Assembly: GCF_014695915.1 (NCBI RefSeq)
Contig: NZ_JACJPF010000036.1
Location: 186,001-250,000 of the forward strand
Direction: 5' to 3'
DNA: 64,000 bases
DNA from: Trichocoleus sp. FACHB-40
Lineage (GTDB): Bacteria > Cyanobacteriota > Cyanobacteriia > Cyanobacteriales > FACHB-T130
This document shows, one piece after another, positions 1 through 64,000 of the stretch. Each line of letters opens with the position of its first letter. The first letter of the stretch is position 1. A program made the translations under genes and the position numbers. The notes under the pieces are model-generated. The model searched no databases. It saw only the letters and a list, made by a program, of their open reading frames with translations, and was not told the DNA's origin.

Positions 1-697
1 TTAAAATCCCCGGCTCTGTTTCTTCAACTTCTATCTCTAAAATTAGCGCCCAGCCTCTGAGTACAGGGCCTCGCAAGCCGATGAAAATTTTATCTCCTCG
101 AACAGCTAATCCCTCAATATCAAATCCATTTTCTTTAGAGGGAATAGAACTTGTTATAAAATGCCCTATGTGGCGGTCTTCTTTTAGGGCTTCCATCAAC
201 ACATTGGTATTATCGTCTATCTTTTGCAGACAACCTGCTGTCATTTTTTTCTCTGGATTATCTGGATGGGAGCATACTTTAAATAACTCCTTCCCCACTA
301 CCGGGATACGAGCTAGTACATAACGATTTAGCTCCCTTTCTACTGTGGCTAGTTTCTCTAAATCTTTTGCTAAATCTTTACCTTTTACTTTTTTCCGCTT
401 TGTACTATGCGAACCAATTATCCATAGATAATTGTTGGCATAATCCATTCCTTCTATATCAATTTCGCCTTCTTGATTAAATAAATCAATAAAATTCTTA
501 ACAAAGAATTGCTGATGATCGCCGAAAATATATGGCTCAATAGGTGATAAACGCTCAATAGTTCTGGTTTCATCAGAACCTACCCACAAGCTACCATCAG
601 GTGTGAAAGCAGCCGCAGATAAATCTTGTCCGAGAGGTTCATCTGCTTTGCCATTGAAGCGAATTAGCACGCGACTTAGTAGAAAACTTTCTGGCAT
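1..697 (-). CDS. DUF3616 family protein (partial, C-terminus outside window)
   Basis: The gene runs off the left edge; 232 codons are visible from an ATG at 697 that has AGGAAG about 10 bases upstream. Near the N-terminus the protein reads TPDGSLWVGSDET and near the visible end FIGLRGPVLRGWA, which I recognise as signatures of DUF3616. There is no signal peptide or membrane segment in the visible part. The alternation of short hydrophobic strands with Gly/Asp turns suggests a beta-rich, possibly propeller-like fold; this is inference. The biochemical function of the family is unknown to me. It faces away from its right-hand neighbour across about 160 bases. Confidence 0.75.
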   Translation of the reverse strand, partial: MPESFLLSRVLIRFNGKADEPLGQDLSAAAFTPDGSLWVGSDETRTIERLSPIEPYIFGDHQQFFVKNFIDLFNQEGEIDIEGMDYANNYLWIIGSHSTKRKKVKGKDLAKDLEKLATVERELNRYVLARIPVVGKELFKVCSHPDNPEKKMTAGCLQKIDDNTNVLMEALKEDRHIGHFITSSIPSKENGFDIEGLAVRGDKIFIGLRGPVLRGWALILEIEVEETEPGIL

Positions 698-856
698 AAT
701 GCTTACTTCCTAAAATTGTTGGGGAGCGTTACAATTCTGTATTAGCATATCCCCATGCAAGTTTCATACCCTCTATCGGAATAAATAATTATCTATATAA
801 ATAAAAAATAGGGTGGGAAATATCCCCCGCCCTATTTTAGTTATGTTGTTAGTTGC

Positions 857-1525
857 TCACAAACTATTAATCAACTCCGCCGAGTCATTCACTGGCTTAT
901 TCACCTTCGTGCTAACTGGATAAGCTGTCATTTCTTCGGCTGAGTACGAACGCAACAAAGGCTGCAATAACTCTGGCTTTTTTACCTCTGTATCAAGCCA
1001 TAAATCGTAGTCTTTTGGATCAATAATTACAGGCATCCGGTTATGGACGGGGCGCATTAAATCATTAGGTTCTGTTGTCAAAATCGTACAAGAATCAATC
1101 ACCTCCCCATCGCCACTTTTCCAATGCTCCCAAAGCCCAGCAAAGGCAAAGGGATGCTCATCGTTCATCCGAAAATAAAAAGGTTGCTTGTTCTTTTCTT
1201 GCTGCTCCCACTCATAAAAGCCATCAGCCAAAATTAGACACCGGCGCTGTTTAAAAGCTGCCCGAAAAGAAGGCTTTTCGGCTACTGTTTCCGCCCGTGC
1301 ATTAATCATCCGCGCCCCCATTTTTGGATCTTTTGCCCAACTGGGAATCAGCCCCCAATGTAACATTTGAAACTCCCTTTGAGACTGTTCTGCATTCTGT
1401 AAAATCGTCTGAATTTGCTGGGTAGGTGCAATGTTGTAACGGGGCGTTAAGGGAGGAACATTATTTACCTGGAATACTTGGGCAATTGTTTCTGCTGATT
1501 TACTTTGACTGAATCTTCCACACAT
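857..1525 (-). CDS. yedK: SRAP domain protein, abasic-site DNA-protein crosslinking (YedK/HMCES family)
   Basis: The 222-residue protein starts MCGRFSQ. In this family Cys2 becomes N-terminal after Met removal and forms a thiazolidine crosslink with abasic sites in single-stranded DNA, shielding them from error-prone repair. Other family hallmarks are visible: MINARAET near residue 95, ADGFYEWE near 125 and the PVHNRMPVII block with the conserved His near 180. Length matches the family (about 220). The start is fixed because the Cys must follow the initiator Met. It is a single gene; the next genes to the right also act on DNA (nuclease and Dam methylase), but a functional link is only inference. 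Confidence 0.95.
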   Translation of the reverse strand: MCGRFSQSKSAETIAQVFQVNNVPPLTPRYNIAPTQQIQTILQNAEQSQREFQMLHWGLIPSWAKDPKMGARMINARAETVAEKPSFRAAFKQRRCLILADGFYEWEQQEKNKQPFYFRMNDEHPFAFAGLWEHWKSGDGEVIDSCTILTTEPNDLMRPVHNRMPVIIDPKDYDLWLDTEVKKPELLQPLLRSYSAEEMTAYPVSTKVNKPVNDSAELINSL

Positions 1526-1708
1526 GATTTTATCCCACGCGACTAATTACAAAGTGGCGAGCTAATTTTCTTTACTTAATAGTATCTATGTACTATTTTA
1601 AGCCAAAATTATAAATTTTTATCTTCTTGTACTTGAATATGCAGAACTGGAAAAAAGTTTACTGTAGAGTTAATATTTTTTTAGGATGTACCGTCTCGGT
1701 TGGAAAAG

Positions 1709-2194
1709 ATGATGACTCAGGGCGGCAGAGCAAATCGGTCTGGTAAAGTTTTAGAAAGAACTGTAGAAGCAACCCTGCGAGAACATGGATATTTCCAAGT
1801 CGCTAATAATTTACCGAATAAGCAGCGACGCGACTACATCTTAAACGGTTGTCTGCTACCTAAACGCTATGCAAGACAGGTTTATATTGGCAACGGCATT
1901 TATGGAACTGACATCTATGTAGACTTCTATATTATTGGTTTAGCTGCCTTTCCTTCGGGGTTAATTATTGAATGCAAGTGGCAACAAAGCGGGGGTTCTG
2001 TTGATGAGAAACTACCTTATGTCAACTTAAATATTCAAACTTGCTATCCAGTTCCATCTGTTGTAGTAATAGATGGTGGCGGTATGAAGCCGGGAGCAGT
2101 TAGTTGGTTTCACAAACAAGTTCACTCAAATGCAAATTTATTAGCAGTGCATACATTAGTAAGTTTTATGGTCTGGGCTAACAACAATCTTTAA
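1709..2194 (+). CDS. PD-(D/E)XK-type nuclease, probable restriction endonuclease
   Basis: The ATG at 1709 (another at 1712) follows GGAAAAG; an upstream in-frame TTG at 1700 is a weaker start. The protein of about 161 residues has a PD-(D/E)XK core: Asp67 and Asp72 in the strand GTDIYVDFYI, then E88-C-K90 in LIIECKWQ. This is followed by a Ser/Gly-rich turn and SVDEKLPYV, an arrangement I associate with small phage and restriction nucleases. It converges with, and overlaps by 4 bases, a Dam-type adenine methyltransferase on the other strand, so the simplest reading is a type II restriction-modification pair. The recognition site cannot be read from the sequence; GATC is a reasonable guess from the partner. 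Confidence 0.75.
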   Translation: MMTQGGRANRSGKVLERTVEATLREHGYFQVANNLPNKQRRDYILNGCLLPKRYARQVYIGNGIYGTDIYVDFYIIGLAAFPSGLIIECKWQQSGGSVDEKLPYVNLNIQTCYPVPSVVVIDGGGMKPGAVSWFHKQVHSNANLLAVHTLVSFMVWANNNL

Positions 2195-3057
2195 TAGGAA
2201 GTTACTAAAATTTCGGAAATCTTACCTCGTTTTTGGGGATTGGAATTAATTGCCCTGGATGCTGATATAGTGTGAATAGTAGGAAGATTATTGACTTGAA
2301 AAATTTTATCGTCACTGTAGAGTTCTCGAATGAAGGTACAGTCAGAATTAGAGAGCATAACTTTGACACCCTGCGCTGCAAGTTCTGCAAATATATTCCT
2401 AAGTTTTATCTGATTGTCTTCATTAAAGGAATAGCGACTATAGGCTGTGAAGTAACTGGTATCGCTTAGAGGATGATAGGGCGGATCGAAATATACAAAG
2501 TCATCAGAATTTGCGTACTTCAGGATATCTTCAAAAGGTCTGACATCAATAACAGCAGACTGAAGTGCAATTGATACTGAACGCAGTAAATCTGGCTGGC
2601 AAATCGCAGGATTGACATATCTGCCTATGGGTACATTAAATTTACCTTTGGAGTTTTCTCGATAAAGTCCATTAAAGCAGGTTTTGTTTAAATAAATTAA
2701 ACGAGCTGCCCTTTCTAAGTCTGTGTTATAAGACAGCGATCGCATCTCATAATAATACGCTTTATTATGCTTTTTCTGATGGTGTGACAACAACTCGATT
2801 AAATGCTCAACGTTATCTCTGACGCACAGATAGGTTTCAATTAAGTTGTTATTTATATCGGTTAATACAGCTTTTTTATGAAAAGCTTGATTAATATAAA
2901 AAAATACAGCGCCTCCCCCTAAAAATGGCTCGTGGTAATTTTTGAAGTTTGTAGGAAAATAATATTTATACTGTTCTAGTAATTTGCTTTTTCCTCCCGC
3001 CCATTTTAAGAAAGGTTTGGTAATATTTTTATTTTCTGTGTTGGGTTGTACTAGCAT
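2191..3057 (-). CDS. dam: D12-class DNA adenine methyltransferase (Dam/DpnM-like)
   Basis: The 288-residue enzyme transfers a methyl group from S-adenosylmethionine to N6 of adenine. The AdoMet loop FLKWAGGK lies at residues 17-24, motif IV DPPY at 191-194, and the following SDTSYFTAYS block resembles GATC-specific Dam enzymes. Length is normal for the family. The gene converges on a PD-(D/E)XK nuclease with a 4-base tail overlap, so it probably protects host DNA from that nuclease. Because HIP1 (GCGATCGC) contains GATC and is abundant throughout this window, a GATC specificity would methylate most HIP1 sites; that is inference. The start ATG at 3057 follows an AT-rich leader with no strong ribosome site. 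Confidence 0.92.
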   Translation of the reverse strand: MLVQPNTENKNITKPFLKWAGGKSKLLEQYKYYFPTNFKNYHEPFLGGGAVFFYINQAFHKKAVLTDINNNLIETYLCVRDNVEHLIELLSHHQKKHNKAYYYEMRSLSYNTDLERAARLIYLNKTCFNGLYRENSKGKFNVPIGRYVNPAICQPDLLRSVSIALQSAVIDVRPFEDILKYANSDDFVYFDPPYHPLSDTSYFTAYSRYSFNEDNQIKLRNIFAELAAQGVKVMLSNSDCTFIRELYSDDKIFQVNNLPTIHTISASRAINSNPQKRGKISEILVTSY

Positions 3058-3388
3058 TTAGCAATGAGTTTGAATTAACTATATAAATGTTTTATAATTT
3101 TACAATATAAGGGCTTAATATCAATAGTGGGTTAGATAAATAATTGCTGAGAATTAAAACATTAGTTGTAACAGTTGAAAGCCATAGAATTAACCATAAT
3201 AACGCGCTCTAAGCAAGTTAATAGGTGTATAATCGGTTAGTGTTTGGGCGAGAAGACCAATAAGTGCGATCGCGCTTGTTCCCTGACGATAGCAGGATAA
3301 AGCGATCGCGCTCTTGCGGACTTGTCGAACTTGCGCTTTAAATGTTAACAGTTAAAATGCAGTACCTTATAGCTGCGGTCTCCAACAT
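3058..3388. other. intergenic region, 331 bases
   Basis: AT-rich leader region of the methylase on the left, then two near-copies of GCGATCGCGCT (about 3268 and 3303) separated by about 35 bases upstream of the DUF751 gene. No RNA gene or convincing ORF is seen. It must contain the divergent promoters of dam and the DUF751-rbfA cluster. Confidence 0.5.
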
Positions 3389-3595
3389 ATGTTTGATGGC
3401 TTTTGGGATAACATCTCTCGCTACCCTCGCTACTTGGTGACAATCATCCTGGGGGTGTTCTTTTACGCCTTTGCGTGGTTGCAGCCACTGATGAAAAACC
3501 CGATAAGCGCGATCGCCACGATCAGCTTATTTGTAGCAGGCTTAACTTTTGTTGCCCTCACCCTACGGGCGATGCTGGGCTTGGCCCCAGTTTAG
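3389..3595 (+). CDS. DUF751 family protein (Ycf33-like)
   Basis: A 68-residue membrane protein that begins MFDGFWDNISRYPRYL and has two hydrophobic segments (about residues 15-32 and 40-60), matching the DUF751 family shared by cyanobacteria and plastids (Ycf33). Biochemical function is not established to my knowledge. It sits 48 bases upstream of rbfA on the same strand and probably shares its transcript. The full-length match to the family consensus as I remember it makes the assignment firm; the role is open. Confidence 0.9.
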   Translation: MFDGFWDNISRYPRYLVTIILGVFFYAFAWLQPLMKNPISAIATISLFVAGLTFVALTLRAMLGLAPV

Positions 3596-3643
3596 TACGA
3601 TAAAAAATCATTGCTCAGACTGTCTTAAAGGCAGCGGACTACT

Positions 3644-4045
3644 ATGGCTACGAGTCGTCGCGTTTCTCGCGTTTCAGCACTAATTAAACGCGAAATCAGC
3701 CAATTGCTGCTCCAAGAAATCAAAGATGACCGCGTAGGCGCTGGAATGGTCAGCGTTACAGATGTCGATGTTTCCGGCGACCTGCAACACGCTAAAATCT
3801 TTGTCAGCATCTATGGCACCGATGAAGCAAAAGCAGAGACAATGGAGGGTTTAAAGGCAGCAACCGGATTTGTGCGCCGGGAATTAGGTCAACGACTGGG
3901 GCTGCGTCGGACACCAGAAATAATGTTTCTGGAAGATGAATCTTTGGAACGGGGCGATCGCCTTCTGAGTTTGATAAATCAGCTTAGTAGTGAGCGTAAG
4001 CCAGAAAGTGGGGAAATAGAAGACACCGTTGAGGCCGAAGATTGA
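3644..4045 (+). CDS. rbfA: 30S ribosome-binding factor RbfA
   Basis: RbfA binds the 30S subunit and assists maturation of the 5' end of 16S rRNA. The 133-residue protein starts [20 protein letters not shown], has the KH-like core with [21 protein letters not shown], and a C-terminal [17 protein letters not shown] block, followed by a short acidic tail. ATG 3644 is preceded by AAAGGCAG. The stop overlaps the TTG start of the GH3 hydrolase (TTGA), indicating translational coupling. Confidence 0.97.
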
Positions 4046-5673
4046 AATCTGTGCCGGAGTCGCTACCTGAGTGGGAATCGCTAACTGTGCCACAACAGGT
4101 AGCGCAAATGTTTGTAGTCAGAGCATCGGGCTACCTGTTCGATCACCAAATTCAGTACCCAGAATGGGAACCACCCAGAGCAAAGCTGCAACACTGGATA
4201 CAGGATTTGGGCGTTGGCGGTGTAATTTTGTTGGGAGGCAGTGCAGGAGAATTGGCACTGCGATCGCAACAACTACAAAGTTTTGCCAAAATCCCTCTGC
4301 TGATTGCCGCTGATATTGAAGAAGGCGTTGGGCAACGGTTTTCTGGGGCAATTTGGTTTCCCCCGCCGATGGCAATTGGGGCAATTTTCCGGAAAGATGT
4401 CGCCAGAGCCTTGCACTACGCCCAGGAAATGGGCGCTATCACCGCCTCGGAAGCATTAGCTATTGGAATCAACTGGGTGCTATCGCCCGTCGTGGATGTC
4501 AACAACAATCCCCTTAATCCAGTCATTAACGTGCGGGCTTTTGGGGAAACCCCAGAGGAAGTAAGCCAGCTGGCATCTGCTTTTATTCAGGGCGCACAAC
4601 GTTTTCCGGTGTTGACTACTGCCAAGCATTTTCCCGGACATGGCGACACGGCAGTTGATTCTCATCTAGATTTGCCCGTCTTGCCACACTCACCAGCACG
4701 ACTAGGGGAAATTGAACTGCCACCGTTTGCCTCAGCGATCGCATCCGGTGTTGACGCTGTGATGAGCGCTCATCTGCTCATCCCCGCCTGGGATACCGAA
4801 CGCCCCGCCACTTTGTCTTATCCTATTTTGACTTCTCTGCTACGGCAAGAGTTAGGATTTGAAGGTTTAATTGTCACCGATGCGCTGGTAATGGGAGCGA
4901 TCGCTAACCGTTATGGAGCTTCGGAAGCCCCCGTCTTAGCTGTAGAAGCCGGGGCGGATATTTTACTAATGCCAGTAGATCCTGCTGGTGCCATCCAAGC
5001 AGTTTGTGACGCTGTGACAGAGGGGCGCATTTCCGAGGAGCGAATTCGCGCCTCTGTCGAACGTATCTGGAAAGCTAAACGCAAGGTGCAGGGAAGTAGG
5101 GCAGACTTGGGAGATGCCCCAATCTCCAATCCCCAATCCCCAATCCCCAATCCTCTACAACTCGCCTCACCCCACGCACTAAACACATCTGCAAACATTT
5201 CGCGAGATTCCCTGCTAGTTCATGGCCAGGTTCCTCTGCCTAGAAACACAGGCAACTTACGCAATTTAATAGTGGTGGATGACGTACTCAATTGTAAGTT
5301 TTTGAGTAAACTTGCCCCGGCTGTGGCATTGCCAAAAAGTTTAGGCTATCAATTGCAACTGGTTGACCCCCATACCCCGACTGCGCCATTGTCAGACGCG
5401 ATCGCTCCCATCTCGACAACAAAAACATTGCTTCAACTTTTCATCCGTGGCAATCCTTTTCGAGGCAGTGCTGGCTTAACACCCGTTGCCGAAGATTTAT
5501 TTAAGAGATTATTAAAAAACGCCGAGCTACAAGCCTTAGTAATTTATGGTAGCCCGTATATCTTAGAACAGTTTCTTCCGCATCTGCCGCCAGAAATACC
5601 TTGCGTGTTTTCTTATGGACAAATGTCAGAAGCTCAGGCGATCGCTCTGGAAGTTTTGTTCCCTCCCCAATAA
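4042..5673 (+). CDS. glycoside hydrolase family 3 protein (NagZ-like beta-N-acetylhexosaminidase)
   Basis: The 543-residue protein starts at a TTG overlapping the rbfA stop. The GH3 TIM barrel spans about residues 10-345: the NagZ signature KHFPGHGDT (about 195-203), the catalytic Asp/His pair near D206/H208 in the loop VDSHLD, and the nucleophile Asp280 in [13 protein letters not shown]. NagZ-type enzymes release GlcNAc from cell-wall fragments during peptidoglycan recycling. A C-terminal extension (about 375-543) of unknown role follows. Between them, residues about 358-372 are encoded by an imperfect CCCCAAT heptamer repeat (5115-5155), so the linker looks like an in-frame insertion of intergenic-type repeat DNA. 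No signal peptide is seen, consistent with cytoplasmic action. Confidence 0.92.
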
Positions 5674-5962
5674 ATTGACTGTTAGAGGTATGCCAGTTTT
5701 TTAAACTTTCTTTAACGTTTTGCCTGTCCTACCTTTACTTATTCATAAATCAAGAGCGCTAGGCTAGGCGTACTACGCCCTTTTTGGCGTGATTTCATCC
5801 CTATAGAGACGGAATTTATTGTCAAAAGTCCCTGACTTTTGCAATCTTTATTAAAAAGAATATTTAGTTTGTAACTCAATATACTGAACTTTTTATGTGT
5901 TCGCGCTACGAACTATTCGTTAATATTAATTTTATATCCGTTAGTTTATAGGTTGAGGACTT

Positions 5963-6202
5963 ATGAGCGTTGACACAATGCTAACTGGTGCGTCTGTATA
6001 TTCCATCGATGTTATTCAAGATGAAGCACGTCAATTAGTGGAGAAGGGAGTTGTGACTCGTCAGCAACCGATCTACGTCCTGTGTCAGTACATTCCCGCT
6101 CGTGAGTGGGTTTGTGTTGAGTGTGAACTAGAAAGGTGCAATATCTTACTCCGCGATCGCATCGGCGATCTGATGGGTCAAGAAGAATGGGATAACGACT
6201 GA
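5963..6202 (+). CDS. DUF4327 family protein
   Basis: A 79-residue soluble protein recognised as the cyanobacterial DUF4327 family from the block DEARQLVEKGVVTRQQPIYV, then the conserved cysteines in VCVECELE and the C-terminal LLRDRIGDLMGQEEW. ATG 5963 is preceded by TTGAGGAC. It is monocistronic: about 290 bases separate it from the GH3 gene and the next gene is on the opposite strand. Function unknown. The paired Cys residues could bind a metal, which is speculation. Confidence 0.85.
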   Translation: MSVDTMLTGASVYSIDVIQDEARQLVEKGVVTRQQPIYVLCQYIPAREWVCVECELERCNILLRDRIGDLMGQEEWDND

Positions 6203-6407
6203 TAAATCTACATTGAAGACAATTTTAAGACAAGGAGAGCGGTTCACCAGGAAACTTGGTGCAACCAAAAGCAATCCGTCCTCCACGCTTAAAACCTCAC
6301 AGTGGAAGACAGCTATCTCTGGATTACCTGCCAATTTTTACTTTTAATGCCCGATCTAGAGAACTTATCTCTTATGCGGGTTTGACAAAATCAATTCTAA
6401 AGCCGAT

Positions 6408-6800
6408 CTAAATCTCTGAGTCGGGGTTGCGTAGCTTCTCTAACTCAGTCCGCATAGCAGCAATTTGTGCAGTCAACTCCTGTAGCTCTATCTGCACATC
6501 CTGTTGGGCAACCGATGTCGTCGAGGTTGTGACGGTAGAACTGGGTGTCCCATAGGTAGGCGTACTCTCAGTCCGATCAGTTGGTGTTATTAGCGAATCA
6601 ACAAAACTTCGAGCTACCTGCTCCGTTGTCTCTCCTTTTTGTGCCAACTGCTCTAAGAGCAAATTTGAGTCTGTTTTTAACAGTTCAAGATTTTGTTCTC
6701 GCTTTTGCGGGTCTTGTACGCTCTCCACCAGGGAAGCCGTCGCACCCAAGGTGACGCGAAATCCTTTGTGTACTAAGTCAAAGAGATTATCAGAGTTCAT
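6408..6800 (-). CDS. conserved cyanobacterial protein, helical, phasin-like
   Basis: A 130-residue protein with a helical, amphipathic N-terminal part (GFRVTLGATASLVESVQD), a Thr/Ser/Pro-rich low-complexity linker at about 78-97, and a C-terminal heptad-patterned coiled coil (VQIELQELTAQIAAMRTELEKL). This layout resembles the phasin-like proteins of cyanobacteria, but I cannot point to a diagnostic motif, so the name is a suggestion. ATG 6800 gives a plausible start without a strong ribosome site. The hairpin at 6989-7030 separates it from the gene transcribed behind it. Confidence 0.6.
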   Translation of the reverse strand: MNSDNLFDLVHKGFRVTLGATASLVESVQDPQKREQNLELLKTDSNLLLEQLAQKGETTEQVARSFVDSLITPTDRTESTPTYGTPSSTVTTSTTSVAQQDVQIELQELTAQIAAMRTELEKLRNPDSEI

Positions 6801-6988
6801 TAGGTAAATTAAGCCAAATTGAATGATTTGATAAGAATTGAGCGATCGCTATAGTTGACTTCCTTTTGGAATGCCAAAATGCGAACTGTGGGGCGAAGCT
6901 CACCTTGGTGCCAGCTAAGTACGGATGCCGATGACATCTAAACTTGCCGACCATTTTAAGCATACAAGGGGACATTGTGCTGAGATAC

Positions 6989-7030
6989 AAGCTAAAAAGC
7001 ATCCTTCTTAAGAAAGATGCTTTTTAGCTT
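6989..7030. terminator. strong hairpin, probable terminator
   Basis: Perfect 15-base inverted repeat aagctaaaaagcatc / gatgctttttagctt with a 12-base centre that is itself partly self-complementary. It lies downstream of the gene at 7049-7390 (minus strand) and is followed on that strand by an AT-rich tract. Confidence 0.7.
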
Positions 7031-7048
7031 GCTTTTTAGCTTCCTGGT

Positions 7049-7390
7049 TTAGCTTACTTGCTCTAGGTACTGATTGATATCCTCAATCAAGCGAGTAAGT
7101 TCAGCTTCCGTAGTCAAGCGGATGCGTTCATCGCGCAGGGTAAGCAGAACTTTGGCTGCAAAAGGGCTGGGCCAGATATTAGGGTTGCAGAAAATCTCTA
7201 GAAAGACATCTCCGGTGTAGCGATACTCCATTGGTTTCTGGGGATTGGTTTTACCGCCGCCACCAGCTACCAACTTAAGACTCTGCATTAATTGTGCGAT
7301 CGCGCCTTGTAAATCTTGCGCCGCTTGGGGCGTAAAGCTGAAGGTGACAGAGCCTTCAACCAGGTTAAGCCTGAGTTGTGAACCGGACAT
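7049..7390 (-). CDS. conserved cyanobacterial hypothetical protein
   Basis: A 113-residue soluble protein. I recognise the general type as a small cyanobacterial conserved protein but not a named family. Visible features: an N-terminal beta-like segment (QLRLNLVEGSVTFSFTP), a helix, a Gly-rich/Pro turn (VAGGGGKTNPQKP), an aromatic stretch (IFCNPNIWPSPFAAKVLLTLRDERIRL) and a C-terminal helix. There are no catalytic motifs or membrane segments. Monocistronic, with a hairpin terminator just behind it. Confidence 0.7.
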   Translation of the reverse strand: MSGSQLRLNLVEGSVTFSFTPQAAQDLQGAIAQLMQSLKLVAGGGGKTNPQKPMEYRYTGDVFLEIFCNPNIWPSPFAAKVLLTLRDERIRLTTEAELTRLIEDINQYLEQVS

Positions 7391-7609
7391 GAGTAATTAA
7401 CAGTGAGAAGTTAGGAAGCGAGGATTGAATTAACTCGTAACTATAACTTCTTACCACACAATAGAATCTGTAGGTTGAGTTTCGCGAGCGCTCAACCCAA
7501 CTTTCTTTTCTGGGTGAGGTTCTTCAACCCAACCGGCAAAATTTTTTCTAACCCGAAATAGATGCTATCAGCCAACAATAGGTTCTAGACTGGGTGCCAT
7601 AAAATACAA

Positions 7610-8536
7610 ATGGCGAGTGAAAGAAATTCTGTGGTTGCAGATAACCGCTCGGCAGTGCGTAAAGTTTTAATTATTACCCTGCTACTCAACCTGTTCGTGA
7701 TGGGATTGAAGGCTGTAGTGGGAACGTGGACAGGTTCTCTCTCGCTGCTAGCTGATGCCTTACATAGCGTAACCGATAGTGCCAATAACGTTTTAGGATT
7801 AGTTACCAGTCAGTTTTCTTCTCCCCAACCGGATCGGGATCATCCTTACGGACACCAGAAATTTGAAGCAGTGGGAGCATTGGGAATTGCTGCTTTTTTA
7901 GGTATCGCTTGCTTTGAAATTTTGCGAGGGGCAATAGAACGAATTATCAAGGGCGGCGGCGACCCAGTAAAGATATCACCATCAGAGCTGTGGTTGCTGC
8001 TGATTGTGTTAGGAGTTAATATTTTTGTCACATTCTACGAGCGCCATGTCGGACAGCGGGTGGGTAGCCCGATTTTGATTGCTGATGCCCAGCATACGAT
8101 GAGCGATGTTTGGGTGACGATTACCGTTATGGCTGGGTTAATTGGTGTCTGGCAAGGTATTCAGTGGCTAGATATAGTTTTAGCTTTTCCAGTTGCTTTG
8201 CTGGTGTTTTGGAGTGGCTGGAATGTTTTAAAAGATAATTTGCCTTGGCTGGTGGATGAAATGGCGATTGCGCCTGAAGCAATTCATGGGATTGTAATGC
8301 AAGTACCCGGAGTAATTAACTGCCACGAAATTGCCTCCAGAGGTGTCGTCGGGCGACAAGCCTTTATTGAAATGCACTTAATTGTAGATGCCATTGATGT
8401 CGAAACTGCCCATCGAATCACAGAAGAAGTCGAGAAACGCTTGCAAGAACGGTTCAACCCCGTCCGAATTCTCATTCACGTCGAACCACCCGCTTACCAA
8501 TCTGACCAAATTACCTACAAAACGGAATCAAAATAG
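7610..8536 (+). CDS. cation diffusion facilitator family transporter, zinc-type
   Basis: A 308-residue inner-membrane proton-coupled metal exporter. Six hydrophobic segments are seen between residues about 17 and 215, followed by a cytoplasmic domain (to about 295) ending in HVEPP. The transport-site residues are HSVTD (H52/D56, TM2) and HTMSD (H162/D166, TM5). An HD-HD quartet in the family is associated with zinc rather than the DD-HD set of iron/zinc/cadmium exporters, so zinc efflux is the best guess. ATG 7610 is the natural start. The gene converges with guaA across a 200-base spacer containing DnaA-box-like sites and a foldback element. Confidence 0.93.
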   Translation: MASERNSVVADNRSAVRKVLIITLLLNLFVMGLKAVVGTWTGSLSLLADALHSVTDSANNVLGLVTSQFSSPQPDRDHPYGHQKFEAVGALGIAAFLGIACFEILRGAIERIIKGGGDPVKISPSELWLLLIVLGVNIFVTFYERHVGQRVGSPILIADAQHTMSDVWVTITVMAGLIGVWQGIQWLDIVLAFPVALLVFWSGWNVLKDNLPWLVDEMAIAPEAIHGIVMQVPGVINCHEIASRGVVGRQAFIEMHLIVDAIDVETAHRITEEVEKRLQERFNPVRILIHVEPPAYQSDQITYKTESK

Positions 8537-8542
8537 GCATAG

Positions 8543-8592
8543 TTTTCCACAGGAAGAGGGGCTTTTCCACAGATTTTTGCGGGTTTTCCACA
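8543..8592 (+). promoter_or_regulatory. three evenly spaced DnaA-box-like sites (TTTTCCACA)
   Basis: Exact TTTTCCACA occurs at 8543-8551, 8563-8571 and 8584-8592, all in the same orientation and about 20-21 bases apart. TTTTCCACA is the consensus DnaA box known from cyanobacteria. An AT-rich tract (8593-8630) follows directly. This lies between convergent CDF and guaA genes, with no dnaA or dnaN in the window. Sites are seen; DnaA binding is inference. Confidence 0.5.
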
Positions 8593-8629
8593 AAAGTTAA
8601 GGAAAAGACAATAACTTAAAAATAAATTT

Positions 8630-8719
8630 TTAACGCAAAGGATCACAAAGGGAGGCGCATTACGCAAAGGAGATTACTCTGCGTATTTTTGGGATACCCT
8701 CTGCGAACCTTTGCGTTAA
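8630..8719. repeat. foldback repeat between convergent genes
   Basis: Inverted ends ttaacgcaaagg (8630-8641) and cctttgcgttaa (8708-8719), extended by weaker pairing (atcacaaaggg versus the complement of ccctctgcgaa). The unit also repeats ACGCAAAGG internally at 8672. Such sequences are common intergenic repeats in cyanobacteria; here it could act as a two-way terminator for the CDF gene and guaA. Confidence 0.6.
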
Positions 8720-8735
8720 CAATCCTTCCTTTTCT

Positions 8736-10346
8736 TCATTCCCACTCGATAGTTCCAGGTGGCTTAGAAGTGATATCGTAAACCACGCGATTGACACCCC
8801 GAACTTCATTCACAATACGAGTAGAAACGGTTTCCAAGAAATCATAAGGCACCCTTGCCCAATCCGCCGTCATGCCATCTTCGCTGGAAACGAAGCGTAA
8901 GACAATCGGATAAGCGTAAGTACGCTGATCGCCCATCACGCCTACACTGCGAATAGGTAACAACACAGCAAAAGCTTGCCAGAACTGGTTGTACATTCCC
9001 TGGCGATTAATTTCCTGACGGACAATTAGATCGGCATCGCGTAGAATTTCTAATCGCTCTGCTGTAACTTCGCCTAAAATGCGAATTGCCAGTCCAGGGC
9101 CGGGGAAGGGTTGCCGCTGTACAATTTCTTCTGGTAAACCAATTGAGCGCCCGACTTTTCTCACTTCATCTTTGAAGAGTTTTCGCAGCGGTTCGACTAA
9201 CTTAAACCGTAAGTCTTTAGGCAAACCGCCGACGTTGTGATGGCTCTTAATTTTCACTGCTACCCGTTCGCCAGATTTGGGATCGACGTTGGTATCAGCT
9301 GATTCAATAACATCTGGGTAGAGAGTGCCTTGGGCAAGATAATCAAAGGGGCCAAGACGTTTAGACTCTTCTTCAAAGACGCTGATAAATTCGTGACCGA
9401 TGCGGCGGCGTTTTTCTTCGGGATCTGTGACACCAGCGATCGCATTTAGGAAACGTTCTCTTGCTTGAACGTGTTCCACAGGAATATGAAATTGCTCTTG
9501 GAACAGCTTCACTAACCGTTCTGGCTCCTCTTTCCGCATGAAGCCTTGGTCAATAAACATACAAGTCAACTGATCGCCAATTGCCTTGTACAGCAAAAAG
9601 GCCAGCGTGGAAGAATCGACACCGCCGCTTAAAGCTAACAGCACTCGCTTCTCGCCAACTTTGGCGCGAATTTCTCGAATTGACTGCTCAACAAAAGCTG
9701 CTGTCGTCCAAGTCGGTTCGCAGTCGCAGATGTGATAGACAAAGTTGCGGATTAAGGCAATACCCCCAATCGAGTGAACGACTTCTGGATGGAACTGGAC
9801 ACCGTAGAGCTTTTTCTCGTGGTGAGCGATCGCAGCGCAAGGAGTATTCGCTGTGTGTGCCAGCACCTCAAACCCTTCTGGCATCTTGGTTACAGAGTCC
9901 CCATGACTCATCCACATGGTGGTGCCATCTTCCACATTTGTGAGCAGATCCGTGGGATCGTCAATCAATAAGGATGCCTTGCCATACTCTCCCCGGTCAG
10001 CACTGGTGACTTCCCCACCCAGCTGCTGCACCATCAGCTGCATTCCATAACACACTCCGAGTATGGGAACGCCCAGATTCCATATTTCGGGATCGCCATG
10101 GGGCGCTTTCTTGTCATAGACGGAACTAGGGCCACCAGAGAAGATTATTCCCTTGGGATTGAGTTGCTTTAGCTGTTCGGCTGTGGTTCGATAAGAAAGC
10201 ACTTCCGAGTACACTTGTGTCTCCCGAATCCGACGCGCAATCAGTTCGGAATACTGAGAGCCGAAGTCAAGAATCACAATTATTTGGCGGTTCAGTTGCC
10301 CCAAATTCTCTTCTAATTGAGGCAGTCGTTGTGTCTGTAGAGTCAC
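8736..10346 (-). CDS. guaA: GMP synthase (glutamine-hydrolysing)
   Basis: Converts XMP to GMP using ATP and glutamine-derived ammonia, the last step of guanine nucleotide synthesis. The 536-residue protein has an N-terminal class I amidotransferase with catalytic Cys99 in GVCYGMQLM and the His-Glu pair in [11 protein letters not shown]. The ATP-pyrophosphatase P-loop SGGVDSST lies near residue 240 and the dimerisation domain ends in GTIEWE, the normal C-terminus. The N-terminus is about 15 residues longer than many bacterial GuaA proteins. ATG 10346 is used because the following [13 protein letters not shown] strand begins near residue 21. Monocistronic. Confidence 0.98.
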
Positions 10347-10477
10347 CGGAGTATCCTAAATGGTGATAGTGTGGATATTCAATAGTCCTTAGTTAGTTAC
10401 TAATGACTAATAACTACTAATTTTCTAGAAAAACTGCTTTATTGCTATTTATTAAGTTAATTGGTATTCCTATAAAA

Positions 10478-11668
10478 TTAACACACTTGATACAGTAACG
10501 CGGCACCATTTTGGCTTTTGACGATAATCCGGCGATCTCGATCGAACAGCAGGGAACCGACGGTAACTTGAGTATCGATCATCGTGCGGATGTAAGCTTG
10601 CGATCGCGTGTCAATAGCCTCACAAAGTGAGCTATAAACTTGATCGGCGATCGCGCCTCCACTAGCATCGTCCAATTGCCGCAGGTAAAAGAGCGCATCT
10701 TCCGCTGTAGCACTTTGGAAAATTGCCTGCAATGCCGCAGTCGGTAAACCCAGCTTTGCACAATGAGCAGTCAAAATTTCCATCCTTCCATCAGCAAGGT
10801 GGTGGTGAGTGTGAAAAATTCCCCCCGCAAGTTTTATAAGTTTGCCGTGGTAGCCAAATAATAAGATTGACTTAACCTGCTGCAATCCAGCTTCTACCAA
10901 CATTGGGCCAAGCCAGTTAGCAGTTTTTACCATTCTGTCTGGGTGAATACCCAGTTGTCGCGCCAAGTCTAAGCCATTTTCCCCTACGCAGAACACCAAA
11001 CAGTCGAAGTGAGCTTTGTGTTGCAGTTCCTCGCGGAAAGCTTCTAGCTGTCCAGTAGCACTCAACGGCTGAGAAATGCCTGTAGTTCCCAGTAGCGAGA
11101 GTCCATCCACAACGCCAAAAGCTGCATTTGAGGTGCGTTGGGCAAGCGATCGCCCGAAGGGCAAAATAATCGTCACCTGGATTTTTTCCTCTGGTGACAG
11201 CAGACGCTGCAAATTCTCTTGTAACAGCCGCTGGGCATAAGCATAAATTGCCGGTTTGTCACCAGCATTCACCATTCGCCCAATTCCTTCACCGCCTTTG
11301 ATCCGGATGGAGGAGTGAGAAGTTTGGAGTGAGGAGTGAACTGATTCTTCTCCTTTTGCTACCCCGTTTAAAAAAGGCGATTGCCTTTTGTCTTCTTCAA
11401 GCCATTCCACCAGTACCCAGATTGGTGTGTTGCGGGTGAGGTCAAGGTTATCGCCGGGATCGCTGGTGGTAATTGCCAGCGCCATCCCCTCACCGATCTT
11501 AGCAACCTGCTCAATGGGTATTTCCACTGTGTCGGCGGGTTCAACTAAATCCACCGACACAGCGTTTATTTCTGGTTGTTCTTGGCGTAACCAGCGCAGG
11601 GCGGCAATTGCAGCGGCACAAGCAAAGACTGGCAAGGTATATCCAAAGCGGGGTGGGGTTGAGGTCAT
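10478..11668 (-). CDS. cbiD: cobalt-precorrin-5B C1-methyltransferase CbiD
   Basis: Methylates C1 of the corrin ring in anaerobic cobalamin biosynthesis. The 396-residue sequence has family blocks TPPRFGYTLPVFACAAAIAAL at the N-terminus, the Gly-rich GEGIGRMVNAGDKPAI region near 130 and GLSLLGTTGISQPLS near 195. No cobalamin riboswitch is seen in the short upstream region. Residues about 105-122 (GEESVHSSLQTSHSSIRIKG) look like an insertion: the DNA at 11318-11350 is an ACTCCTCACTCC-type short repeat, so the loop is longer than usual. No other cob/cbi genes are in the window. Confidence 0.95.
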   Translation of the reverse strand: MTSTPPRFGYTLPVFACAAAIAALRWLRQEQPEINAVSVDLVEPADTVEIPIEQVAKIGEGMALAITTSDPGDNLDLTRNTPIWVLVEWLEEDKRQSPFLNGVAKGEESVHSSLQTSHSSIRIKGGEGIGRMVNAGDKPAIYAYAQRLLQENLQRLLSPEEKIQVTIILPFGRSLAQRTSNAAFGVVDGLSLLGTTGISQPLSATGQLEAFREELQHKAHFDCLVFCVGENGLDLARQLGIHPDRMVKTANWLGPMLVEAGLQQVKSILLFGYHGKLIKLAGGIFHTHHHLADGRMEILTAHCAKLGLPTAALQAIFQSATAEDALFYLRQLDDASGGAIADQVYSSLCEAIDTRSQAYIRTMIDTQVTVGSLLFDRDRRIIVKSQNGAALLYQVC

Positions 11669-11798
11669 TGTGAGAGTGCGATCGCGATCGCTGCGCGAGG
11701 GTGACTTTTAACAGCTCTGTCATCAGTCTTTCATTGGATTCTATCAATATAAAGATTTTGTAAGTATTTCCTGCTCAACGAGACACTCTGGAGGTTTC

Positions 11799-12131
11799 AT
11801 GAAATTTTTCTTTACGAACTTGTTTTCCAAAGCTCCTGCTCAAATTTCCAAATCAGAATTTCGACCAAGCACTGTGGTAATCAGACCCAGTGGGTGCTTG
11901 GATAGCAAGACCAGTCCTGCTTTTATTAAGTCTCTAGAGCAAGCCTTGGAATTGGCGACAGATACTGTGGTGGTGGATATGATTGCGGTAAATGCTATCA
12001 AAAGGGAGGGGGTCAAAAGCCTGCTGCATGGAATGGAGAAAGCTGCGGCGCTGGGCAAAACCCTAACTTTTGAATTTCTGGATGTGGCGACGCAAAGAGT
12101 TCTCGAAGCTGCCTGGAACTATGAAATATAA
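11799..12131 (+). CDS. STAS domain protein, anti-sigma-factor-antagonist-like
   Basis: A 110-residue protein whose core matches a STAS fold: VVIRPSGCLDSKTSPAFIKSL (strand, turn, helix), then DTVVVDMIAVNAIKREGVKSLLHGMEKAAALGKTLTFEFLD. In SpoIIAA-type proteins a Ser/Thr is phosphorylated in the loop after the strand LVLDLSGV; here the region reads VDMIAVNAIKREGV with no Ser or Thr at the usual site, so phospho-switching is doubtful. ATG 11799 follows GGAGG at a good spacing. No kinase or sigma factor is adjacent. Confidence 0.7.
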   Translation: MKFFFTNLFSKAPAQISKSEFRPSTVVIRPSGCLDSKTSPAFIKSLEQALELATDTVVVDMIAVNAIKREGVKSLLHGMEKAAALGKTLTFEFLDVATQRVLEAAWNYEI

Positions 12132-12147
12132 TTTGCAAAAATTAAAA

Positions 12148-12184
12148 GCTCGACTTATGCAACCTCCTAAGTCGAGCCTTTTGG
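12148..12184 (+). terminator. rho-independent terminator of the STAS gene
   Basis: Ten-base perfect stem gctcgactta / taagtcgagc with a 10-base loop followed by cttttggtttt, 17 bases after the STAS gene stop. Confidence 0.85.
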
Positions 12185-12263
12185 TTTTAATATTCTGGTC
12201 TTTGTCCTACGCTAGGACAATTATTTTTTCTTGCAGGTCAGCGATCGCTTCTTCAATTCCCAC

Positions 12264-13085
12264 TCAAGCAACTTCCAGATTGTCTACTGTGACTGTAGGG
12301 TTATCAAGAACAGCGATCGCCAAATTCAACTGCTTCACTCCCTTTAGGTTCAATTCTGATGTAAAAATCCTATCAACTGTACAACCCTCAAAGTTTGCCT
12401 TCTCCAAGTTTGTCCGAATCATCTGAGCCTCGCTCAGGTTTGCCCATCTCAGGTCTGCCTTGCTGAGGTCTGACTCGCTAACAACTGCCCGTCTCAGGTT
12501 TGCCCATCTCAGGTCTGCCCCACGTAGGTTTACCTCAGAAAGTTGTGCATCACTGAGATTGGCTCCACTCAGGTTTGCCTTTCTCAGGTTGGCAGAGGTG
12601 AATTTTACCTCGCTGAAGTTTGCTTGGCACACAACTGCATTACAGAGGTTAGCCCCACTCAGGTTAGCTCCACTCAGGTCTGCCCATCTCAAGTCTGCGC
12701 CGCTCAAATTTACGCCGCTCAAATCTGCGCCACTCAAGTTGGCAGAGGTGAGGTTTGCGCCTCTGAGATTAGCCGAGGTGAGGTCTGCGCCGCTGAGATT
12801 GGCTTGGCTAAGGTTAGCTCGTCTGAGGTTGGCATTTCTCAGGTTTGGTTGGAGCTGAGGATGCTCTTTTCTTGTCTGATTCCAGCTTTCTACTCCAAAA
12901 TTTAGCAAATCCAACTCCTGGTTGGCTGCACCTTTAAACCGGGTTGCGATCGCAATAATTGTGGGATTATTTTTTATATCTATTTTGCTTTTCACTATAT
13001 AACTTCCCATTTTTTCCTTAGTAATCTCAATTATTTGAACAAAGCTTCCGGATAATTTCACCTTATAGCGATCGCAATTTTTCAT
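12264..13085 (-). CDS. pentapeptide repeat protein
   Basis: Residues about 75-225 form roughly 30 tandem A(D/N)LxX pentapeptides (for example NLSGADLTSANLRGANL), which fold into a right-handed quadrilateral beta-helix. It is preceded by a linker (LLNFGVESWNQTRKEHPQLQPNL) also found in the neighbouring pentapeptide protein, and followed by a short tail ending TVTVDNLEVA that is likewise shared. The start is uncertain: ATG 13085, ATG 13010 (best spaced AAGGA) and TTG 13124 are in frame. No catalytic domain is visible; targets are unknown. The gene converges on the STAS gene. Probably a truncated paralogue of the 13377-14582 gene lacking its C-terminal domain. Confidence 0.85.
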   Translation of the reverse strand: MKNCDRYKVKLSGSFVQIIEITKEKMGSYIVKSKIDIKNNPTIIAIATRFKGAANQELDLLNFGVESWNQTRKEHPQLQPNLRNANLRRANLSQANLSGADLTSANLRGANLTSANLSGADLSGVNLSGADLRWADLSGANLSGANLCNAVVCQANFSEVKFTSANLRKANLSGANLSDAQLSEVNLRGADLRWANLRRAVVSESDLSKADLRWANLSEAQMIRTNLEKANFEGCTVDRIFTSELNLKGVKQLNLAIAVLDNPTVTVDNLEVA

Positions 13086-13376
13086 CCTTTCAAAGCAATT
13101 TAGCTTTTCTACTCTTGGAGTCAATTGATTAAGTTAACTAAAAGCGCGATTCGCTTCTAAACCTTACTTTCTATATCTTAAGGAATATATTTGATGTTTA
13201 AAAACATTTAGATTAACGTTCACTTAATCTTTAAATTACTGGCATTTATCTGAGGAAGTAGTAAAGATTAAAAAGCGGTGTTGGACAATTGGATAGCTAT
13301 CAAGCAAAATTTTCAACAATGTACAACACCAAAAATGTCTGTATTCTAAGCTACAAAACTCCAAATAAACGCTATC

Positions 13377-14582
13377 CTAATACCCGCCCCGTAACTCCTG
13401 TGCCTTAGCTTGGGCTGGGGCAATGATTTTTTCTTTCAGGTCAGCGATCGCTTGGCTTAGACTCGGATACTGGTAAGTTGGGAGCATCCAAGGATATTCG
13501 TGCAAATCATCCGATATAGCTAAGTGGGTGGTATCAACTTGCACTAACGGTTGCACTGGGACTTCAGAGATACCTAGGAGGATTTTCAGTAATTCCTGGG
13601 GGATGTGAGGAGCGTCTGTGAAATCGGCAATGATAAACTTCACCATTCCCGCCACGGTGGAGATTGATTCCTTGAGTTCGGGCGTTGTTGATTTTTCTAA
13701 CTCAACCGACATGGGCAAATAGTCATGTTGACGAAGAGCATCCCGAATTTCCTCCAGTAATACAAGGCGATCGCTACTTTGAAAGCAGCCCAGGATCAGC
13801 ACAATGTTGGAGTGAATAGAATTAAAAACCTCGCGGACTTTCTGGTGATTTAGCAGAAAGTAAATAAACTGAGCGACTTCCAGATTATCCACCGCGATCA
13901 CGCCTTCCCCTGGAGGAGCTACGCTGAGGTTTAACTGGTTGGCTGCTTCCAGATTCAACCCCCAAGAAGAAATACCATAAATTAAACAACCTGCAAGATT
14001 CGCCTGCTCAAAGTTAGTCTTGAGCAACCTTGCTCCCATCAAGTTTGCCTCACCCAGATCAGCTCCGGAGAGATCCGCACCTTGTAAATCCGCACCAATG
14101 AGAATCGCGCCTCGCAAATCCGCCCCGATCAGGTTCGCGCCGATCAGGTTTGCTCCCCGCATATCCACCTCACTCAGATTTGCCCCGATTGCGATCGCCC
14201 CGGATAAATCTGCTTTGCCGAGATATACCCAGTGAAGATCGGCTCCATCCAGGTTCACCCTACTCAGGTTCGCTTCTAACAGGTAAGCCTCGCTGAGGTT
14301 TACTTCACTCAGATCCGCCTCAGACAAATCTGCTTTACTCAGGTATGCCCCACTCAAGTTAGCGCCCCGGAGGTCGGCTTGAGACAGAGATGCCCCCATT
14401 AGGTTCACTCCGCTCAAATCTACGCCACTTAGAGATGCCTTCATCAGGTTTACCCCACCCAAATCTTCCTGGCGCAGATCGGCTCCTCTGAGGTCTGGCG
14501 GTATTCCTGGACTCAAAGAGCGCCACTTATTCCAAGCTTCTACTCCTTGCTTTAGCAGAGCCAGTTGTTGCTCGTTTGCCAT
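13377..14582 (-). CDS. pentapeptide repeat protein with C-terminal TIR-like region
   Basis: The 401-residue protein starts with a short helix (LLKQGVEAWNKWRSL), then pentapeptide repeats at about 28-205, a joiner containing VIAVDNLEVAQFIYFLLNHQKVREV, and a globular C-terminal domain (about 255-401). That domain begins with the strand IVLILGCF, a helix DRLVLLEEIRDALRQHDYLPMSV, then STVAGMVKFIIADFTDAPHIPQEL. This order of strands and helices resembles TIR-like/nucleotide-binding folds; I recall the same pentapeptide-plus-domain fusion in many cyanobacteria. Whether an NADase glutamate is present cannot be decided by eye. ATG 14582 begins MANEQQ. The gene is followed by the shorter pentapeptide paralogue. 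Confidence 0.85.
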   Translation of the reverse strand: MANEQQLALLKQGVEAWNKWRSLSPGIPPDLRGADLRQEDLGGVNLMKASLSGVDLSGVNLMGASLSQADLRGANLSGAYLSKADLSEADLSEVNLSEAYLLEANLSRVNLDGADLHWVYLGKADLSGAIAIGANLSEVDMRGANLIGANLIGADLRGAILIGADLQGADLSGADLGEANLMGARLLKTNFEQANLAGCLIYGISSWGLNLEAANQLNLSVAPPGEGVIAVDNLEVAQFIYFLLNHQKVREVFNSIHSNIVLILGCFQSSDRLVLLEEIRDALRQHDYLPMSVELEKSTTPELKESISTVAGMVKFIIADFTDAPHIPQELLKILLGISEVPVQPLVQVDTTHLAISDDLHEYPWMLPTYQYPSLSQAIADLKEKIIAPAQAKAQELRGGY

Positions 14583-14942
14583 GCAGCTCCACGCCCCTTT
14601 ATTTTGGCAGATGCCATTACTGGCCTTTGGTACGATGTCTTGGCGCTTACTTCCTGGTAGTCATGCACCCAAGCCATAGAGATTCACTGAGATTTTTTGG
14701 GAAAGCTATATAAGACAGCCAGACTACTCAAACTACCACTTTCTAAATAAGTATGCTCTTAGGTTTATTTTTGTTTGAATAGATTAAGAAGTATTTCTTT
14801 GTGGAGTAGATTCCCCCGCACAGAATTTCTAGTCTATCAAAAGCCTTAATTTTAAACCAGCTTAGGAATAGTTGTGTTTATCAGTGAGGATTTTGGTGTT
14901 CGCCCATACCAGCTAGTTTGAAACCAGTCTAGGAGCGATCGC
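14583..14942. other. intergenic region, 360 bases
   Basis: Divergent promoter region between the pentapeptide gene and the MFS gene. No ORF, hairpin with a T-tract, or RNA gene is seen; a HIP1 site (about 14935-14942) abuts the MFS start codon. Confidence 0.5.
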
Positions 14943-16448
14943 TTGCAAGCCCCAATTGAAAACGTATCTCCTCCAAATTTAGAGGTTCTAGAAACCACCC
15001 CAGGTTCTGTGGTGGTATCCCCTCAATCGCCAGCGAAAATTTCCAAAGATGCCATTCGGTCTAGTCTGAAGGCATCTGCCTGGGATGCCGTATTTGCTGC
15101 CATTTTTGGCAACATTACTGGCGGTGTCTTACTGAGTAATTTTTTGCTCCAACTGGGTGCTGGCCCAATTGAGATTGGTATGCTGTCCTCAGTTCCTATG
15201 TTGGTGAATTTGCTGCAACCGGTGGGAGCATATCTGTCGGAGCAAAGCACCAGCCGCTACTGGTATAACGTCTGGATTTACGGCCCATCACGGCTGCTGT
15301 GGCTGATTTTAGTATTGGCGATTGGGTGGAAAAGCTGGCATCACACCGATTTGCACACATTAGTCGGCTTGACATTGGGGATAGTCTTGGCAACCAATGT
15401 TGTTGGAGCCTTGGGAAGTGCGAACTGGATGAGTTGGATGGCGGTGTTGGTTCCCGAAAGGTTGCGGGGGCGCTATTTCGGCATTCGCAATAGTGTCACA
15501 AGCTTGACTACGCTGCTAGGCATACCCCTGCTGGGTCTAGCAGTGTCTGCTTGGCCTAGTGGGACGATTCAGGGTTACGCTGTGGTCTTAGTGCTGGGGG
15601 TAGTCATGGGGCTAATTAGTCTCGTCTGTCAATTTTTCATGGCGGATGTGAACCCCCGGATGCAATTCGCAGCAGCAGGGGAGAGTGGGGAAGTCGGAGA
15701 AGTTCCCTCCCTTACCCCATCACCTCAGCGCCCCCTCTCTTTATCTCGCTTTGAGCCTAATTTCTTGAGGTTTTTGCTGTACTTTGGCTTTTGGGCATTT
15801 GCAGTCAATATCTGCACTCCCTTCTTTGGTCTTTACCTGCTGGACAATCTGGATATAAGTGTCACCTGGGTAACTTTCTATAGCAGCTTAACGTCTGCCG
15901 CTACCTTGGTGATGATGGTGGTGTGGGGCAAGCTGGCAGACCGGATGGGGAATCGTCCGTTGCTGGTATTTGTCGGAATACTGGTAGCAGTGACACCTTT
16001 ATTCTGGCTTGGACTTGGGGCTGACCCGATTTCTGTTTGGATTTGGTTCCCGCTTTTACACGTGCTGATGGGTGGGACTTGGGCAGCCATTGACTTGTGC
16101 AGCAACAATCTGCAAATGTCAGTGGCATCGGGGCGCAATCAGTCTACTTACTTTGCGATCGCTGCTGCTGTTTCTGGGGTCTGTGGTGCTTTGGGAACGA
16201 CTACTGGCGGCTTTCTGGCTTCTCAAGTCAATTTTGGGGGTTTGCAAGCAGTGTTTGCCCTCTCTGCTGCCTTGCGGCTAATTGCTTTATTAGCTTTGTT
16301 CTTTGTGCAAGAAAAGCGTTCTACCCCACTATTGCAAGTGATGCGATCGCTTGTTCCCTCAAAATCTCAACTGCTCCCAGTTCCATTAGTTGTACCAGGA
16401 GTAGAACAATCCCGGTTAAATCCTGAGCCAGTTGAAGTTCCCGAATAA
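14943..16448 (+). CDS. major facilitator superfamily transporter
   Basis: A 501-residue inner-membrane protein with about 12 hydrophobic helices in two halves (about 45-235 and 275-465) and the MFS loop motif WGKLADRMGNRPLL near residue 335. The first visible start is TTG 14943 right after a HIP1 site; the hydrophilic N-terminal 40 residues precede the first helix. The central cytoplasmic loop (about 243-265, GESGEVGEVPSLTPSPQRP) is encoded by a repetitive stretch and looks expanded. The substrate cannot be predicted. The C-terminal tail is hydrophilic. No operon partner. Confidence 0.85.
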   Translation: MQAPIENVSPPNLEVLETTPGSVVVSPQSPAKISKDAIRSSLKASAWDAVFAAIFGNITGGVLLSNFLLQLGAGPIEIGMLSSVPMLVNLLQPVGAYLSEQSTSRYWYNVWIYGPSRLLWLILVLAIGWKSWHHTDLHTLVGLTLGIVLATNVVGALGSANWMSWMAVLVPERLRGRYFGIRNSVTSLTTLLGIPLLGLAVSAWPSGTIQGYAVVLVLGVVMGLISLVCQFFMADVNPRMQFAAAGESGEVGEVPSLTPSPQRPLSLSRFEPNFLRFLLYFGFWAFAVNICTPFFGLYLLDNLDISVTWVTFYSSLTSAATLVMMVVWGKLADRMGNRPLLVFVGILVAVTPLFWLGLGADPISVWIWFPLLHVLMGGTWAAIDLCSNNLQMSVASGRNQSTYFAIAAAVSGVCGALGTTTGGFLASQVNFGGLQAVFALSAALRLIALLALFFVQEKRSTPLLQVMRSLVPSKSQLLPVPLVVPGVEQSRLNPEPVEVPE

Positions 16449-16520
16449 ATTGGCTAGTAGCTAATAGCTATTAGCCATTAGCTATTAGACTTATATTTTC
16501 TACTGTTAGGAAAATACTTA

Positions 16521-16745
16521 TTAATCAGATTTATCAGATTGTTCAACTAATTTTCTCAAACGAAGATATGCCTCTTCTGGTGTTAGAGGTTCAGATTCTA
16601 TCTCGTTAGGGATGTAAAATTGTCTGCTATCTGGAAAGTAACGTACAACAAAACTAGGGATAAGTCCTAACTCCATAGCCTTTTTACCCAGCGCTTCGGC
16701 TGTGTCTGAAAGGCTTGATTCGTCATGGAAGTGATACTCGCTCAT
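16521..16745 (-). CDS. small conserved hypothetical protein
   Basis: A 74-residue acidic, soluble protein (MSEYHFHDESSLSDTAEAL...). It has two predicted helices around a short strand (PSFVVRYFPDSRQFYI) and no known motif. ATG 16745 is the only reasonable start. It lies behind the exported protein at 16836-17384 on the same strand with a 90-base gap. The family is not recognised, and it may be a cyanobacterium-specific protein. Confidence 0.6.
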   Translation of the reverse strand: MSEYHFHDESSLSDTAEALGKKAMELGLIPSFVVRYFPDSRQFYIPNEIESEPLTPEEAYLRLRKLVEQSDKSD

Positions 16746-16835
16746 ACCCTTTTGTCTCCACCATATCTGTAAAGCTTACACTCTTGCGGGGGTAACCGTC
16801 TTGAAAAATAGTGCTACAAGCCCACTCCACAAAAG

Positions 16836-17384
16836 TTACCGTTGAAAATTGGCTTTACAAACGCCCAACATCCGTTTGTCGTTATTGCTAAGGTTGGTAA
16901 TTCGCTCATATCCGTGGAGTTGTAAGCTACCGTCAGTTTGCAAGCCGCTACTTGAGGCCACAGGAGATGGTTGTTGAAGGGTGATTGAGTAGGGATTTGT
17001 TGTTTGGTCGTAAGGATCTACAACGGTCAAATTCATTTTCTGTACTGCGACCGTGCCGGAAAAACAACTAAATTCTGAAGAGGGCATATACAATGCACCA
17101 ACTACTTTTCCCTGACGCGCTTCAAACACCATATACTCTTGACCAATTTGTTCTGGCTTTTGGGAACTACCATAGAGGTAGATTCCATCAGGAACTCGCT
17201 TGGTTGGTGAAATAGTTGCTTGTGCAATTAGTGAAGGCGAACTAAGTTCGGCTGCTGGCAAAAGTGGGGCTAGTGTCTCCAAAGCCGCGGCGCTGGTTGC
17301 CATGCCTACTGTTAGAAGTAATCCCAAAGCAGGCACTTCAAAATGACGCTGTTGAAAAAATCGATCGAAGAATTTGTTTAGCAC
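16836..17384 (-). CDS. conserved exported cyanobacterial protein
   Basis: A 182-residue protein with a hydrophobic N-terminal segment (VPALGLLLTVGMATSAAAL, about 17-35) that looks like a signal peptide, followed by a Pro/Ser-rich stretch. The conserved core reads PDGIYLYGSSQKPEQIGQEY, then MVFEARQGKVVGALYMPSSEF, with two Cys residues (in SCFSGT and GVCKANF) that could pair in the periplasm. I recognise the core as a recurrent cyanobacterial exported protein of unknown function. ATG 17384 begins MLNKFFDRFFQQR, a positively charged n-region. Monocistronic or loosely linked to the small gene behind it. Confidence 0.75.
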   Translation of the reverse strand: MLNKFFDRFFQQRHFEVPALGLLLTVGMATSAAALETLAPLLPAAELSSPSLIAQATISPTKRVPDGIYLYGSSQKPEQIGQEYMVFEARQGKVVGALYMPSSEFSCFSGTVAVQKMNLTVVDPYDQTTNPYSITLQQPSPVASSSGLQTDGSLQLHGYERITNLSNNDKRMLGVCKANFQR

Positions 17385-17798
17385 CGTAGTATCCCCTTAG
17401 CAATTAAGAGTAGACACACTCAAGACCCTAATTAAAAAATAGCTAATAATTGAGGTTGAATGCTTCACTCAAATGGGTGAAAGACTTCTCACCCGATAGG
17501 AGTTTTTGTTAAGTCAAGCGACGTATTGAGGACAATTTTTTCTACAGGAGATTGCCCCTGAAGTCTAGAAGACTGATTTGTACTCCCTTGATTGAGCCGT
17601 TCCATTAGCTTTCCTCAATGCGTCAGCGTGGGCTTGTCTCTTAACTGATCGTTGACTTCATCGGCACCAGCCTGAATTACGCAAAGACTTTAGGAAACTT
17701 TACAAAAGTAAGAGTGCGGGCAATCCCCACCTACTGAATGCTGAAGGACAGAGGGGAGGAGATATTTAACCAGATAGGGGCAAAAAAGCCAAATAAGT
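17385..17798. other. intergenic region, 414 bases
   Basis: Leader of the exported protein plus spacer. A short palindrome (gggtgaaagacttctcaccc, about 17475-17494) is visible; no ORF or recognised RNA. Confidence 0.4.
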
Positions 17799-17838
17799 AA
17801 TAAACCCGCTCCTAAAACTTAGTAGGGGCGGGTTTATT
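17799..17838 (-). terminator. terminator of the sigma factor gene
   Basis: Stem aataaacccgc / gcgggtttatt with a GC-rich base, about 50 bases past the sigma factor stop codon; AT-rich sequence continues on the minus strand. Confidence 0.75.
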
Positions 17839-17887
17839 GGATATAACTGCCAGAACCGGGAATCATTGGTTAATCCCGCTCCCACAG

Positions 17888-18877
17888 TTAGCTAGCGGCG
17901 ATGTATTCGCGGACATTTGCTTGACGACGGCGCAGATGTGCGAGGGCTTGGTGTTCGAGTTGGCGTACCCGTTCACGGCTGAGGTTCAGTCTCTCGCCGA
18001 CTTTCGCTAGAGACAGCTCGTTGCCATCGTTTAAGCCAAAGCGGAGGGTTAAGACTTCTCGTTGCTGCGGTGTCAGTTCTGCTAAGAGATCATCCAGGTC
18101 TTGCCGCAGAGATTCCTGGGTCATGTAATGGTCAGGAGTGGGGCCGTCATCTTCTAGAAGGTCTTGCAGTTCGGTATCTTGGTTATCACCGACGCGCACA
18201 TCTAGAGAAATTGGTTGACGGGCGATATTCAGGTACTCGCGGATCAAAGCGGGTTCTAATTCCAACGCTTCGGCAATTTCACCGGGCGTAGCGCTGCGAC
18301 CCAGCTTTTGAGCCAGTTCCCGTTGTACTCGCTTAATTTTGTTCAGCTTCTCGGTAATATGGATGGGTAAGCGAATAGCTCTGGCTTGTTGAGCGATCGC
18401 ACGAGTAATCGCTTGGCGAATCCACCAGTAAGCGTAGGTGGAGAATTTGTAACCGCGCATCGGGTCAAATTTCTCTACGCCCCGCTCTAAGCCTAACGTG
18501 CCTTCCTGAATTAAATCCAGAAATTCCATGTTACGCTTCTGGTATTTCTTGGCGATCGCTACCACTAGACGCAAGTTGGCTTCGATCATCTTGCGCTTGG
18601 CTCTTGTTCCCAGCTTTATTACTCTATCTAATTCAGCTTCACTCAGCTGCACATGATCTGCCCACTCTTGATGAGTTGGTTCGCGCTGCAATGTTTCTGC
18701 CAAAGCGTCTTTAGCTTCAAGCAACGCCATCATTTGCTGTACCTGCTTACCATAGACAATTTCTTGCTCGTGGGTCAGCAGGGGTACGCGCCCAATCTCA
18801 TGCAGATATGTGCGAACCATATCAGCTGTAAACATGGGTTGTTTAGTCGTCTTTTTTTGGGTGTTGGCAATTGGCAT
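17888..18877 (-). CDS. RNA polymerase sigma factor, RpoD-like group 2
   Basis: The 329-residue protein lacks the long region 1.1 of the primary sigma factor. Region 1.2 (YLHEIGRVPLLTHEQEIVYG) begins near residue 24. Region 2 carries NLRLVVAIAKKY, the core-binding DLIQEGTLGLERGVEKFDP and the -10 recognition helix FSTYAYWWIRQAI. Region 4.2 has the helix-turn-helix SLAKVGERLNLSRERVRQLE. This layout is that of cyanobacterial group 2 factors (SigB/C/D/E type), which direct acclimation to light, nitrogen or stress; which one cannot be fixed by eye. A 531-base gene-free region lies upstream, suggesting a long leader or complex promoter. Confidence 0.95.
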   Translation of the reverse strand: MPIANTQKKTTKQPMFTADMVRTYLHEIGRVPLLTHEQEIVYGKQVQQMMALLEAKDALAETLQREPTHQEWADHVQLSEAELDRVIKLGTRAKRKMIEANLRLVVAIAKKYQKRNMEFLDLIQEGTLGLERGVEKFDPMRGYKFSTYAYWWIRQAITRAIAQQARAIRLPIHITEKLNKIKRVQRELAQKLGRSATPGEIAEALELEPALIREYLNIARQPISLDVRVGDNQDTELQDLLEDDGPTPDHYMTQESLRQDLDDLLAELTPQQREVLTLRFGLNDGNELSLAKVGERLNLSRERVRQLEHQALAHLRRRQANVREYIAAS

Positions 18878-19408
18878 GAGTGAGTGGTGACTCCGTAAAC
18901 AAGCAACAAATCTGTAGCAGGGGTTAAACTAAATAGGAGATTGCCAGCTGTTAAGATGAGAATAGCTAGGTCAATCTGCCAGACACATCCTGCGAAAGTT
19001 GTAAAGATAGCCTACCCATTTGAATAGGCTACCGTAACACATAAGGAACCATTCGTCAAATACTTCCGCTGGGGATACCTCTCAAGCTGGTATCAACCAC
19101 TTATTAGCCACTCCTGATATCTAATCAAGGCTAAAGTCAAAGTCGGTATGAGTTTGTCTTACATTTCTATAATATCACTAATGTTAGACGACGCTTGAGG
19201 GTGAAAGGTTCATCCGATAGGGTTAAAGTTGCCGCCACCACCAATTTTTTTGACGCTGGAGTGAGGCGGGGTCTAGAAGGATCTATCTCATATATATAAT
19301 GATGACCGGAAAACCCTGAAACTGATACAGGTGTTCTTGTGGGATAACCGAACTGATTTTGGGAAGAAGTCCGTAGTCACCAGGTTAGGAATCTTCCCTG
19401 AGAACTGG
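18878..19408. other. 531-base upstream region of the sigma factor
   Basis: No convincing ORF. A small hairpin (tagccta / taggcta, about 19012-19030) and a G/C-rich stretch near 19230-19275 are visible. Likely holds the sigma promoter and a long 5' leader, as well as the 3' end of the ATPase transcript. Confidence 0.45.
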
Positions 19409-21145
19409 CTAAAATCCAATATCAGCTTTAGCTGCTTCGGCGGCGGCGAACACGTCCTCATCAGACATTTCTTCCCAGCAAGTATCACCGATTTCTCTGT
19501 AGAAGGTTTCATCATAAGGACGAGTCCTTACTACTACTGGCATGGGGACAGCGTGACCTAAAATTAAAGCTTGTTGCTTGGAATCCAGTTTGGCGAGAAC
19601 GGAACGCAGACTCGCACCGCCAGAGACACCTGTGAAAATGGCATCGATGTCTTTTTCATCATTCAGCAAAGCGGTGATGCGGGTGCCAATCTGAGACATC
19701 ACCTCATTATCAATCCCAGAGGGACGCTGGTCTACCACTAACAGAGTGACAAAGTATTTTCGCATTTCGCGGGCGATGGTGCCAAAGATGGTACTTTGGA
19801 CGATCGCTGGGTCAAGAAAGCGGTGTGCTTCTTCAATAGTAATTACTAACTGCTGCGGGCGATCGCTTGTATTTTTTGTCTGCAAAAATGTTTCAGCTTT
19901 GCGGACATAAGCTGCGTGAATGCGACGAGTAATCATATTCGTCACTAACATATAAGAAAGCATATCCGACTGGGAACCAAATTCAATAACTACGTGCTTA
20001 CCAGCATCGAGAGATTGCAAAATTTGATTTACGTAGTTGTGAGGACAAGCTGTTCTGAGATATTTTAAATTTTCTAAGCGCATCAGTTTGCGCTGCAAGG
20101 ACATAATCGAACCTTTATGGCCCTTCCTTTCCTCGCAGAACATCTGGATTTCCTCGTTGGTCATATTCAACAATTGGACAATCCAAGAGTTGCCAAACTC
20201 GGCGTTTAGAATGTTGGCGTTGTCTAAAGCAGCTTCGGAAAGACCTAACTCGTTCCGCACCAGAAAGATATCTTGAACTTCTATTTGGTCGTAGCTGAGG
20301 TAAAGTTCCTGCGCGTCGCGTACTCCTCGCCGCTTGGTAGATTGGGGGTCGAGGGTGTACATTTCTACCTGTCCGGGAAATAGCTGGCGCAAACCTTTTA
20401 CAGTGCTGAATTGTTTGCCTTCGCGGACTGCTTCCCAGCCATATTCCGAGTGCATATCAAAAATTAAATTTACCGCTGCTTGCCTGCGGATGATGCCAGA
20501 TAATAGTAGGCGGGTGAGAAAAGATTTGCCTGTGCCAGATTTACCAAAAACACCGTTGCTACGTTCTACAAATCGGTCTAAATCTATACAAACTGGTACT
20601 TCCATATCCAGTGGTTGACCGATGGCGAAGTTGCGACGGTGGGGGTCGTCTTCCCAACCAAAGACGGCGCGAAAATCGCGTTCAGTGGCATCATAAACTT
20701 GACTAAAGTGGCTGGGAACTGTTTTAACTGGCAGCAACTCCATGTCGCCGCTAGTTTGCGCTTGAAATGATGCGATCGCGCTTACTTTCTTGGGATTTGT
20801 GTCAGCTACCACGTAAGTTCCGCCAGATTCACTTGCATCTCTGGTCAGCATCAACATTGGTGTTAAATTGATGGTGCCATAGGTGCCACTTCCTGCCAAG
20901 ACTGCTTGCAAAAAGGTGTCATCGGCACTGGGAGGATCGGCGACAATTCGCTGACTAGAAGTTCCCAAAGAAACGTCCGTAAGCATACAGAAGAAGTCTG
21001 AACGAACGCCTCTGACAACTAAGAATTTGCCTACCCGCATATCCTCAACAGAAACATCGGGATGCAGTTTTACTTCTAGTCCCTGACTGAGGGAACCTTG
21101 AACTACCGATCCTAATGGCTTGTCCATCATAGTTCGATCTGGCAT
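19409..21145 (-). CDS. HerA-like ATPase (DUF87 family)
   Basis: The 578-residue protein has an N-terminal beta-rich HAS-barrel-like region (about 1-170), the Walker A loop GVFGKSGTGKS near residues 197-207, a following strand AVNLIFDMHSEYG, and a Walker B with downstream residues LVITIEEAHRF near 435. These match the HerA/FtsK-like DUF87 ATPases that pump DNA or partner with the nuclease NurA. No NurA-like gene is adjacent. ATG 21145 begins MPDRTMMDKP; a second Met at residue 6 is possible. Such orphan ATPases are common in cyanobacteria; their substrate is not known. Confidence 0.88.
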   Translation of the reverse strand: MPDRTMMDKPLGSVVQGSLSQGLEVKLHPDVSVEDMRVGKFLVVRGVRSDFFCMLTDVSLGTSSQRIVADPPSADDTFLQAVLAGSGTYGTINLTPMLMLTRDASESGGTYVVADTNPKKVSAIASFQAQTSGDMELLPVKTVPSHFSQVYDATERDFRAVFGWEDDPHRRNFAIGQPLDMEVPVCIDLDRFVERSNGVFGKSGTGKSFLTRLLLSGIIRRQAAVNLIFDMHSEYGWEAVREGKQFSTVKGLRQLFPGQVEMYTLDPQSTKRRGVRDAQELYLSYDQIEVQDIFLVRNELGLSEAALDNANILNAEFGNSWIVQLLNMTNEEIQMFCEERKGHKGSIMSLQRKLMRLENLKYLRTACPHNYVNQILQSLDAGKHVVIEFGSQSDMLSYMLVTNMITRRIHAAYVRKAETFLQTKNTSDRPQQLVITIEEAHRFLDPAIVQSTIFGTIAREMRKYFVTLLVVDQRPSGIDNEVMSQIGTRITALLNDEKDIDAIFTGVSGGASLRSVLAKLDSKQQALILGHAVPMPVVVRTRPYDETFYREIGDTCWEEMSDEDVFAAAEAAKADIGF

Positions 21146-21192
21146 AAATGCTGTTGCTTAGGCTTCCAAAGTTTATCGTACTTTTAGGTAAC

Positions 21193-21295
21193 TATAGCAG
21201 TCCTAAATCATTTGTGAAGGCGAGATCCCCGACTTCGTAAGAGAAGTCGGGAATCTGAAGGGTTGGCACCTCACAACTAAAATAGGATTGCTATA
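21193..21295. repeat. 103-base foldback (MITE-like) element
   Basis: Terminal inverted repeats tatagcagtccta (21193-21205) and taggattgctata (21283-21295), 12 of 13 matching, around a second nested stem atccccgacttc / gaagtcgggaat (21225-21254). It lies between the GST and the ATPase gene and carries no ORF. Confidence 0.65.
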
Positions 21296-21441
21296 GCTAT
21301 TAGTTAAAAATAATTGTAGTTAGGTTTCGTTGCTACGCTAACTATGCTAACTAGGTGGGAAAAAAATGATCAAAACAATTAGTAGGGTGAGCAATGCTCA
21401 CCCTGTTTCTTAGATAATAGCGATCGCTATCCTAGGATCTT

Positions 21442-22242
21442 CTAATCAATTTCAATCGCTGTCGGTGTCGATCCGGTTGCACCTGCGGTGGTGTTGGCGC
21501 TTAAGGGTTTGCGATAATCTGCATATAAGCGATCGCGCCAGTTGAAAAATGTTTCGTAGGCGACATTTTCCGCAAATCCGGGGATTCCTTTACCTTTGAG
21601 GGTTTCGGGAAGGTCGAGATAAGGCCCTTCGGGGAATTTGATTAGCATACTCAGTCCCGCGACAGCAAAATCTGCCAGTGTTGGGTAGTCGCCGACCAGG
21701 TAAGGACTTTCCGTTAGGATCAGGTTGATGGCTTCCAGGTTTTGTCTGAGGTCAGTTGTTGCTGATTGTACGGCCTCTGGGCCGTAGCCGACACCTAAGC
21801 CGAGGATATTCAGCACTTCACTCGGTACTGCACCGACGAGAGTTTTGACCACATCGGGCGTGTTGCTGGGTAAAATCGAGGTGCGGAAATTCTGATTTTG
21901 GGTAATTGCACCAAACAATACTTTACGACTTTTCAGACCAATTGATTCATCTGCCCAGTCTTCTAAAGCCAAGCATAAGCCTTTTTGTTTGGGGTCAACT
22001 GGAATTAGGGGTCGGTCTGGATATTGTCGGTCGAGGTACATAGCGATCGCTGTAGAATCAGCTATTACCGTATTTCCATCTTTCAGCACTGGTACTTGTC
22101 TTTGACCAGACATCCGGAACAGTTCCACTTGTCCCACTCCGGGTGTTACTTCTATTTTGCGGTAGGGTAGCCCTTTGTAATCCAATATCAGCCTTACTTT
22201 TTCGGAGTAGTGGGATAGTTCAAATTGGTATAATTCCAGCAT
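21442..22242 (-). CDS. glutathione S-transferase family protein
   Basis: The 266-residue protein has an N-terminal thioredoxin-like domain: MLELYQFELSHYSEKVRLIL with the likely catalytic Ser/Tyr near residues 10-13, the cis-Pro segment RQVPVLKDG near 48-56, and the ADSTAIAMYLD glutathione-binding block near 61-71. A helical C-terminal domain with YLVGDYPTLADFAVAGL (about 180-197) follows. The last 15 residues (Ala/Thr/Gly-rich) are low complexity. Substrates are unknown; roles in peroxide or xenobiotic detoxification are typical. ATG 22242 follows GGAAAGAC. Monocistronic. Confidence 0.9.
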   Translation of the reverse strand: MLELYQFELSHYSEKVRLILDYKGLPYRKIEVTPGVGQVELFRMSGQRQVPVLKDGNTVIADSTAIAMYLDRQYPDRPLIPVDPKQKGLCLALEDWADESIGLKSRKVLFGAITQNQNFRTSILPSNTPDVVKTLVGAVPSEVLNILGLGVGYGPEAVQSATTDLRQNLEAINLILTESPYLVGDYPTLADFAVAGLSMLIKFPEGPYLDLPETLKGKGIPGFAENVAYETFFNWRDRLYADYRKPLSANTTAGATGSTPTAIEID

Positions 22243-22520
22243 TTTGTCTTTCCTGCAAGTTTTTCAGAACCGAGAGACGCGATCGCGTCTTTGGTCAATT
22301 TAACGCTTTTAGCCTACCGCAGTTGTCCTTTTTTCGCTTAAAATCAGAACGCCAAGCTGCAATTCTTTTAATTCTTAATTTTACTTTGCTTGCCGATACT
22401 ATTACTAAATAATGTTTTAATAAAGTATTTTAAATCCCACAATTCTATTTTATCCCATTATTTTTATATCTAAATTATTGTTTTTGTAAATATAGCGGTT
22501 TATATTACAATTTTAACGAA
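22243..22520. other. AT-rich intergenic region
   Basis: Leader of the GST gene (one HIP1-like site near 22280) followed by very AT-rich DNA. No supported feature. Confidence 0.4.
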
Positions 22521-22565
22521 TATAATAAAAGTCCCCTAGCTTCAAGCTAGGGGACTTTTATTATA
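22521..22565. terminator. perfect 22-base inverted repeat, terminator
   Basis: Arms at 22521-22542 and 22544-22565 are perfect complements; the GC core cccctagcttcaagctagggg is flanked by A and T tracts, so it can terminate from both sides. It lies 20 bases behind the GlsB-like gene. Confidence 0.85.
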
Positions 22566-22586
22566 TGTAACAAAACAAAGTTTTTA

Positions 22587-22856
22587 TTAAGCACTCTGAC
22601 GGGTAAGTAGACCCCACAGAAATAGTAGAACCAGTGCGCCCAAGACTGCAAAGGCGATGCTAGGAATAGTTAGCGCTCCATAGGCTGCGCCTCCCGACGT
22701 ACCGAAGAACATACTTCCTAAATAGCCACCAACTAACGCGCCCAAAATACCTAAACCCATTGTTGCGAAAATACCGCCGCCTTGATGACCGGGATAGATG
22801 GCTTTAGCAATAGCGCCAGCAATTAAACCTAAAACAATCCAAGCAATAATTCCCAT
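22587..22856 (-). CDS. GlsB/YeaQ/YmgE family membrane protein, copy 1
   Basis: An 89-residue integral membrane protein with three hydrophobic, Gly/Ala-rich segments. It starts MGIIAWIVLGLIAGAIAK and contains YPGHQGGGIF, matching the GlsB/YeaQ/YmgE (transglycosylase-associated) family. Family members are small stress-related inner-membrane proteins with no enzymatic motif. The protein is identical to the product of the gene at 22898-23167; the two coding sequences differ at two synonymous positions. It is followed by a perfect hairpin terminator, and the 41-base gap after the other copy suggests one transcript. Confidence 0.92.
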   Translation of the reverse strand: MGIIAWIVLGLIAGAIAKAIYPGHQGGGIFATMGLGILGALVGGYLGSMFFGTSGGAAYGALTIPSIAFAVLGALVLLFLWGLLTRQSA

Positions 22857-22897
22857 TTTTCAACTCCGTGGTTATTAACGTTTCAAAAAGTTTATTA

Positions 22898-23167
22898 TTA
22901 AGCACTCTGACGGGTAAGTAGACCCCACAGAAATAGTAGAACCAGTGCGCCCAAGACTGCAAAGGCAATGCTAGGAATAGTTAGCGCTCCATAGGCTGCG
23001 CCTCCCGATGTACCGAAGAACATACTTCCTAAATAGCCACCAACTAACGCGCCCAAAATACCTAAACCCATTGTTGCGAAAATACCGCCGCCTTGATGAC
23101 CGGGATAGATGGCTTTAGCAATAGCGCCAGCAATTAAACCTAAAACAATCCAAGCAATAATTCCCAT
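22898..23167 (-). CDS. GlsB/YeaQ/YmgE family membrane protein, copy 2
   Basis: Identical at the protein level to the downstream copy (89 residues, three membrane segments, GHQGGG loop). The repeat includes the leader just upstream of the ATG (ttgaaaaATGGGAA on the minus strand) and a few bases after the stop, so the event was a direct tandem duplication of about 311 bases. This copy is nearest the promoter. The divergence of two silent changes in 270 bases points to a recent duplication or ongoing gene conversion. Confidence 0.92.
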   Translation of the reverse strand: MGIIAWIVLGLIAGAIAKAIYPGHQGGGIFATMGLGILGALVGGYLGSMFFGTSGGAAYGALTIPSIAFAVLGALVLLFLWGLLTRQSA

Positions 23168-23829
23168 TTTTCAACTCCGTCGTTAATAATGTTTTATTTT
23201 TTTCTTTTGTTATTCTCAGAATATCAACTGCGGTATCTTGGTACCCTCTATCAGAGGTTATAACCAAAAGGCATAGAATTTTAAAGTATAAATTCATATT
23301 TTTGGCTGTAAAAAATAGTTTTTACAGCTTGCTATCTTAAGTTGATGAAATTTTGGCTGACAAGGAAGGTGTCAACCTGTAGGACGGTTGCTGATGAGAT
23401 GACAATCGTCCTACTTCCTCAGATGGAAAAGGTAGCGATCGCTGTTTAATCGCTCCAAATTAGGGATTGCTAGAGGTGAAATCAAAAAGAAAAAGTCTAG
23501 AGTCCCAAGTATGAAATATTTCCTATTTCAGCTAACTTTACCCGCAAGCCTAACTTTAGGCTTTCTTCTGGAGTATATCTAAAGGAATATTATCAACTTG
23601 GCAACAGCTAGATTAAGAGCGAGTTTATCCGAAGGTTTTTAAGGCTTATAACCTTTATCAGTCACACCTTTTTTCAACTTCAGATCCCCAAATTTCTCCT
23701 ATTTTGGGTTGCTTCAACTGTAGGGACAGCAGCGGGAAGCTCATCCTAAAGACAGATGTAAAGAAGTGCAACAAAAAGTGAAGTTAGTTTAAGTCAGTAG
23801 ACTCCTAGCTTTCAGGAAAATCTTCAGCA
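23168..23829. other. 662-base gene-free region
   Basis: Divergent regulatory region between the GlsB copies and the fasciclin gene. It holds a perfect 10-base hairpin (gctgtaaaaa / tttttacagc, 23305-23328), a second imperfect stem (gtaggacggttg / caatcgtcctac, 23379-23414) and one HIP1 site near 23434. No ORF with family resemblance was found. The size leaves room for an unrecognised small RNA. Confidence 0.5.
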
Positions 23830-24459
23830 ATGAATAATCAGAATCGTAAAAATTTGATTCAACCGCTGGCTAGCCTAGTAGCAGCTGTAAGTGCTAGTGT
23901 GCTAATGGGTTTGCCAGCCATTGCCCAGGAGAAGCCCAAACCCCAAACCCCAACTAATATCAGCCAGCCTAGCAACAGTAGCGATCGCAAGGCTCCGAGG
24001 GATACAAATGCGGCACCATCTCCTAAAGAAGGAGCAACATCTCAGAACGGTAACGTAGTTTCTGTAGCTTCTCAAAATGGTTCATTCAAGGTTCTCACTG
24101 CTGCCCTAAAAGCCGCAGGTTTGACTGACACCCTATCACAAGCTGGCCCCTTCACAGTTTTTGCGCCAACAGATGCAGCCTTTGCTGCTTTACCTCCCGG
24201 TACTGTGGAAGAGTTGCTAAAGCCAGAGAATAAAGCTTTATTAACTAAAATATTGACTTACCACGTCCTTCCGGGTAAAGTGACATCCACTCAGTTGAGT
24301 TCTGGTTCCGTTGCTACTGTAGAAGGCAGTTCGGTGAAGGTGAAGAAAGGAACTGATGGCGTGATGGTGAATAACGCCAAAGTTGTCCAACCTGACATTC
24401 AAGCCACCAACGGCGTTATCCATGTGATTGATAAGGTAATTGTGCCAGTTGGAGAGTAA
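23830..24459 (+). CDS. exported fasciclin (FAS1) domain protein
   Basis: The 209-residue protein has a signal peptide (basic n-region, then [20 protein letters not shown], cleavage near AIA-QE), a Pro/Ser/Asn-rich spacer to about residue 72, and one FAS1 domain. The two FAS1 motifs are visible: [20 protein letters not shown] and TYHVLPGK, and the C-terminal [13 protein letters not shown]. Such domains mediate extracellular adhesion or matrix binding. ATG 23830 follows a CAGGAAAATC stretch. It is followed by a rho-independent terminator, so it is monocistronic. Confidence 0.95.
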
Positions 24460-24487
24460 CTTTTCGGCATAAGAAACTAATCGAGAG

Positions 24488-24524
24488 ACAAAACCCTGTT
24501 CAGAGAAATTGAACGGGGTTTTGT
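24488..24524 (+). terminator. terminator of the fasciclin gene
   Basis: Stem acaaaaccctgttca / tgaacggggttttgt with a 7-base loop, 28 bases after the stop codon, followed by a T-rich tract. Confidence 0.85.
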
Positions 24525-24631
24525 GTTTCTTGTTGTCAACAACAGCTTACGCTTGGAAATTCAAGATAAATTAGAATAAAATCGACAAAAATATGGAGCT
24601 TTATGCTTCATAGGCGTTGAGGAGTGGGGAA

Positions 24632-25234
24632 ATGGGGCATTTTATGGGTTTGCTTTTGGAATTAGAAGCCGCTGTAGAAGGTAAAAGGAAGAAGGTAAAA
24701 AAAAGCCTTTTTTATTTGCTAGTTTTAAGTTTTTACTTTTTAGTTCCCGTAGCTGATTCGGCTTCTGGTAGAGTAGGCATTAGCTTTGGCAAGCCAGTAT
24801 CAGCTCAGGCAGCATACGGAAGTTACGTAGGTGTTGGTGCTACGGTGGGGATTAATGAAAACGATTTCGGAGAAGGTCGCCAAGCGGGAGGGGTGATTGC
24901 TGTACGCTATAAACTGCTGCAAGCTCCTATTTCTCTAAGAGCGCAAGCTTTGATTGGTGCTAGTCCTGCGGTTGTGTCAACGATTTCTTATGATGTCCCG
25001 CTTAATTGGCAAACTGATGCTTACTTGGGGGCGGGTGTTGCTTTTGGCAGTGGAAATAGAACACCTTCACCTGTAGGAGATAAAACCAGTTTTGCTTTAC
25101 AGCCTGGGATTGATTACGTTATTCCTAATAGCAATACAGTGCTTTTTGGCAACGCGATTATTGCTTTTGATGCCTACCGCGACGGTGGCGGAACCGCTGT
25201 CTCGGTGCAGGGCGGTGTAGGGTTGAGATTTTAG
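24632..25234 (+). CDS. putative outer-membrane beta-barrel protein
   Basis: About 200 residues from ATG 24632, preceded by GAGGAG; an in-frame TTG at 24617 is less likely. A charged N-terminus (GKRKKVKKS) is followed by a hydrophobic segment (LFYLLVLSFYFLVPVADSAS) that looks like a signal sequence. The remainder alternates short beta strands with Gly-rich turns (YVGVGATVGINE, AYLGAGVAFGSG) and ends in GGVGLRF; a C-terminal Phe is typical of outer-membrane barrels. I do not recognise a specific family. The inverted arrangement with gluconokinase means the two genes converge with 23 bases between them. Confidence 0.7.
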   Translation: MGHFMGLLLELEAAVEGKRKKVKKSLFYLLVLSFYFLVPVADSASGRVGISFGKPVSAQAAYGSYVGVGATVGINENDFGEGRQAGGVIAVRYKLLQAPISLRAQALIGASPAVVSTISYDVPLNWQTDAYLGAGVAFGSGNRTPSPVGDKTSFALQPGIDYVIPNSNTVLFGNAIIAFDAYRDGGGTAVSVQGGVGLRF

Positions 25235-25257
25235 ATTTCGGATTTTGGATGAGGAAT

Positions 25258-25743
25258 CTAAAGTTCAAGATGCCTCTGAATTTGCTGCACAATTGCGTCT
25301 GGCGACCCAGAAACATCTACTGTGATGCCTTTTTGTGGCTCCTCTAGGGTGTCAAACTGGCTTTGCAAGAGCTTTTTGGTCATAAAGTGGTTTTGGCGTG
25401 ACCCTAGCCGCTGCGCGATCGCTTCAAAGCTTCCCTTTAGGTAGACTAGCTCCATTTGTTCGGGGTCTCGCCACAGTGCTTGACGATAGGATTCTTTCAG
25501 GGCAGAACACGCTAGAACTACGTTTTTATCTTCTTGTAGCCATTGGTCGATGGCTTGTTGCATTGTTTGCAGCCAAGGCATTCTGTCGGTATCGGTGAGG
25601 GGAACGCCTTGGCTCATCTTTTCAATATTAGTTGGCGAGTGGAAGGAGTCAGCATCGCTGAAATCCCAGTTCAGTTCTTTTGCCAACAATTCAGCGACGG
25701 TTGATTTGCCGCTGCCAGAAACACCCATTACGATAATAACCAC
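25258..25743 (-). CDS. gntK: gluconokinase
   Basis: Phosphorylates gluconate to 6-phosphogluconate for the pentose phosphate pathway. The 161-residue P-loop kinase has Walker A GVSGSGKST at residues 7-15, the DADSFHSPTNIEKMSQGVPL substrate loop near 30-50, DRMPWL near 55, and VLACSALKESYRQ near 83-95, all hallmarks of GntK. Length is normal. ATG 25743 gives MVIIVMGVSG. No gluconate transporter or regulator is adjacent. Confidence 0.95.
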   Translation of the reverse strand: MVIIVMGVSGSGKSTVAELLAKELNWDFSDADSFHSPTNIEKMSQGVPLTDTDRMPWLQTMQQAIDQWLQEDKNVVLACSALKESYRQALWRDPEQMELVYLKGSFEAIAQRLGSRQNHFMTKKLLQSQFDTLEEPQKGITVDVSGSPDAIVQQIQRHLEL

Positions 25744-25888
25744 TTTTTTATTACTACTCGCTTTCAGTTATTTTAAAATGCGATCGCTTTCATAAATATG
25801 TCAATTTTAAATAATACAATTTACGCGATCGCGCTACATTACCTCAAGATATAATATTAAAGTTTACACCACTAACCTAATTGTAATA

Positions 25889-26209
25889 ATGAGCCAGAAA
25901 ACCCATAGGCGAGTGCCACGCGGCAGCCGAATTTTCCCCGACCGCGCACTACTTTCTCCAGAAGAGATAGCTAGACGCGAGGCTGAGAATGAAGCATTTG
26001 GCAAGCGGTGTCGAGAGATTTTTAACCGAGTTTACCCGGAATTAATCGCGGATCATTACGACTGGTTCATACATATTGAGCCAGAAAGCGGAGACTATTT
26101 CATTGACCCCGATGAAGAACTCAGTTTTCAAAAAGCCAAGCAGAAGCACCCTACAGCAGTGCTGATGGCAATGCGTTTGAATGAAACTGGAACTTGCGGC
26201 AGAATATGA
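25889..26209 (+). CDS. conserved hypothetical protein coupled to retropepsin-like gene
   Basis: A 106-residue basic/acidic soluble protein. The N-terminus is Arg-rich and Pro-containing, followed by a helical region (SPEEIARREAENEAFGKRC). The second half reads HYDWFIHIEPESGDYFIDPDEE, a strand pair, then a helix. No enzyme motif is visible. Its TGA overlaps the ATG of the next gene (ATGA), so the two proteins are made together; similar pairs recur in cyanobacteria. A toxin-antitoxin or protease-cofactor role is possible but unsupported. Confidence 0.75.
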   Translation: MSQKTHRRVPRGSRIFPDRALLSPEEIARREAENEAFGKRCREIFNRVYPELIADHYDWFIHIEPESGDYFIDPDEELSFQKAKQKHPTAVLMAMRLNETGTCGRI

Positions 26210-26574
26210 TCCAAGGCTATTTTGGCGACAAAGGTGAGCTATTTTTTGAGATTGACTTAATCGCCGATGATGGTTTATTAGTTACAGTTAATGCGTTGCT
26301 AGACACTGGATTTACTGACTGGTTGGTAATGGATCTCCAAGATGTGGAGAGTTTGGGATGGCCATTTGTCAAGAAAGAGCAAATGCAGACAGCAAGGGGA
26401 GAAGCAACGTTTAATCTTTATCGAGGAACTGTTGTTATGGAGGGTCAAGAAGTTACTATTCCCGTCTTAGGCGCTGAAGAAATTACCGAGGTTTTGATAG
26501 GTTTGCAGTGGCTAGGAAATCGGCGGTTAGTAGTAGATAGAAAAGCAGATTTACTGACGTTAGGAGAAGATTGA
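26206..26574 (+). CDS. retropepsin-like aspartic protease domain protein
   Basis: A 122-residue protein (starting MIQGYFG) resembling single-domain clan AA aspartic proteases. The segment VNALLDTGFTDWLVM carries the catalytic-type D-T-G triad, and EVLIGLQWLGNRRLVVD is the typical ILIGxxxL/W block after the flap. In retropepsins the active site forms by dimerisation. ATG 26206 overlaps the upstream stop (ATGA); a TTG at 26194 is in frame but unnecessary. No substrate can be named. It converges on nnr with 15 bases between stops. Confidence 0.82.
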   Translation: MIQGYFGDKGELFFEIDLIADDGLLVTVNALLDTGFTDWLVMDLQDVESLGWPFVKKEQMQTARGEATFNLYRGTVVMEGQEVTIPVLGAEEITEVLIGLQWLGNRRLVVDRKADLLTLGED

Positions 26575-26589
26575 GGAGAAAGCGATCGC

Positions 26590-28143
26590 TTATTCAACTC
26601 CTTCACGCACTACTGCCATCAAATACTGTGTCAAAGTATACGCATCGACTCCCAACTCAGTTCGCTCCTGGGAAGCCAAAATTCCCGCTTGAGCGTGCCA
26701 CCAAGCCGCACTTTGCACCACCTCTTCTAGAGGCAACGCCTTTGAGGATGCCGCTGCCACAAGTCCACCCATTAACCCAGTTAAAACATCCCCGCTACCA
26801 CCACGGGCTAATGCTGGTGTGCTTTTCGGCACAATCGATACTGAACCAGAAGGATTAGCGATTGCAGTCCTCGCCCCCTTCAAGAGGATCGTAGCACCAC
26901 TGAGTTTAGATGCCTCGCGCACCACCTGCACTCGGTCTTTCGTCGGATCGCCTAAATCGGGGAACAGACGCTTAAACTCACCGCCATGAGGCGTTAAAAC
27001 CGTTGTAGCTTGACGCTTAGATAATGTTGGGATGGTTCCCAATTCAGCCAGGATATTCAAACCATCGGCATCGAGAACCAGAGGGCGATCGGTTGCTAAC
27101 ACTTTTTCAACTACTGACGTGGCATCTTTTGTTACACCGGGGCCACACGCGATCGCGCTAAATGAAGCAAGTTCGATATCTGGTAAGGATGCGATCGCGC
27201 CCGTTTCTGTCTCCGGACAACCAATAATCAGCGCTTCCGGCAACTGTGCCAACAGTAACGGTTTCAGGTATTCCGGCACCGCAATTGAAAGCATCCCAAC
27301 ACCACTAGCTCTCGCTCCCAAACCGGATAGAATTGCGCCTCCACCATACTTGTGAGAACCGCAAATCAGCAGCAGATGTCCTTGTTTATACTTGTGAGTC
27401 ACTGGGGGGCGGGGTATGGGAAGATAAGCGATCGCAGCAGTTTTTGTCACGCGCTTCAATTTCGGTGCTCCCAAAACTCCCCAGATATCAGCAAGTGGAA
27501 TATCAAAATCTATCAGTTCAGCAGTCCCAACATATTCCAACGCCTGATCCTGCAAAAAAGCAAGTTTCCACAAACCCAAGCAAAACGTGCGAGTCGCACG
27601 AACCGCTGTACCCAAAACCTCGCCAGTATCCGTATGCAAACCCGAAGGCAAATCAATACTAATTACAAGTTTCGACCACTCATTTAACTGATTAATAGCA
27701 GAAGCAATGGGGCCTTCTAACGCTCTTTCCAACCCAAACCCAAACAAACCATCAATTATTAAATCGCAGTCTTGCAATTGCTCAATTTGCTCATAACAAA
27801 GAATGCCCAAACTATCCGCATACTGGGCGTGTTGCGAAGTCAATTCCTTTAACTTAGAAATCGGACGATAAACAACAACCTCATAACCCTGAAAGTGCAA
27901 CTCGCGGGCAACCACCAACGCATCGCCCCCATTGTGGCCTGGCCCCACCAACACGCCAACACGCCGCGTTTTGGTGGAAGGATAAAGTCCTTGAATTCGA
28001 GATGCAATTAACTTTGCCACCTTTTCCATCAAAGCCGCCACAGGCATTCCCGCCGCAAATATGCGCCCTTCAATTTCGCGCATTTGTTGGGCAGCCACCA
28101 CAATTTGCTCAATTTGTTCTTGCCGTTTTTTCGCCTGTACCAA
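26590..28143 (-). CDS. nnr: bifunctional NAD(P)H-hydrate epimerase/ADP-dependent dehydratase
   Basis: Repairs hydrated NADH and NADPH. The 517-residue protein joins an N-terminal YjeF epimerase domain (about 15-230, with GPGHNGGDALVVAREL near 68-83 and DGLFGFGLER near 131) to a C-terminal ribokinase-like dehydratase (about 240-517). The latter shows GSHKYGGGAILSG near 262, LTPHGGEFKRLF near 388 and the RGGSGDVLTGLMGG nucleotide site near 446. Both domains look intact. ATG 28143 begins MVQAKKRQEQ. Monocistronic. Confidence 0.97.
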   Translation of the reverse strand: MVQAKKRQEQIEQIVVAAQQMREIEGRIFAAGMPVAALMEKVAKLIASRIQGLYPSTKTRRVGVLVGPGHNGGDALVVARELHFQGYEVVVYRPISKLKELTSQHAQYADSLGILCYEQIEQLQDCDLIIDGLFGFGLERALEGPIASAINQLNEWSKLVISIDLPSGLHTDTGEVLGTAVRATRTFCLGLWKLAFLQDQALEYVGTAELIDFDIPLADIWGVLGAPKLKRVTKTAAIAYLPIPRPPVTHKYKQGHLLLICGSHKYGGGAILSGLGARASGVGMLSIAVPEYLKPLLLAQLPEALIIGCPETETGAIASLPDIELASFSAIACGPGVTKDATSVVEKVLATDRPLVLDADGLNILAELGTIPTLSKRQATTVLTPHGGEFKRLFPDLGDPTKDRVQVVREASKLSGATILLKGARTAIANPSGSVSIVPKSTPALARGGSGDVLTGLMGGLVAAASSKALPLEEVVQSAAWWHAQAGILASQERTELGVDAYTLTQYLMAVVREGVE

Positions 28144-28231
28144 GGTGAGTTTCCTTTCAGCTATTAGTCACGAAGTAATTGGTAATTGGTAAGATAATTT
28201 TCCCAGTCCCCAATCCCCAGTCCCTATTTAT

Positions 28232-29032
28232 TTATCTTCCAAAATAAACCCGCGCATCCATACCATTAGAACGCAGAAAGCTAGTCCAACGCTCTGCTTC
28301 TGATTGTTCTGCAAAAGGGCCAATTGCAACGTGCGGCCCTCGCGGTGACTTTCTTTGAGCAACAGCATTCTCTGGGAAGCCCAACCGAATCATTTGGGCG
28401 GCAATATCGGGTAAATATTCCTTACTTCCCGGAACAACCACGAAATAGGCTACGCCATCAATTTCGTTACCTCTTTCTACAGGACGAGAATCGACATCAT
28501 CACCAGAATAAGTATCAACTTGCGCCATAATGCCCCATTCTTCCAAAGCTTGAACACGCTGCTGGGCATTAGATTCATCAGAAAATACTCCCGCTTGGAT
28601 CATGCCCCCGCCTTGCCGCACAAAAGCTTCCGGTTCTATCCTGCGGACTTGCGCTAACAGCAGGGGACTATCGCCGTTGATGTAAACCCCATATAGCTGA
28701 GAAGTTCTACCTTCTCTTAAGAAATTCTCATCTCTATTTCTGTTGCGCGTCCTTGGCGGTGGTGCTTGAAAGTCAAATTCACGTCTACCAGCAGGATTTG
28801 GTGAGAGTGATGGTAAACGATCTTGAGGAGCTGCTGGCTCAACATTTGGCGATGGCGGTAAGCCAGGAATCACATCCGGTGGTCTAGGGAGGGGTCTTGC
28901 CGAAGCTGGCGTAGATGCCACGAACCAACATCCACCCCAAAAGAGGCAAGCTAGGAGGCGTAGGAGGAAAGAAGGTTTACTTTTTCTCTCGCGACTGGTT
29001 TCTAGATTATGGTGATCGCTACTCATTTCCAA
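28232..29032 (-). CDS. membrane-anchored SPOR-like protein
   Basis: The 266-residue protein has a short cytoplasmic N-terminus, a hydrophobic segment (FLLRLLACLFWGGCWFVAS, about 23-41) and a long Pro-rich region (about 45-100). The C-terminal part has two SPOR-like repeats: MIQAGVFSDESNAQQRVQAL near 143-162 and HVAIGPFAEQSEAERWTSFL near 235-254. Such domains bind denuded peptidoglycan at sites of cell-wall turnover. It may be secreted or anchored. ATG 29032 is used, and ATG 29029-type alternatives give nearly the same protein. Function in cyanobacteria is not established. Confidence 0.8.
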   Translation of the reverse strand: MEMSSDHHNLETSRERKSKPSFLLRLLACLFWGGCWFVASTPASARPLPRPPDVIPGLPPSPNVEPAAPQDRLPSLSPNPAGRREFDFQAPPPRTRNRNRDENFLREGRTSQLYGVYINGDSPLLLAQVRRIEPEAFVRQGGGMIQAGVFSDESNAQQRVQALEEWGIMAQVDTYSGDDVDSRPVERGNEIDGVAYFVVVPGSKEYLPDIAAQMIRLGFPENAVAQRKSPRGPHVAIGPFAEQSEAERWTSFLRSNGMDARVYFGR

Positions 29033-29222
29033 TCAGCCCTCCTGATCATCTTTCAGAAATTGTGGCGGCAAAATTTGTAGTAAATTTACCACAATTAGTC
29101 ATTGTTCTGTAGCACCGGCGGGACACCTGTGTCAGTAATCCTTTGCTAATAACTAATGACTAACAACCAAAATGTTACTCTAGAGAAAAAACTGATAATT
29201 CAGTCATTCAAATTTTCGTTCC

Positions 29223-30278
29223 ATGAACAAAGTCGTCGTTGGTCTCTCCGGAGGAGTTGATAGTTCCGTCGCAGCCGCAACCCTGCACCATCAGGGCTAC
29301 GAAGTTGTTGGCCTTACCCTTTGGCTAATGAAGGGTAAAGGTCAATGCTGCTCTGAAGGGATGGTCGATGCGGCTTCAATTTGCGAACAGTTGGGCGTTC
29401 CTCATCACATTGTTGATAGTCGGGATGTTTTCCAGACAAATATTGTCGATTACTTAGTTGCGGGATACGAATCGGGTATCACGCCGTTGCCATGTTCTCA
29501 GTGCAACAAAGCGGTAAAATTTGGCCCAATGCTGCGCTATGCCCGTGAAGAGTTGCGAATTGACCGCATTGCTACGGGTCATTATGCGCGGATCAGTTAT
29601 GATGCGGAAACTGGACTTTACCAGCTGCGTCGGGCTGTAGATTCGTCTAAGGATCAGTCGTACTTTTTGTATGATTTGACACAAGATTTGCTCTCTGGAA
29701 CAATGTTTCCGCTGGGAGAAATGCTGAAGACAGAAACCCGACGAATTGCCGCAGAATTTAACTTGACGACTGCTGATAAGCCGGAAAGTATGGATTTGTG
29801 TTTGGTGGAAGCCAACGGTTCCATGCAAGCGTTTCTGGATAAGTTCATTCCCCAGAAAGAAGGCGATATTGTTGACCAGTCGGGCAAGGTGTTGGGACAG
29901 CATACAGGTATCCATCACTACACGATTGGACAGCGTAAGGGTCTGGGAATTGCGGCGGCGGAACCGTTGTATGTGGTGGCGTTGGATGCGGTGCGGAATC
30001 GGGTTATTGTAGGCGATCGCGCTAGCACTCACAAGCCTGAATGCACCGCAGCGCGGTTAAACTGGGTTTCTATCCCAGAACCAACCAGTCCAATCCGTGC
30101 CGAAGTGCAAGTCCGCTATCGTTCCAAGGCTGAACCAGTCAGCGTAATCCCCCTAGAAGATTCGCGCATTAAGCTTGTTTTCGATGAACCTCAGTTCGGA
30201 ATTACCCCTGGACAAGCTGCGGTTTTGTACGATGGAGATATCGTACTCGGCGGCGGAATTATCGAAAGGTTTGAGTAA
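29223..30278 (+). CDS. mnmA: tRNA-specific 2-thiouridylase MnmA
   Basis: Thiolates U34 of tRNAs for Lys, Glu and Gln. The 351-residue protein starts [18 protein letters not shown] with the PP-loop SGGVDSS at residues 9-15. Catalytic cysteines are the first Cys of PCSQCN near residue 98 and the Cys in SMDLCLVE near 198. The substrate-binding TGHYARI and IGQRKGLGI blocks are present. Length is normal. A clean rho-independent terminator follows, so the transcript probably ends here. Confidence 0.98.
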
Positions 30279-30298
30279 ACGGTAATAAGGTATAAGAT

Positions 30299-30332
30299 AG
30301 AGGCAAAAGTAAAGTCTTTTGCCTCTTTTTTT
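30299..30332 (+). terminator. terminator of mnmA
   Basis: Eleven-base perfect stem agaggcaaaag / cttttgcctct with a 6-base loop followed by seven T residues, about 20 bases past the mnmA stop. Confidence 0.92.
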
Positions 30333-30338
30333 ATAACT

Positions 30339-30950
30339 ATGGCTTATAGTGACTTCACCCTAAGCGAACTTAAAAAACTATTTAGTTTAACGATTAACGA
30401 AACAGTAGATTTATTTGCGGCTGTTCCTCCGGTAGAATGTAGCGAACATTTAGCTTTTACACTTAAAGAGAATCTTCCTTTAGCTACTGCTATTAATACT
30501 GAGAAAGCTCGTTCTGAAATGATTATAGCCCCTATCCTGATTGAAGTTAGGAGACGCTTAAATTATCAAGTTAGTTTATTTTCAGGTGTGGATTTTAATG
30601 TAGATACGGCAAGAGGATTAAATGGGATCTGTGATTTTCTAGTTAGCCGTTCCTCAGAACAGCTTTTTATTAGCGCTCCAGTCCTTACTATTGTAGAAGC
30701 GAAAAATGAAAATATTAAGGCTGGATTGGGGCAATGCGTAGCTGAAATGATAGCAGCACAGTTGTTTAATGAACGAGAGGGGAATGAAATTATAACCCTT
30801 TATGGAACTGTAACAACCGGAACTATTTGGAAATTTTTGAAATTAGAAGGGCAAGTAGTTTCTATTGACTTGACTGAATACTTCATAGGGAATGCCAATA
30901 AAATTTTAGGGGTTTTATTATCTGCCTACCATGATGTCACAGAAAATTGA
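30339..30950 (+). CDS. conserved hypothetical protein with PD-(D/E)XK-like core
   Basis: The 203-residue protein has a central motif consistent with a nuclease-type fold: D99 in NGICDFLV, followed by E120-A-K122 in [10 protein letters not shown], then a helix [13 protein letters not shown]. This D...ExK spacing is that of PD-(D/E)XK proteins, and I recall a cyanobacterial family of this type that is not experimentally characterised. It begins only 7 bases after the mnmA terminator and ends 20 bases inside the next gene. The A+T content is higher than in flanking genes, which suggests acquisition. Nuclease activity is inference. Confidence 0.7.
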
Positions 30951-31986
30951 ACAACTCACGCCTGAACAAGAAGCTTTGATTCCGGTTTATTGGGAAAAGT
31001 GGAAGCGAATTATCTTCTCTACTGAACCAATTAACTGTCAAAAAGCTACGGCAGTAGTAAAAGCCGCCTACAACGCAATTGATTTAGAAGAGCCTAAGAT
31101 TCTTTTTTTTGATAGTCCTTATCTAGCTTGGAAACATATATTATTGAATACATACCTTCATGAATATATTGAAATAATAGACTTATTAGAAAGTAAATTA
31201 ATAAAACCAATATCGATAAACTTAGCTAATGAAATAAGGCATAATTTATTAAGGGAAACCAGCCCAAATTTTTGGTCATTAATAACAATAGAATCGCATA
31301 TTGTTGAAGCGGTAAATCATAAAACAATAAATTTACTTGAAAAAGAAGAATCGATTTTTTATAACAATTATGTTCCTAAGGGTTCTGAGAATTTTTATAG
31401 TAATATAGGTAGACTAGACTATTTCATTTCAGTTCTAGGGTGTAGTTGTCATCAAGACAGATGGCAAGTTCTTCAGCAGCTAATCAAAAATTGTGGTTGG
31501 ATTTTTCCATTTGAAGAAGTTTGCTATGTGTGCGATCGCCCTCGCGTCCTCTCCTTTGACAACGAGCAACGCCTACACGCAGAAGGCACACCAGCAATTC
31601 AATTTGCTGATGGTTTCAGTGTCTATGCTTACCACGGTGTGGAATTACCTGAAAAGTACGGTGTACTGCACCCGAATCAATGGCACGCACAATGGCTTTT
31701 AGAAGAGGATAACGCCGAATTGAGGCGAGTTTTAATCCAAGGAATTGGTTACAGTCGAATTTGCCAAGAGTTGCAAGCGACTGAATTAGACTTTTGGCAG
31801 GAATACACTCTATTAAAAATAGATAATGATGTCGATGTAGAGCCAATTTATTTATTAAAAATGACTTGTCCCAGCACTGGATTTATTCATGCTTTGCGAG
31901 TACCTCCTGATGTTAAGTCAGCGCGTGAGGCGATTCGTTGGGTGAATTGGGGAATCGATCCAGAGAAATTTTCAGTGCAAACTTGA
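30931..31986 (+). CDS. DUF6745 domain protein
   Basis: The 351-residue protein has a variable, AT-rich N-terminal half and a highly conserved C-terminal half. The latter contains [15 protein letters not shown] near 190-204, [22 protein letters not shown] near 214-235, and ends [28 protein letters not shown], which I recognise as DUF6745. Base composition shifts to GC-rich (with a HIP1 site) where the conserved half begins, as if the two halves have different histories. ATG 30931 lies within the end of the upstream gene, giving a 20-base overlap. Function unknown. Confidence 0.8.
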
Positions 31987-32146
31987 AGAACCTCTCCTAA
32001 AAGGAGAGGGAACAAGAAAAATATTTGTAGCTGGAAGAAACTCCGGCTCCCCCTTCCCTACTAGGGAAGGGGAGGGGGGCTAGGTTTCTTATCTCCCGGC
32101 TCTATATCTTGGTAGGATAATTTGGCAGCTAAATTTACAATTCGAT

Positions 32147-33346
32147 ATGAGCCTAGCACCTCACGGCGGTCAGCTAATTAATCGCATCGCTACACCGGAA
32201 CAAAAACAAGAATTTCTCGATAAAGCCGACTATTTGCCCAGAGTGCAACTAGACGAAAGGGCGACATCGGATTTAGAACTGATTGCCATTGGGGGATTTA
32301 GCCCACTAACTGGCTTTATGGAACAAGCCGACTACGATCGCGTAGTGATGGAAATGCGCCTTGCCAATGGTCTCCCGTGGTCAATTCCCGTCACGCTTTC
32401 GGTGGACGAGTCGGTAGCCGCAAATCTCAAAGAAGGCGGTTTGGTGCGTCTGGACGACCCGACTGGGCGCTTTGTCGGCGTTCTGGAACTAACGCAGAAA
32501 TATCGCTATGACAAAACCCGCGAGGGGGTCAATGTTTATCGCACCGATGATGAAAAGCACCCAGGCGTTAAGGTTGTTTACAAGCAAGGAGAAATTCATC
32601 TTGCAGGATCAGTTTGGCTGTTGCAACGCGCTCCTCATCCTTTATTCCCAAATTACCAAATAGATCCCGTCCAGTCTCGCGCCATGTTCAAGGAAAAGGG
32701 CTGGAAAACGATTGTCGGCTTCCAGACTCGCAACCCCATCCACAGGGCGCACGAATATATCCAGAAGTGTGCTTTAGAAACTGTAGATGGCTTGTTTTTG
32801 CATCCCTTGGTGGGAGTCACTAAAGACGATGACATCTCAGCAGAGATTCGGATGCGCTGCTACGAGATTATTCTGGAACACTACTATCCTCTAGACCGGG
32901 TAATTTTGGCAATTAATCCATCTGCGATGCGCTACGCTGGCCCCAGAGAGGCGATTTTCCATGCCCTAATTCGCAAAAATTACGGCTGTACTCACTTCAT
33001 CGTTGGACGCGACCATGCGGGTGTCGGCGATTACTACGGAACTTACGATGCTCAGCACATTTTTGATGAGTTTGAACCGGGTGAGTTGGGCATCACGCCG
33101 ATGAAGTTTGAACACGCCTTCTACTGTACGCGCACTCAGACTATGGCGACGACGAAGACAAGCCCCAGCGCTCCCGGTGAACGCATTCACCTGTCGGGGA
33201 CGAAGGTACGAGAAATGTTGCGGCGCGGTGAATTGCCACCACCAGAGTTTTCGCGCCCAGAAGTTGCAGCAGAATTGGCAAGGGCGATGCAGGTTCCAGA
33301 GGAAGCAAAAAAATATGAGATTGCAAGTTTAAAATTTGAGATTTGA
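32147..33346 (+). CDS. sat: sulfate adenylyltransferase (ATP sulfurylase)
   Basis: Activates sulfate to adenosine 5'-phosphosulfate, the first step of sulfate assimilation. The 399-residue protein carries the family blocks [11 protein letters not shown] near 200-210 and [17 protein letters not shown] near 285-301. The body is normal. The last eight or so codons (IASLKFEI) run into a GAGATTTGAGATT-type intergenic repeat (33313-33365), so the tail has probably been altered by repeat DNA. ATG 32147 begins MSLAPHGG. No other sulfur genes are adjacent. Confidence 0.97.
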
Positions 33347-33452
33347 GATTGGAGATTGGAGGCTGCTTAAATTTGAAATCTTCAATTTGCAATTATCTGT
33401 ATTCCCTAGACCCTGATAGGCTATAGCTGATGGCTCATAGCTAATAGCTGAT

Positions 33453-35783
33453 ATGGGATTGAAGCGGCGGAGTTTTCTGCAACGAGCGGGAATGGCGCTT
33501 TTGGCGCTGGGCGTAAGTGAAACGGCGCTATCTCTTCTACTGGGGGATCAAAGCCTAGCGGTGCCTCTGCTGGATCGCTATTATCAAGCGCTGGCACAAC
33601 CGAATGGGCGAAAGTTGGCGCTACTTGTAGGAATTAACCAGTACCCCCATACCACGGAGACGAAAGTAGCGTCTCTTTTCGGTTGCGTGACAGATGTGGA
33701 ACTGCAACGGGAACTTTTGATTCACAGGTTTGGCTTTCACCCCAGCGATATTTTGACGCTGACGGATGCTCAGGCAACGCGGGGAAATATTGAAACTGCT
33801 TTCCTTGAGCATTTGACAGCTCAAGCTTCATCAGGTGATGTGGTGCTGTTTCACTTCAGCGGCTACGGTAGCCGCGTGGGAAGGATGAAAGATGAAGATG
33901 ATTCTTTAATCCAAAATCCCAAATCTAGAATCCAAAATTCCTTAGTGCCAGTGGATGGCGTTTTGTCAACCAAAGGAACAGTAGGGAATGATTTGTTGGA
34001 AGAGACGCTGTTTTTGCTGTTGCGATCGCTTGCCACTGACCAAGTGACAACTGTACTCGATACCAGTTACAGTGACGGCGATACCGTCCTCCAAGGCAAC
34101 CTGCGGATTCGCACTTGCCCGGAAACGGTGTTAGCGCAGCAAGCCAGCGACGAGGAACTAGCTTTTCAAGAAGAATTGCGATCGCGTCTCAAGTTTTCGC
34201 CAGAAGCACTCAACAAGCTGCTATCCGGCGAAATGCCTGGAATTGTTCTGGCGGCAGCTGGCCCTAATCAGCCAGCAACTGAGGCGCGTTGGGGCGGTTT
34301 TAGCGCCGGATTATTCACCTACGCCCTAACTCAACATCTCTGGCAAGCAACCTCACCCACGACGGTTCAGGTTAGCTTCAATCGGGCTGCTGGAGTTGTC
34401 GAACAACTGGTAGGTAAAGAGCAACAGCCCCAGCTAATGGGCCAAAAAAGTAACGAGCAATATGCGCTTGCCTATAATTTGACGCCTGAAATCGGTATTG
34501 GTGCGGATGGTGTGATTACGGCCGTAGAAGAAGGCGGCAAATTCTTACACTTGTGGCTGGCAGGATTACCAGCACCCATTTGGGAATATTACGGAGTAAA
34601 TTCTCTGTTCGTGGTTAACAGCAATCAACTATCAACTGCGAACAAGGAACAACCTGTACAAGTGCAAATTCGTTTTAAGGAGGGTTTGACTGCCAAGGCG
34701 CGAGTTGTTTCTGGGTCAGAAACATCTAATTTGCAAGTCGGGCAACTGGTACAAGAATCCATCCGCGTATTGCCCCGAAATATCGGCTTGACTGTGGCTC
34801 TAGATGCCAAACTAGAACGAATTGAGCGCGTAGATGCAACCAGTGCCTTTGCCAATGTTAGTTCTGTCTCATCGGTTGTCACAGCAGGCGAACAACCCGC
34901 AGATTATTTGTTTGGCAAAGTGGAGACTACCGACTCGGCGGGTAGCTATGCACTATTTTCTCCCGGCCGGGATCTGATTTTCAACACAGCTGGAGAACCG
35001 ACTGAAGCGGTAAAAATAGCTGTTAATCGTTTAACCCCGAAACTGAAAACGCTTCTGGCGGCTAAGTTATGGCGTTTGACGGCAAATGAAGGGTCTTCTC
35101 GTCTCCCAATTGCGGCGACGTTGGAAATGGTTTCTCCTACAGAACAGGTGCTGCTGCAACGAGAAACTTTGCGGAGGACGCAGGAAACTAATCTTGATTC
35201 AATCAATACCCAAAATTCAAAACTTTCCGCCCTTGCAGGCATCCCCACTTTACCAATTGGTAGCCGCGTCCAGTACCGAATTCAAAACTATAGCGATCGC
35301 CCGATTTATTTCATACTACTCGGCATCGATAGCAGCGGCTCTGGCATCGCCTATTATCCCCCGTCATCCACTCCAGAGTCCCTGGAAAGCAACCCGACGG
35401 CAGCAGCAACCGCTGCCCTACAAGATGTTTTTATTCCGGCAGGGGCAACTCTGACGGTGCCACAACCTCAATCGTTGGAATGGGCGATCGCAGGCCCGGC
35501 AGGGCTTGCGGAAATTCATCTGTTCGCCAGTCGCGCACCCTTTACCCAAACCCTTGCTGCCATGTCCTCTGGGCGGCGTTCCCAGCGCGAAGGAGTGTCC
35601 GAATTGTTTAACCCGCTAGTCGTGGCGCGGGCCTTGCTGCAAGATTTACATCAAGCTAGTGCGTTACTTAAGCAAAACGCGATCGCGTCTGTGTCTGGAG
35701 AAAATATTGGTATATCCTCTGACAGCTATGCTTTAGATGTCAATGCCTGGGCAACTCTCAGCTTTGTTTATCAAGTAGGTTGA
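33453..35783 (+). CDS. caspase-family protein (pseudo-orthocaspase, Tyr/Ser dyad), Tat-like leader
   Basis: The 776-residue protein begins MGLKRRSFLQRAGMALLALG, a twin-arginine-type leader, and has a caspase p20 domain from about residue 48 (KLALLVGINQYP). The catalytic sites of orthocaspases are normally His in SGHG and Cys in D-x-C-H-S. Here they read SGYG (Tyr138) and DTSYS (Ser205), so proteolytic activity is unlikely. A DUF4384-like region follows near 610-720 (PIYFILLGIDSSGSGIAYYPP). Short repeat DNA has entered the frame near residues 152-165 and 585-595. Such Tyr/Ser variants are known among cyanobacteria as pseudo-orthocaspases. Monocistronic, with a terminator behind. Confidence 0.88.
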   Translation: MGLKRRSFLQRAGMALLALGVSETALSLLLGDQSLAVPLLDRYYQALAQPNGRKLALLVGINQYPHTTETKVASLFGCVTDVELQRELLIHRFGFHPSDILTLTDAQATRGNIETAFLEHLTAQASSGDVVLFHFSGYGSRVGRMKDEDDSLIQNPKSRIQNSLVPVDGVLSTKGTVGNDLLEETLFLLLRSLATDQVTTVLDTSYSDGDTVLQGNLRIRTCPETVLAQQASDEELAFQEELRSRLKFSPEALNKLLSGEMPGIVLAAAGPNQPATEARWGGFSAGLFTYALTQHLWQATSPTTVQVSFNRAAGVVEQLVGKEQQPQLMGQKSNEQYALAYNLTPEIGIGADGVITAVEEGGKFLHLWLAGLPAPIWEYYGVNSLFVVNSNQLSTANKEQPVQVQIRFKEGLTAKARVVSGSETSNLQVGQLVQESIRVLPRNIGLTVALDAKLERIERVDATSAFANVSSVSSVVTAGEQPADYLFGKVETTDSAGSYALFSPGRDLIFNTAGEPTEAVKIAVNRLTPKLKTLLAAKLWRLTANEGSSRLPIAATLEMVSPTEQVLLQRETLRRTQETNLDSINTQNSKLSALAGIPTLPIGSRVQYRIQNYSDRPIYFILLGIDSSGSGIAYYPPSSTPESLESNPTAAATAALQDVFIPAGATLTVPQPQSLEWAIAGPAGLAEIHLFASRAPFTQTLAAMSSGRRSQREGVSELFNPLVVARALLQDLHQASALLKQNAIASVSGENIGISSDSYALDVNAWATLSFVYQVG

Positions 35784-35791
35784 ATCAAATT

Positions 35792-35832
35792 AAAGATGCC
35801 TAATTAAACTTCCATTTTAATTAGGCATCTTT
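35792..35832 (+). terminator. terminator of the caspase-family gene
   Basis: Stem aaagatgcctaattaaa / tttaattaggcatcttt (17-base arms) with a 7-base loop, beginning nine bases after the stop codon. Confidence 0.85.
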
Positions 35833-35927
35833 AATTACTGTATAGGTGGGGATTGCACGAATTTTCCTAGTACCTGATAGTTTTGGCACAGGCTGGGAAT
35901 ACTTAGATTAAAGCTAAGAGTATTCTC

Positions 35928-36860
35928 ATGAAGATCAATAAGCAAGTTGCCCTAGCGCTTTCCTGCCTTTTTCTATCTGCTGCTGCTGCCGTTGCCCAAC
36001 CTCAGCCTGCTGCCACAACCCTATCGGTTCAGGAACAGCAGGAAGTAGAACGATTGCGGCTTGAGCTGGAAATACGCGATCGCGTACAATCGGAAGTTGA
36101 CCGCGCCTTTAGCCGCACCACAACTTTACTCAATACTTTACTATTTATATTAACTTTGTTTCCGATTGTGGCAGCTGTCGGCGTTTTTTTCCTACGTCGC
36201 AGTGTTATTAACCAAATAGTTTCTGAAACCCAAAATCAATTAGAGCAAATTCGAGAAAAATTTGCCACCCAACTAGAGGAACAAGTAACTGCTAACTTAA
36301 AAAATCTAACTGACAATACCCAAGCAGAATATGACAGTCTTCTGCAACTAAACAACCTAATTTCAGAAGCTCAAGCTGTATTAGGAGAACTTAAAGAACA
36401 GAAAATTATTGTATCTCAAGAATTTGAAACACTAAGGTACAACCATTATTATGAGCCACAAATTGAAACCATAAACTCTGAGGAGCAGAATTACCTTTCG
36501 GAATTTACTTTAGATGCTCAATCTGATTTAGCAGTGCCAATTCAAGAATTGGATGCCAATGCTAACCAAATTTTAAATGCCAATGATTATTTAATCCAAG
36601 GAAATGCTTATTTTTCTGAAGGTCGTTATCTAGAGGCGAATCAATCTTATAACGCCGCTGTTAAGATTGAAGCAAACTTTTCTGAAGCTCGGTATAACAA
36701 TTCTCGTTGTTATGCGGTGCAATACCGGGTAAATTTAGCAATAGGTAATCTACAATGGGCAATTGATATTGAGCCTAATTATAAAGAAATGGCAAAAGCT
36801 GACTCTGCTTTTGATGCGATTCGCTCCGATGCTCAATTTAAGAAGTTGATCAGTGAATAA
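35928..36860 (+). CDS. membrane protein with coiled coil and TPR repeats
   Basis: The 310-residue protein has a signal-like N-terminus (VALALSCLFLSAAAAVAQP), a second hydrophobic helix (LLNTLLFILTLFPIVAAVGVFFL, about 68-90), a long coiled coil (about 95-170) and two TPR-type helical hairpins at the C-terminus (about 225-305, for example GNAYFSEGRYLEANQSYNAAVKIE). The layout suggests an envelope-anchored scaffold. I recognise this as a recurrent cyanobacterial type without a known partner. ATG 35928 begins MKINKQ. Monocistronic. Confidence 0.82.
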   Translation: MKINKQVALALSCLFLSAAAAVAQPQPAATTLSVQEQQEVERLRLELEIRDRVQSEVDRAFSRTTTLLNTLLFILTLFPIVAAVGVFFLRRSVINQIVSETQNQLEQIREKFATQLEEQVTANLKNLTDNTQAEYDSLLQLNNLISEAQAVLGELKEQKIIVSQEFETLRYNHYYEPQIETINSEEQNYLSEFTLDAQSDLAVPIQELDANANQILNANDYLIQGNAYFSEGRYLEANQSYNAAVKIEANFSEARYNNSRCYAVQYRVNLAIGNLQWAIDIEPNYKEMAKADSAFDAIRSDAQFKKLISE

Positions 36861-36879
36861 GTTCTTCTAGGCTAGTCAC

Positions 36880-37134
36880 TATTTTATTTTCTTAGTCCAA
36901 GCAGGCGGGCTAAGTTTCGTCTAGTCGCGACTTTAGCTGTCCTTGGCTTTTCATTCTTGAAATTGTGGTTTTTTTTATGAACCAGGAAGACACCAAGAAT
37001 GCAAAGAGAAGATAGAAGTTAAGAATAAATGTAGGTTAGATTTTAAGGGTTCAAAACCTAACCTACATTTACTATTTTATTTTCTTAGCCCGCGCAGGGG
37101 GCTAAGTTTTGTCTAGCCGTGTCTTTAGTCCCTC
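36880..37134. repeat. pair of about 55-base direct repeats
   Basis: Two imperfect copies of a unit containing TTTTCTTAG...CAGG(C/G)GGGCTAAGTTT(C/T)GTCTAG lie at about 36886-36945 and 37081-37137, separated by a hairpin. The unit contains a palindromic CTAAG...CTTAG pairing. No coding content. Confidence 0.6.
37027..37070. terminator. hairpin between convergent genes, probable terminator
   Basis: Thirteen-base stem aaatgtaggttag / ctaacctacattt with an 18-base loop. It sits between the TPR gene and mtnP and could terminate both. Confidence 0.6.
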
Positions 37135-37142
37135 TTACATCT

Positions 37143-38015
37143 TTACAAATACTTTTTCAACAGCAACTCCATCTTCTCCTTAGTTTCCGCCGGAACATTA
37201 TCCAGGCGAGTTAAAATTGCATACTTCAAAGCAGAATGAGCATCAGAAACTGGAGGATTTTCACTCAGACGGCGGACAGTTTCTTGAATTACTTTTTGAG
37301 CATTCGCTGCATTGCGTTGCAAATTAGCAATCACCATTTCTACGGTTACGCTATCGTGATCTGGGTGCCAACAATCGTAATCTGTAACTAAGGCTAAAGT
37401 TGCATAGGCAATTTCAGCTTCTCTAGCTAACTTCGCCTCCGGTAAATTTGTCATCCCAATAATTGTCGCGCCCCAACTACGGTAAAGATGGGATTCAGCT
37501 TTAGTAGAAAACGCTGGCCCTTCCATGCAGACATACGTACCGCCGCGATGGAGGGTGACATCTGGTAAATTTAAGGATGCGATCGCATCCGCTACAACAA
37601 GAGCCAATTTATTACACACCGGATCGGCAAAAGCAATGTGCGCTACAATTCCTTCCCCGAAAAAAGTGGAAACTCGATTTTTTGTCCTGTCAATAAATTG
37701 ATCCGGTACTACCATGTCCAAAGGTTTAGCTTCTTCCTTCAAGGAACCAACAGCGGAAGCAGAAATCAGATATTCGACCCCTAGCTGCTTCATGGCGTGG
37801 ATATTGGCTCGAAATGGCAACTCAGACGGCAAAAGCGTGTGATTTCGACCGTGACGGGCCAGGAAAGCCACTCGCGTTTCATCTAAAGTTCCCAATATCA
37901 ACGCATCAGAGGGAAAGCCAAAAGGTGTAGAGATTTGCACCTCTTCCACATCCTTGAGCGCTTCCATTTTGTAAAGACCACTGCCACCTATAATCCCAAT
38001 ACGAGCCTGAGCCAT
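37143..38015 (-). CDS. mtnP: S-methyl-5'-thioadenosine phosphorylase
   Basis: Cleaves methylthioadenosine to adenine and methylthioribose-1-phosphate in the methionine salvage pathway. The 290-residue protein starts [17 protein letters not shown] with the phosphate-binding GGSG. It shows [19 protein letters not shown] near 53-71, [15 protein letters not shown] near 160-174 and [17 protein letters not shown] near 184-200, all diagnostic. Length is normal. ATG 38015 is the natural start. No other methionine salvage gene is close. Confidence 0.97.
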
Positions 38016-38228
38016 TGTTTTTGCCTTCTTGCTGCAACGCCAAGCTATTTTACCGGGAAATTACTGACTTTATTCAAACTCCGCGTTATTTGTCAATGAT
38101 GGGAATCACGGATTTTTCAGGAAAATATTACAGCCTTTCTAGGACTGCGATCTGCCACATTTGTAAAGAAATATTGCATACTTAAATTATACTGAGTTTC
38201 AATTTATACAAAAATATCTACCCCTAGA

Positions 38229-38435
38229 ATGATGATATCCCAACGCTCTCTACCTAAAGTATCAGTAGAACAAATTGTTGAGCGCATTTTCGCCTTTCGG
38301 CAGATTACGCGCACTGACCAACGGTTACTGATGTCCGCATTTTTATCAAAAAAATGCTACAACGAAACCGATCGTTTGCAAATTAATCGCGTGTTTGATG
38401 CCCTGCAAAGAGGATTAATTAAGGTTACGGATTAA
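38229..38435 (+). CDS. small conserved cyanobacterial protein
   Basis: A 68-residue, mostly helical soluble protein (VSVEQIVERIFAFRQITRTDQRLLMSAFLS... FDALQRGLIKVTD). It is of a type repeatedly seen in cyanobacteria but with no name I can assign. ATG 38229 or the next Met fits. The Arg-rich helix pair (RTDQRLLM) could contact nucleic acid, which is speculation. It is monocistronic, facing away from mtnP. Confidence 0.75.
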   Translation: MMISQRSLPKVSVEQIVERIFAFRQITRTDQRLLMSAFLSKKCYNETDRLQINRVFDALQRGLIKVTD

Positions 38436-38754
38436 GAATCTATTCCTTATTAATCCACCATATACAGAAATTGCTGTAGGTTCACCAACACCAGCTATGG
38501 TGTTATGGTACCGCTTTAGCATCATACAGTTAAAAAGCATTACAAGATATTAGAGATGGCATTGAGTCAGTTAAATTGGCCAAAATCTACCTCAGCGCCG
38601 TCACTTTGATAAAGATGAACAAAGCGGGAAAAACTCATGTAGCGATCGCGCTCCTATCTGCGTGTGTGATGACAGCTTGTTGAAAGTTGTAAGCATTTCT
38701 CCCAGCGCAGGCTCCCTTGTCTACTTATTTCAGCAAATCTATTATATTCTTACC
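38436..38754. other. intergenic region, 319 bases
   Basis: A short open stretch (38615-38683) could encode a 22-residue peptide with a lipoprotein-like LLSACVMTAC ending abruptly in a stop, which may be a decayed lipoprotein start. Nothing else is supported. Confidence 0.35.
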
Positions 38755-39990
38755 CTATTTACTCGTTGGAGTTAACTTCTTGACAAGAGCAGCAGTCTCT
38801 TCTGGTTTTCCAGAGGAGGGAAACACTAAAATACTCTTGATTTTGGGGTTATTAACCAATGCTTGTAAACGAGACAACTGCTTATCTGAAATAGCTACTC
38901 CCGCATAATTTTCCGCATAATCTAGCTCTTGGGTAAAATTCGCATCGTTATAAATTTGAATGAAAGCTCGATCCACATTCCAATTTTCCCAATCAGCTGC
39001 AAAATAACGTTTACCCCAATAAGGATTATGATGGCAAAGGTCGAAACTAACCCTTGGGTTAGCTTTCTTTATGTCACCTCTCATTTGCCGCACAAACTTA
39101 GTTAAATGCGCCGTGCGATCAACTTTGCCTGGTAATTCAGCATGATAACCTAGGTAATCATCCCACTGAACTGCATCGATGGTTGGATACTTTTTGACGA
39201 ACTCTACTGAGATTGTTCTGAATAAATTAGCAACCTCTGGAATCTCCACATCCAGTACATAATGCTCGATGCCAGCGTAGGTTTTATCGACCCCAGGAAC
39301 AATCCATCGTTTAGAAATTGCTAAATCAAAAATTGGGCTATTTTTATCAATTTTAATCCCCTTTTCAAAATAGGCGTGAACTTGCATTCCCTGCTTGTGC
39401 GCCTCATCAATCAACCAATCTAACCATTGCTCTTGAAATTGGTTAGGACAGCTTTTGTATCCGAATGTTTGCTGCATGACATTGCTGTTGTACATCGTGC
39501 AACCATTCCCCCACACCCCATGAATAATGGTATTTATTCCTTGAGCGCGATAATAACGAACTCGTTCGCGAATCATTTTTTCGCTAGCATTATTAGTCGC
39601 CTGATACCGACTCAAATAAATTCCTCTTATTTCCTTTTTCTCCCAAGAATTTTGAGGTGATGGTAATTTCTTGGGGGTTACGGGTAATGCTGCAACTTGT
39701 GGCTTGGTTGTTGGTGTCGCAATCGGAATCGCTTTCGGAAGAGGAGGATTGGCGGTTGGTGTCGCAGTCGGAATCGCTTTCGGAAGGGGAGAATTGGCAA
39801 CAGGTATGCCCTGGCTAGGCGCAGAAGTCAAAATAGGAGCGGTTGGTTGTTGATTATTAGGCAAAAATTTACTGATATCTAGTTTATCTAGATGCCTAAA
39901 GCCCCAATAACCAACACCTAACAAAACGATGATTAATGAAAATGGAATACTCGCACATCCACATCCATTGTTTTCTTTTTTAGGTGGCAT
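38755..39990 (-). CDS. GH10-like (PF02638-type) putative glycoside hydrolase, membrane-anchored
   Basis: The 411-residue protein has an N-terminal hydrophobic helix (IPFSLIIVLLGVGYWGF, about 16-32), a repetitive Pro/Thr/Ala linker (about 45-110) and a TIM-barrel-like domain (about 118-405). It contains RGIYLSRYQATN, INTIIHGVWGNG, GMQVHAYFEKGIKI, VLDVEIPEVANLFR and IDAVQWDDYLGYH, the pattern I associate with the glycosyl-hydrolase-like 10 family. Activity is inferred only. The linker is built from two near-identical units (PLPKAIP...ATPT), encoded by a direct DNA repeat at about 39717-39790. ATG 39990 starts MPPKKENNGC. Confidence 0.82.
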   Translation of the reverse strand: MPPKKENNGCGCASIPFSLIIVLLGVGYWGFRHLDKLDISKFLPNNQQPTAPILTSAPSQGIPVANSPLPKAIPTATPTANPPLPKAIPIATPTTKPQVAALPVTPKKLPSPQNSWEKKEIRGIYLSRYQATNNASEKMIRERVRYYRAQGINTIIHGVWGNGCTMYNSNVMQQTFGYKSCPNQFQEQWLDWLIDEAHKQGMQVHAYFEKGIKIDKNSPIFDLAISKRWIVPGVDKTYAGIEHYVLDVEIPEVANLFRTISVEFVKKYPTIDAVQWDDYLGYHAELPGKVDRTAHLTKFVRQMRGDIKKANPRVSFDLCHHNPYWGKRYFAADWENWNVDRAFIQIYNDANFTQELDYAENYAGVAISDKQLSRLQALVNNPKIKSILVFPSSGKPEETAALVKKLTPTSK

Positions 39991-40416
39991 GGCAACAAAG
40001 CATGATTGTTTAACGATGCAGCAACTTTCTTTACTCGACTGGGGCTTGCCTGTATTAACGGATACTCTTGAAGTACAGGAGGAATAATTTAGGGCTTAAG
40101 TGATACATCAAGCTACTTCACTTTGCGATCGCTTAATTCCGCATAGCCTTAAAAAATGGTGCATGAAGCGTAACTATCCTGTCGGGAATCGCATCCCGAC
40201 AGGATAGCTAAAAGCGATCGCCCGAATAGCAGTTACAGCAGCAGATTGAGGCGTGGCAAGTGTTACTGGAAAAGTTGGGAGGGATTGACGGTGAAAAAGC
40301 GATCGCTTCACGCTTCTCCTTTCCTGATACCTAGTCGCCCTCTCATTGGAGGTCGTGGTAGTTTCTCGAATCGTTATGAGAAGCGCCTCTGCTAAAAGTC
40401 CTGACTTTGTATCGCC
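39991..40416. other. intergenic region with palindrome and repeat fragment
   Basis: Contains a perfect palindrome (40174-40207, see separate entry) and a degenerate copy of the 101-bp repeat family (about 40215-40300: HIP1, then TTACAGCAGCAGATTGAGGCGTGGCAAG and GAAAAGTTGGGAGGG). No intact gene. Confidence 0.6.
40174..40207. repeat. perfect hairpin palindrome
   Basis: Fourteen-base arms ctatcctgtcggga / tcccgacaggatag with a 6-base loop containing CGCA. It is not next to a gene end (230 bases from the nearest gene end), so it may be a mobile or REP-like palindrome rather than a terminator. Confidence 0.6.
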
Positions 40417-41004
40417 CTAAATCTCTCGACGGAACGCTCTAATCGCTTCTCCAGCGTCAGTCTCCGCCATCAAGATGCAGCGTTTCAATAAATCAAGATC
40501 CAGGTCATTGAGTCCGGGTAGCTGGCTGCGATCGATGGGTTCATAACTACCATCTTGAAGGTGATACAGCTTGAGCGATCCATCTTCCCAAAACCAAACT
40601 TCTAATACACCCAAAGCTTTGTAGCGTTCTAACTTGCTAATGCCTCCACTGGTAAAGACCACTTCAATCGACAAATCGGGAATCGACTTCACACTCCCAA
40701 TGCAGTATGACTCATCCGCCTGAACCGAGACAACGCCTTCTTTTTCCTGAGTCATTGCTCCTGTAGGCTTGAAGAAGATTCCCTGTTCAACCAGAAAGGT
40801 AGTCACTAAGTAAAAAATGACGCGAGCAAAGGCTTCGTGGTCTTGTCCTGGCATAAGAATCTCGATCGTCCCGTCATAGTAAAACAGCCGCATCCCAGGA
40901 GAACCATCAAAGCCCTTCTGGATGAACTTGAACTGTTCCCAAGTTCCATGATGGACAATGCGTTGATCGGTTGTTTTGTCAAGTAGTGGGGGCATCGCGT
41001 TCAC
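40417..41004 (-). CDS. Uma2 family putative endonuclease (DUF820)
   Basis: A 195-residue protein of the Uma2 type, a PD-(D/E)XK-fold family greatly expanded in cyanobacteria and often mobile. The core is visible: SIPDLSIEVVFTSGG with an Asp and Glu on consecutive strands, then a helix, KLERYKALGVLEVWFWEDGSLKLYHL, and a C-terminal helix. ATG 41004 begins MNAMPPLLDK; a start at Met4 is equally possible. Its function is unknown. It is flanked on both sides by fragments of the 101-bp repeat family. Confidence 0.9.
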   Translation of the reverse strand: MNAMPPLLDKTTDQRIVHHGTWEQFKFIQKGFDGSPGMRLFYYDGTIEILMPGQDHEAFARVIFYLVTTFLVEQGIFFKPTGAMTQEKEGVVSVQADESYCIGSVKSIPDLSIEVVFTSGGISKLERYKALGVLEVWFWEDGSLKLYHLQDGSYEPIDRSQLPGLNDLDLDLLKRCILMAETDAGEAIRAFRREI

Positions 41005-41378
41005 TTCTGGCGATGGTCGATTTTATTGTATCTTCTGGTTGGAGAGGTTATCGTGTCAGGCGCGATCACACTCATGAGGCTTTCATGCGATCGCATCCAA
41101 CAATTACAGCAGCAGACTGAGGCCTGGTAAGCAATGCGGTCAAAGTTGGGAGGGAATCAATGAGCGATCGCTTCTCCTGATGACAAGGTATGAGCAGCAT
41201 CAGCTGAGGTTGTTGGTCGTTGTGTCCCAGGTGTGGGAAGAGGGTTTAGATTACGGCTTTGTGGCAGGATAAGCGTTGTTATCAGTGTCAGTTGCTTTTT
41301 GTGGGAATGGCCACCTATCAGAAAGCTATTTGACCAAAGTATTTTCATGCGTAAAATTGAATAAAATGATTAATACTA
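41005..41378. other. intergenic region with repeat fragment
   Basis: Carries another degenerate copy of the 101-bp repeat (about 41085-41170: GCGATCGCATCCAACAATTACAG, then GCGGTCAAAGTTGGGAGGGA). The rest is unremarkable. It precedes xisH and should contain its promoter. Confidence 0.6.
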
Positions 41379-41798
41379 ATGTCTAGACGAGATGATTTAC
41401 ATTTTTCTCTGCGTCGTACCCTAGAAAAGGATGGTTGGACAATTACTGATGCTCCGTTAGTTTTGCTGTTAGAGAGAACATTGCTAAAAGCCGATCTTGG
41501 AGCCGAAAAGTTTTTTAGTGCAGAGAAAGAAAACCGTAAAATTGCAGTTGAAGTAAAAGACTTTGATACTCCTTCGGTGATTAGTGAACTAGAAAAAACG
41601 ATGGGGCAGCTTCAGCTTTATCAGTGGGCTTTAGAAGAACAAGAACCAGATCGTCAGCTTTTTTTGGCTGTGAGCCAGTCTGTCTACTTAAAGCATTTTC
41701 AGAAACCAATTTTTCAGATGGCCATTAGACGGAATAAAATCAATCTACTGATTTATGAGCCTATAGATGAGGTCATTATCCAATGGATCGCTCACTAA
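41379..41798 (+). CDS. xisH: XisH family protein (fdxN element excision controlling factor-like)
   Basis: A 139-residue PD-(D/E)XK-like protein matching Xis[10 protein letters not shown] near 18-26, D39 in ADLGAEKFF and E58-V-K60 in IAVEVKDF, followed by [25 protein letters not shown]. XisH was named for its requirement in excision of the fdxN element in Anabaena, but paralogous pairs are scattered in many cyanobacteria lacking that element. It overlaps xisI by 16 bases. The start gene sequence is ATG 41379. No nif gene or recombinase is near. Confidence 0.92.
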
Positions 41799-42109
41799 CC
41801 TATCCTGAAATTTTGACACAAGTATTACGGAAGGCATCAGCTGCACAACCCCGATTACAGACAATTCAAATTCGTGCCGTGTGCGATACTGAGTCAGGGC
41901 AGTTTCTAATTATTGCAACAGGTTGGGAGAAAAGTGTTTGGCTTAATACAATCTTGTTCCATGCTCGGCTCTTCGATGGCAAGGTTGTTATTGAGGATGA
42001 TAATTTTGAGGAGGGAATGACTGAAGCATTAATTAAAGCAGGAATTGCAGCAGAGGATATCGTGACGGGGCTTTCTCAAGAACAGCGACAGCTGACTCTA
42101 CATCGTTAA
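41783..42109 (+). CDS. xisI: XisI family protein
   Basis: A 108-residue partner of XisH, matching the family by length and by [22 protein letters not shown] and [15 protein letters not shown] near the C-terminus, in place of the usual WIQHDGTE-type block. ATG 41783 lies within the xisH end. The pair is probably one functional unit of nuclease-fold protein plus partner. The overlap suggests coordinated translation; a toxin-antitoxin-like relationship is an idea only. The 101-bp repeat array follows about 90 bases later. Confidence 0.92.
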
Positions 42110-42199
42110 GCACTCACATTCTTACTGTTTGCAACCATCCAAATAATTGGGATGAGAAACAAGGTTGAAACGTGAGAAGCGATGCGATCGCACTCATGA

Positions 42200-42800
42200 G
42201 GCTTTCATGCGATCGCCCGAACAGCAATTACATCAGCAGATTGAGGCGTGGTAAGCGATGCGGTCAAAGTTGGGAGGGAATGAATGAGCGATCGCACTCC
42301 ATAAGCAAAAGGCGATCGCATCCAACAATTACAGCAGCAGATTGAGGCGTGGCAAGCGTTACTGGAAAAGTTGGGAGGGAATGAATGAGCGATCGCACTC
42401 CATAAGCAAAAGGCGATCGCATCCAACAATTACAGCAGCAGATTTAGGTGTGACAAGCGATGCGGTCAAAGTTGGCAGGGAATGAATGAGCGATCGCACT
42501 CCATAAGCAAAAAGCGATCGCATCCAACAATTACAGCAGCAGATTGAGGCGTGACAAGCGATGCGGTCAAAGTTGGCAGGGAATGAATGAGCGATCGCAC
42601 TCCATAAGCAAAAAGCGATCGCATCCAACAATTACAGCAGCAGATTGAGGTGTGACAAGCGATGCGGTCAAAGTTGGCAGGGAATGAATGAGCGATCGCA
42701 CTCATGAGGCAAAAGGCGATCGCATCCAACAATTACAGCAGCAGATTGAGGTGTGACAAGCGATGCGGTCAAAGTTGGGAGGGAGTGAATGAGCAATTGT
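42200..42800. repeat. 101-bp tandem repeat array, about six units
   Basis: The landmark gcgatcgcac recurs at 42288, 42389, 42490, 42591 and 42692, exactly 101 bases apart, with a degraded equivalent (gagcaattgt) at 42793 and a partial unit at the left. Units are contiguous with no unique spacers. Each unit has two HIP1 sites flanking about 25 bases (CTCCATAAGCAAAA), then ATCCAACAATTACAGCAGCAG and AAGTTGG(C/G)AGGGAATGAATGA. One unit (about 42317-42387) stays open as DRIQQLQQQIEAWQALLEKL followed by GGNE and a stop, a plausible protein C-terminus; in other units it is broken. Confidence 0.92.
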
Positions 42801-42990
42801 CTCACGCCGAGTTACCCTGTCAGAGAATAAAATCGCAGTTTAAGTCAAGGGCAAGGTATGAGCAGCCTGTCGTTTCTCGGAATGCAAAGTGCTTCGTTCA
42901 TTACGGCACCATCCGTGGACAAAAATCACGTCTCCTAGCGAAAGGGTTTATCACAACTAGCGATTTCGATTAAGTCATTGAAGTTGCTTA

Positions 42991-44883
42991 CTATCTTTGT
43001 TTTCTCATTAGCTTCAGGTATTCTGTACGAACGTATGAATCATCTTCATCTGGATATTTTTGGAACCAAATATCAGCCTGATTAATTGCTGTTTGCTGCT
43101 GTTGTGATGTTCCTTTTTGGTTAATTAATTTGAGATATTCCCAAAAAACGTAGCGATCACAGTTACTTCCATGCTCTTCCAGCCATAAAGTCATCTTAGA
43201 AATTGCCTCTTGAGAGTGTTCTGGCTTCCCCTTTTCCCTTGCTAATGCAAGGTACTGCGTGAGAACATATGATGATTGATCTGGATGTTCTGATAGCCAA
43301 TTAGAAGACTGAAGAATTGCCTCATGACATTGCTCTTTTAGTATTCCTGGTTTTCTAATCAGCTTTAGATACTCCGTAAAAACGTAGGGATCACAGTTTT
43401 CTAGATTCTCTTGTAGCCAAAGGGACATTTTTACAATTGCTTTCTGCTGTTGTTCCGGCAAGCCTTTTTCTCTTACCAAAATAAGGTAGTGCCGACGAAT
43501 ATATGATTCATTTGGATGCCTTTCCAACCAAATAGCAGTCTTATAAATTGCATGAAGACAGGCATCAAGATTTCCTTCTGTTTTAGTATCTTGAAGATTC
43601 TCTAGAATTGTTTTTGAGTCCATCTTTAATATCTGTGCTATATCATTGGTAGGTGCGGACTTTAATATATCTTCAAGCCCTGTAAAAACTTGGCAAGCTG
43701 CATTTTCCCATGTCCAAATTTTAGACAGCTTTTCCTTAAGTTTCTTAGCGTTTCTCTTCGCTTTGTCTTTGTCATCGGCTATCTTATAGAGACAATCTAC
43801 AACTTCTTGAATATCTGTATCTTGAAAGGATTTCTCACCAAATGAACCTGAGATATCAACATGATACAAACAGCCAGTTCCTTCTCCCTCAAGAGTTTGG
43901 TCTATAGCCTTATACAAACCAGTATTCTTTGAAATGATAAGCGGAACTTCAGCACTTATTGCCTCTAGACCAACAAGACCAAAACCCTCGTGAAGAGAAA
44001 GCATCATACAAACAGTGTTTCCTCTAAGCTCATTGAATAGTTCTTGTCGATTTTCGTTATATATCCAACCGTAAATCGATACGGCTTTTCTCGCATAATC
44101 TTCGCCTAACGATTTGAGTGACTGATTCCCCCTGTCTATCTCCTCATTGGACAATCCAATCACTACGAGTCCAGGATCTCGTCCAAGTGGGTTTGCCCTA
44201 TTTTTTACAGCTTCCCCAAAACTAGCTACAGCTAAATCAGTCTGTTTAAGTAAGCCGTTTTCTTGATCCAGCCGTCCGAAAGTTATCGCTAAAAAGCGGG
44301 ATGGCATCTCTACTGGTTTTATCTCTGCTAAACCTGGTTGAACTTTTATGACACGGACTTCTTTTTCTCCTCCACGAATTTTGTCTATTGCCGACTCTTC
44401 CAATTTCGGACCAATAGCGAATACAGTATCAGCTTCCTTCAGGATATTCTCTTGACGCGAAATCGAATCCTTATCGTTTTTGCCTTGGAAGGGCTTGTAT
44501 GCCCTGTAATCCATGTGATGAAATACGGCGACTGGAACGCCAACATCCCTTGATAATTTAATGGCTCTCGGTCCAGTATGTACGTCATGTCCCAGCACGT
44601 ATACAGGCTTTATTTCGTTGCCTTTAAGTTGGCTACTAACATTCTTCATGTCGAGGGCAGGCTCATCGTGGTGGGAAATAACAAGAAGTTCTATGCCAAG
44701 TGCCTTAGCCTCTTCGACCTCAGTGTATTTTCCTTCATTGACGATGCAAACAACCTTTAATTTGGGATGACCAGGTTCAGCTAAAAGTTTAGCCAAAGCT
44801 TTACAAAGGTCATAGTTAAAAGAATTGATACCTCCGTGACGTGTCCCCCAAGCTGTCGCGAAAAATACGAGGCATTCCTTCAT
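42991..44883 (-). CDS. family 4 glycosyltransferase fused to C-terminal helical repeats
   Basis: A two-part protein of about 630 residues. Start is ATG 44883 (AGGAAA 10-15 bases upstream), giving MKECLVFFATAWGTRHGGIN; earlier in-frame codons overlap the upstream gene. Residues about 1-440 are a GT-B glycosyltransferase: the Gly-rich GTRHGGINSF, LGHDVHTGPRA near 105, AITFGRLDQENG near 200, and the nucleotide-sugar motif HEGFGLVGLEA near 296-306 (E-x7-E). Residues about 460-630 hold four or five 45-residue repeats (YVFTEYLKLIRKPG type; SYVLTQYLALAREKG). Sugar donor and acceptor are unknown. It is transcribed right behind the 44898-45620 gene (14-base gap). Confidence 0.85.
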   Translation of the reverse strand: MKECLVFFATAWGTRHGGINSFNYDLCKALAKLLAEPGHPKLKVVCIVNEGKYTEVEEAKALGIELLVISHHDEPALDMKNVSSQLKGNEIKPVYVLGHDVHTGPRAIKLSRDVGVPVAVFHHMDYRAYKPFQGKNDKDSISRQENILKEADTVFAIGPKLEESAIDKIRGGEKEVRVIKVQPGLAEIKPVEMPSRFLAITFGRLDQENGLLKQTDLAVASFGEAVKNRANPLGRDPGLVVIGLSNEEIDRGNQSLKSLGEDYARKAVSIYGWIYNENRQELFNELRGNTVCMMLSLHEGFGLVGLEAISAEVPLIISKNTGLYKAIDQTLEGEGTGCLYHVDISGSFGEKSFQDTDIQEVVDCLYKIADDKDKAKRNAKKLKEKLSKIWTWENAACQVFTGLEDILKSAPTNDIAQILKMDSKTILENLQDTKTEGNLDACLHAIYKTAIWLERHPNESYIRRHYLILVREKGLPEQQQKAIVKMSLWLQENLENCDPYVFTEYLKLIRKPGILKEQCHEAILQSSNWLSEHPDQSSYVLTQYLALAREKGKPEHSQEAISKMTLWLEEHGSNCDRYVFWEYLKLINQKGTSQQQQTAINQADIWFQKYPDEDDSYVRTEYLKLMRKQR

Positions 44884-44897
44884 AGCTATGGAATTTC

Positions 44898-45620
44898 CTA
44901 CGATAATGGAATAAACGCTGTGTCTGTCAAATCTTTCTCTAGTCTTGCAGATTTGTATCCGTATGTTGCAGGCGACTGTAATGTAATGATTAGGCAAAAC
45001 TGTTTTTTATTTCCAAATTTTTTTCTCAAAAAATCATCATAATTTTGAATTAAATAGTGAATAGCTCCCTGATTAGTTCTCCCTGTCTGTCCACAAATTA
45101 AAATCACAGGATGAGAAGTATAACTAGGATAGAGTCTTGCTAAAACAGCATACTCGCTCTTGTTTTTCTCATACCTAAATTTTTCGTTTTTGGTAACAAT
45201 TGCAATATTATCAGGATCGCCTGGCTCGTAGGGTTTCAGATGAATCCCCTTAAGAAAATTTTCTAAATGCACTCTGGTTCTCTGATTGGAGTCTGGACCA
45301 CCTATACAAAATTCAGTCGTTCCTCCAGCAGGTTCCAGTATTTCATCGAAGGGAGCAATTATTAATTTGGAGCCAATTTCATCGACAAGCCTAACAACTT
45401 CAATCAATGTCTGCACGTCTGAATGAGACATTGTATTCGGGCTTTTAGGATTATGATTCATTACTGCAAGGCATGTTTCCTTGGGTAAAAGACCAAAAAA
45501 GGCAGCCCTTCGATTTAGGATTCTGGATTTGCGTACCTTTTCCCATAGCCAAACAGCAAGGGCTGTTACAATGCTTGTTACTATGCCAACTACAAAGTTT
45601 TCAATAACTGATGGAGACAT
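44898..45620 (-). CDS. membrane-anchored protein of unknown function paired with GT4 gene
   Basis: About 240 residues from ATG 45620 (MSPSVIENFVVGIVTSIV); an upstream ATG at 45710 would add 30 residues. One transmembrane helix (about residues 8-26) is followed by a basic KVRKSRILNRRAAFFG and a cytoplasmic domain. Its most distinctive segments are NHNPKSPNTMSHSDVQTLIE, CIGGPDSNQRTRVHLENFL and ILICGQTGRTNQGAIHYLIQ, the latter two with Rossmann-like Gly turns that might bind a nucleotide. I recall similar pairs in actinobacteria but cannot name the family. Only 14 bases separate it from the glycosyltransferase gene, so they form an operon. Confidence 0.7.
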   Translation of the reverse strand: MSPSVIENFVVGIVTSIVTALAVWLWEKVRKSRILNRRAAFFGLLPKETCLAVMNHNPKSPNTMSHSDVQTLIEVVRLVDEIGSKLIIAPFDEILEPAGGTTEFCIGGPDSNQRTRVHLENFLKGIHLKPYEPGDPDNIAIVTKNEKFRYEKNKSEYAVLARLYPSYTSHPVILICGQTGRTNQGAIHYLIQNYDDFLRKKFGNKKQFCLIITLQSPATYGYKSARLEKDLTDTAFIPLS

Positions 45621-45710
45621 TGAGCCTGAAGCCAATAGGGTTGTAGTGGAATTCAGTACAGTTGTCTGACGATTTCGCTCACTCGTACAGATTAATGTCA
45701 ACAACATCAT

Positions 45711-46030
45711 AGTCTAATAGATGAATCGTCAGACCAACTCATCTACTGATCAAAGGTTCTGTGGTTCTCTCGCAAGCGTTGATGGATGCGATCGCAAAGT
45801 GGCGTAAAGTGCGATCGCACTCTCAGCAAGCTTCCACATATTCACATAGAGTCGTGGGTTCTCCGAATGAGTAAACGCTCATCTAGGCAACCAATCCAAA
45901 TGAAAAGCGGTAAGCGAAGCCATGCCCTAGGCTTATCGCTTCTTTTATATGCTGTTCTATCTCTTTAAAAGTCACTGTTGTACAGCGACAACAATCTGCA
46001 CTGACGACAAATAATTAGTCACTGTAAAAA
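45711..46030. other. intergenic region next to tRNA-Gly
   Basis: Contains HIP1 sites near 45788 and 45811 and a short stretch (AAGCGGTAAGCGAAGCC...GGCTTATCGCTTC, about 45904-45942) that can fold. A 60-codon open stretch on the plus strand has no family resemblance and is not called. No integrase or attachment-site duplication is seen. Confidence 0.45.
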
Positions 46031-46102
46031 AGCGGGTGATCGGACTCGAACCGACGACATTCAGCATGGGAAGCTGACGTTCTACCACTGAACTACACCC
46101 GC
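46031..46102 (-). tRNA. tRNA-Gly (anticodon CCC)
   Basis: 72 nt. On the minus strand the acceptor stem GCGGGTG pairs with CACCCGC, the D arm is AGTTCAGTGGTAGAACG type, the anticodon stem CAGC/GCTG closes the loop TTCCCAT with anticodon CCC, and the T arm carries GGTTCGAGTCC. CCA is not encoded. It reads GGG codons. Confidence 0.95.
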
Positions 46103-46203
46103 ATTTACTTATCAGCTAATTGCTGATAGGTAAATCATATTATAACACTCATTTAATGTAGAGCGCCAGCATCCAGCATTAGGAAAACTGGCGCGAAAGC
46201 ATC

Positions 46204-47856
46204 TTAAGGAGCCTGGACTAGATAAGGTGAAGCAATAGCCTCAGCCTTGCCAGCATTAACTAGCGCCTGATAGACAAATGCCGCTACTTCAGCACGGGTA
46301 GCATCGCGACTAGGATTAAGCTGAGCCAGCGTGGGATAATTTACTACCAACTGTTGTTGAGTCGCGCCTGCGATCGCAGTGCTGGCCCAAGTCGGAATTT
46401 GAGAGCGATCGCTAAATACCGACAACACATTAGTATTATCAGAGCGCAGTTTCAGACCACTCGCCAGAGAAACCAAAACCTGAACTCTGGGGATGCGCTG
46501 TTCCGGTCGAAATACAGGCCCCGGATACCCCGATAGGAAACCGCCCTGAGAAGCTGTTTGGATAGCCTGATAAGCCCAATAATTCCGGCTAACGTCGGTG
46601 AAATTAATCGCCGACTGTGTTTGTGTTGGGGCAAATGCCTTATTGATGATAGCCGCAAACTGGGCGCGTGTCACAGGTTGGTTAGGGCGGAAAGTGCCAT
46701 CGGGGAAACCAGCAATAATATCTTTAGCTACCAACGCTTGAATATATGCTTGCGCCCAGTTACCTTGAATATCCGCAAAGCCGCCGCCTGGAACTGATGT
46801 CGCTACAAAGTCTACGCGGCCAGAAATCTTCTTGGCATCAATATCGTTGCCGACTGCCAGTATCGTATTGGTACGGGTAATGTTCGCAACATCAAACCTA
46901 GTGTTATTACGTATGCGATTTTGCCCCGGACTGTCAGCAGTACCTAGATTAGGTTGTGCAGTCCCGGTTGCCACCACTCCATAGCTGGTATTTGCCTCAA
47001 TTATGTTACTACGCAGCACAGGGGCCGCTGAGTTGGAGGCAACCACCCCATCAACATTTTGGATGATGCGGTTTTCTACGATCAAAGGTGATGCCGTCTC
47101 AGTGATCACAATACCACTACCAGTCTCCTGAAACAGATTGTTGCGGATCTCTCCTGTCGCTGTCTTGGCAACAGAAAGACCATTTCCCTCGTTCCTGGTA
47201 AAGACGTTTGCTTCAATCTTGGGGTTAGCTGTACCCGTGACGAGAACCCCCTCCCGCTTGCTGTTGGAAAAGGTATTATTACTCACCTTTGCATTACTAG
47301 ATTCAATCCACAGCCCAGTTCCTCTCGGATTAGGGTTAGTGATAGTTAATCCTGCAACTTCCGCGTCGTTGTCTGCGCGCAATGTAATATTCTGACCGGA
47401 AAAAGTGGGACTGTTGTAGCCACCACCGCCAATAATTGCTACTGTCTGTCCTTTGGTCGCAGGATCGCCGCGCAAAATCACGCCTTTTTTGACGACGAGG
47501 GGGAAGACTTCCCCTGTGTCAGCGGTGTAGGAACCAGATGCCAGCTGAACGACTGTGCCAGATGCAGCTTGCTGGAGGGCATAGGAAATGGTGCGATAGG
47601 GTGTGGTTTGGCTGCCAGCACTGGTACTATCGTTACCTGTGGATTGGTTGACGTAGACGACGGTTGCGCCTGCGGGAACTTGCGCTATGGATGTTGATGG
47701 CTCTATAAGGGCAGTAGCAGGAAGTGCCATTACCCCGCCAGACCAAAGCAACAAAGCGCTAAACAGGGATGTCCCGATGACGGTGGCTACCTTGCTGTGA
47801 CGTAAATTGACGCTCTTAAGCTGAGAGGAATTCCGATGAGAACCCTTGTAGATCAT
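46204..47856 (-). CDS. exported right-handed beta-helix protein with SLH domains
   Basis: The 550-residue protein has a signal peptide (ATVIGTSLFSALLLWSGGVMALPATA), then a DUF1565-type segment beginning TVVYVNQSTGNDSTSAGSQTTPYRTI near 66 that introduces a parallel beta-helix of right-handed coils (about 85-345). The C-terminal 190 residues carry S-layer homology modules: DIQGNWAQAYIQALVAKDII, NQPVTRAQFAAIINKAF, and DVSRNYWAYQAIQTA. SLH modules anchor to the cell wall or outer envelope. It is a likely surface carbohydrate-binding or polysaccharide-degrading protein. ATG 47856 begins MIYKGSHRN. It lies downstream of tRNA-Gly on the same strand. Confidence 0.9.
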   Translation of the reverse strand: MIYKGSHRNSSQLKSVNLRHSKVATVIGTSLFSALLLWSGGVMALPATALIEPSTSIAQVPAGATVVYVNQSTGNDSTSAGSQTTPYRTISYALQQAASGTVVQLASGSYTADTGEVFPLVVKKGVILRGDPATKGQTVAIIGGGGYNSPTFSGQNITLRADNDAEVAGLTITNPNPRGTGLWIESSNAKVSNNTFSNSKREGVLVTGTANPKIEANVFTRNEGNGLSVAKTATGEIRNNLFQETGSGIVITETASPLIVENRIIQNVDGVVASNSAAPVLRSNIIEANTSYGVVATGTAQPNLGTADSPGQNRIRNNTRFDVANITRTNTILAVGNDIDAKKISGRVDFVATSVPGGGFADIQGNWAQAYIQALVAKDIIAGFPDGTFRPNQPVTRAQFAAIINKAFAPTQTQSAINFTDVSRNYWAYQAIQTASQGGFLSGYPGPVFRPEQRIPRVQVLVSLASGLKLRSDNTNVLSVFSDRSQIPTWASTAIAGATQQQLVVNYPTLAQLNPSRDATRAEVAAFVYQALVNAGKAEAIASPYLVQAP

Positions 47857-48069
47857 ACGATTGATGCTTTTTGTGTGCTTTCTTACTTTACGATTTAGGG
47901 ACTCGCTGAGGGATATTTTTTTTTAAATTTAAAATTGAACACGGATGCGATCGCATTCCCCACTTGTGCGATGTCCCTGTAGTATTATTCGCCATTGTTT
48001 CTTGCGCCAGAGGTTGCAACTTATCGCTACAGAGTATCGTCAAAGTAGAACAAGATTTTGTGGTTCCCT

Positions 48070-48606
48070 ATGCGCTATCTATTGCTGTCAATGCGTCTCG
48101 TTTGTTTAGCTGCTGTTGCAGGTGTTTGGCTCTTTGCCACTCCTGCGGATGCTGCCGAATCGGTGGTGCTAAAATACAGCATTCTCAGAGAATCAATATC
48201 GGTTCCCGAACTCGCAACTTTTGTGGAAACTGGGGAACTTTCGCCTGCGTTGCGTGCTTATCTAGCTATGGCTGGAAAAAAACCTGAAGAATTGAGAAAG
48301 GTACTGACGCAAGAAATAAAGGTGAATGCTCTGTTTTTAGACAAGGTGCTGAATAACCCTCTAGGGGAAATTGCCCTGACTCAAGTCTCTGATGTAATTC
48401 ATACTGGTAGCGGTGCCAACGTACAGGCTTTGCGGGGAGCTTTGATGAGTTCGGCTCTATCAAATAATAAGATTACTTTGATTGAAGTGCTGCAAAACTA
48501 CCCTACCCCAGAAGTTCATGTGGAGGGCGATCGCCTTGCCGATGTCTACAAGCAAGTCCGGCGACTAGCAGAAGGCTTGCCGAATTTGGGCGATTTAATC
48601 AAGTAG
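48070..48606 (+). CDS. exported DUF1400-type protein
   Basis: About 178 residues from ATG 48070 (an in-frame TTG at 48058 is possible). A signal peptide (LVCLAAVAGVWLFATPADAAE) is followed by one helical domain with VVLKYSILRESISVPELATFVETG near 30-55, matching the N-terminal domain (DUF1400) that in many cyanobacteria precedes an alpha/beta hydrolase. Here the hydrolase is absent, so this is a stand-alone version. It ends in LPNLGDLIK and is followed by a terminator. The role of the domain is unknown. Confidence 0.8.
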   Translation: MRYLLLSMRLVCLAAVAGVWLFATPADAAESVVLKYSILRESISVPELATFVETGELSPALRAYLAMAGKKPEELRKVLTQEIKVNALFLDKVLNNPLGEIALTQVSDVIHTGSGANVQALRGALMSSALSNNKITLIEVLQNYPTPEVHVEGDRLADVYKQVRRLAEGLPNLGDLIK

Positions 48607-48646
48607 CGGCTGTTAATAGCTAATTGACCCAATGTGCAACTAAGAG

Positions 48647-48677
48647 TTGCTCCCCCAATTTACGATTGGGGGAGCAA
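48647..48677 (+). terminator. terminator after the DUF1400-type gene
   Basis: Thirteen-base stem ttgctcccccaat / attgggggagcaa with a 5-base loop, about 40 bases after the stop codon. Confidence 0.8.
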
Positions 48678-48723
48678 TTACAAAAGACCGTCTTGATTAA
48701 CTAATTAGCCATTAGATAACTGA

Positions 48724-48936
48724 CTAATAAGCCAAAGTTTCTAGTGTTTCCCGCAGGTAGCGGCGAACCCGATAATCGATACCCACGTCTTGAAGTTGTT
48801 CTTTATCCATAGGGCGTTCCAGCTCCCAACGCTGGAATCCGGAACTGGATGCGATCGCTTGTTTGAGGCTTTCCCAAATTTGGGTATCGCCGGAAAATTC
48901 GCTTTTTTGTGAAGCCGAGAAAATGACCATACGCAC
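48724..48936 (-). CDS. small conserved cyanobacterial protein
   Basis: A 70-residue soluble protein with SSGFQRWELERPMDKEQLQDVGIDYRVRRYLRETLETLAY. The conserved tail and the aromatic centre look like those of small cyanobacterial conserved proteins, but I cannot assign a family. The starts ATG 48936 and ATG 48930 (MVIFSAS) are both possible. It is monocistronic and converges with the DUF1400-type gene. Confidence 0.7.
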   Translation of the reverse strand: MRMVIFSASQKSEFSGDTQIWESLKQAIASSSGFQRWELERPMDKEQLQDVGIDYRVRRYLRETLETLAY

Positions 48937-49198
48937 CTTTTATAGTAATAATGAGTTTTCAGCTTATATATCAAAGCAATTCTATTTTTTATTTTAAATT
49001 CTAAATATTAGATTTAGAGTTAAAACTCACTTGAAAATCTAATATCACTCGTTTAATATCTAAAATCAGCTAACCGCTATTTAATTAATTTGTCCATCTA
49101 TTCCCAGGATAGCCTAAATCGCAAATTAGATTGTGCTTTTAAGCACATCTCAATTTAAACTATCCATGATTGGCTAGGTTGACTAAAGGCTTGTATTC

Positions 49199-49855
49199 TT
49201 AGTCAGAAGACACTGGTTCCCTCTTTGCTGATTCCAGCTCAGCTGGCATTTTAGCAGATGCTTGCGAGATTTCTGCTGGCAATATTTGATTTACCTGTAA
49301 TCCCGGAATTGTGAACTCCTGACAAATGCGTTCTAGGGGATAAGGTGGCGTTGCCCAAAACGCTGCTTCGCTGATGAACAGAACTCGCGCCACGCTCAAG
49401 CTAACCTGCAAAAACAAATTGCCTGCCAGAAATGCCAGTGTCGCCGCTAGCAGTCCCGCCAGTCGCCACTGGGGAAGAAACGCTGCTTTGCTTGCCACTA
49501 AGGGTGCCGTCTGGTATAGGAGCCACAATAGCCCCAGCATGAAAACGGCTGCTGCGCCGGCGATAAACTTGTTCCCTGAAGTTTTGAATTGCGACAAGAG
49601 GCATCGTTGCTCATCTGTCAATTGCTCTGGCTTCATCGCCACTGCCAGGATGCTGAAAATGGAAAAAGGGCGGCTCCACTGCATCCACAATACTGGTGCA
49701 ATGCCGACAACCGCCACTAAAGACATTTCGACCCACCCTGGTGACACAGGATCGCCAACAGCTAGGAATAGGCAGCACGCTTCCAAGCAAATAGGAACTG
49801 CTGCCAATCCAGCAAGATGAATCCACAAAAACGGTTCTGACCAAAAAGAGCGCAT
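49199..49855 (-). CDS. low-complexity-tail membrane protein
   Basis: About 218 residues from ATG 49855 (MRSFWSEPFLWIHLAGLA); upstream codons are encoded by AACTCAAA repeat DNA and are discounted. Four or five hydrophobic helices (about 12-30, 40-60, 95-115, 125-155) are followed by a hydrophilic tail rich in Ala, Ser and Glu. I recognise this as the cyanobacterial membrane protein named for that tail, which is regularly found next to infB. It is the last gene of the rimP-infB cluster, 73 bases behind infB. Function unknown. Confidence 0.85.
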   Translation of the reverse strand: MRSFWSEPFLWIHLAGLAAVPICLEACCLFLAVGDPVSPGWVEMSLVAVVGIAPVLWMQWSRPFSIFSILAVAMKPEQLTDEQRCLLSQFKTSGNKFIAGAAAVFMLGLLWLLYQTAPLVASKAAFLPQWRLAGLLAATLAFLAGNLFLQVSLSVARVLFISEAAFWATPPYPLERICQEFTIPGLQVNQILPAEISQASAKMPAELESAKREPVSSD

Positions 49856-49862
49856 AAAAGAG

Positions 49863-49928
49863 TTTTGAGTGCTGAATTTTGAGTTTTGAGTTAAATATGT
49901 TTTTAATTCAAAACTCAAAACTCAAAAC
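49863..49928. repeat. AACTCAAA-type repeat palindrome between infB and the membrane protein
   Basis: Left arm ttttgagttttgag (49877-49890) and right arm ctcaaaactcaaaa (49914-49927) form a 14-base perfect stem that abuts the infB stop codon. The repeat belongs to the short tandem repeat families of filamentous cyanobacteria. Confidence 0.75.
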
Positions 49929-52900
49929 TAATTGGGCGATAGAGTCCGGCGCTTGCTTACCATCTGGTAGGCTTCGATAATGTCGCCTTCCTTCCAGTCG
50001 TTGAAACGATCAACACCGACACCGCATTCGTACCCAGCGTTGACTTCCCTGGCATCTTCCTTCATCCGCTTGAGGGAATCTAGAACGCCTTCGTGCACCA
50101 CTTGAGAGTTGCGGCGTACCCGCACTCGGCAATTACGAACTACTTTGCCGGACAGTACGTAGCAACCAGCGACAGCGCCGCGACCGACGGGGAAGACAGC
50201 GCGGACTTCCACGCTTCCGAGGGGTTCTTCGACCTGCTCTGGTTCCAGCAGACCTTCCATTGCGCCTTGAATATCATCCAACAGTTTGTAGATGATGTTG
50301 TATTCGCGCACATCGACACCTGCCTCGTCAGCAGCTTGTCGCGCTCCACTGGCAAGAGTGGTATTAAACCCAACAATCACAGCGCCACTGGCAGCAGCTA
50401 AGTCAACGTCTGTCTCAGTAACTTCCCCAGGAGCGGCTAACAGCACCCGAACTTGCACTTCATTTTGCGGCAACTGTCCGAGTGCGCCCAGAATCGCTTC
50501 TACGGAGCCTTGAACGTCTGCCTTGAGAAGCAAGTTGAGTTCCTTGAGTTCGCCTTCTTGAGCCTGAGCTGAGAGGGAATCCAGGGTAACTCGGCGGGAT
50601 GCCATCACCTGTTGCAGGCGTGACTGGCGTTGCTCGTCGGCTCTGGTGTTAGCGATCGCGCGAGCTTCTTTTTCGTTCGGGTAGACCTCGAATTCATCAC
50701 CAGCAGCTGGAACGTCGCTTAAGCCCAACACTTCCACTGCGAAAGATGGTGTCGCGGCACTCACCCGATCTCCCCGGTCATCGATCATTGCCCGTACTTT
50801 GCCCAGTACCGAGCCAACTACCAGGACATCGCCTACTCGCAACGTACCATTTTGTACCAGGAAGGTAGCAACTGGACCTCTTGATTTATCCAGATTTGCT
50901 TCAATCACCGTACCTTTAGCTGGGCGGTCTGGGTTAGCGGATAGTTCTAAAACTTCCGCCTGTAGCAGAATCATTTCCAGTAGCGTATCCAGGTTTTCCC
51001 CTTTAATGGCGCTTACCGGAACCATAATGATATCGCCGCCCCATTCTTCAGGTTGCAGACCGTATTGGGTTAGCTCCTGCTTCACGCGGTCTATCTGGGA
51101 ATCCGGCTTATCAACTTTGTTGATCGCCACTACAATTGGCACTTCAGCTGCTTTCGCGTGGCTGATGGCTTCTATCGTCTGGGGTTGAACACCATCATCA
51201 GCGGCAACCACCAGCACAGCGATGTCTGTAACTCGCGTACCCCGCGCCCGCATTGCCGTAAAGGCTTGGTGACCAGGAGTATCGAGGAACACAACTTGCT
51301 GATGTTGACCTTCATAATCCACATCCACATGGTAAGCACCGATATGCTGGGTAATTCCCCCGGCTTCTCCCTGAGCCACCTTGGTTTTGCGGATCGAATC
51401 GAGTAAGGTTGTTTTACCGTGGTCTACGTGACCCATAATTGTCACGACTGGGGGACGGCGTTGCAGGTGATCCACGTCTTCCTCGGTCACCATTACCGTT
51501 ACTTTCGTAGCCGCAGCTTGTTCTTCTTGCGTCTCCACTTCCACACCCAGCTCATTCGCCACCATTGTGACGGTGGGGATATCCAGGGTTTGGGTAATGT
51601 TGATCGCAAAGCCTTTGAAGAACAGAGTTTTGATAATCTCGGTTTCTGCCACTCCCAGAGCCGTAGCTAGTTCTCTTACGGTCAAACTGCCACTCAATAC
51701 CAGTTTTTCGGGACGTTCTGGTTTGGCTGCTTCCCGACGGCGATTATCATTTTGGGTATCGCGTGAGCTTGAACCTTTGCGAGCGCCAACTTTGGTGGCC
51801 GCTGCTGGAGCTGCCACTACTGGCCCTGCTGGACGAGCTTTTTGCTGCTTCGGAGGACGCGCCACTGAAAGACTTACCTGAAGTGCAGCTGGCAAACCTT
51901 CCACTTCGTCAAGATCATCTTCGTCATCCAAGACAATTTGATTGCGACGCTGCTTGGTTTTGGCTGCTGCCTTCGCCTTCGCTGCTTCTGGGCTTTCCTC
52001 TTCCTCTTCCTCCCACGCAGCCTTCCGCTTGCTGACCAAACGGGGCGGAGTTGGTTTTCTTAATAACAGTTCTTCTGGTGTATCTGCCGATCCCAAACCA
52101 TCGTCGTTGTCCCGAAGCCCCTTAGAGCGTCCTGTCACTAAATCTTCTTGTGCTTCAACGCCTCCAGAAGATTTTCTGCCAATCGGGGACAGATTCCGCC
52201 CTGGTCTTTGCGGTGGCGAGTGCAGTTGTGGAACTGGCGGGGCTACGGGCGCAGAGCGCTCTGGTTTTCCTGCTGATCGGGGAGTCGGCGCACTATGCCG
52301 TACTGGCGACCCACTGCTTGGCCCGCCTGTTTGTGGTTTCGCTACTGGCTCCGCAGGAGGTGCATTGTTGTCAACCTTATTGGCCCGTTTCAATACAGGC
52401 CGTTCAACTGTTTGCCCTGGACGCTGCGCTGTTTGCCTTGCTGGAGGTTCAACAAGTTCGGGTCGTTTTTCAACGACTTGAGGTTCAGGGGCATTTTCCT
52501 CTGGTAGAACGTTTCTCTCTGGTTGTACTGCTTCTACTTGAGGCTCTTCTTGTAGTTCTACTTGAGACTCTACTTGCGTTTCTTCTACAGTTGGGGTATT
52601 ATCCCGTTCGCTGAGACGCACCGGTTTATTGAGGGTTGTCGGCTTCATTGGTGACGGCGACTGCTGTCTAACTGGTGGTTGGGGAGGGATAGCCACTTGC
52701 TCTCCCGACTGTTGTGGGTTAGAACCCGAACCTGCTTTATGCTGACGAATCTCCAAGATTTGCGGCTTGTGTTCCAGCCTTGGTCGCACAGCTTGAGATA
52801 CTGGCGGCGAAGTTCTGCGTTCCCCCGGCGGACGTAACGCGCTCTTCGGACGGGAGGCGTGTTGTTTCTCTGCCGCCGAACGAATACGCTCTGCCTCCGA

Positions 52901-53026
52901 TTCTGTTATTGTGCTGCTGTGACTTTTGACTGCTATATCGAGCCGATCGCAAATTCCTAGAATATCCTTATTTTCCAAATCCAATTCCCGTGATAATTCG
53001 TAAATTCTGACTTTGCCGTTGTTCAT
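49928..53026 (-). CDS. infB: translation initiation factor IF-2
   Basis: IF-2 delivers initiator tRNA to the 30S subunit. The 1032-residue protein has a long, Pro/Gln/Glu/Arg-rich N-terminal extension (about 1-440) typical of cyanobacteria, beginning [24 protein letters not shown]. The G domain carries [13 protein letters not shown] near residue 530, [15 protein letters not shown] near 580 and the NKVDKPDSQ specificity motif near 634. Domains III and IV follow to the end. It follows ylxR by about 285 bases, longer than in many bacteria. Repetitive codons in the N-terminal region produce long open stretches on the other strand that are not genes. Confidence 0.98.
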
Positions 53027-53310
53027 CCAGTCTTTCCCCTCGAATCCTACCAGTTTTCAGACCATAACCATACGCTTAAACCACAACTTGTTGATCATTT
53101 GCGTGCTGTGTAAAGAACGGAAGCGCCAGACTGTTGTCTTTGGCTTCTCGTAATCATGTACAAGAAATTTTTACTCTGCTTACCACAAACAAGCTATCTG
53201 CCTATTTTAGTTAACTGCTTTTTTTCTAATCTTGCACAAATTTTTAACAACTTGGGTCACATTTCTTTTTTGCAGGCTTATTTCCTTACGATATCTTATT
53301 CGGATGGGTG

Positions 53311-53631
53311 TTATGGGCCTGGGACGATAGGCGGCTCTTGGCTGCTGGTTTCGCTAACCAACAGGAGACTTCGCTCGTGTTGGCTAGCGGTCAGACGCTG
53401 CCACAGGGTTTGGTAGAGTTCTTCTGAAACAGGTGCTTTGAGACTTCGCCCCAGTTTATTTTTTTTTCGAGCCGCTACCAAACAACTTTCCTGGGGACAA
53501 ATATAGGCGGAACGTCCCATTCCCTGATCTAATTGTAACTTCCCCGACGGGTAGAGTCTTACAACGCGCCAAAAGTCTGACTTTAGCGCTACCTGGCGGC
53601 AACTTACGCAACGCCGATAGTTTGGTTTCAT
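53311..53631 (-). CDS. ylxR: YlxR/DUF448 family RNA-binding protein
   Basis: A 106-residue protein with the YlxR signature: YRRCVSCRQVALKSDFWRVV near 5-24 and GRSAYICPQESCL near 39-51. YlxR is a small nucleic-acid-binding protein found between nusA and infB in most bacteria; in Bacillus and relatives it modulates RNase P. The operon position supports the call. ATG 53631 begins MKPNYRR. The C-terminal half (about 60-106) is variable. Confidence 0.93.
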   Translation of the reverse strand: MKPNYRRCVSCRQVALKSDFWRVVRLYPSGKLQLDQGMGRSAYICPQESCLVAARKKNKLGRSLKAPVSEELYQTLWQRLTASQHERSLLLVSETSSQEPPIVPGP

Positions 53632-53643
53632 ATCGAGGCAACA

Positions 53644-53683
53644 GTTTAGATTTGAGATTTAATCTAAAATCTCAAATCTAAAC
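53644..53683. repeat. TAGATTTGAGATT repeat palindrome between nusA and ylxR
   Basis: A perfect 17-base stem, gtttagatttgagattt (53644-53660) and aaatctcaaatctaaac (53667-53683), overlaps the nusA stop codon (53678-53680). It lies in the short nusA-ylxR junction, so RNA from this operon should fold there. Confidence 0.8.
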
Positions 53684-55006
53684 TTCCGTTGTCTGCGCCT
53701 GATTAACTTTATCTACCTCATCTTCCTCGTCCAGGTCGTCCTGCCAATCATGTTGTGAGGCAGGAGTTTCAAATTCTTCATACTCCTCATCGTCGTCTGC
53801 CAAAGCGGAGAGAGCTTCCTCTTCGGCTTGTCGTTGAGCAGCAGCAGCCGCTATATTCCGGGCTTCGGCTTCGTAGTCGTACTTGGCAATGTCTTTAATA
53901 TCGATTTTCCAACCTGTTAATCGCGCTGCTAGACGGACATTCTGACCTTCTTTACCTATCGCCAAACTTAGTTGATCCTCCGCCACCAAAACATGAGCCT
54001 GACGAGCATCTGGGTTTACAAGGCGCACCTCATCGACTCGTGCGGGCGAAAGAGCATTAGAAATGTAGGTAGATGGGTCAGGCGACCAGCGGATCACATC
54101 TATTTTTTCGCCCCGCAATTCATTTACTACCACTTGAATCCGCGATCCTCTAGCGCCAATACAGGCTCCCACGGGGTCTACATCGCGCTCCAAAGTATCA
54201 ACGGCGATTTTGGTGCGGGGGCCTACATGACGAGAGGGAGGATTGGCTTCTCTCGCTACTGCCACAATCCGCACCACTTCATCCTCAATTTCTGGTACTT
54301 CGTTGGCAAATAGATAAACTACTAACCCTGCGGCGGCTCTAGAAACCAGTAACTGAGGGCCACGCGCTGGGCCTTCCCGTACCTTTTTTAGAAATACTTT
54401 GAAGGTAGCATTGGCCCGGTAATTGTCGTTGGGCAGCTGTTCCCGCTTCGGTAAGTCGGCTTCCACTTCTGACTGACCAAACCCACTATTGACCGCCATA
54501 ATTACAGATTGCCGCTCAAATCTCAGCACTCGCGCCTGTAAGACGGTTCCTTCCAGTTCTTGGAACTCTTCAGCAACGAGTTTGCGCTGCTGATCTCGCA
54601 GTTTTTGCGATAACACTTGTTTGGTTTGAATTGCCGCCATGCGACCAAATTCGGTTTGTTCTGGTGTGACGTCCAGAACCACGGTGTCACCTAGAGCCGC
54701 CTCTGGAGCTACTTCTTGAACTTGTTCTAGGGCAATTTCATGATCCGAATTTGTCACTTCTTCCACAATGGTCTTGGTAGCCAAGACGCGGAAGCCTTCC
54801 TCTTCTGTGTCGAGTTCGACTTCAAAGTTTTCAAAATACTCTTCATCAAAGTGCCGCTTGTCGAGGTTCTGGGTGCGACGATAGCGCTCGTAGCCCTTAA
54901 GAAGGGCTTCTCTGAGGGCTGATTGCACGGCACTTTTGGGTAAATTGCGCTCTGTACTAATTTTGTCGATTAGCTCTTTAAGTCCACGCAGACTAACCAT
55001 TGACAT
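53678..55006 (-). CDS. nusA: transcription termination/antitermination factor NusA
   Basis: 442 residues from ATG 55006 (MSMVSLRGL), which follows GGAGG; a TTG 15 bases upstream lies on that ribosome site and is rejected. The N-terminal RNA-polymerase-binding domain (about 1-130) is followed by an S1 domain (GTVLQARVLRFERQSVIM, about 135-200) and two KH domains (DPVGACIGARGSRIQVV near 280, SLAIGKEGQNVRLAARL near 350). The C-terminal acidic tail (about 395-442) is rich in Asp and Glu. Length is in range. It is part of the rimP-nusA-ylxR-infB cluster. Confidence 0.98.
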   Translation of the reverse strand: MSMVSLRGLKELIDKISTERNLPKSAVQSALREALLKGYERYRRTQNLDKRHFDEEYFENFEVELDTEEEGFRVLATKTIVEEVTNSDHEIALEQVQEVAPEAALGDTVVLDVTPEQTEFGRMAAIQTKQVLSQKLRDQQRKLVAEEFQELEGTVLQARVLRFERQSVIMAVNSGFGQSEVEADLPKREQLPNDNYRANATFKVFLKKVREGPARGPQLLVSRAAAGLVVYLFANEVPEIEDEVVRIVAVAREANPPSRHVGPRTKIAVDTLERDVDPVGACIGARGSRIQVVVNELRGEKIDVIRWSPDPSTYISNALSPARVDEVRLVNPDARQAHVLVAEDQLSLAIGKEGQNVRLAARLTGWKIDIKDIAKYDYEAEARNIAAAAAQRQAEEEALSALADDDEEYEEFETPASQHDWQDDLDEEDEVDKVNQAQTTEV

Positions 55007-55046
55007 AAAAAAAACCTCCAAAAGTAATATTTGTCATTGGCTAATA

Positions 55047-55098
55047 GCTAATAGCTAATGGTTCCTAGCTTGCGAACAATTAGCCATTAGCTATTAGC
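55047..55098. repeat. TTAGCTA-type repeat palindrome between rimP and nusA
   Basis: Arms gctaatagctaatgg (55047-55061) and ccattagctattagc (55084-55098) form a 15-base perfect stem. It occupies the rimP-nusA junction, upstream of the nusA ribosome-binding site. Confidence 0.8.
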
Positions 55099-55115
55099 AG
55101 TTAGCAATCCTTCAA

Positions 55116-55577
55116 TTAGCGTTTTTCATCCAGCTGTACGCGGCTCACCAGCTGGCGGGGAATAGCGATCGCCCGACCCTTTTGGTTGAGGTAAATACTG
55201 CTCTCATCGCGACCAATTAGTTGTCCCCTCCATTCTTTCTGCCCTTCATAAGGTTCGGAGGTTTTGACGATCGCGGGAAATCCCTTGAAGGATATAAACT
55301 CTCGATCCGTTGTCAGCTGGCGCGAAATCCCAGGGCTGGAAATCTCCAATACATACGCATCAGGGATGATATTCGCTGCATCTAAAGCAGCTTCCAACGA
55401 CTTACTCATCCGTTCGCAGTCATCTAGTCCCGTGTCGGTGTCGCAGTTCCGGATGTCCACTCGCAGCACTGGCGGGCGTTGGTTGGTGTGAAAAACCGCC
55501 CCTACTACCTCCAAGCCCAAGTCTTCTGCTACTGGTGTCGCTAAATCAATAATTTGTGGAATCAGAGGATGAGTCAT
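55116..55577 (-). CDS. rimP: ribosome maturation factor RimP
   Basis: A 30S assembly factor. The start is ATG 55577 ([25 protein letters not shown]); the 37 codons in frame before it do not resemble the family. The 153-residue protein has the N-terminal domain with [29 protein letters not shown] and the C-terminal SH3-like part with the signature [23 protein letters not shown]. It is the first gene of the operon with nusA 109 bases behind. Confidence 0.96.
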
Positions 55578-55883
55578 GAGACCTATCCGTACATTGTAGA
55601 ATTTATGCGGGGCGGAGGTTCCAATCCCTATTAGGGTTGTAAAACTCCAACAAAAAAAAGTGGGTGCCGCCCCACTTCCTGCGAACACTATATTCCAAGA
55701 AGTCTTGCAACGAATCCGGTTGAATTCGTCCCTACGTTGATTTTAACGCAAGCTGTACTCTGGTGGCGAGTCAGGAAAAGGGCAATCATGTAAAAGGCAA
55801 CAAAAAGAATTCTTCTGTTCCCTTGTTCCCTAGTCCGCACCACAGGTGTCTCGTCTGTGAATCCCCGAATCCCCACTCCCTAA

Positions 55884-57296
55884 TCAACGCTTGACAATTT
55901 GGCTGATGGCTCTTTTTTCTTCTAATACTTGCTCCAAATCTCCCTCGGACAAGTTCTGAACGTAGTTGAGTTTGATTTCTTCTAACATATCGATAAGTAA
56001 AGATTGAATTTTCTGTATTGTCTGCTGTCTTTGCACTTCCGATCCCAAGGCTTGGGTGAAGTGTTCCATCAACTGTTTGGAGAGTTCTGCGCCAACCGGG
56101 TCGTCTTCCAGGGAGGAGGTGAGGGTTTGGTAGGCTGCTTGGGAGATTTCTCTAACCAGGTTCTCAGTTATTTGCGCGGGGATCGTACCCAATCCTGGCA
56201 CCTGCTGGAGTCCTCGATAAGCTGGGGAAGACCGGAGAATTTTGTCTATATTATGTTTTAAAATTGCTTCTAAATCCGGCTGGATTTTCGGGAGGACTTG
56301 ATAAACGGTTATTTTCATTAATAAAGTAGCGATCGCTTCCACTTCATTAACATTATTGATGTCAATGTATGGACGAGCTTCTTTGTTGGCAATCAACCGT
56401 CTAAGTTCTCCCCGGCGAATGGAACTTTGCACCTGGTTAATTACCCGGATAACGATAACTTCTGCTAGTTCTTCTGCAAAGTTTGCCGCCAGCCCTCGGT
56501 TAACTTGCAGCCTTACTGGTTCCAGGTTTAACAATTTGGCTTGGTGTAGGCGAAGTGCAACTGTAATGACACGCAGTAACCGCCAAAAAGGTAATAGCAT
56601 AAAAATGTCATACCACCGCCACAGCATCGCTTCTATCCAAGTTAAACCGATGCGAGTACGGTGAATGTAGTAGGTACGAGCCAAAAACTCAATGGCAAAC
56701 GGGATGATAAACCAAATATCAATTAGCCAAAAATGGTCAGCAAAATAACCTGTTTCTCCTATTTGCCGAAAATAATTAGTTGCGATTAAAGGCTGAATTT
56801 CTTGGTTATAAAACGCAATTTCTTTTTCCCAGTCTTGTGATAAGTAGGGTAAACTCCAGAAAGTTATGAAAGATTGTTTGGCGGAGTCGTTACCAATTCG
56901 CCGCCGCATCCGGTTTTTGATTTTTTCGAGAGTTCCTGTTTTGTTTGCTTCCTGAAATGGATTAGTCTCAATCATTTCCACGCTGCGATCGCGTAGTTCC
57001 TGTAACAAGGTTTCGACCCTTGGCGACTGCAACCCTGTAGGTTTTTGCAGTTCCACTTTGAGATTTTCTACCGTTTCCAGATACCGCTGCGTTTCTCGAT
57101 GGGGTTCAATAGCTTTGATTGGGTCATAGACTTGGGTGAGGCTGCGGAACTCGCGCAGGTAGAAATCGCGTAAGGGGACATAGCTCAAATCAAACGCGAC
57201 CAAGCCCAAGTTAGCCAGGGCTAAAAGTGCCATCACACGTTCATACCACAGATGACGGCGGGATTTGGGCCTATTTGCTATTTTTTGAGGGGTCAT
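55884..57296 (-). CDS. conserved cyanobacterial membrane protein
   Basis: The 470-residue protein has a hydrophobic helix near the N-terminus (VMALLALANLGLVAFDLSYV, about 21-40), a coiled region, an aromatic membrane zone (about 185-270: FADHFWLIDIWFIIPFAIEFLAR, then WRWYDIFMLLPFWRLLRVITV) and a long helical C-terminal domain (about 280-470). The middle zone resembles the voltage-sensor-like start of ion channels (Arg-rich helix RLLRVITVALRLHQ), but there is no selectivity filter. It is of a type common in cyanobacteria with no known function. ATG 57296 begins MTPQKIANRP. Monocistronic. Confidence 0.75.
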   Translation of the reverse strand: MTPQKIANRPKSRRHLWYERVMALLALANLGLVAFDLSYVPLRDFYLREFRSLTQVYDPIKAIEPHRETQRYLETVENLKVELQKPTGLQSPRVETLLQELRDRSVEMIETNPFQEANKTGTLEKIKNRMRRRIGNDSAKQSFITFWSLPYLSQDWEKEIAFYNQEIQPLIATNYFRQIGETGYFADHFWLIDIWFIIPFAIEFLARTYYIHRTRIGLTWIEAMLWRWYDIFMLLPFWRLLRVITVALRLHQAKLLNLEPVRLQVNRGLAANFAEELAEVIVIRVINQVQSSIRRGELRRLIANKEARPYIDINNVNEVEAIATLLMKITVYQVLPKIQPDLEAILKHNIDKILRSSPAYRGLQQVPGLGTIPAQITENLVREISQAAYQTLTSSLEDDPVGAELSKQLMEHFTQALGSEVQRQQTIQKIQSLLIDMLEEIKLNYVQNLSEGDLEQVLEEKRAISQIVKR

Positions 57297-57608
57297 GGTA
57301 GGAATGAAGGATAAAGGAGGTTGAAGGTGGGGTTGCGACGCTTGCGACTGATAGACTTATCACACTTTATCCTTCATCCATGATTGACGATTTAGGCTGA
57401 AGAGGAGCGAAATAGACCCGGAAAATTGGATAGGCGCGACAGCGGGGAGCTAATTGCGATCGCAATTACCATTCCTAGAATTTAGACCAAATAATGCCCA
57501 AAGATTTGTCAACTCACCAAAGGTTAGCGTCAGGATTCCCAATTGGGCTTAAACTGTAACTATTTAATTCGCGATCGCATTTAATTCAGTGAGTGAGGAG
57601 TTTGAAGT
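57297..57608. other. intergenic region, 312 bases
   Basis: Divergent promoter region of the membrane protein and the peptidoglycan-binding gene. Two HIP1 sites (about 57455 and 57571), otherwise nothing supported. Confidence 0.4.
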
Positions 57609-58361
57609 ATGTGGGGTAGATTTGGAATGCCTTTGGCTGCCGTTGCCCTCGGCATAACAGCCAGCTTAGTTAGTTACGAATTCGCTTTAGCCGACAGAAG
57701 CCGCGACTATACGCCACTTGAGATGCGCTCAGTATTGCGCGGCTTCGGGTATAACGTCACTCTGGGAGATAGCCTTACGGATGAAGCCAGTACCAGGGCT
57801 ATCCGCGAATTTCAGCAGGGATACAAAATCACACCAGTTGATGGCCTAGCTGGGGAGAGAACGCAGAATTTGGCTGCTGATTTAGTCAGAATTCTCCAGG
57901 CGAACTTGAACCTAGTCGTTAAGCCAAACCCCCTTTTGCCCCGGACGCAGTTTTATGGCCCGCGAACCGAAGAAGCTATCAGGCAATTTCAGAGACAGTT
58001 TAATTTGCCTGTAACTGGGATCGCTACGTTACCAGTCCGTCAGAGACTCGACTTGGAAGCAAAAAGAATCTTAGGAACTGTTGACCAAGCACCAACGCCA
58101 AGAGCCACGCCAACGCCATCACCATCACCATCACCAACACCATCACCATCACCAACGCCAACCCCAAGAGCTACGCCATCACCAACGCCAGCAGCCACGC
58201 CATCACCAACACCAACCCCAACACCTCTGCCAAGAGCTACGCCAATACCAAGGGATACCACTCCTTCACCAGCACCAAGTCCTAGTCCCTCACCGACACC
58301 AGGGGCTACTCCTTCGCCAGCGCCAAGTCCTAGCCCCAGTCCCTCGCCATCAGCAAGATAA
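57609..58361 (+). CDS. exported peptidoglycan-binding protein with Pro/Ser/Thr tail
   Basis: The 250-residue protein has a signal-like N-terminus ([22 protein letters not shown]) and two peptidoglycan-binding (PGBD-1) modules: [12 protein letters not shown]... [14 protein letters not shown] near 41-78, and [23 protein letters not shown] near 117-139. The last 90 residues are a P-x-P-S-P-T repeat encoded by a hexanucleotide-like tandem repeat (58105-58355), so length variation between strains is expected. It probably decorates or crosslinks the envelope. ATG 57609 follows AGTGAGTGAGGAG at a suitable distance. Confidence 0.85.
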
Positions 58362-58365
58362 ATTT

Positions 58366-59253
58366 TTATGACCGAGGATCTTCAGGCAGGGGTCTTCCTT
58401 TAGGGACAGGTAAAGCAGGCGCACCTTCGTAGGGCATGGGAATATACTGTACGCTTGGACGGCCGCCCTGGGGCTGTGGGTACAACTCCATCAAGTTATA
58501 GATTGACATTGGCAGCCCCACCGTAATTGGCAGACCGAGTTCCGTGGCTTCCTCTACTGTAATGGGATAGTCATGGGTGACGCGGCCAGTGGTGAGGGCT
58601 TCCACAATTTTTTCGATGTTTTCTGGAGCGATCTTTGGTTGGGGAATAGCGTCTTTGAGGAGGGTGCGGACAAACCGTTGCACCTGATCGATGGCTTTGC
58701 GTGATAGGTCTGCCATGATGATCGTTTGGTCGTCAACTTCGCTAATCGGCTTCTGTTCAATGACCTTGAGAATACTAGCAGCTGCCATATTTCCCAGTTG
58801 GGGATCGACTGGCCCTAAGACGGCGTTGGCATCCATGATGATTTCATCGGATGCTAAGGCTAACATAGTGCCGCCGCTCATAGCGTAGTGGGGTACAAAG
58901 ACGGTGACTTTCGCTGGGTGACGAATTAAGGCTCTGGCAATCTGTTCGGTTGCCAGCACTAAGCCGCCTGGGGTATGCAAAATTAGGTCGATGGGAACTT
59001 CGGGCGGGGTGAGGCGAATTGCCCGTAGTACCTGTTCTGAATCTTCGATGCTGATGTAGCTAGATATAGGAATTCCTAAGAAACTAATAGATTCTTGACG
59101 GTGAATCAGCAAAATCACGCGGCTGCGACGCGATCGCTCAAATTCTCTTAAGGATTGAACTCGTCGAGATGCAACTTGGCGTTTTTGCAATACAGGTAGG
59201 AAGGAGGATACAGCTAAAATAACCCAGAAAATGTCAAAGAAACTAAAGGTCAT
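58366..59253 (-). CDS. SDH-type serine protease of the ClpP/crotonase fold
   Basis: The 295-residue protein has an N-terminal membrane helix (FFDIFWVILAVSSFLPVL) and a ClpP-like core. The strand-turn HTPGGLVLATEQIA near 93-106 is followed by FVPHYAMSGGTMLALASD with nucleophile Ser126, then DANAVLGPVDPQLG near 143-156. This is the SDH (serine dehydrogenase) proteinase family (PF01972), membrane-tethered and similar to SppA. A Pro/Gly-rich tail (about 265-295) follows. ATG 59253. It converges with the peptidoglycan-binding gene (4 bases between stops). Confidence 0.9.
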   Translation of the reverse strand: MTFSFFDIFWVILAVSSFLPVLQKRQVASRRVQSLREFERSRRSRVILLIHRQESISFLGIPISSYISIEDSEQVLRAIRLTPPEVPIDLILHTPGGLVLATEQIARALIRHPAKVTVFVPHYAMSGGTMLALASDEIIMDANAVLGPVDPQLGNMAAASILKVIEQKPISEVDDQTIIMADLSRKAIDQVQRFVRTLLKDAIPQPKIAPENIEKIVEALTTGRVTHDYPITVEEATELGLPITVGLPMSIYNLMELYPQPQGGRPSVQYIPMPYEGAPALPVPKGRPLPEDPRS

Positions 59254-59404
59254 TATTTTTTTGGCGAAAAAGCACTATTTCCTCTTATTGTTCCAATCTC
59301 TGCATTGCATAAGGTCTATCTGTGGATTGAACCACAAACGGCTGAGGGCTGAAGAATGCTGAGGAGAGGAGTTATCTGCTGACTCTCCTGCTCCCCTTTT
59401 CCCT

Positions 59405-60796
59405 TTATCGGCGGGCGATCCCTTCAGATCGGGCGGCGGCTTGTACCGCACCAGCAACAGCACTGGCTACCCGCTTGTCAAACACGGAGGGGATGATGTG
59501 TTCCCGGTCGAGGTCGGAGGGTTTGACTAGGGAAGCGATCGCATTGGCGGCTTCTAAATACATAGTGGTGGTAATTGTAGAGGCGCGACAATCTAAAGCA
59601 CCCCGGAAGACACCTGGAAAGGCTAAAACGTTGTTGATTTGATTCGGGTAGTCGCTGCGTCCCGTTGCCATGACAGCTACATCGTCGGCGATTAATTCCG
59701 GCTGAATTTCCGGGATCGGATTAGCCATCGCCATGACAATCGGATCTTTTGCCATTGAGCGTACCATTTCCGGCGACACAACACCGGGAGCGCTGACACC
59801 TAAGAAGATATCTGCTTGTTTCATGGCATCTGCCAAGTTACCGCTAGATTCTATGGCAAATTCTCGCTTTTCTGGTGTCAAGTCGGGGCGGTTGGTGGAG
59901 ATAATGCCTTTGGAGTCGCACATCCAGATTGACTTGGCACCAGCTTTTTGTAAAAGACGTGCGATCGCTACCCCAGCAGCACCCGCACCATTAATTACAA
60001 TACGCACATCCTCAAAGGATTTTTTTACCAATTTCAGGGCGTTGATCAAAGCTGCCAAGCTGACAATTGCTGTCCCGTGTTGATCGTCGTGAAACACAGG
60101 AATATCTAATTCTTGCCGCAGCCGCGCTTCAATCTCGAAACATCGCGGCGCGGCAATATCTTCTAAGTTGATCCCACCAAAAACTGGGGCGATGTTCTTG
60201 ACAGTTTCCACAATTTGATCTGTATCTTGGGTATTCAGGCAGATAGGAAAGGCATCAATTCCGGCAAATTCTTTAAACAGCATCGCTTTACCTTCCATCA
60301 CTGGTAAGGAGGCGGCGGCACCTAAGTTACCCAATCCCAGGACAGCGCTACCATCGGTGACAATGGCAACAGTGTTTTGCTTAATAGTTAAGGTGTGGAC
60401 TTGTTCCGGGTCTCGCGCGATCGCCATACAAATACGTCCCACACCGGGAGTATAAGCCATCGCTAAATCACCTTGACTTTTTAGCGGAATTTTGCTTTCA
60501 ATTGTGATTTTGCCGCTGCGATGTAAATTGAAGGTGCGATCGTAGACATCGATCAGTTTGATATCTGACAGCTCCTTAATCGCTTGTACAATCTTTTCAG
60601 CGTGTTCTGTACTGGCAGCATCGACAGTGATTTCGCGAGTCACCGTCTGACGAGTGCGCTCAACCAAAGTAATCTGGTCTAAGTTACCCCCGACAGATGC
60701 GATCGCTCCTGTTACACTTGCTAACATCCCAGCGCGGTTGGGAATCTGGAGGCGAATCGTTAAACTGAAACTAGAGTTGGGTGTTAGTTCTACCAT
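59405..60796 (-). CDS. malic enzyme with N-terminal ACT domain
   Basis: Oxidatively decarboxylates malate to pyruvate. The 463-residue protein has an ACT-like regulatory domain (about 8-90, including RLQIPNRAGMLASVTGAIAS) upstream of the malic enzyme core: the catalytic MAYTPGVGRICMAIA near 109-123, the second conserved region PVFHDDQHGTAIV near 228-240 and the Rossmann VINGAGAAGVAIA near 263-275. The core is the short prokaryotic type. ACT domains in such proteins suggest allosteric control by an amino acid; which one is unknown. ATG 60796. Whether it uses NAD or NADP cannot be read. Confidence 0.93.
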   Translation of the reverse strand: MVELTPNSSFSLTIRLQIPNRAGMLASVTGAIASVGGNLDQITLVERTRQTVTREITVDAASTEHAEKIVQAIKELSDIKLIDVYDRTFNLHRSGKITIESKIPLKSQGDLAMAYTPGVGRICMAIARDPEQVHTLTIKQNTVAIVTDGSAVLGLGNLGAAASLPVMEGKAMLFKEFAGIDAFPICLNTQDTDQIVETVKNIAPVFGGINLEDIAAPRCFEIEARLRQELDIPVFHDDQHGTAIVSLAALINALKLVKKSFEDVRIVINGAGAAGVAIARLLQKAGAKSIWMCDSKGIISTNRPDLTPEKREFAIESSGNLADAMKQADIFLGVSAPGVVSPEMVRSMAKDPIVMAMANPIPEIQPELIADDVAVMATGRSDYPNQINNVLAFPGVFRGALDCRASTITTTMYLEAANAIASLVKPSDLDREHIIPSVFDKRVASAVAGAVQAAARSEGIARR

Positions 60797-60990
60797 TGAG
60801 TTAAGAATTTTAGATTTGAGATTTTAGAGTTTGGATTGAGAATGTGGGATTTTAGATTCAGGAATTTGGAATGGTTAAGAGTCTTCCTCTTCACCATTCC
60901 CTAATCATCCAAAATTTACTCGCTCCTAGCCTAAAGGAGCTACAAATTTGCAATTGTACCCGCTTACACCACCTGATCAGCTGCTACGAC

Positions 60991-61425
60991 ATGGCGAGTT
61001 TCTATGCCGAAATTGAAATCAATGCTCCAAAAGCTAAAGTTTGGCAAGTTTTATTCCAAAAACAGCAGTGGCATAAATGGAACACTTTCTTATTTGACTT
61101 AGACCCTAATGCGCCATTTAAGCAGGGGCAAGAAGTTTTCCTCTCTTTGCGGCGGTATCCAGGTGAGGAGGAGACAGAGTTTCAGCCTACGGTTACTTTA
61201 GTACAGTCTGGGACGTGCTTGGCTTGGGTTTCTTCTATTCCCGGTTTTCAGAATGAGTATATTTTCGAGTTGCAAGAGATTGGTGTTGGGCGGACTAAAT
61301 ACGTTCACCGGGACAATTTCTCAGGGGTGCTGACGAGGGTGTTTTTGCCCTTCATTCGGCAAGATGAGCAGCAGGGGATCAAGCGGATGGCGCGGGAGTT
61401 GAAGCGGTATGTAGAGCAGATGTGA
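60991..61425 (+). CDS. SRPBCC family protein
   Basis: 144 residues from ATG 60991 (MASFYAEIEINAPKAKVW); earlier in-frame codons are discounted because the fold starts here. The START-like fold is recognised from ASFYAEIEINAPKAKVWQVLFQK, WNTFLFDLDPNAPFKQGQEV and GIKRMARELKRYVEQ at the end. These proteins bind hydrophobic ligands; the ligand is unknown. It is monocistronic. The DNA upstream (60797-60860) is a TTTAGATTTGAG-type short repeat. Confidence 0.85.
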   Translation: MASFYAEIEINAPKAKVWQVLFQKQQWHKWNTFLFDLDPNAPFKQGQEVFLSLRRYPGEEETEFQPTVTLVQSGTCLAWVSSIPGFQNEYIFELQEIGVGRTKYVHRDNFSGVLTRVFLPFIRQDEQQGIKRMARELKRYVEQM

Positions 61426-61553
61426 TGGAGATTGGCCAGGAGTGGATTGGGAGCAATTAACTGCACGTAATTCGAGTTGGTTTCAAAAAATGTTACCAGC
61501 ACTGTTCTAGAAATTGGTGCCTATATGATGACTTTAAGATAAGACTCCTTCAG

Positions 61554-61584
61554 AACCGTGGAACCTCAACTCCCACGGTTTTTT
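61554..61584 (+). terminator. hairpin with T-tract, about 130 bases after the SRPBCC gene
   Basis: Eight-base stem aaccgtgg / ccacggtt with a loop and a TTTTTTATTTT tract. It is rather far from the stop codon, so it could end a long 3' UTR or an unannotated small RNA between 61440 and 61584. Confidence 0.65.
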
Positions 61585-61601
61585 ATTTTGTTAGGGCAGT
61601 T

Positions 61602-61841
61602 TAGCGGTTCTCACTATTTTGTGGGGGCATGGCATTGCCCATTGGTGTCAACTTAACGTTAGCTTGGCGGTTGAAACCGCAGCTATACAAACAAAACCCG
61701 CCTGCGCGGGTTATAAGAATCTTGATCCGTTAGTCCGCGCAGGCGGACTTGGTTTTTGTAGCCGCGAATTCATTCGCCGGGGCTTAAATTGACACCGATG
61801 GGCAATGCCACGCCCCTACCGCCAACAAACGAGAACCGCTA
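61602..61841. mobile_element. MITE-like 240-base foldback element
   Basis: Ends tagcggttctc (61602-61612) and gagaaccgcta (61831-61841) are perfect inverted repeats. They extend inward with GGGGCATGGCATTGCCCAT / ATGGGCAATGCCACGCCCC and the GGTGTCAA / TTGACACC pairs. Nested hairpins rich in GCCTGCGCGGG and CCGCGCAGGCGG lie inside. There is no ORF, so it cannot transpose itself. I recall close relatives in Oscillatoriales genomes. No clear target-site duplication could be seen. Confidence 0.8.
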
Positions 61842-61849
61842 TACAACCG

Positions 61850-62659
61850 TCAGGGAGACTTTTCCAATTCCAGGCGATAGCGGTAAAGTGCTACTGGTCG
61901 CTCAAGAGCTTTAAAATAATCTGGATCTTGAGGTGAAAGATAAACAGCTGTCACCTGATCGGCTTCAATAGATGACCCAAGCCGATGATAAGCTGTTGTC
62001 GTTTCTACCGTGTTGAAATAAGGGCTGGGTATGCCGCGAAAGATTTGCTCTTGAAGTTCTGTGGCAATGAATTTATCGGGCGCTGGTGTCTCGGTGCCGC
62101 GACCAGTGACAATTGAGACAAGCTGGCGATCGCCTCTCAACGAGGTAATCTGACGATTGGGAGAACGGGGATCAACTTTGACTGATAGAATAGCGCGATC
62201 GCCTAAATATGCCCTACCAATATTCAACCCATTGAATGCCCGATCTGCCACCACTTGAGGAATTTTCAAGTTATTTTTGGGAAGAATCAATCTCCCCAAA
62301 ACATCGCGTGATTTTGGATTTAAAAAAAATCTTGACAATCCTTCACTGGTGTGAATAATTGGGTTAAATCGCACATAGAAACTTACAGGATGGTTAAGAT
62401 AGCGACGATTACTTTCAAAACCTGGTGTTAGAATCTCTGGTGCTAAGGGTGCCACTAAATCTACTAACGTACTCCTGACCTTCCAGGTGCCTACCATCCA
62501 GTCAGGATAAACTAAATCGCCCTCAGCAGCAGCGACAGGTGGCTTACCTTCCCAATGGGGATGTGCCAAACGTTCAGCTAAGACTCCCGCGTGTGCCTCA
62601 CCACCCCACAACAGCAACACCAGAACCAGGAAGCAACTCCAAAAGACTCGTAATATCAC
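61850..62659 (-). CDS. DUF6816-like exported protein
   Basis: The 269-residue protein has a signal peptide (VFWSCFLVLVLLLWGGEAHAG) and a conserved mature part: DLVYPDWMVGTWKVRSTLVDL near 48-68, PVSFYVRFNPII near 91-102, NGLNIGRAYLG near 143-153 and TTTAYHRLGSSIEADQVTAVYL near 221-242. I recognise the layout from cyanobacterial and plastid lumenal proteins of the DUF6816 type, with moderate certainty. It may be targeted to the thylakoid lumen or periplasm. Function unknown. It starts just right of the MITE-like element (8 bases beyond its end), so the element may supply its transcript end. Confidence 0.75.
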   Translation of the reverse strand: MILRVFWSCFLVLVLLLWGGEAHAGVLAERLAHPHWEGKPPVAAAEGDLVYPDWMVGTWKVRSTLVDLVAPLAPEILTPGFESNRRYLNHPVSFYVRFNPIIHTSEGLSRFFLNPKSRDVLGRLILPKNNLKIPQVVADRAFNGLNIGRAYLGDRAILSVKVDPRSPNRQITSLRGDRQLVSIVTGRGTETPAPDKFIATELQEQIFRGIPSPYFNTVETTTAYHRLGSSIEADQVTAVYLSPQDPDYFKALERPVALYRYRLELEKSP

Positions 62660-62741
62660 GGTAGAGCAGATTTAATTGTCAGGTTAAATTTATCGTTAGC
62701 TAATGGCGAATGGCAACAAACAATTAGCCATTAGCTAACTT

Positions 62742-63149
62742 TTAAACAGCCTCAAGTGGTGCTGGTTCCCAAATTTCTCCGTATTTTTCTCTTAGTGCCT
62801 CCCATGCTTCTACTTGCCCCGGTTCGTATTCTCCCGGTTTGCCCCACTGTAGAAACGCACTCAATGCTGTTTCCTCTTTCTCATCTAAAAAGCGAATCGC
62901 GTAGGTAGTAAAGTTCCCTCTTTTTGCTTCACCTGTTTCAAATTTCACCCGCTTGATGGCATCCATATTCAGGTGAAACTCGAATAAATCTGCGTGCATA
63001 TTGGCATACCTGCCTTTAGGCAACTCTGCATAGAAAAGGTTTTGGATTGTTCCCCGTACTTCCAAAACAGCAGCGCTGCTAGTCACGATTAAACGCAACG
63101 TCAAGAGAGTATTGCAAGCTTCTAAAAATTCTTTCAGGGTGGCAGTCAT
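62742..63149 (-). CDS. conserved cyanobacterial protein, possibly HutX/ChuX-like fold
   Basis: A 135-residue soluble protein with ATLKEFLEACNTLLTLRLIV at the N-terminus, FYAELPKGRYANMHADLFEFHLNMDAIKRVKFE in the middle and FLQWGKPGEYEPGQVEAWEALREKYGE at the end. It is highly conserved in cyanobacteria as I remember it. The strand pattern FEFHLNMDAIKRV...AIRFLDE resembles the heme-handling HutX/ChuX fold; this is inference without a matched motif. ATG 63149 begins MTATLKEF. It faces away from the TPS gene. Confidence 0.7.
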   Translation of the reverse strand: MTATLKEFLEACNTLLTLRLIVTSSAAVLEVRGTIQNLFYAELPKGRYANMHADLFEFHLNMDAIKRVKFETGEAKRGNFTTYAIRFLDEKEETALSAFLQWGKPGEYEPGQVEAWEALREKYGEIWEPAPLEAV

Positions 63150-63326
63150 TGTCTCACGTATAAGAAGGTAGAGAACACTCTTAAGTTTTCTTAAGAATCT
63201 GTTAAAGACAGAGTGTTAGCCTATCTGCGGATTCCTTGTAACTCCAGGCAAAACAGTCATTACAGACAAATAAAATTTGTCCTCGTGTTTAAGCATACAA
63301 AATCATTTAGGGAAAATCTTATCTAT

Positions 63327-64000
63327 ATGGTTGATGCACACACCAAGACAAAAAGCAATACTAACATTTTGCATCATTCTCAACAAAAGGAGCCAAAGCC
63401 TCTCTTGTCCCATTTCCAGTTTTTGACTGGGAATCAGAAGAATGCTGAAGGCGATCGCATTCGGTGGGCAATACCCGCCCTACTACTAGGAATGCTGTTA
63501 CCAATATCAGCACAGGCACAGTCTATTATCCCAGCTACAGACGGCACAGGCACGGTTAGTATACCCAATGGCGATGTCCTAAAAGGACAACCTTCGGTTC
63601 GCTTCGACATTACTGGCGGCACTCTCTCCCAGGATGGGGCGAACCTTTTCCACAGTTTCAGCCAATTCGGTCTGAGTGAGAACCAAATTGCCAATTTTCT
63701 CTCTAATCCATCTATTCAAAATATCTTGGGGCGTGTCAACGGCGGCAACCCTTCGATTATTAATGGTCTTATTCAAGTTACTGGCGGCAACTCCAACTTA
63801 TTCTTGATGAACCCAGCAGGCATAGTTTTTGGTGCCAATGCCCAGCTAAACGTGCCTGCATCTTTTACCGCTATCACCGCCACTGGTATTGGTTTTGGTG
63901 ACAATTGGTTTAAGGCTGTCGGGGCGAATAACTACGCTGCTTTAGTCGGGACACCCAGCACCTTTGCTTTTTCGGTCGCACAGCCGGGAGCAATTGTCAA
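63327..64000 (+). CDS. filamentous hemagglutinin-type adhesin with TPS domain (partial)
   Basis: The gene runs off the right edge; 224 residues are visible from ATG 63327. A long N-terminus (about 50 residues) precedes a signal segment ([20 protein letters not shown]). The TPS (two-partner secretion) domain follows: [55 protein letters not shown] and [23 protein letters not shown]. Such proteins are exported by an outer-membrane TpsB/ShlB pore and form long beta-helices used in adhesion. The rest of the gene and any TpsB partner lie outside this window. Confidence 0.93.

Follow-up and report, generated by a model that had tools for sequence, protein, structure and literature searches.

The window, a 64,000-nucleotide stretch of Trichocoleus sp. 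FACHB-40, carries on its minus strand two closely spaced genes. The first encodes a membrane protein, here termed the partner, and the second a GT4 glycosyltransferase fused to helical repeats. The features of the locus are as follows.

40335 to 45982: accessory interval holding Uma2, xisHI, a 101-bp array and the gene pair; its right edge is the synteny break at the tRNA-Gly gene
42225 to 42794: 101-bp tandem array of 5.6 copies, containing GCGATCGC
42977 to 45972: 3.0-kb unit shared with Coleofasciculus sp. LEGE 07092
42991 to 44883, minus strand: GT4 protein (3' gene of the pair), 630 aa, GT4-conflict glycosyltransferase with helical-repeat module
42991 to 43623, minus strand: C-terminal module of the GT4 protein (residues 421-630), five 39-residue two-helix repeats
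44884 to 44897, minus strand: 14-bp intergenic gap, of the same length at each of the three pair loci
44898 to 45620, minus strand: partner (5' gene of the pair), 240 aa, single transmembrane (TM) helix and predicted cytoplasmic alpha/beta domain
45722 to 45795: 74-bp element upstream of the pair
45826 to 46011, minus strand: remains of a decayed hicB gene (tblastn E 4e-10), interrupted by an in-frame stop and lying upstream of the pair
46031 to 46102, minus strand: tRNA-Gly(CCC)

Both ORFs lie where a sequence-only reading of this DNA had placed them, on the same strand and 14 bp apart. The partner starts at a conserved ATG (MSPSV) in a frame that is open from 45710. The same gap is found at 6793-6806 of the Coleofasciculus sp. 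LEGE 07092 locus (L020) and at 8780-8793 of the locus in genome G002 (L019).

The accessory interval described in that reading, with Uma2, XisH, XisI and a repeat array and bounded by tRNA-Gly(CCC), was confirmed. On the left, a genome of the same species (G479) is collinear with the window up to 40335 and then continues into IS-like sequence and the end of its contig; the right side of an empty site was not found in that genome. On the right, two relatives (G003 and G004) retain the tRNA-Gly side, with synteny to the window breaking at 45982, beside the 3' end of the tRNA gene, and other genes beyond that point. The tRNA gene is at most a putative classical attachment site: the relatives do differ there, yet the junction carries the decayed hicB, and the break on this side may therefore be the end of a deletion or rearrangement. 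An intact hicAB, with Pfam matches for both HicA and HicB, precedes the pair in Coleofasciculus, where parE is also present.

The 74-bp element is conserved at the three loci of the pair. G002 carries one copy more, which precedes a GHKL-ATPase gene. A role as a defence promoter was considered and rejected, as the genes that follow the partial copies of G004 and G029 are not clearly defence genes. Folding of the region containing the element was no better than that of shuffled sequences. In G002 and Coleofasciculus, related copies of the 101-bp array are found close to the pair. The Uma2 protein (window 40417-41004) matches the PADLOC candidate PDC-S17 (E 1e-62), and G004 has a similar Uma2 gene about 2.5 kb from its partial copy of the 74-bp element. 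The island adjoining the pair in G002 (L019 10579-18253) includes genes for a PtuB-like HNH protein, a Methyltransf_35 protein, a GHKL ATPase and type I RM. Directly downstream of the GT4 gene in G002 (L019 6380-6847) is a gene for a small helical protein of no convincing family, a possible third component of the system in that genome.

The partner and this GT4 sub-family co-occur in exactly the same 3 of the 391 genomes of the order and are absent from the other 388. Presence among relatives is patchy, and neither gene was found in the same-species genome G479. Linkage of the two genes, as the sequence-only reading had proposed, holds in every genome with this GT4 (3/3), each intact pair having the 14-bp gap, in a co-occurrence sample that is small and non-independent, since the three loci are homologous and mutually related. 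That the genes might usually be separate elsewhere proved partly true of the partner, which occurs alone in Leptolyngbya and Streptomyces, and untrue of the GT4 gene. The 3.0-kb unit shared with Coleofasciculus shows 89% DNA identity and ends abruptly, and the flanking genes differ on both sides. The pair looks like a mobile, patchily inherited two-gene unit.

The partner has one TM helix, as had been supposed, at about residues 5-26, with no K or R before it and six after; a homologue from Streptomyces shows the same TM and K/R pattern. By the positive-inside rule, the main domain is placed in the cytoplasm. Homologues match at 91%, 94% and 67% in cyanobacteria and at 26-28% in Streptomyces. 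Conserved between the two phyla are FFG, AP-x-D, TEFC-x-G-x-P, LAR, PV-x-L and GQ. The two Gly/Asn turns singled out in the sequence-only reading are indeed present in the partner, but only parts of them (TEFC-x-G-x-P and GQ) are conserved in the Streptomyces homologue. No family match was obtained in Pfam, NCBIfam, PADLOC or PHROGs; the pair points to a partner family that lacks annotation. An AlphaFold2 model built from three sequences reached a pLDDT of only 49 and Foldseek returned nothing at E <= 0.001, so that our claim about the fold stops at a predicted mixed alpha/beta domain. A weak hhalign match to a BcsB-like alpha/beta domain spans 42 columns (probability 2.7%, P 0.017). The occurrence of the partner without a GT4 gene in Leptolyngbya cf. 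ectocarpi and Streptomyces sp. BHT-5-2 indicates that pairing is not obligatory, and the partner may act independently.

The GT4 protein matches the Pfam family GT4-conflict (PF20706) with an E value of 7.5e-76, residues 7-397 aligning to profile positions 2-383. The match scores 256 bits, and 257.7 bits in the comparison across 292 cyanobacterial genomes, where every other GT4 stays at 96.8 bits or less. At its own gathering cut-off the profile also matches GT4s in all 14 control genomes. It was therefore rejected as a genome-wide marker, and it is the score gap, not the label alone, that carries the assignment. Annotation by the cut-off alone over-calls the GT4-conflict family. Both core motifs named in the sequence-only reading, GTRHGGIN and E-x7-E (E299, E307), are present. 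Residues R204, K213, E299 and E307 and an HHM motif (H123) align with their counterparts in the Rhizobium and Robbsia members of the family; in the Rhizobium protein the first H of HHM is a K. Since these residues are common to the members from Rhizobium and Robbsia, the enzyme and its active site look intact by alignment. A structure model of the protein resembles MshA, a retaining enzyme, in its N-terminal GT-B half (3c4q; Z 12.4, rmsd 3.8, 160 residues); confidence in the model is low at residues 177-419. Searches with both proteins of the pair gave no PADLOC match at E <= 1, no significant match to PDB sequences and no relative among viral contigs and phage records.

Helical repeats are fused to the enzyme, as had been noted, in five copies, but with a period of 39 residues and not 45, the offset scores in self-comparison peaking at 39, 78 and 117. 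In the structure model each repeat forms two helices, with pLDDT of about 75-94 across most of residues 421-630. The module is without a Pfam model. Over 209 aa it shares 50% identity with the C-terminal part of an EAD1 protein from another cyanobacterium (G636, locus L102), the gene neighbours of which encode two EAD1-NACHT proteins, an EAD1-GUN4 and an EAD1-TIR. That cluster of five EAD1 proteins (L102 259-11756) is close to a ParA-like gene. The module is also 36-44% identical to the repeats behind CHAT and nSTAND5 in a plasmid protein of Anabaena sp. 90 (L026); it moves between GT4, EAD1 and CHAT-nSTAND proteins. The C-terminal position in STAND proteins is generally that of the sensor. 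We therefore read the repeats as a recognition module, and they are a better candidate for the sensor than the membrane partner.

The two genes have evolved at different rates. Between the window and Coleofasciculus the partner shows dN 0.030 and dS 0.313 (omega 0.09), whereas omega for the GT4 gene is 0.52 and for its repeats 0.77 (bootstrap interval 0.42-1.57); with few sequences, these high values may partly reflect relaxed constraint rather than diversifying selection. Between the window and G002, dS is 0.28 for the partner and 0.84 for the GT4 gene, and is already 0.86 over the first 52 GT4 codons. This difference implies either that the GT4 gene was replaced or that the partner was exchanged between lineages. 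The G002 enzyme is far more diverged and has another C-terminus, yet it is still a GT4-conflict protein, and its gene lies 14 bp behind that of a partner that has hardly changed. Of the two components, the partner is thus constant and evolves slowly, and the enzyme gene is the changing one.

A role as immune effectors was predicted in 2021 for the GT4-conflict glycosyltransferases of bacteria and of some animals (PMC8195603). The contexts given in the GT4 section of that paper include STAND NTPases, vWA (vWA-MoxR), CATRA, GreA/B-C, AP-GTPase and toxins. As far as that section describes them, these effectors (PF20706) resemble the window protein in their full-length GT4 domain, catalytic residues, fusion to a conflict-type module, mobility and patchiness, but the window pair has no STAND NTPase, vWA, GreA/B-C or AP-GTPase part. 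Neither the GT4 protein, by Pfam, nor the adjoining genes contain a STAND NTPase, vWA-MoxR, AP-GTPase, CATRA or GreA/B-C, and the one link of the pair to the described conflict cores is an indirect one, by way of the repeats that it shares with other proteins. A pair with a TM alpha/beta partner is not mentioned in the GT4 section of the paper (PMC8195603), and may stand in its source-data tables. Our literature search found no biochemical, phage or other experimental test of the GT4-conflict family. Most of its described contexts are large NTPase systems, whereas the pair comprises two genes of about 2.7 kb in all and is free of NTPases; it would lend itself readily to tests of which molecules these enzymes modify.

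By analogy, the layout of the pair resembles that of the EACC1 two-gene system, in which, as outlined in PMC7159879, a 5' gene encodes a constant protein with a single TM and the 3' gene a protein with an N-terminal caspase or cNMP cyclase. Common to both, on that outline, are the constant single-TM protein encoded by the 5' gene and a 3' constant enzyme with an exchangeable C-terminal module. The 3' enzyme of the pair, however, is a GT4, not a caspase or cNMP cyclase, and its TM protein, with a domain of about 200 residues, is not recognisably EACC1. The partner has no Pfam match at E <= 1 in a Pfam set for which inclusion of an EACC1 model was not established. The EAD1-linked effector sets with NACHT, TIR and GUN4, of the kind outlined in PMC7159879, share the 39-residue module through the G636 protein; the window pair differs in having no EAD, its module being fused directly to the GT4. 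The Anabaena CHAT-nSTAND5 protein has the same repeat type in the same C-terminal, sensor-like position, but there a CHAT protease, combined with an NTPase switch, is the effector, whereas the window pair has a GT4 and no NTPase.

We favour, with a probability of about 55%, a small mobile two-gene conflict system, probably directed against invaders, in which a membrane-tethered glycosyltransferase would be triggered through its repeats; its trigger, target and anti-phage function are what we infer. Gene 1 would supply the constant membrane-tethered component, with an N-terminal TM helix and a cytoplasmic alpha/beta domain. Gene 2 would supply a soluble effector, a retaining GT4 with a C-terminal two-helix solenoid for recognition and control. 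At rest, the GT4 would probably be kept at the membrane by a putative physical interaction with the partner. Recognition of an invader cue by the solenoid or the partner would activate the GT4, which would move a sugar from a nucleotide-sugar donor onto an invader or host target, and glycosylation of this presumed substrate might then stop infection. The sequence-only reading had proposed a sensor and a glycosyl-modifying effector, possibly for defence; its conflict character is supported by membership of the GT4-conflict family, by a repeat module that also occurs in EAD1 and CHAT-nSTAND proteins and by patchiness, while the individual roles remain putative. The neighbouring genes also speak for such a system (type I RM and PtuB-like HNH in G002, hicAB and parE in Coleofasciculus, Uma2 and xisHI in the window), as does the fast change of the GT4 gene beside a constrained partner. 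Speaking against it are the lack of a PADLOC match for either protein and the partners that stand without a GT4. More tentatively, the pair could represent an NTPase-free two-gene immune type, in which an uncharacterised family of membrane-tethered alpha/beta proteins from cyanobacteria and Streptomyces gates an exchangeable, repeat-guided glycosyltransferase effector.

A toxin-antitoxin-like pair, with a growth-blocking glycosyltransferase bound and restrained by the membrane protein, would account for the tight two-gene unit, the conserved 14-bp gap and the constant upstream gene. It would also suit the toxin-antitoxin neighbours (hicAB and parE in Coleofasciculus, the hicB remnant in the window) and the GT4-conflict domains of predicted secreted toxins reported in the GT4 section of PMC8195603. 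We nevertheless consider it unlikely: in Leptolyngbya and Streptomyces the partner has no GT4 beside it, and the partner evolves slowly (omega 0.09) and stays nearly unchanged where the GT4 gene is exchanged, whereas antitoxins usually co-vary with their toxins.

Glycans, BshA/MshA-type thiols and lipids are the usual products of GT4 enzymes. A glycosyltransferase of the ordinary kind, serving the cell surface, glycolipids or thiols with the aid of a membrane helper and with no conflict role, would fit these usual functions, and also the GT-B fold match to MshA and a membrane partner suited to lipid glycosylation. It is unlikely, slightly more so than a toxin-antitoxin pair. Against it stand a sub-family score far from those of other GT4s, a C-terminal module common to EAD1 and CHAT-nSTAND proteins, and absence from the same-species genome and from 388 of the 391 order members. 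Moreover, no exopolysaccharide or polysaccharide genes were found in the gene neighbourhood of the pair, which argues against the normal exopolysaccharide cluster that the sequence-only reading had named as the contrary case. Least probable is the chance joining of two independent genes in a gene-acquisition hot spot, co-inherited since, which would agree with the lone partners of Leptolyngbya and Streptomyces, with the GT4-conflict genes of Rhizobium, Robbsia and Hymenobacter that lack this partner and with the homology of the three loci, but not with the diverged GT4-conflict gene of G002, which has kept its 14-bp distance from a partner that has hardly changed, a sign of selection for pairing.

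GT4-conflict genes were also seen on two plasmids. In Rhizobium sp. C104 (L025 5001-8942) a single protein of 1313 residues combines the domain with B12-binding and radical SAM domains. On a Hymenobacter plasmid (L024 4995-8173) the gene is apparently split over two frames and is followed by a gene for an unrelated membrane protein.
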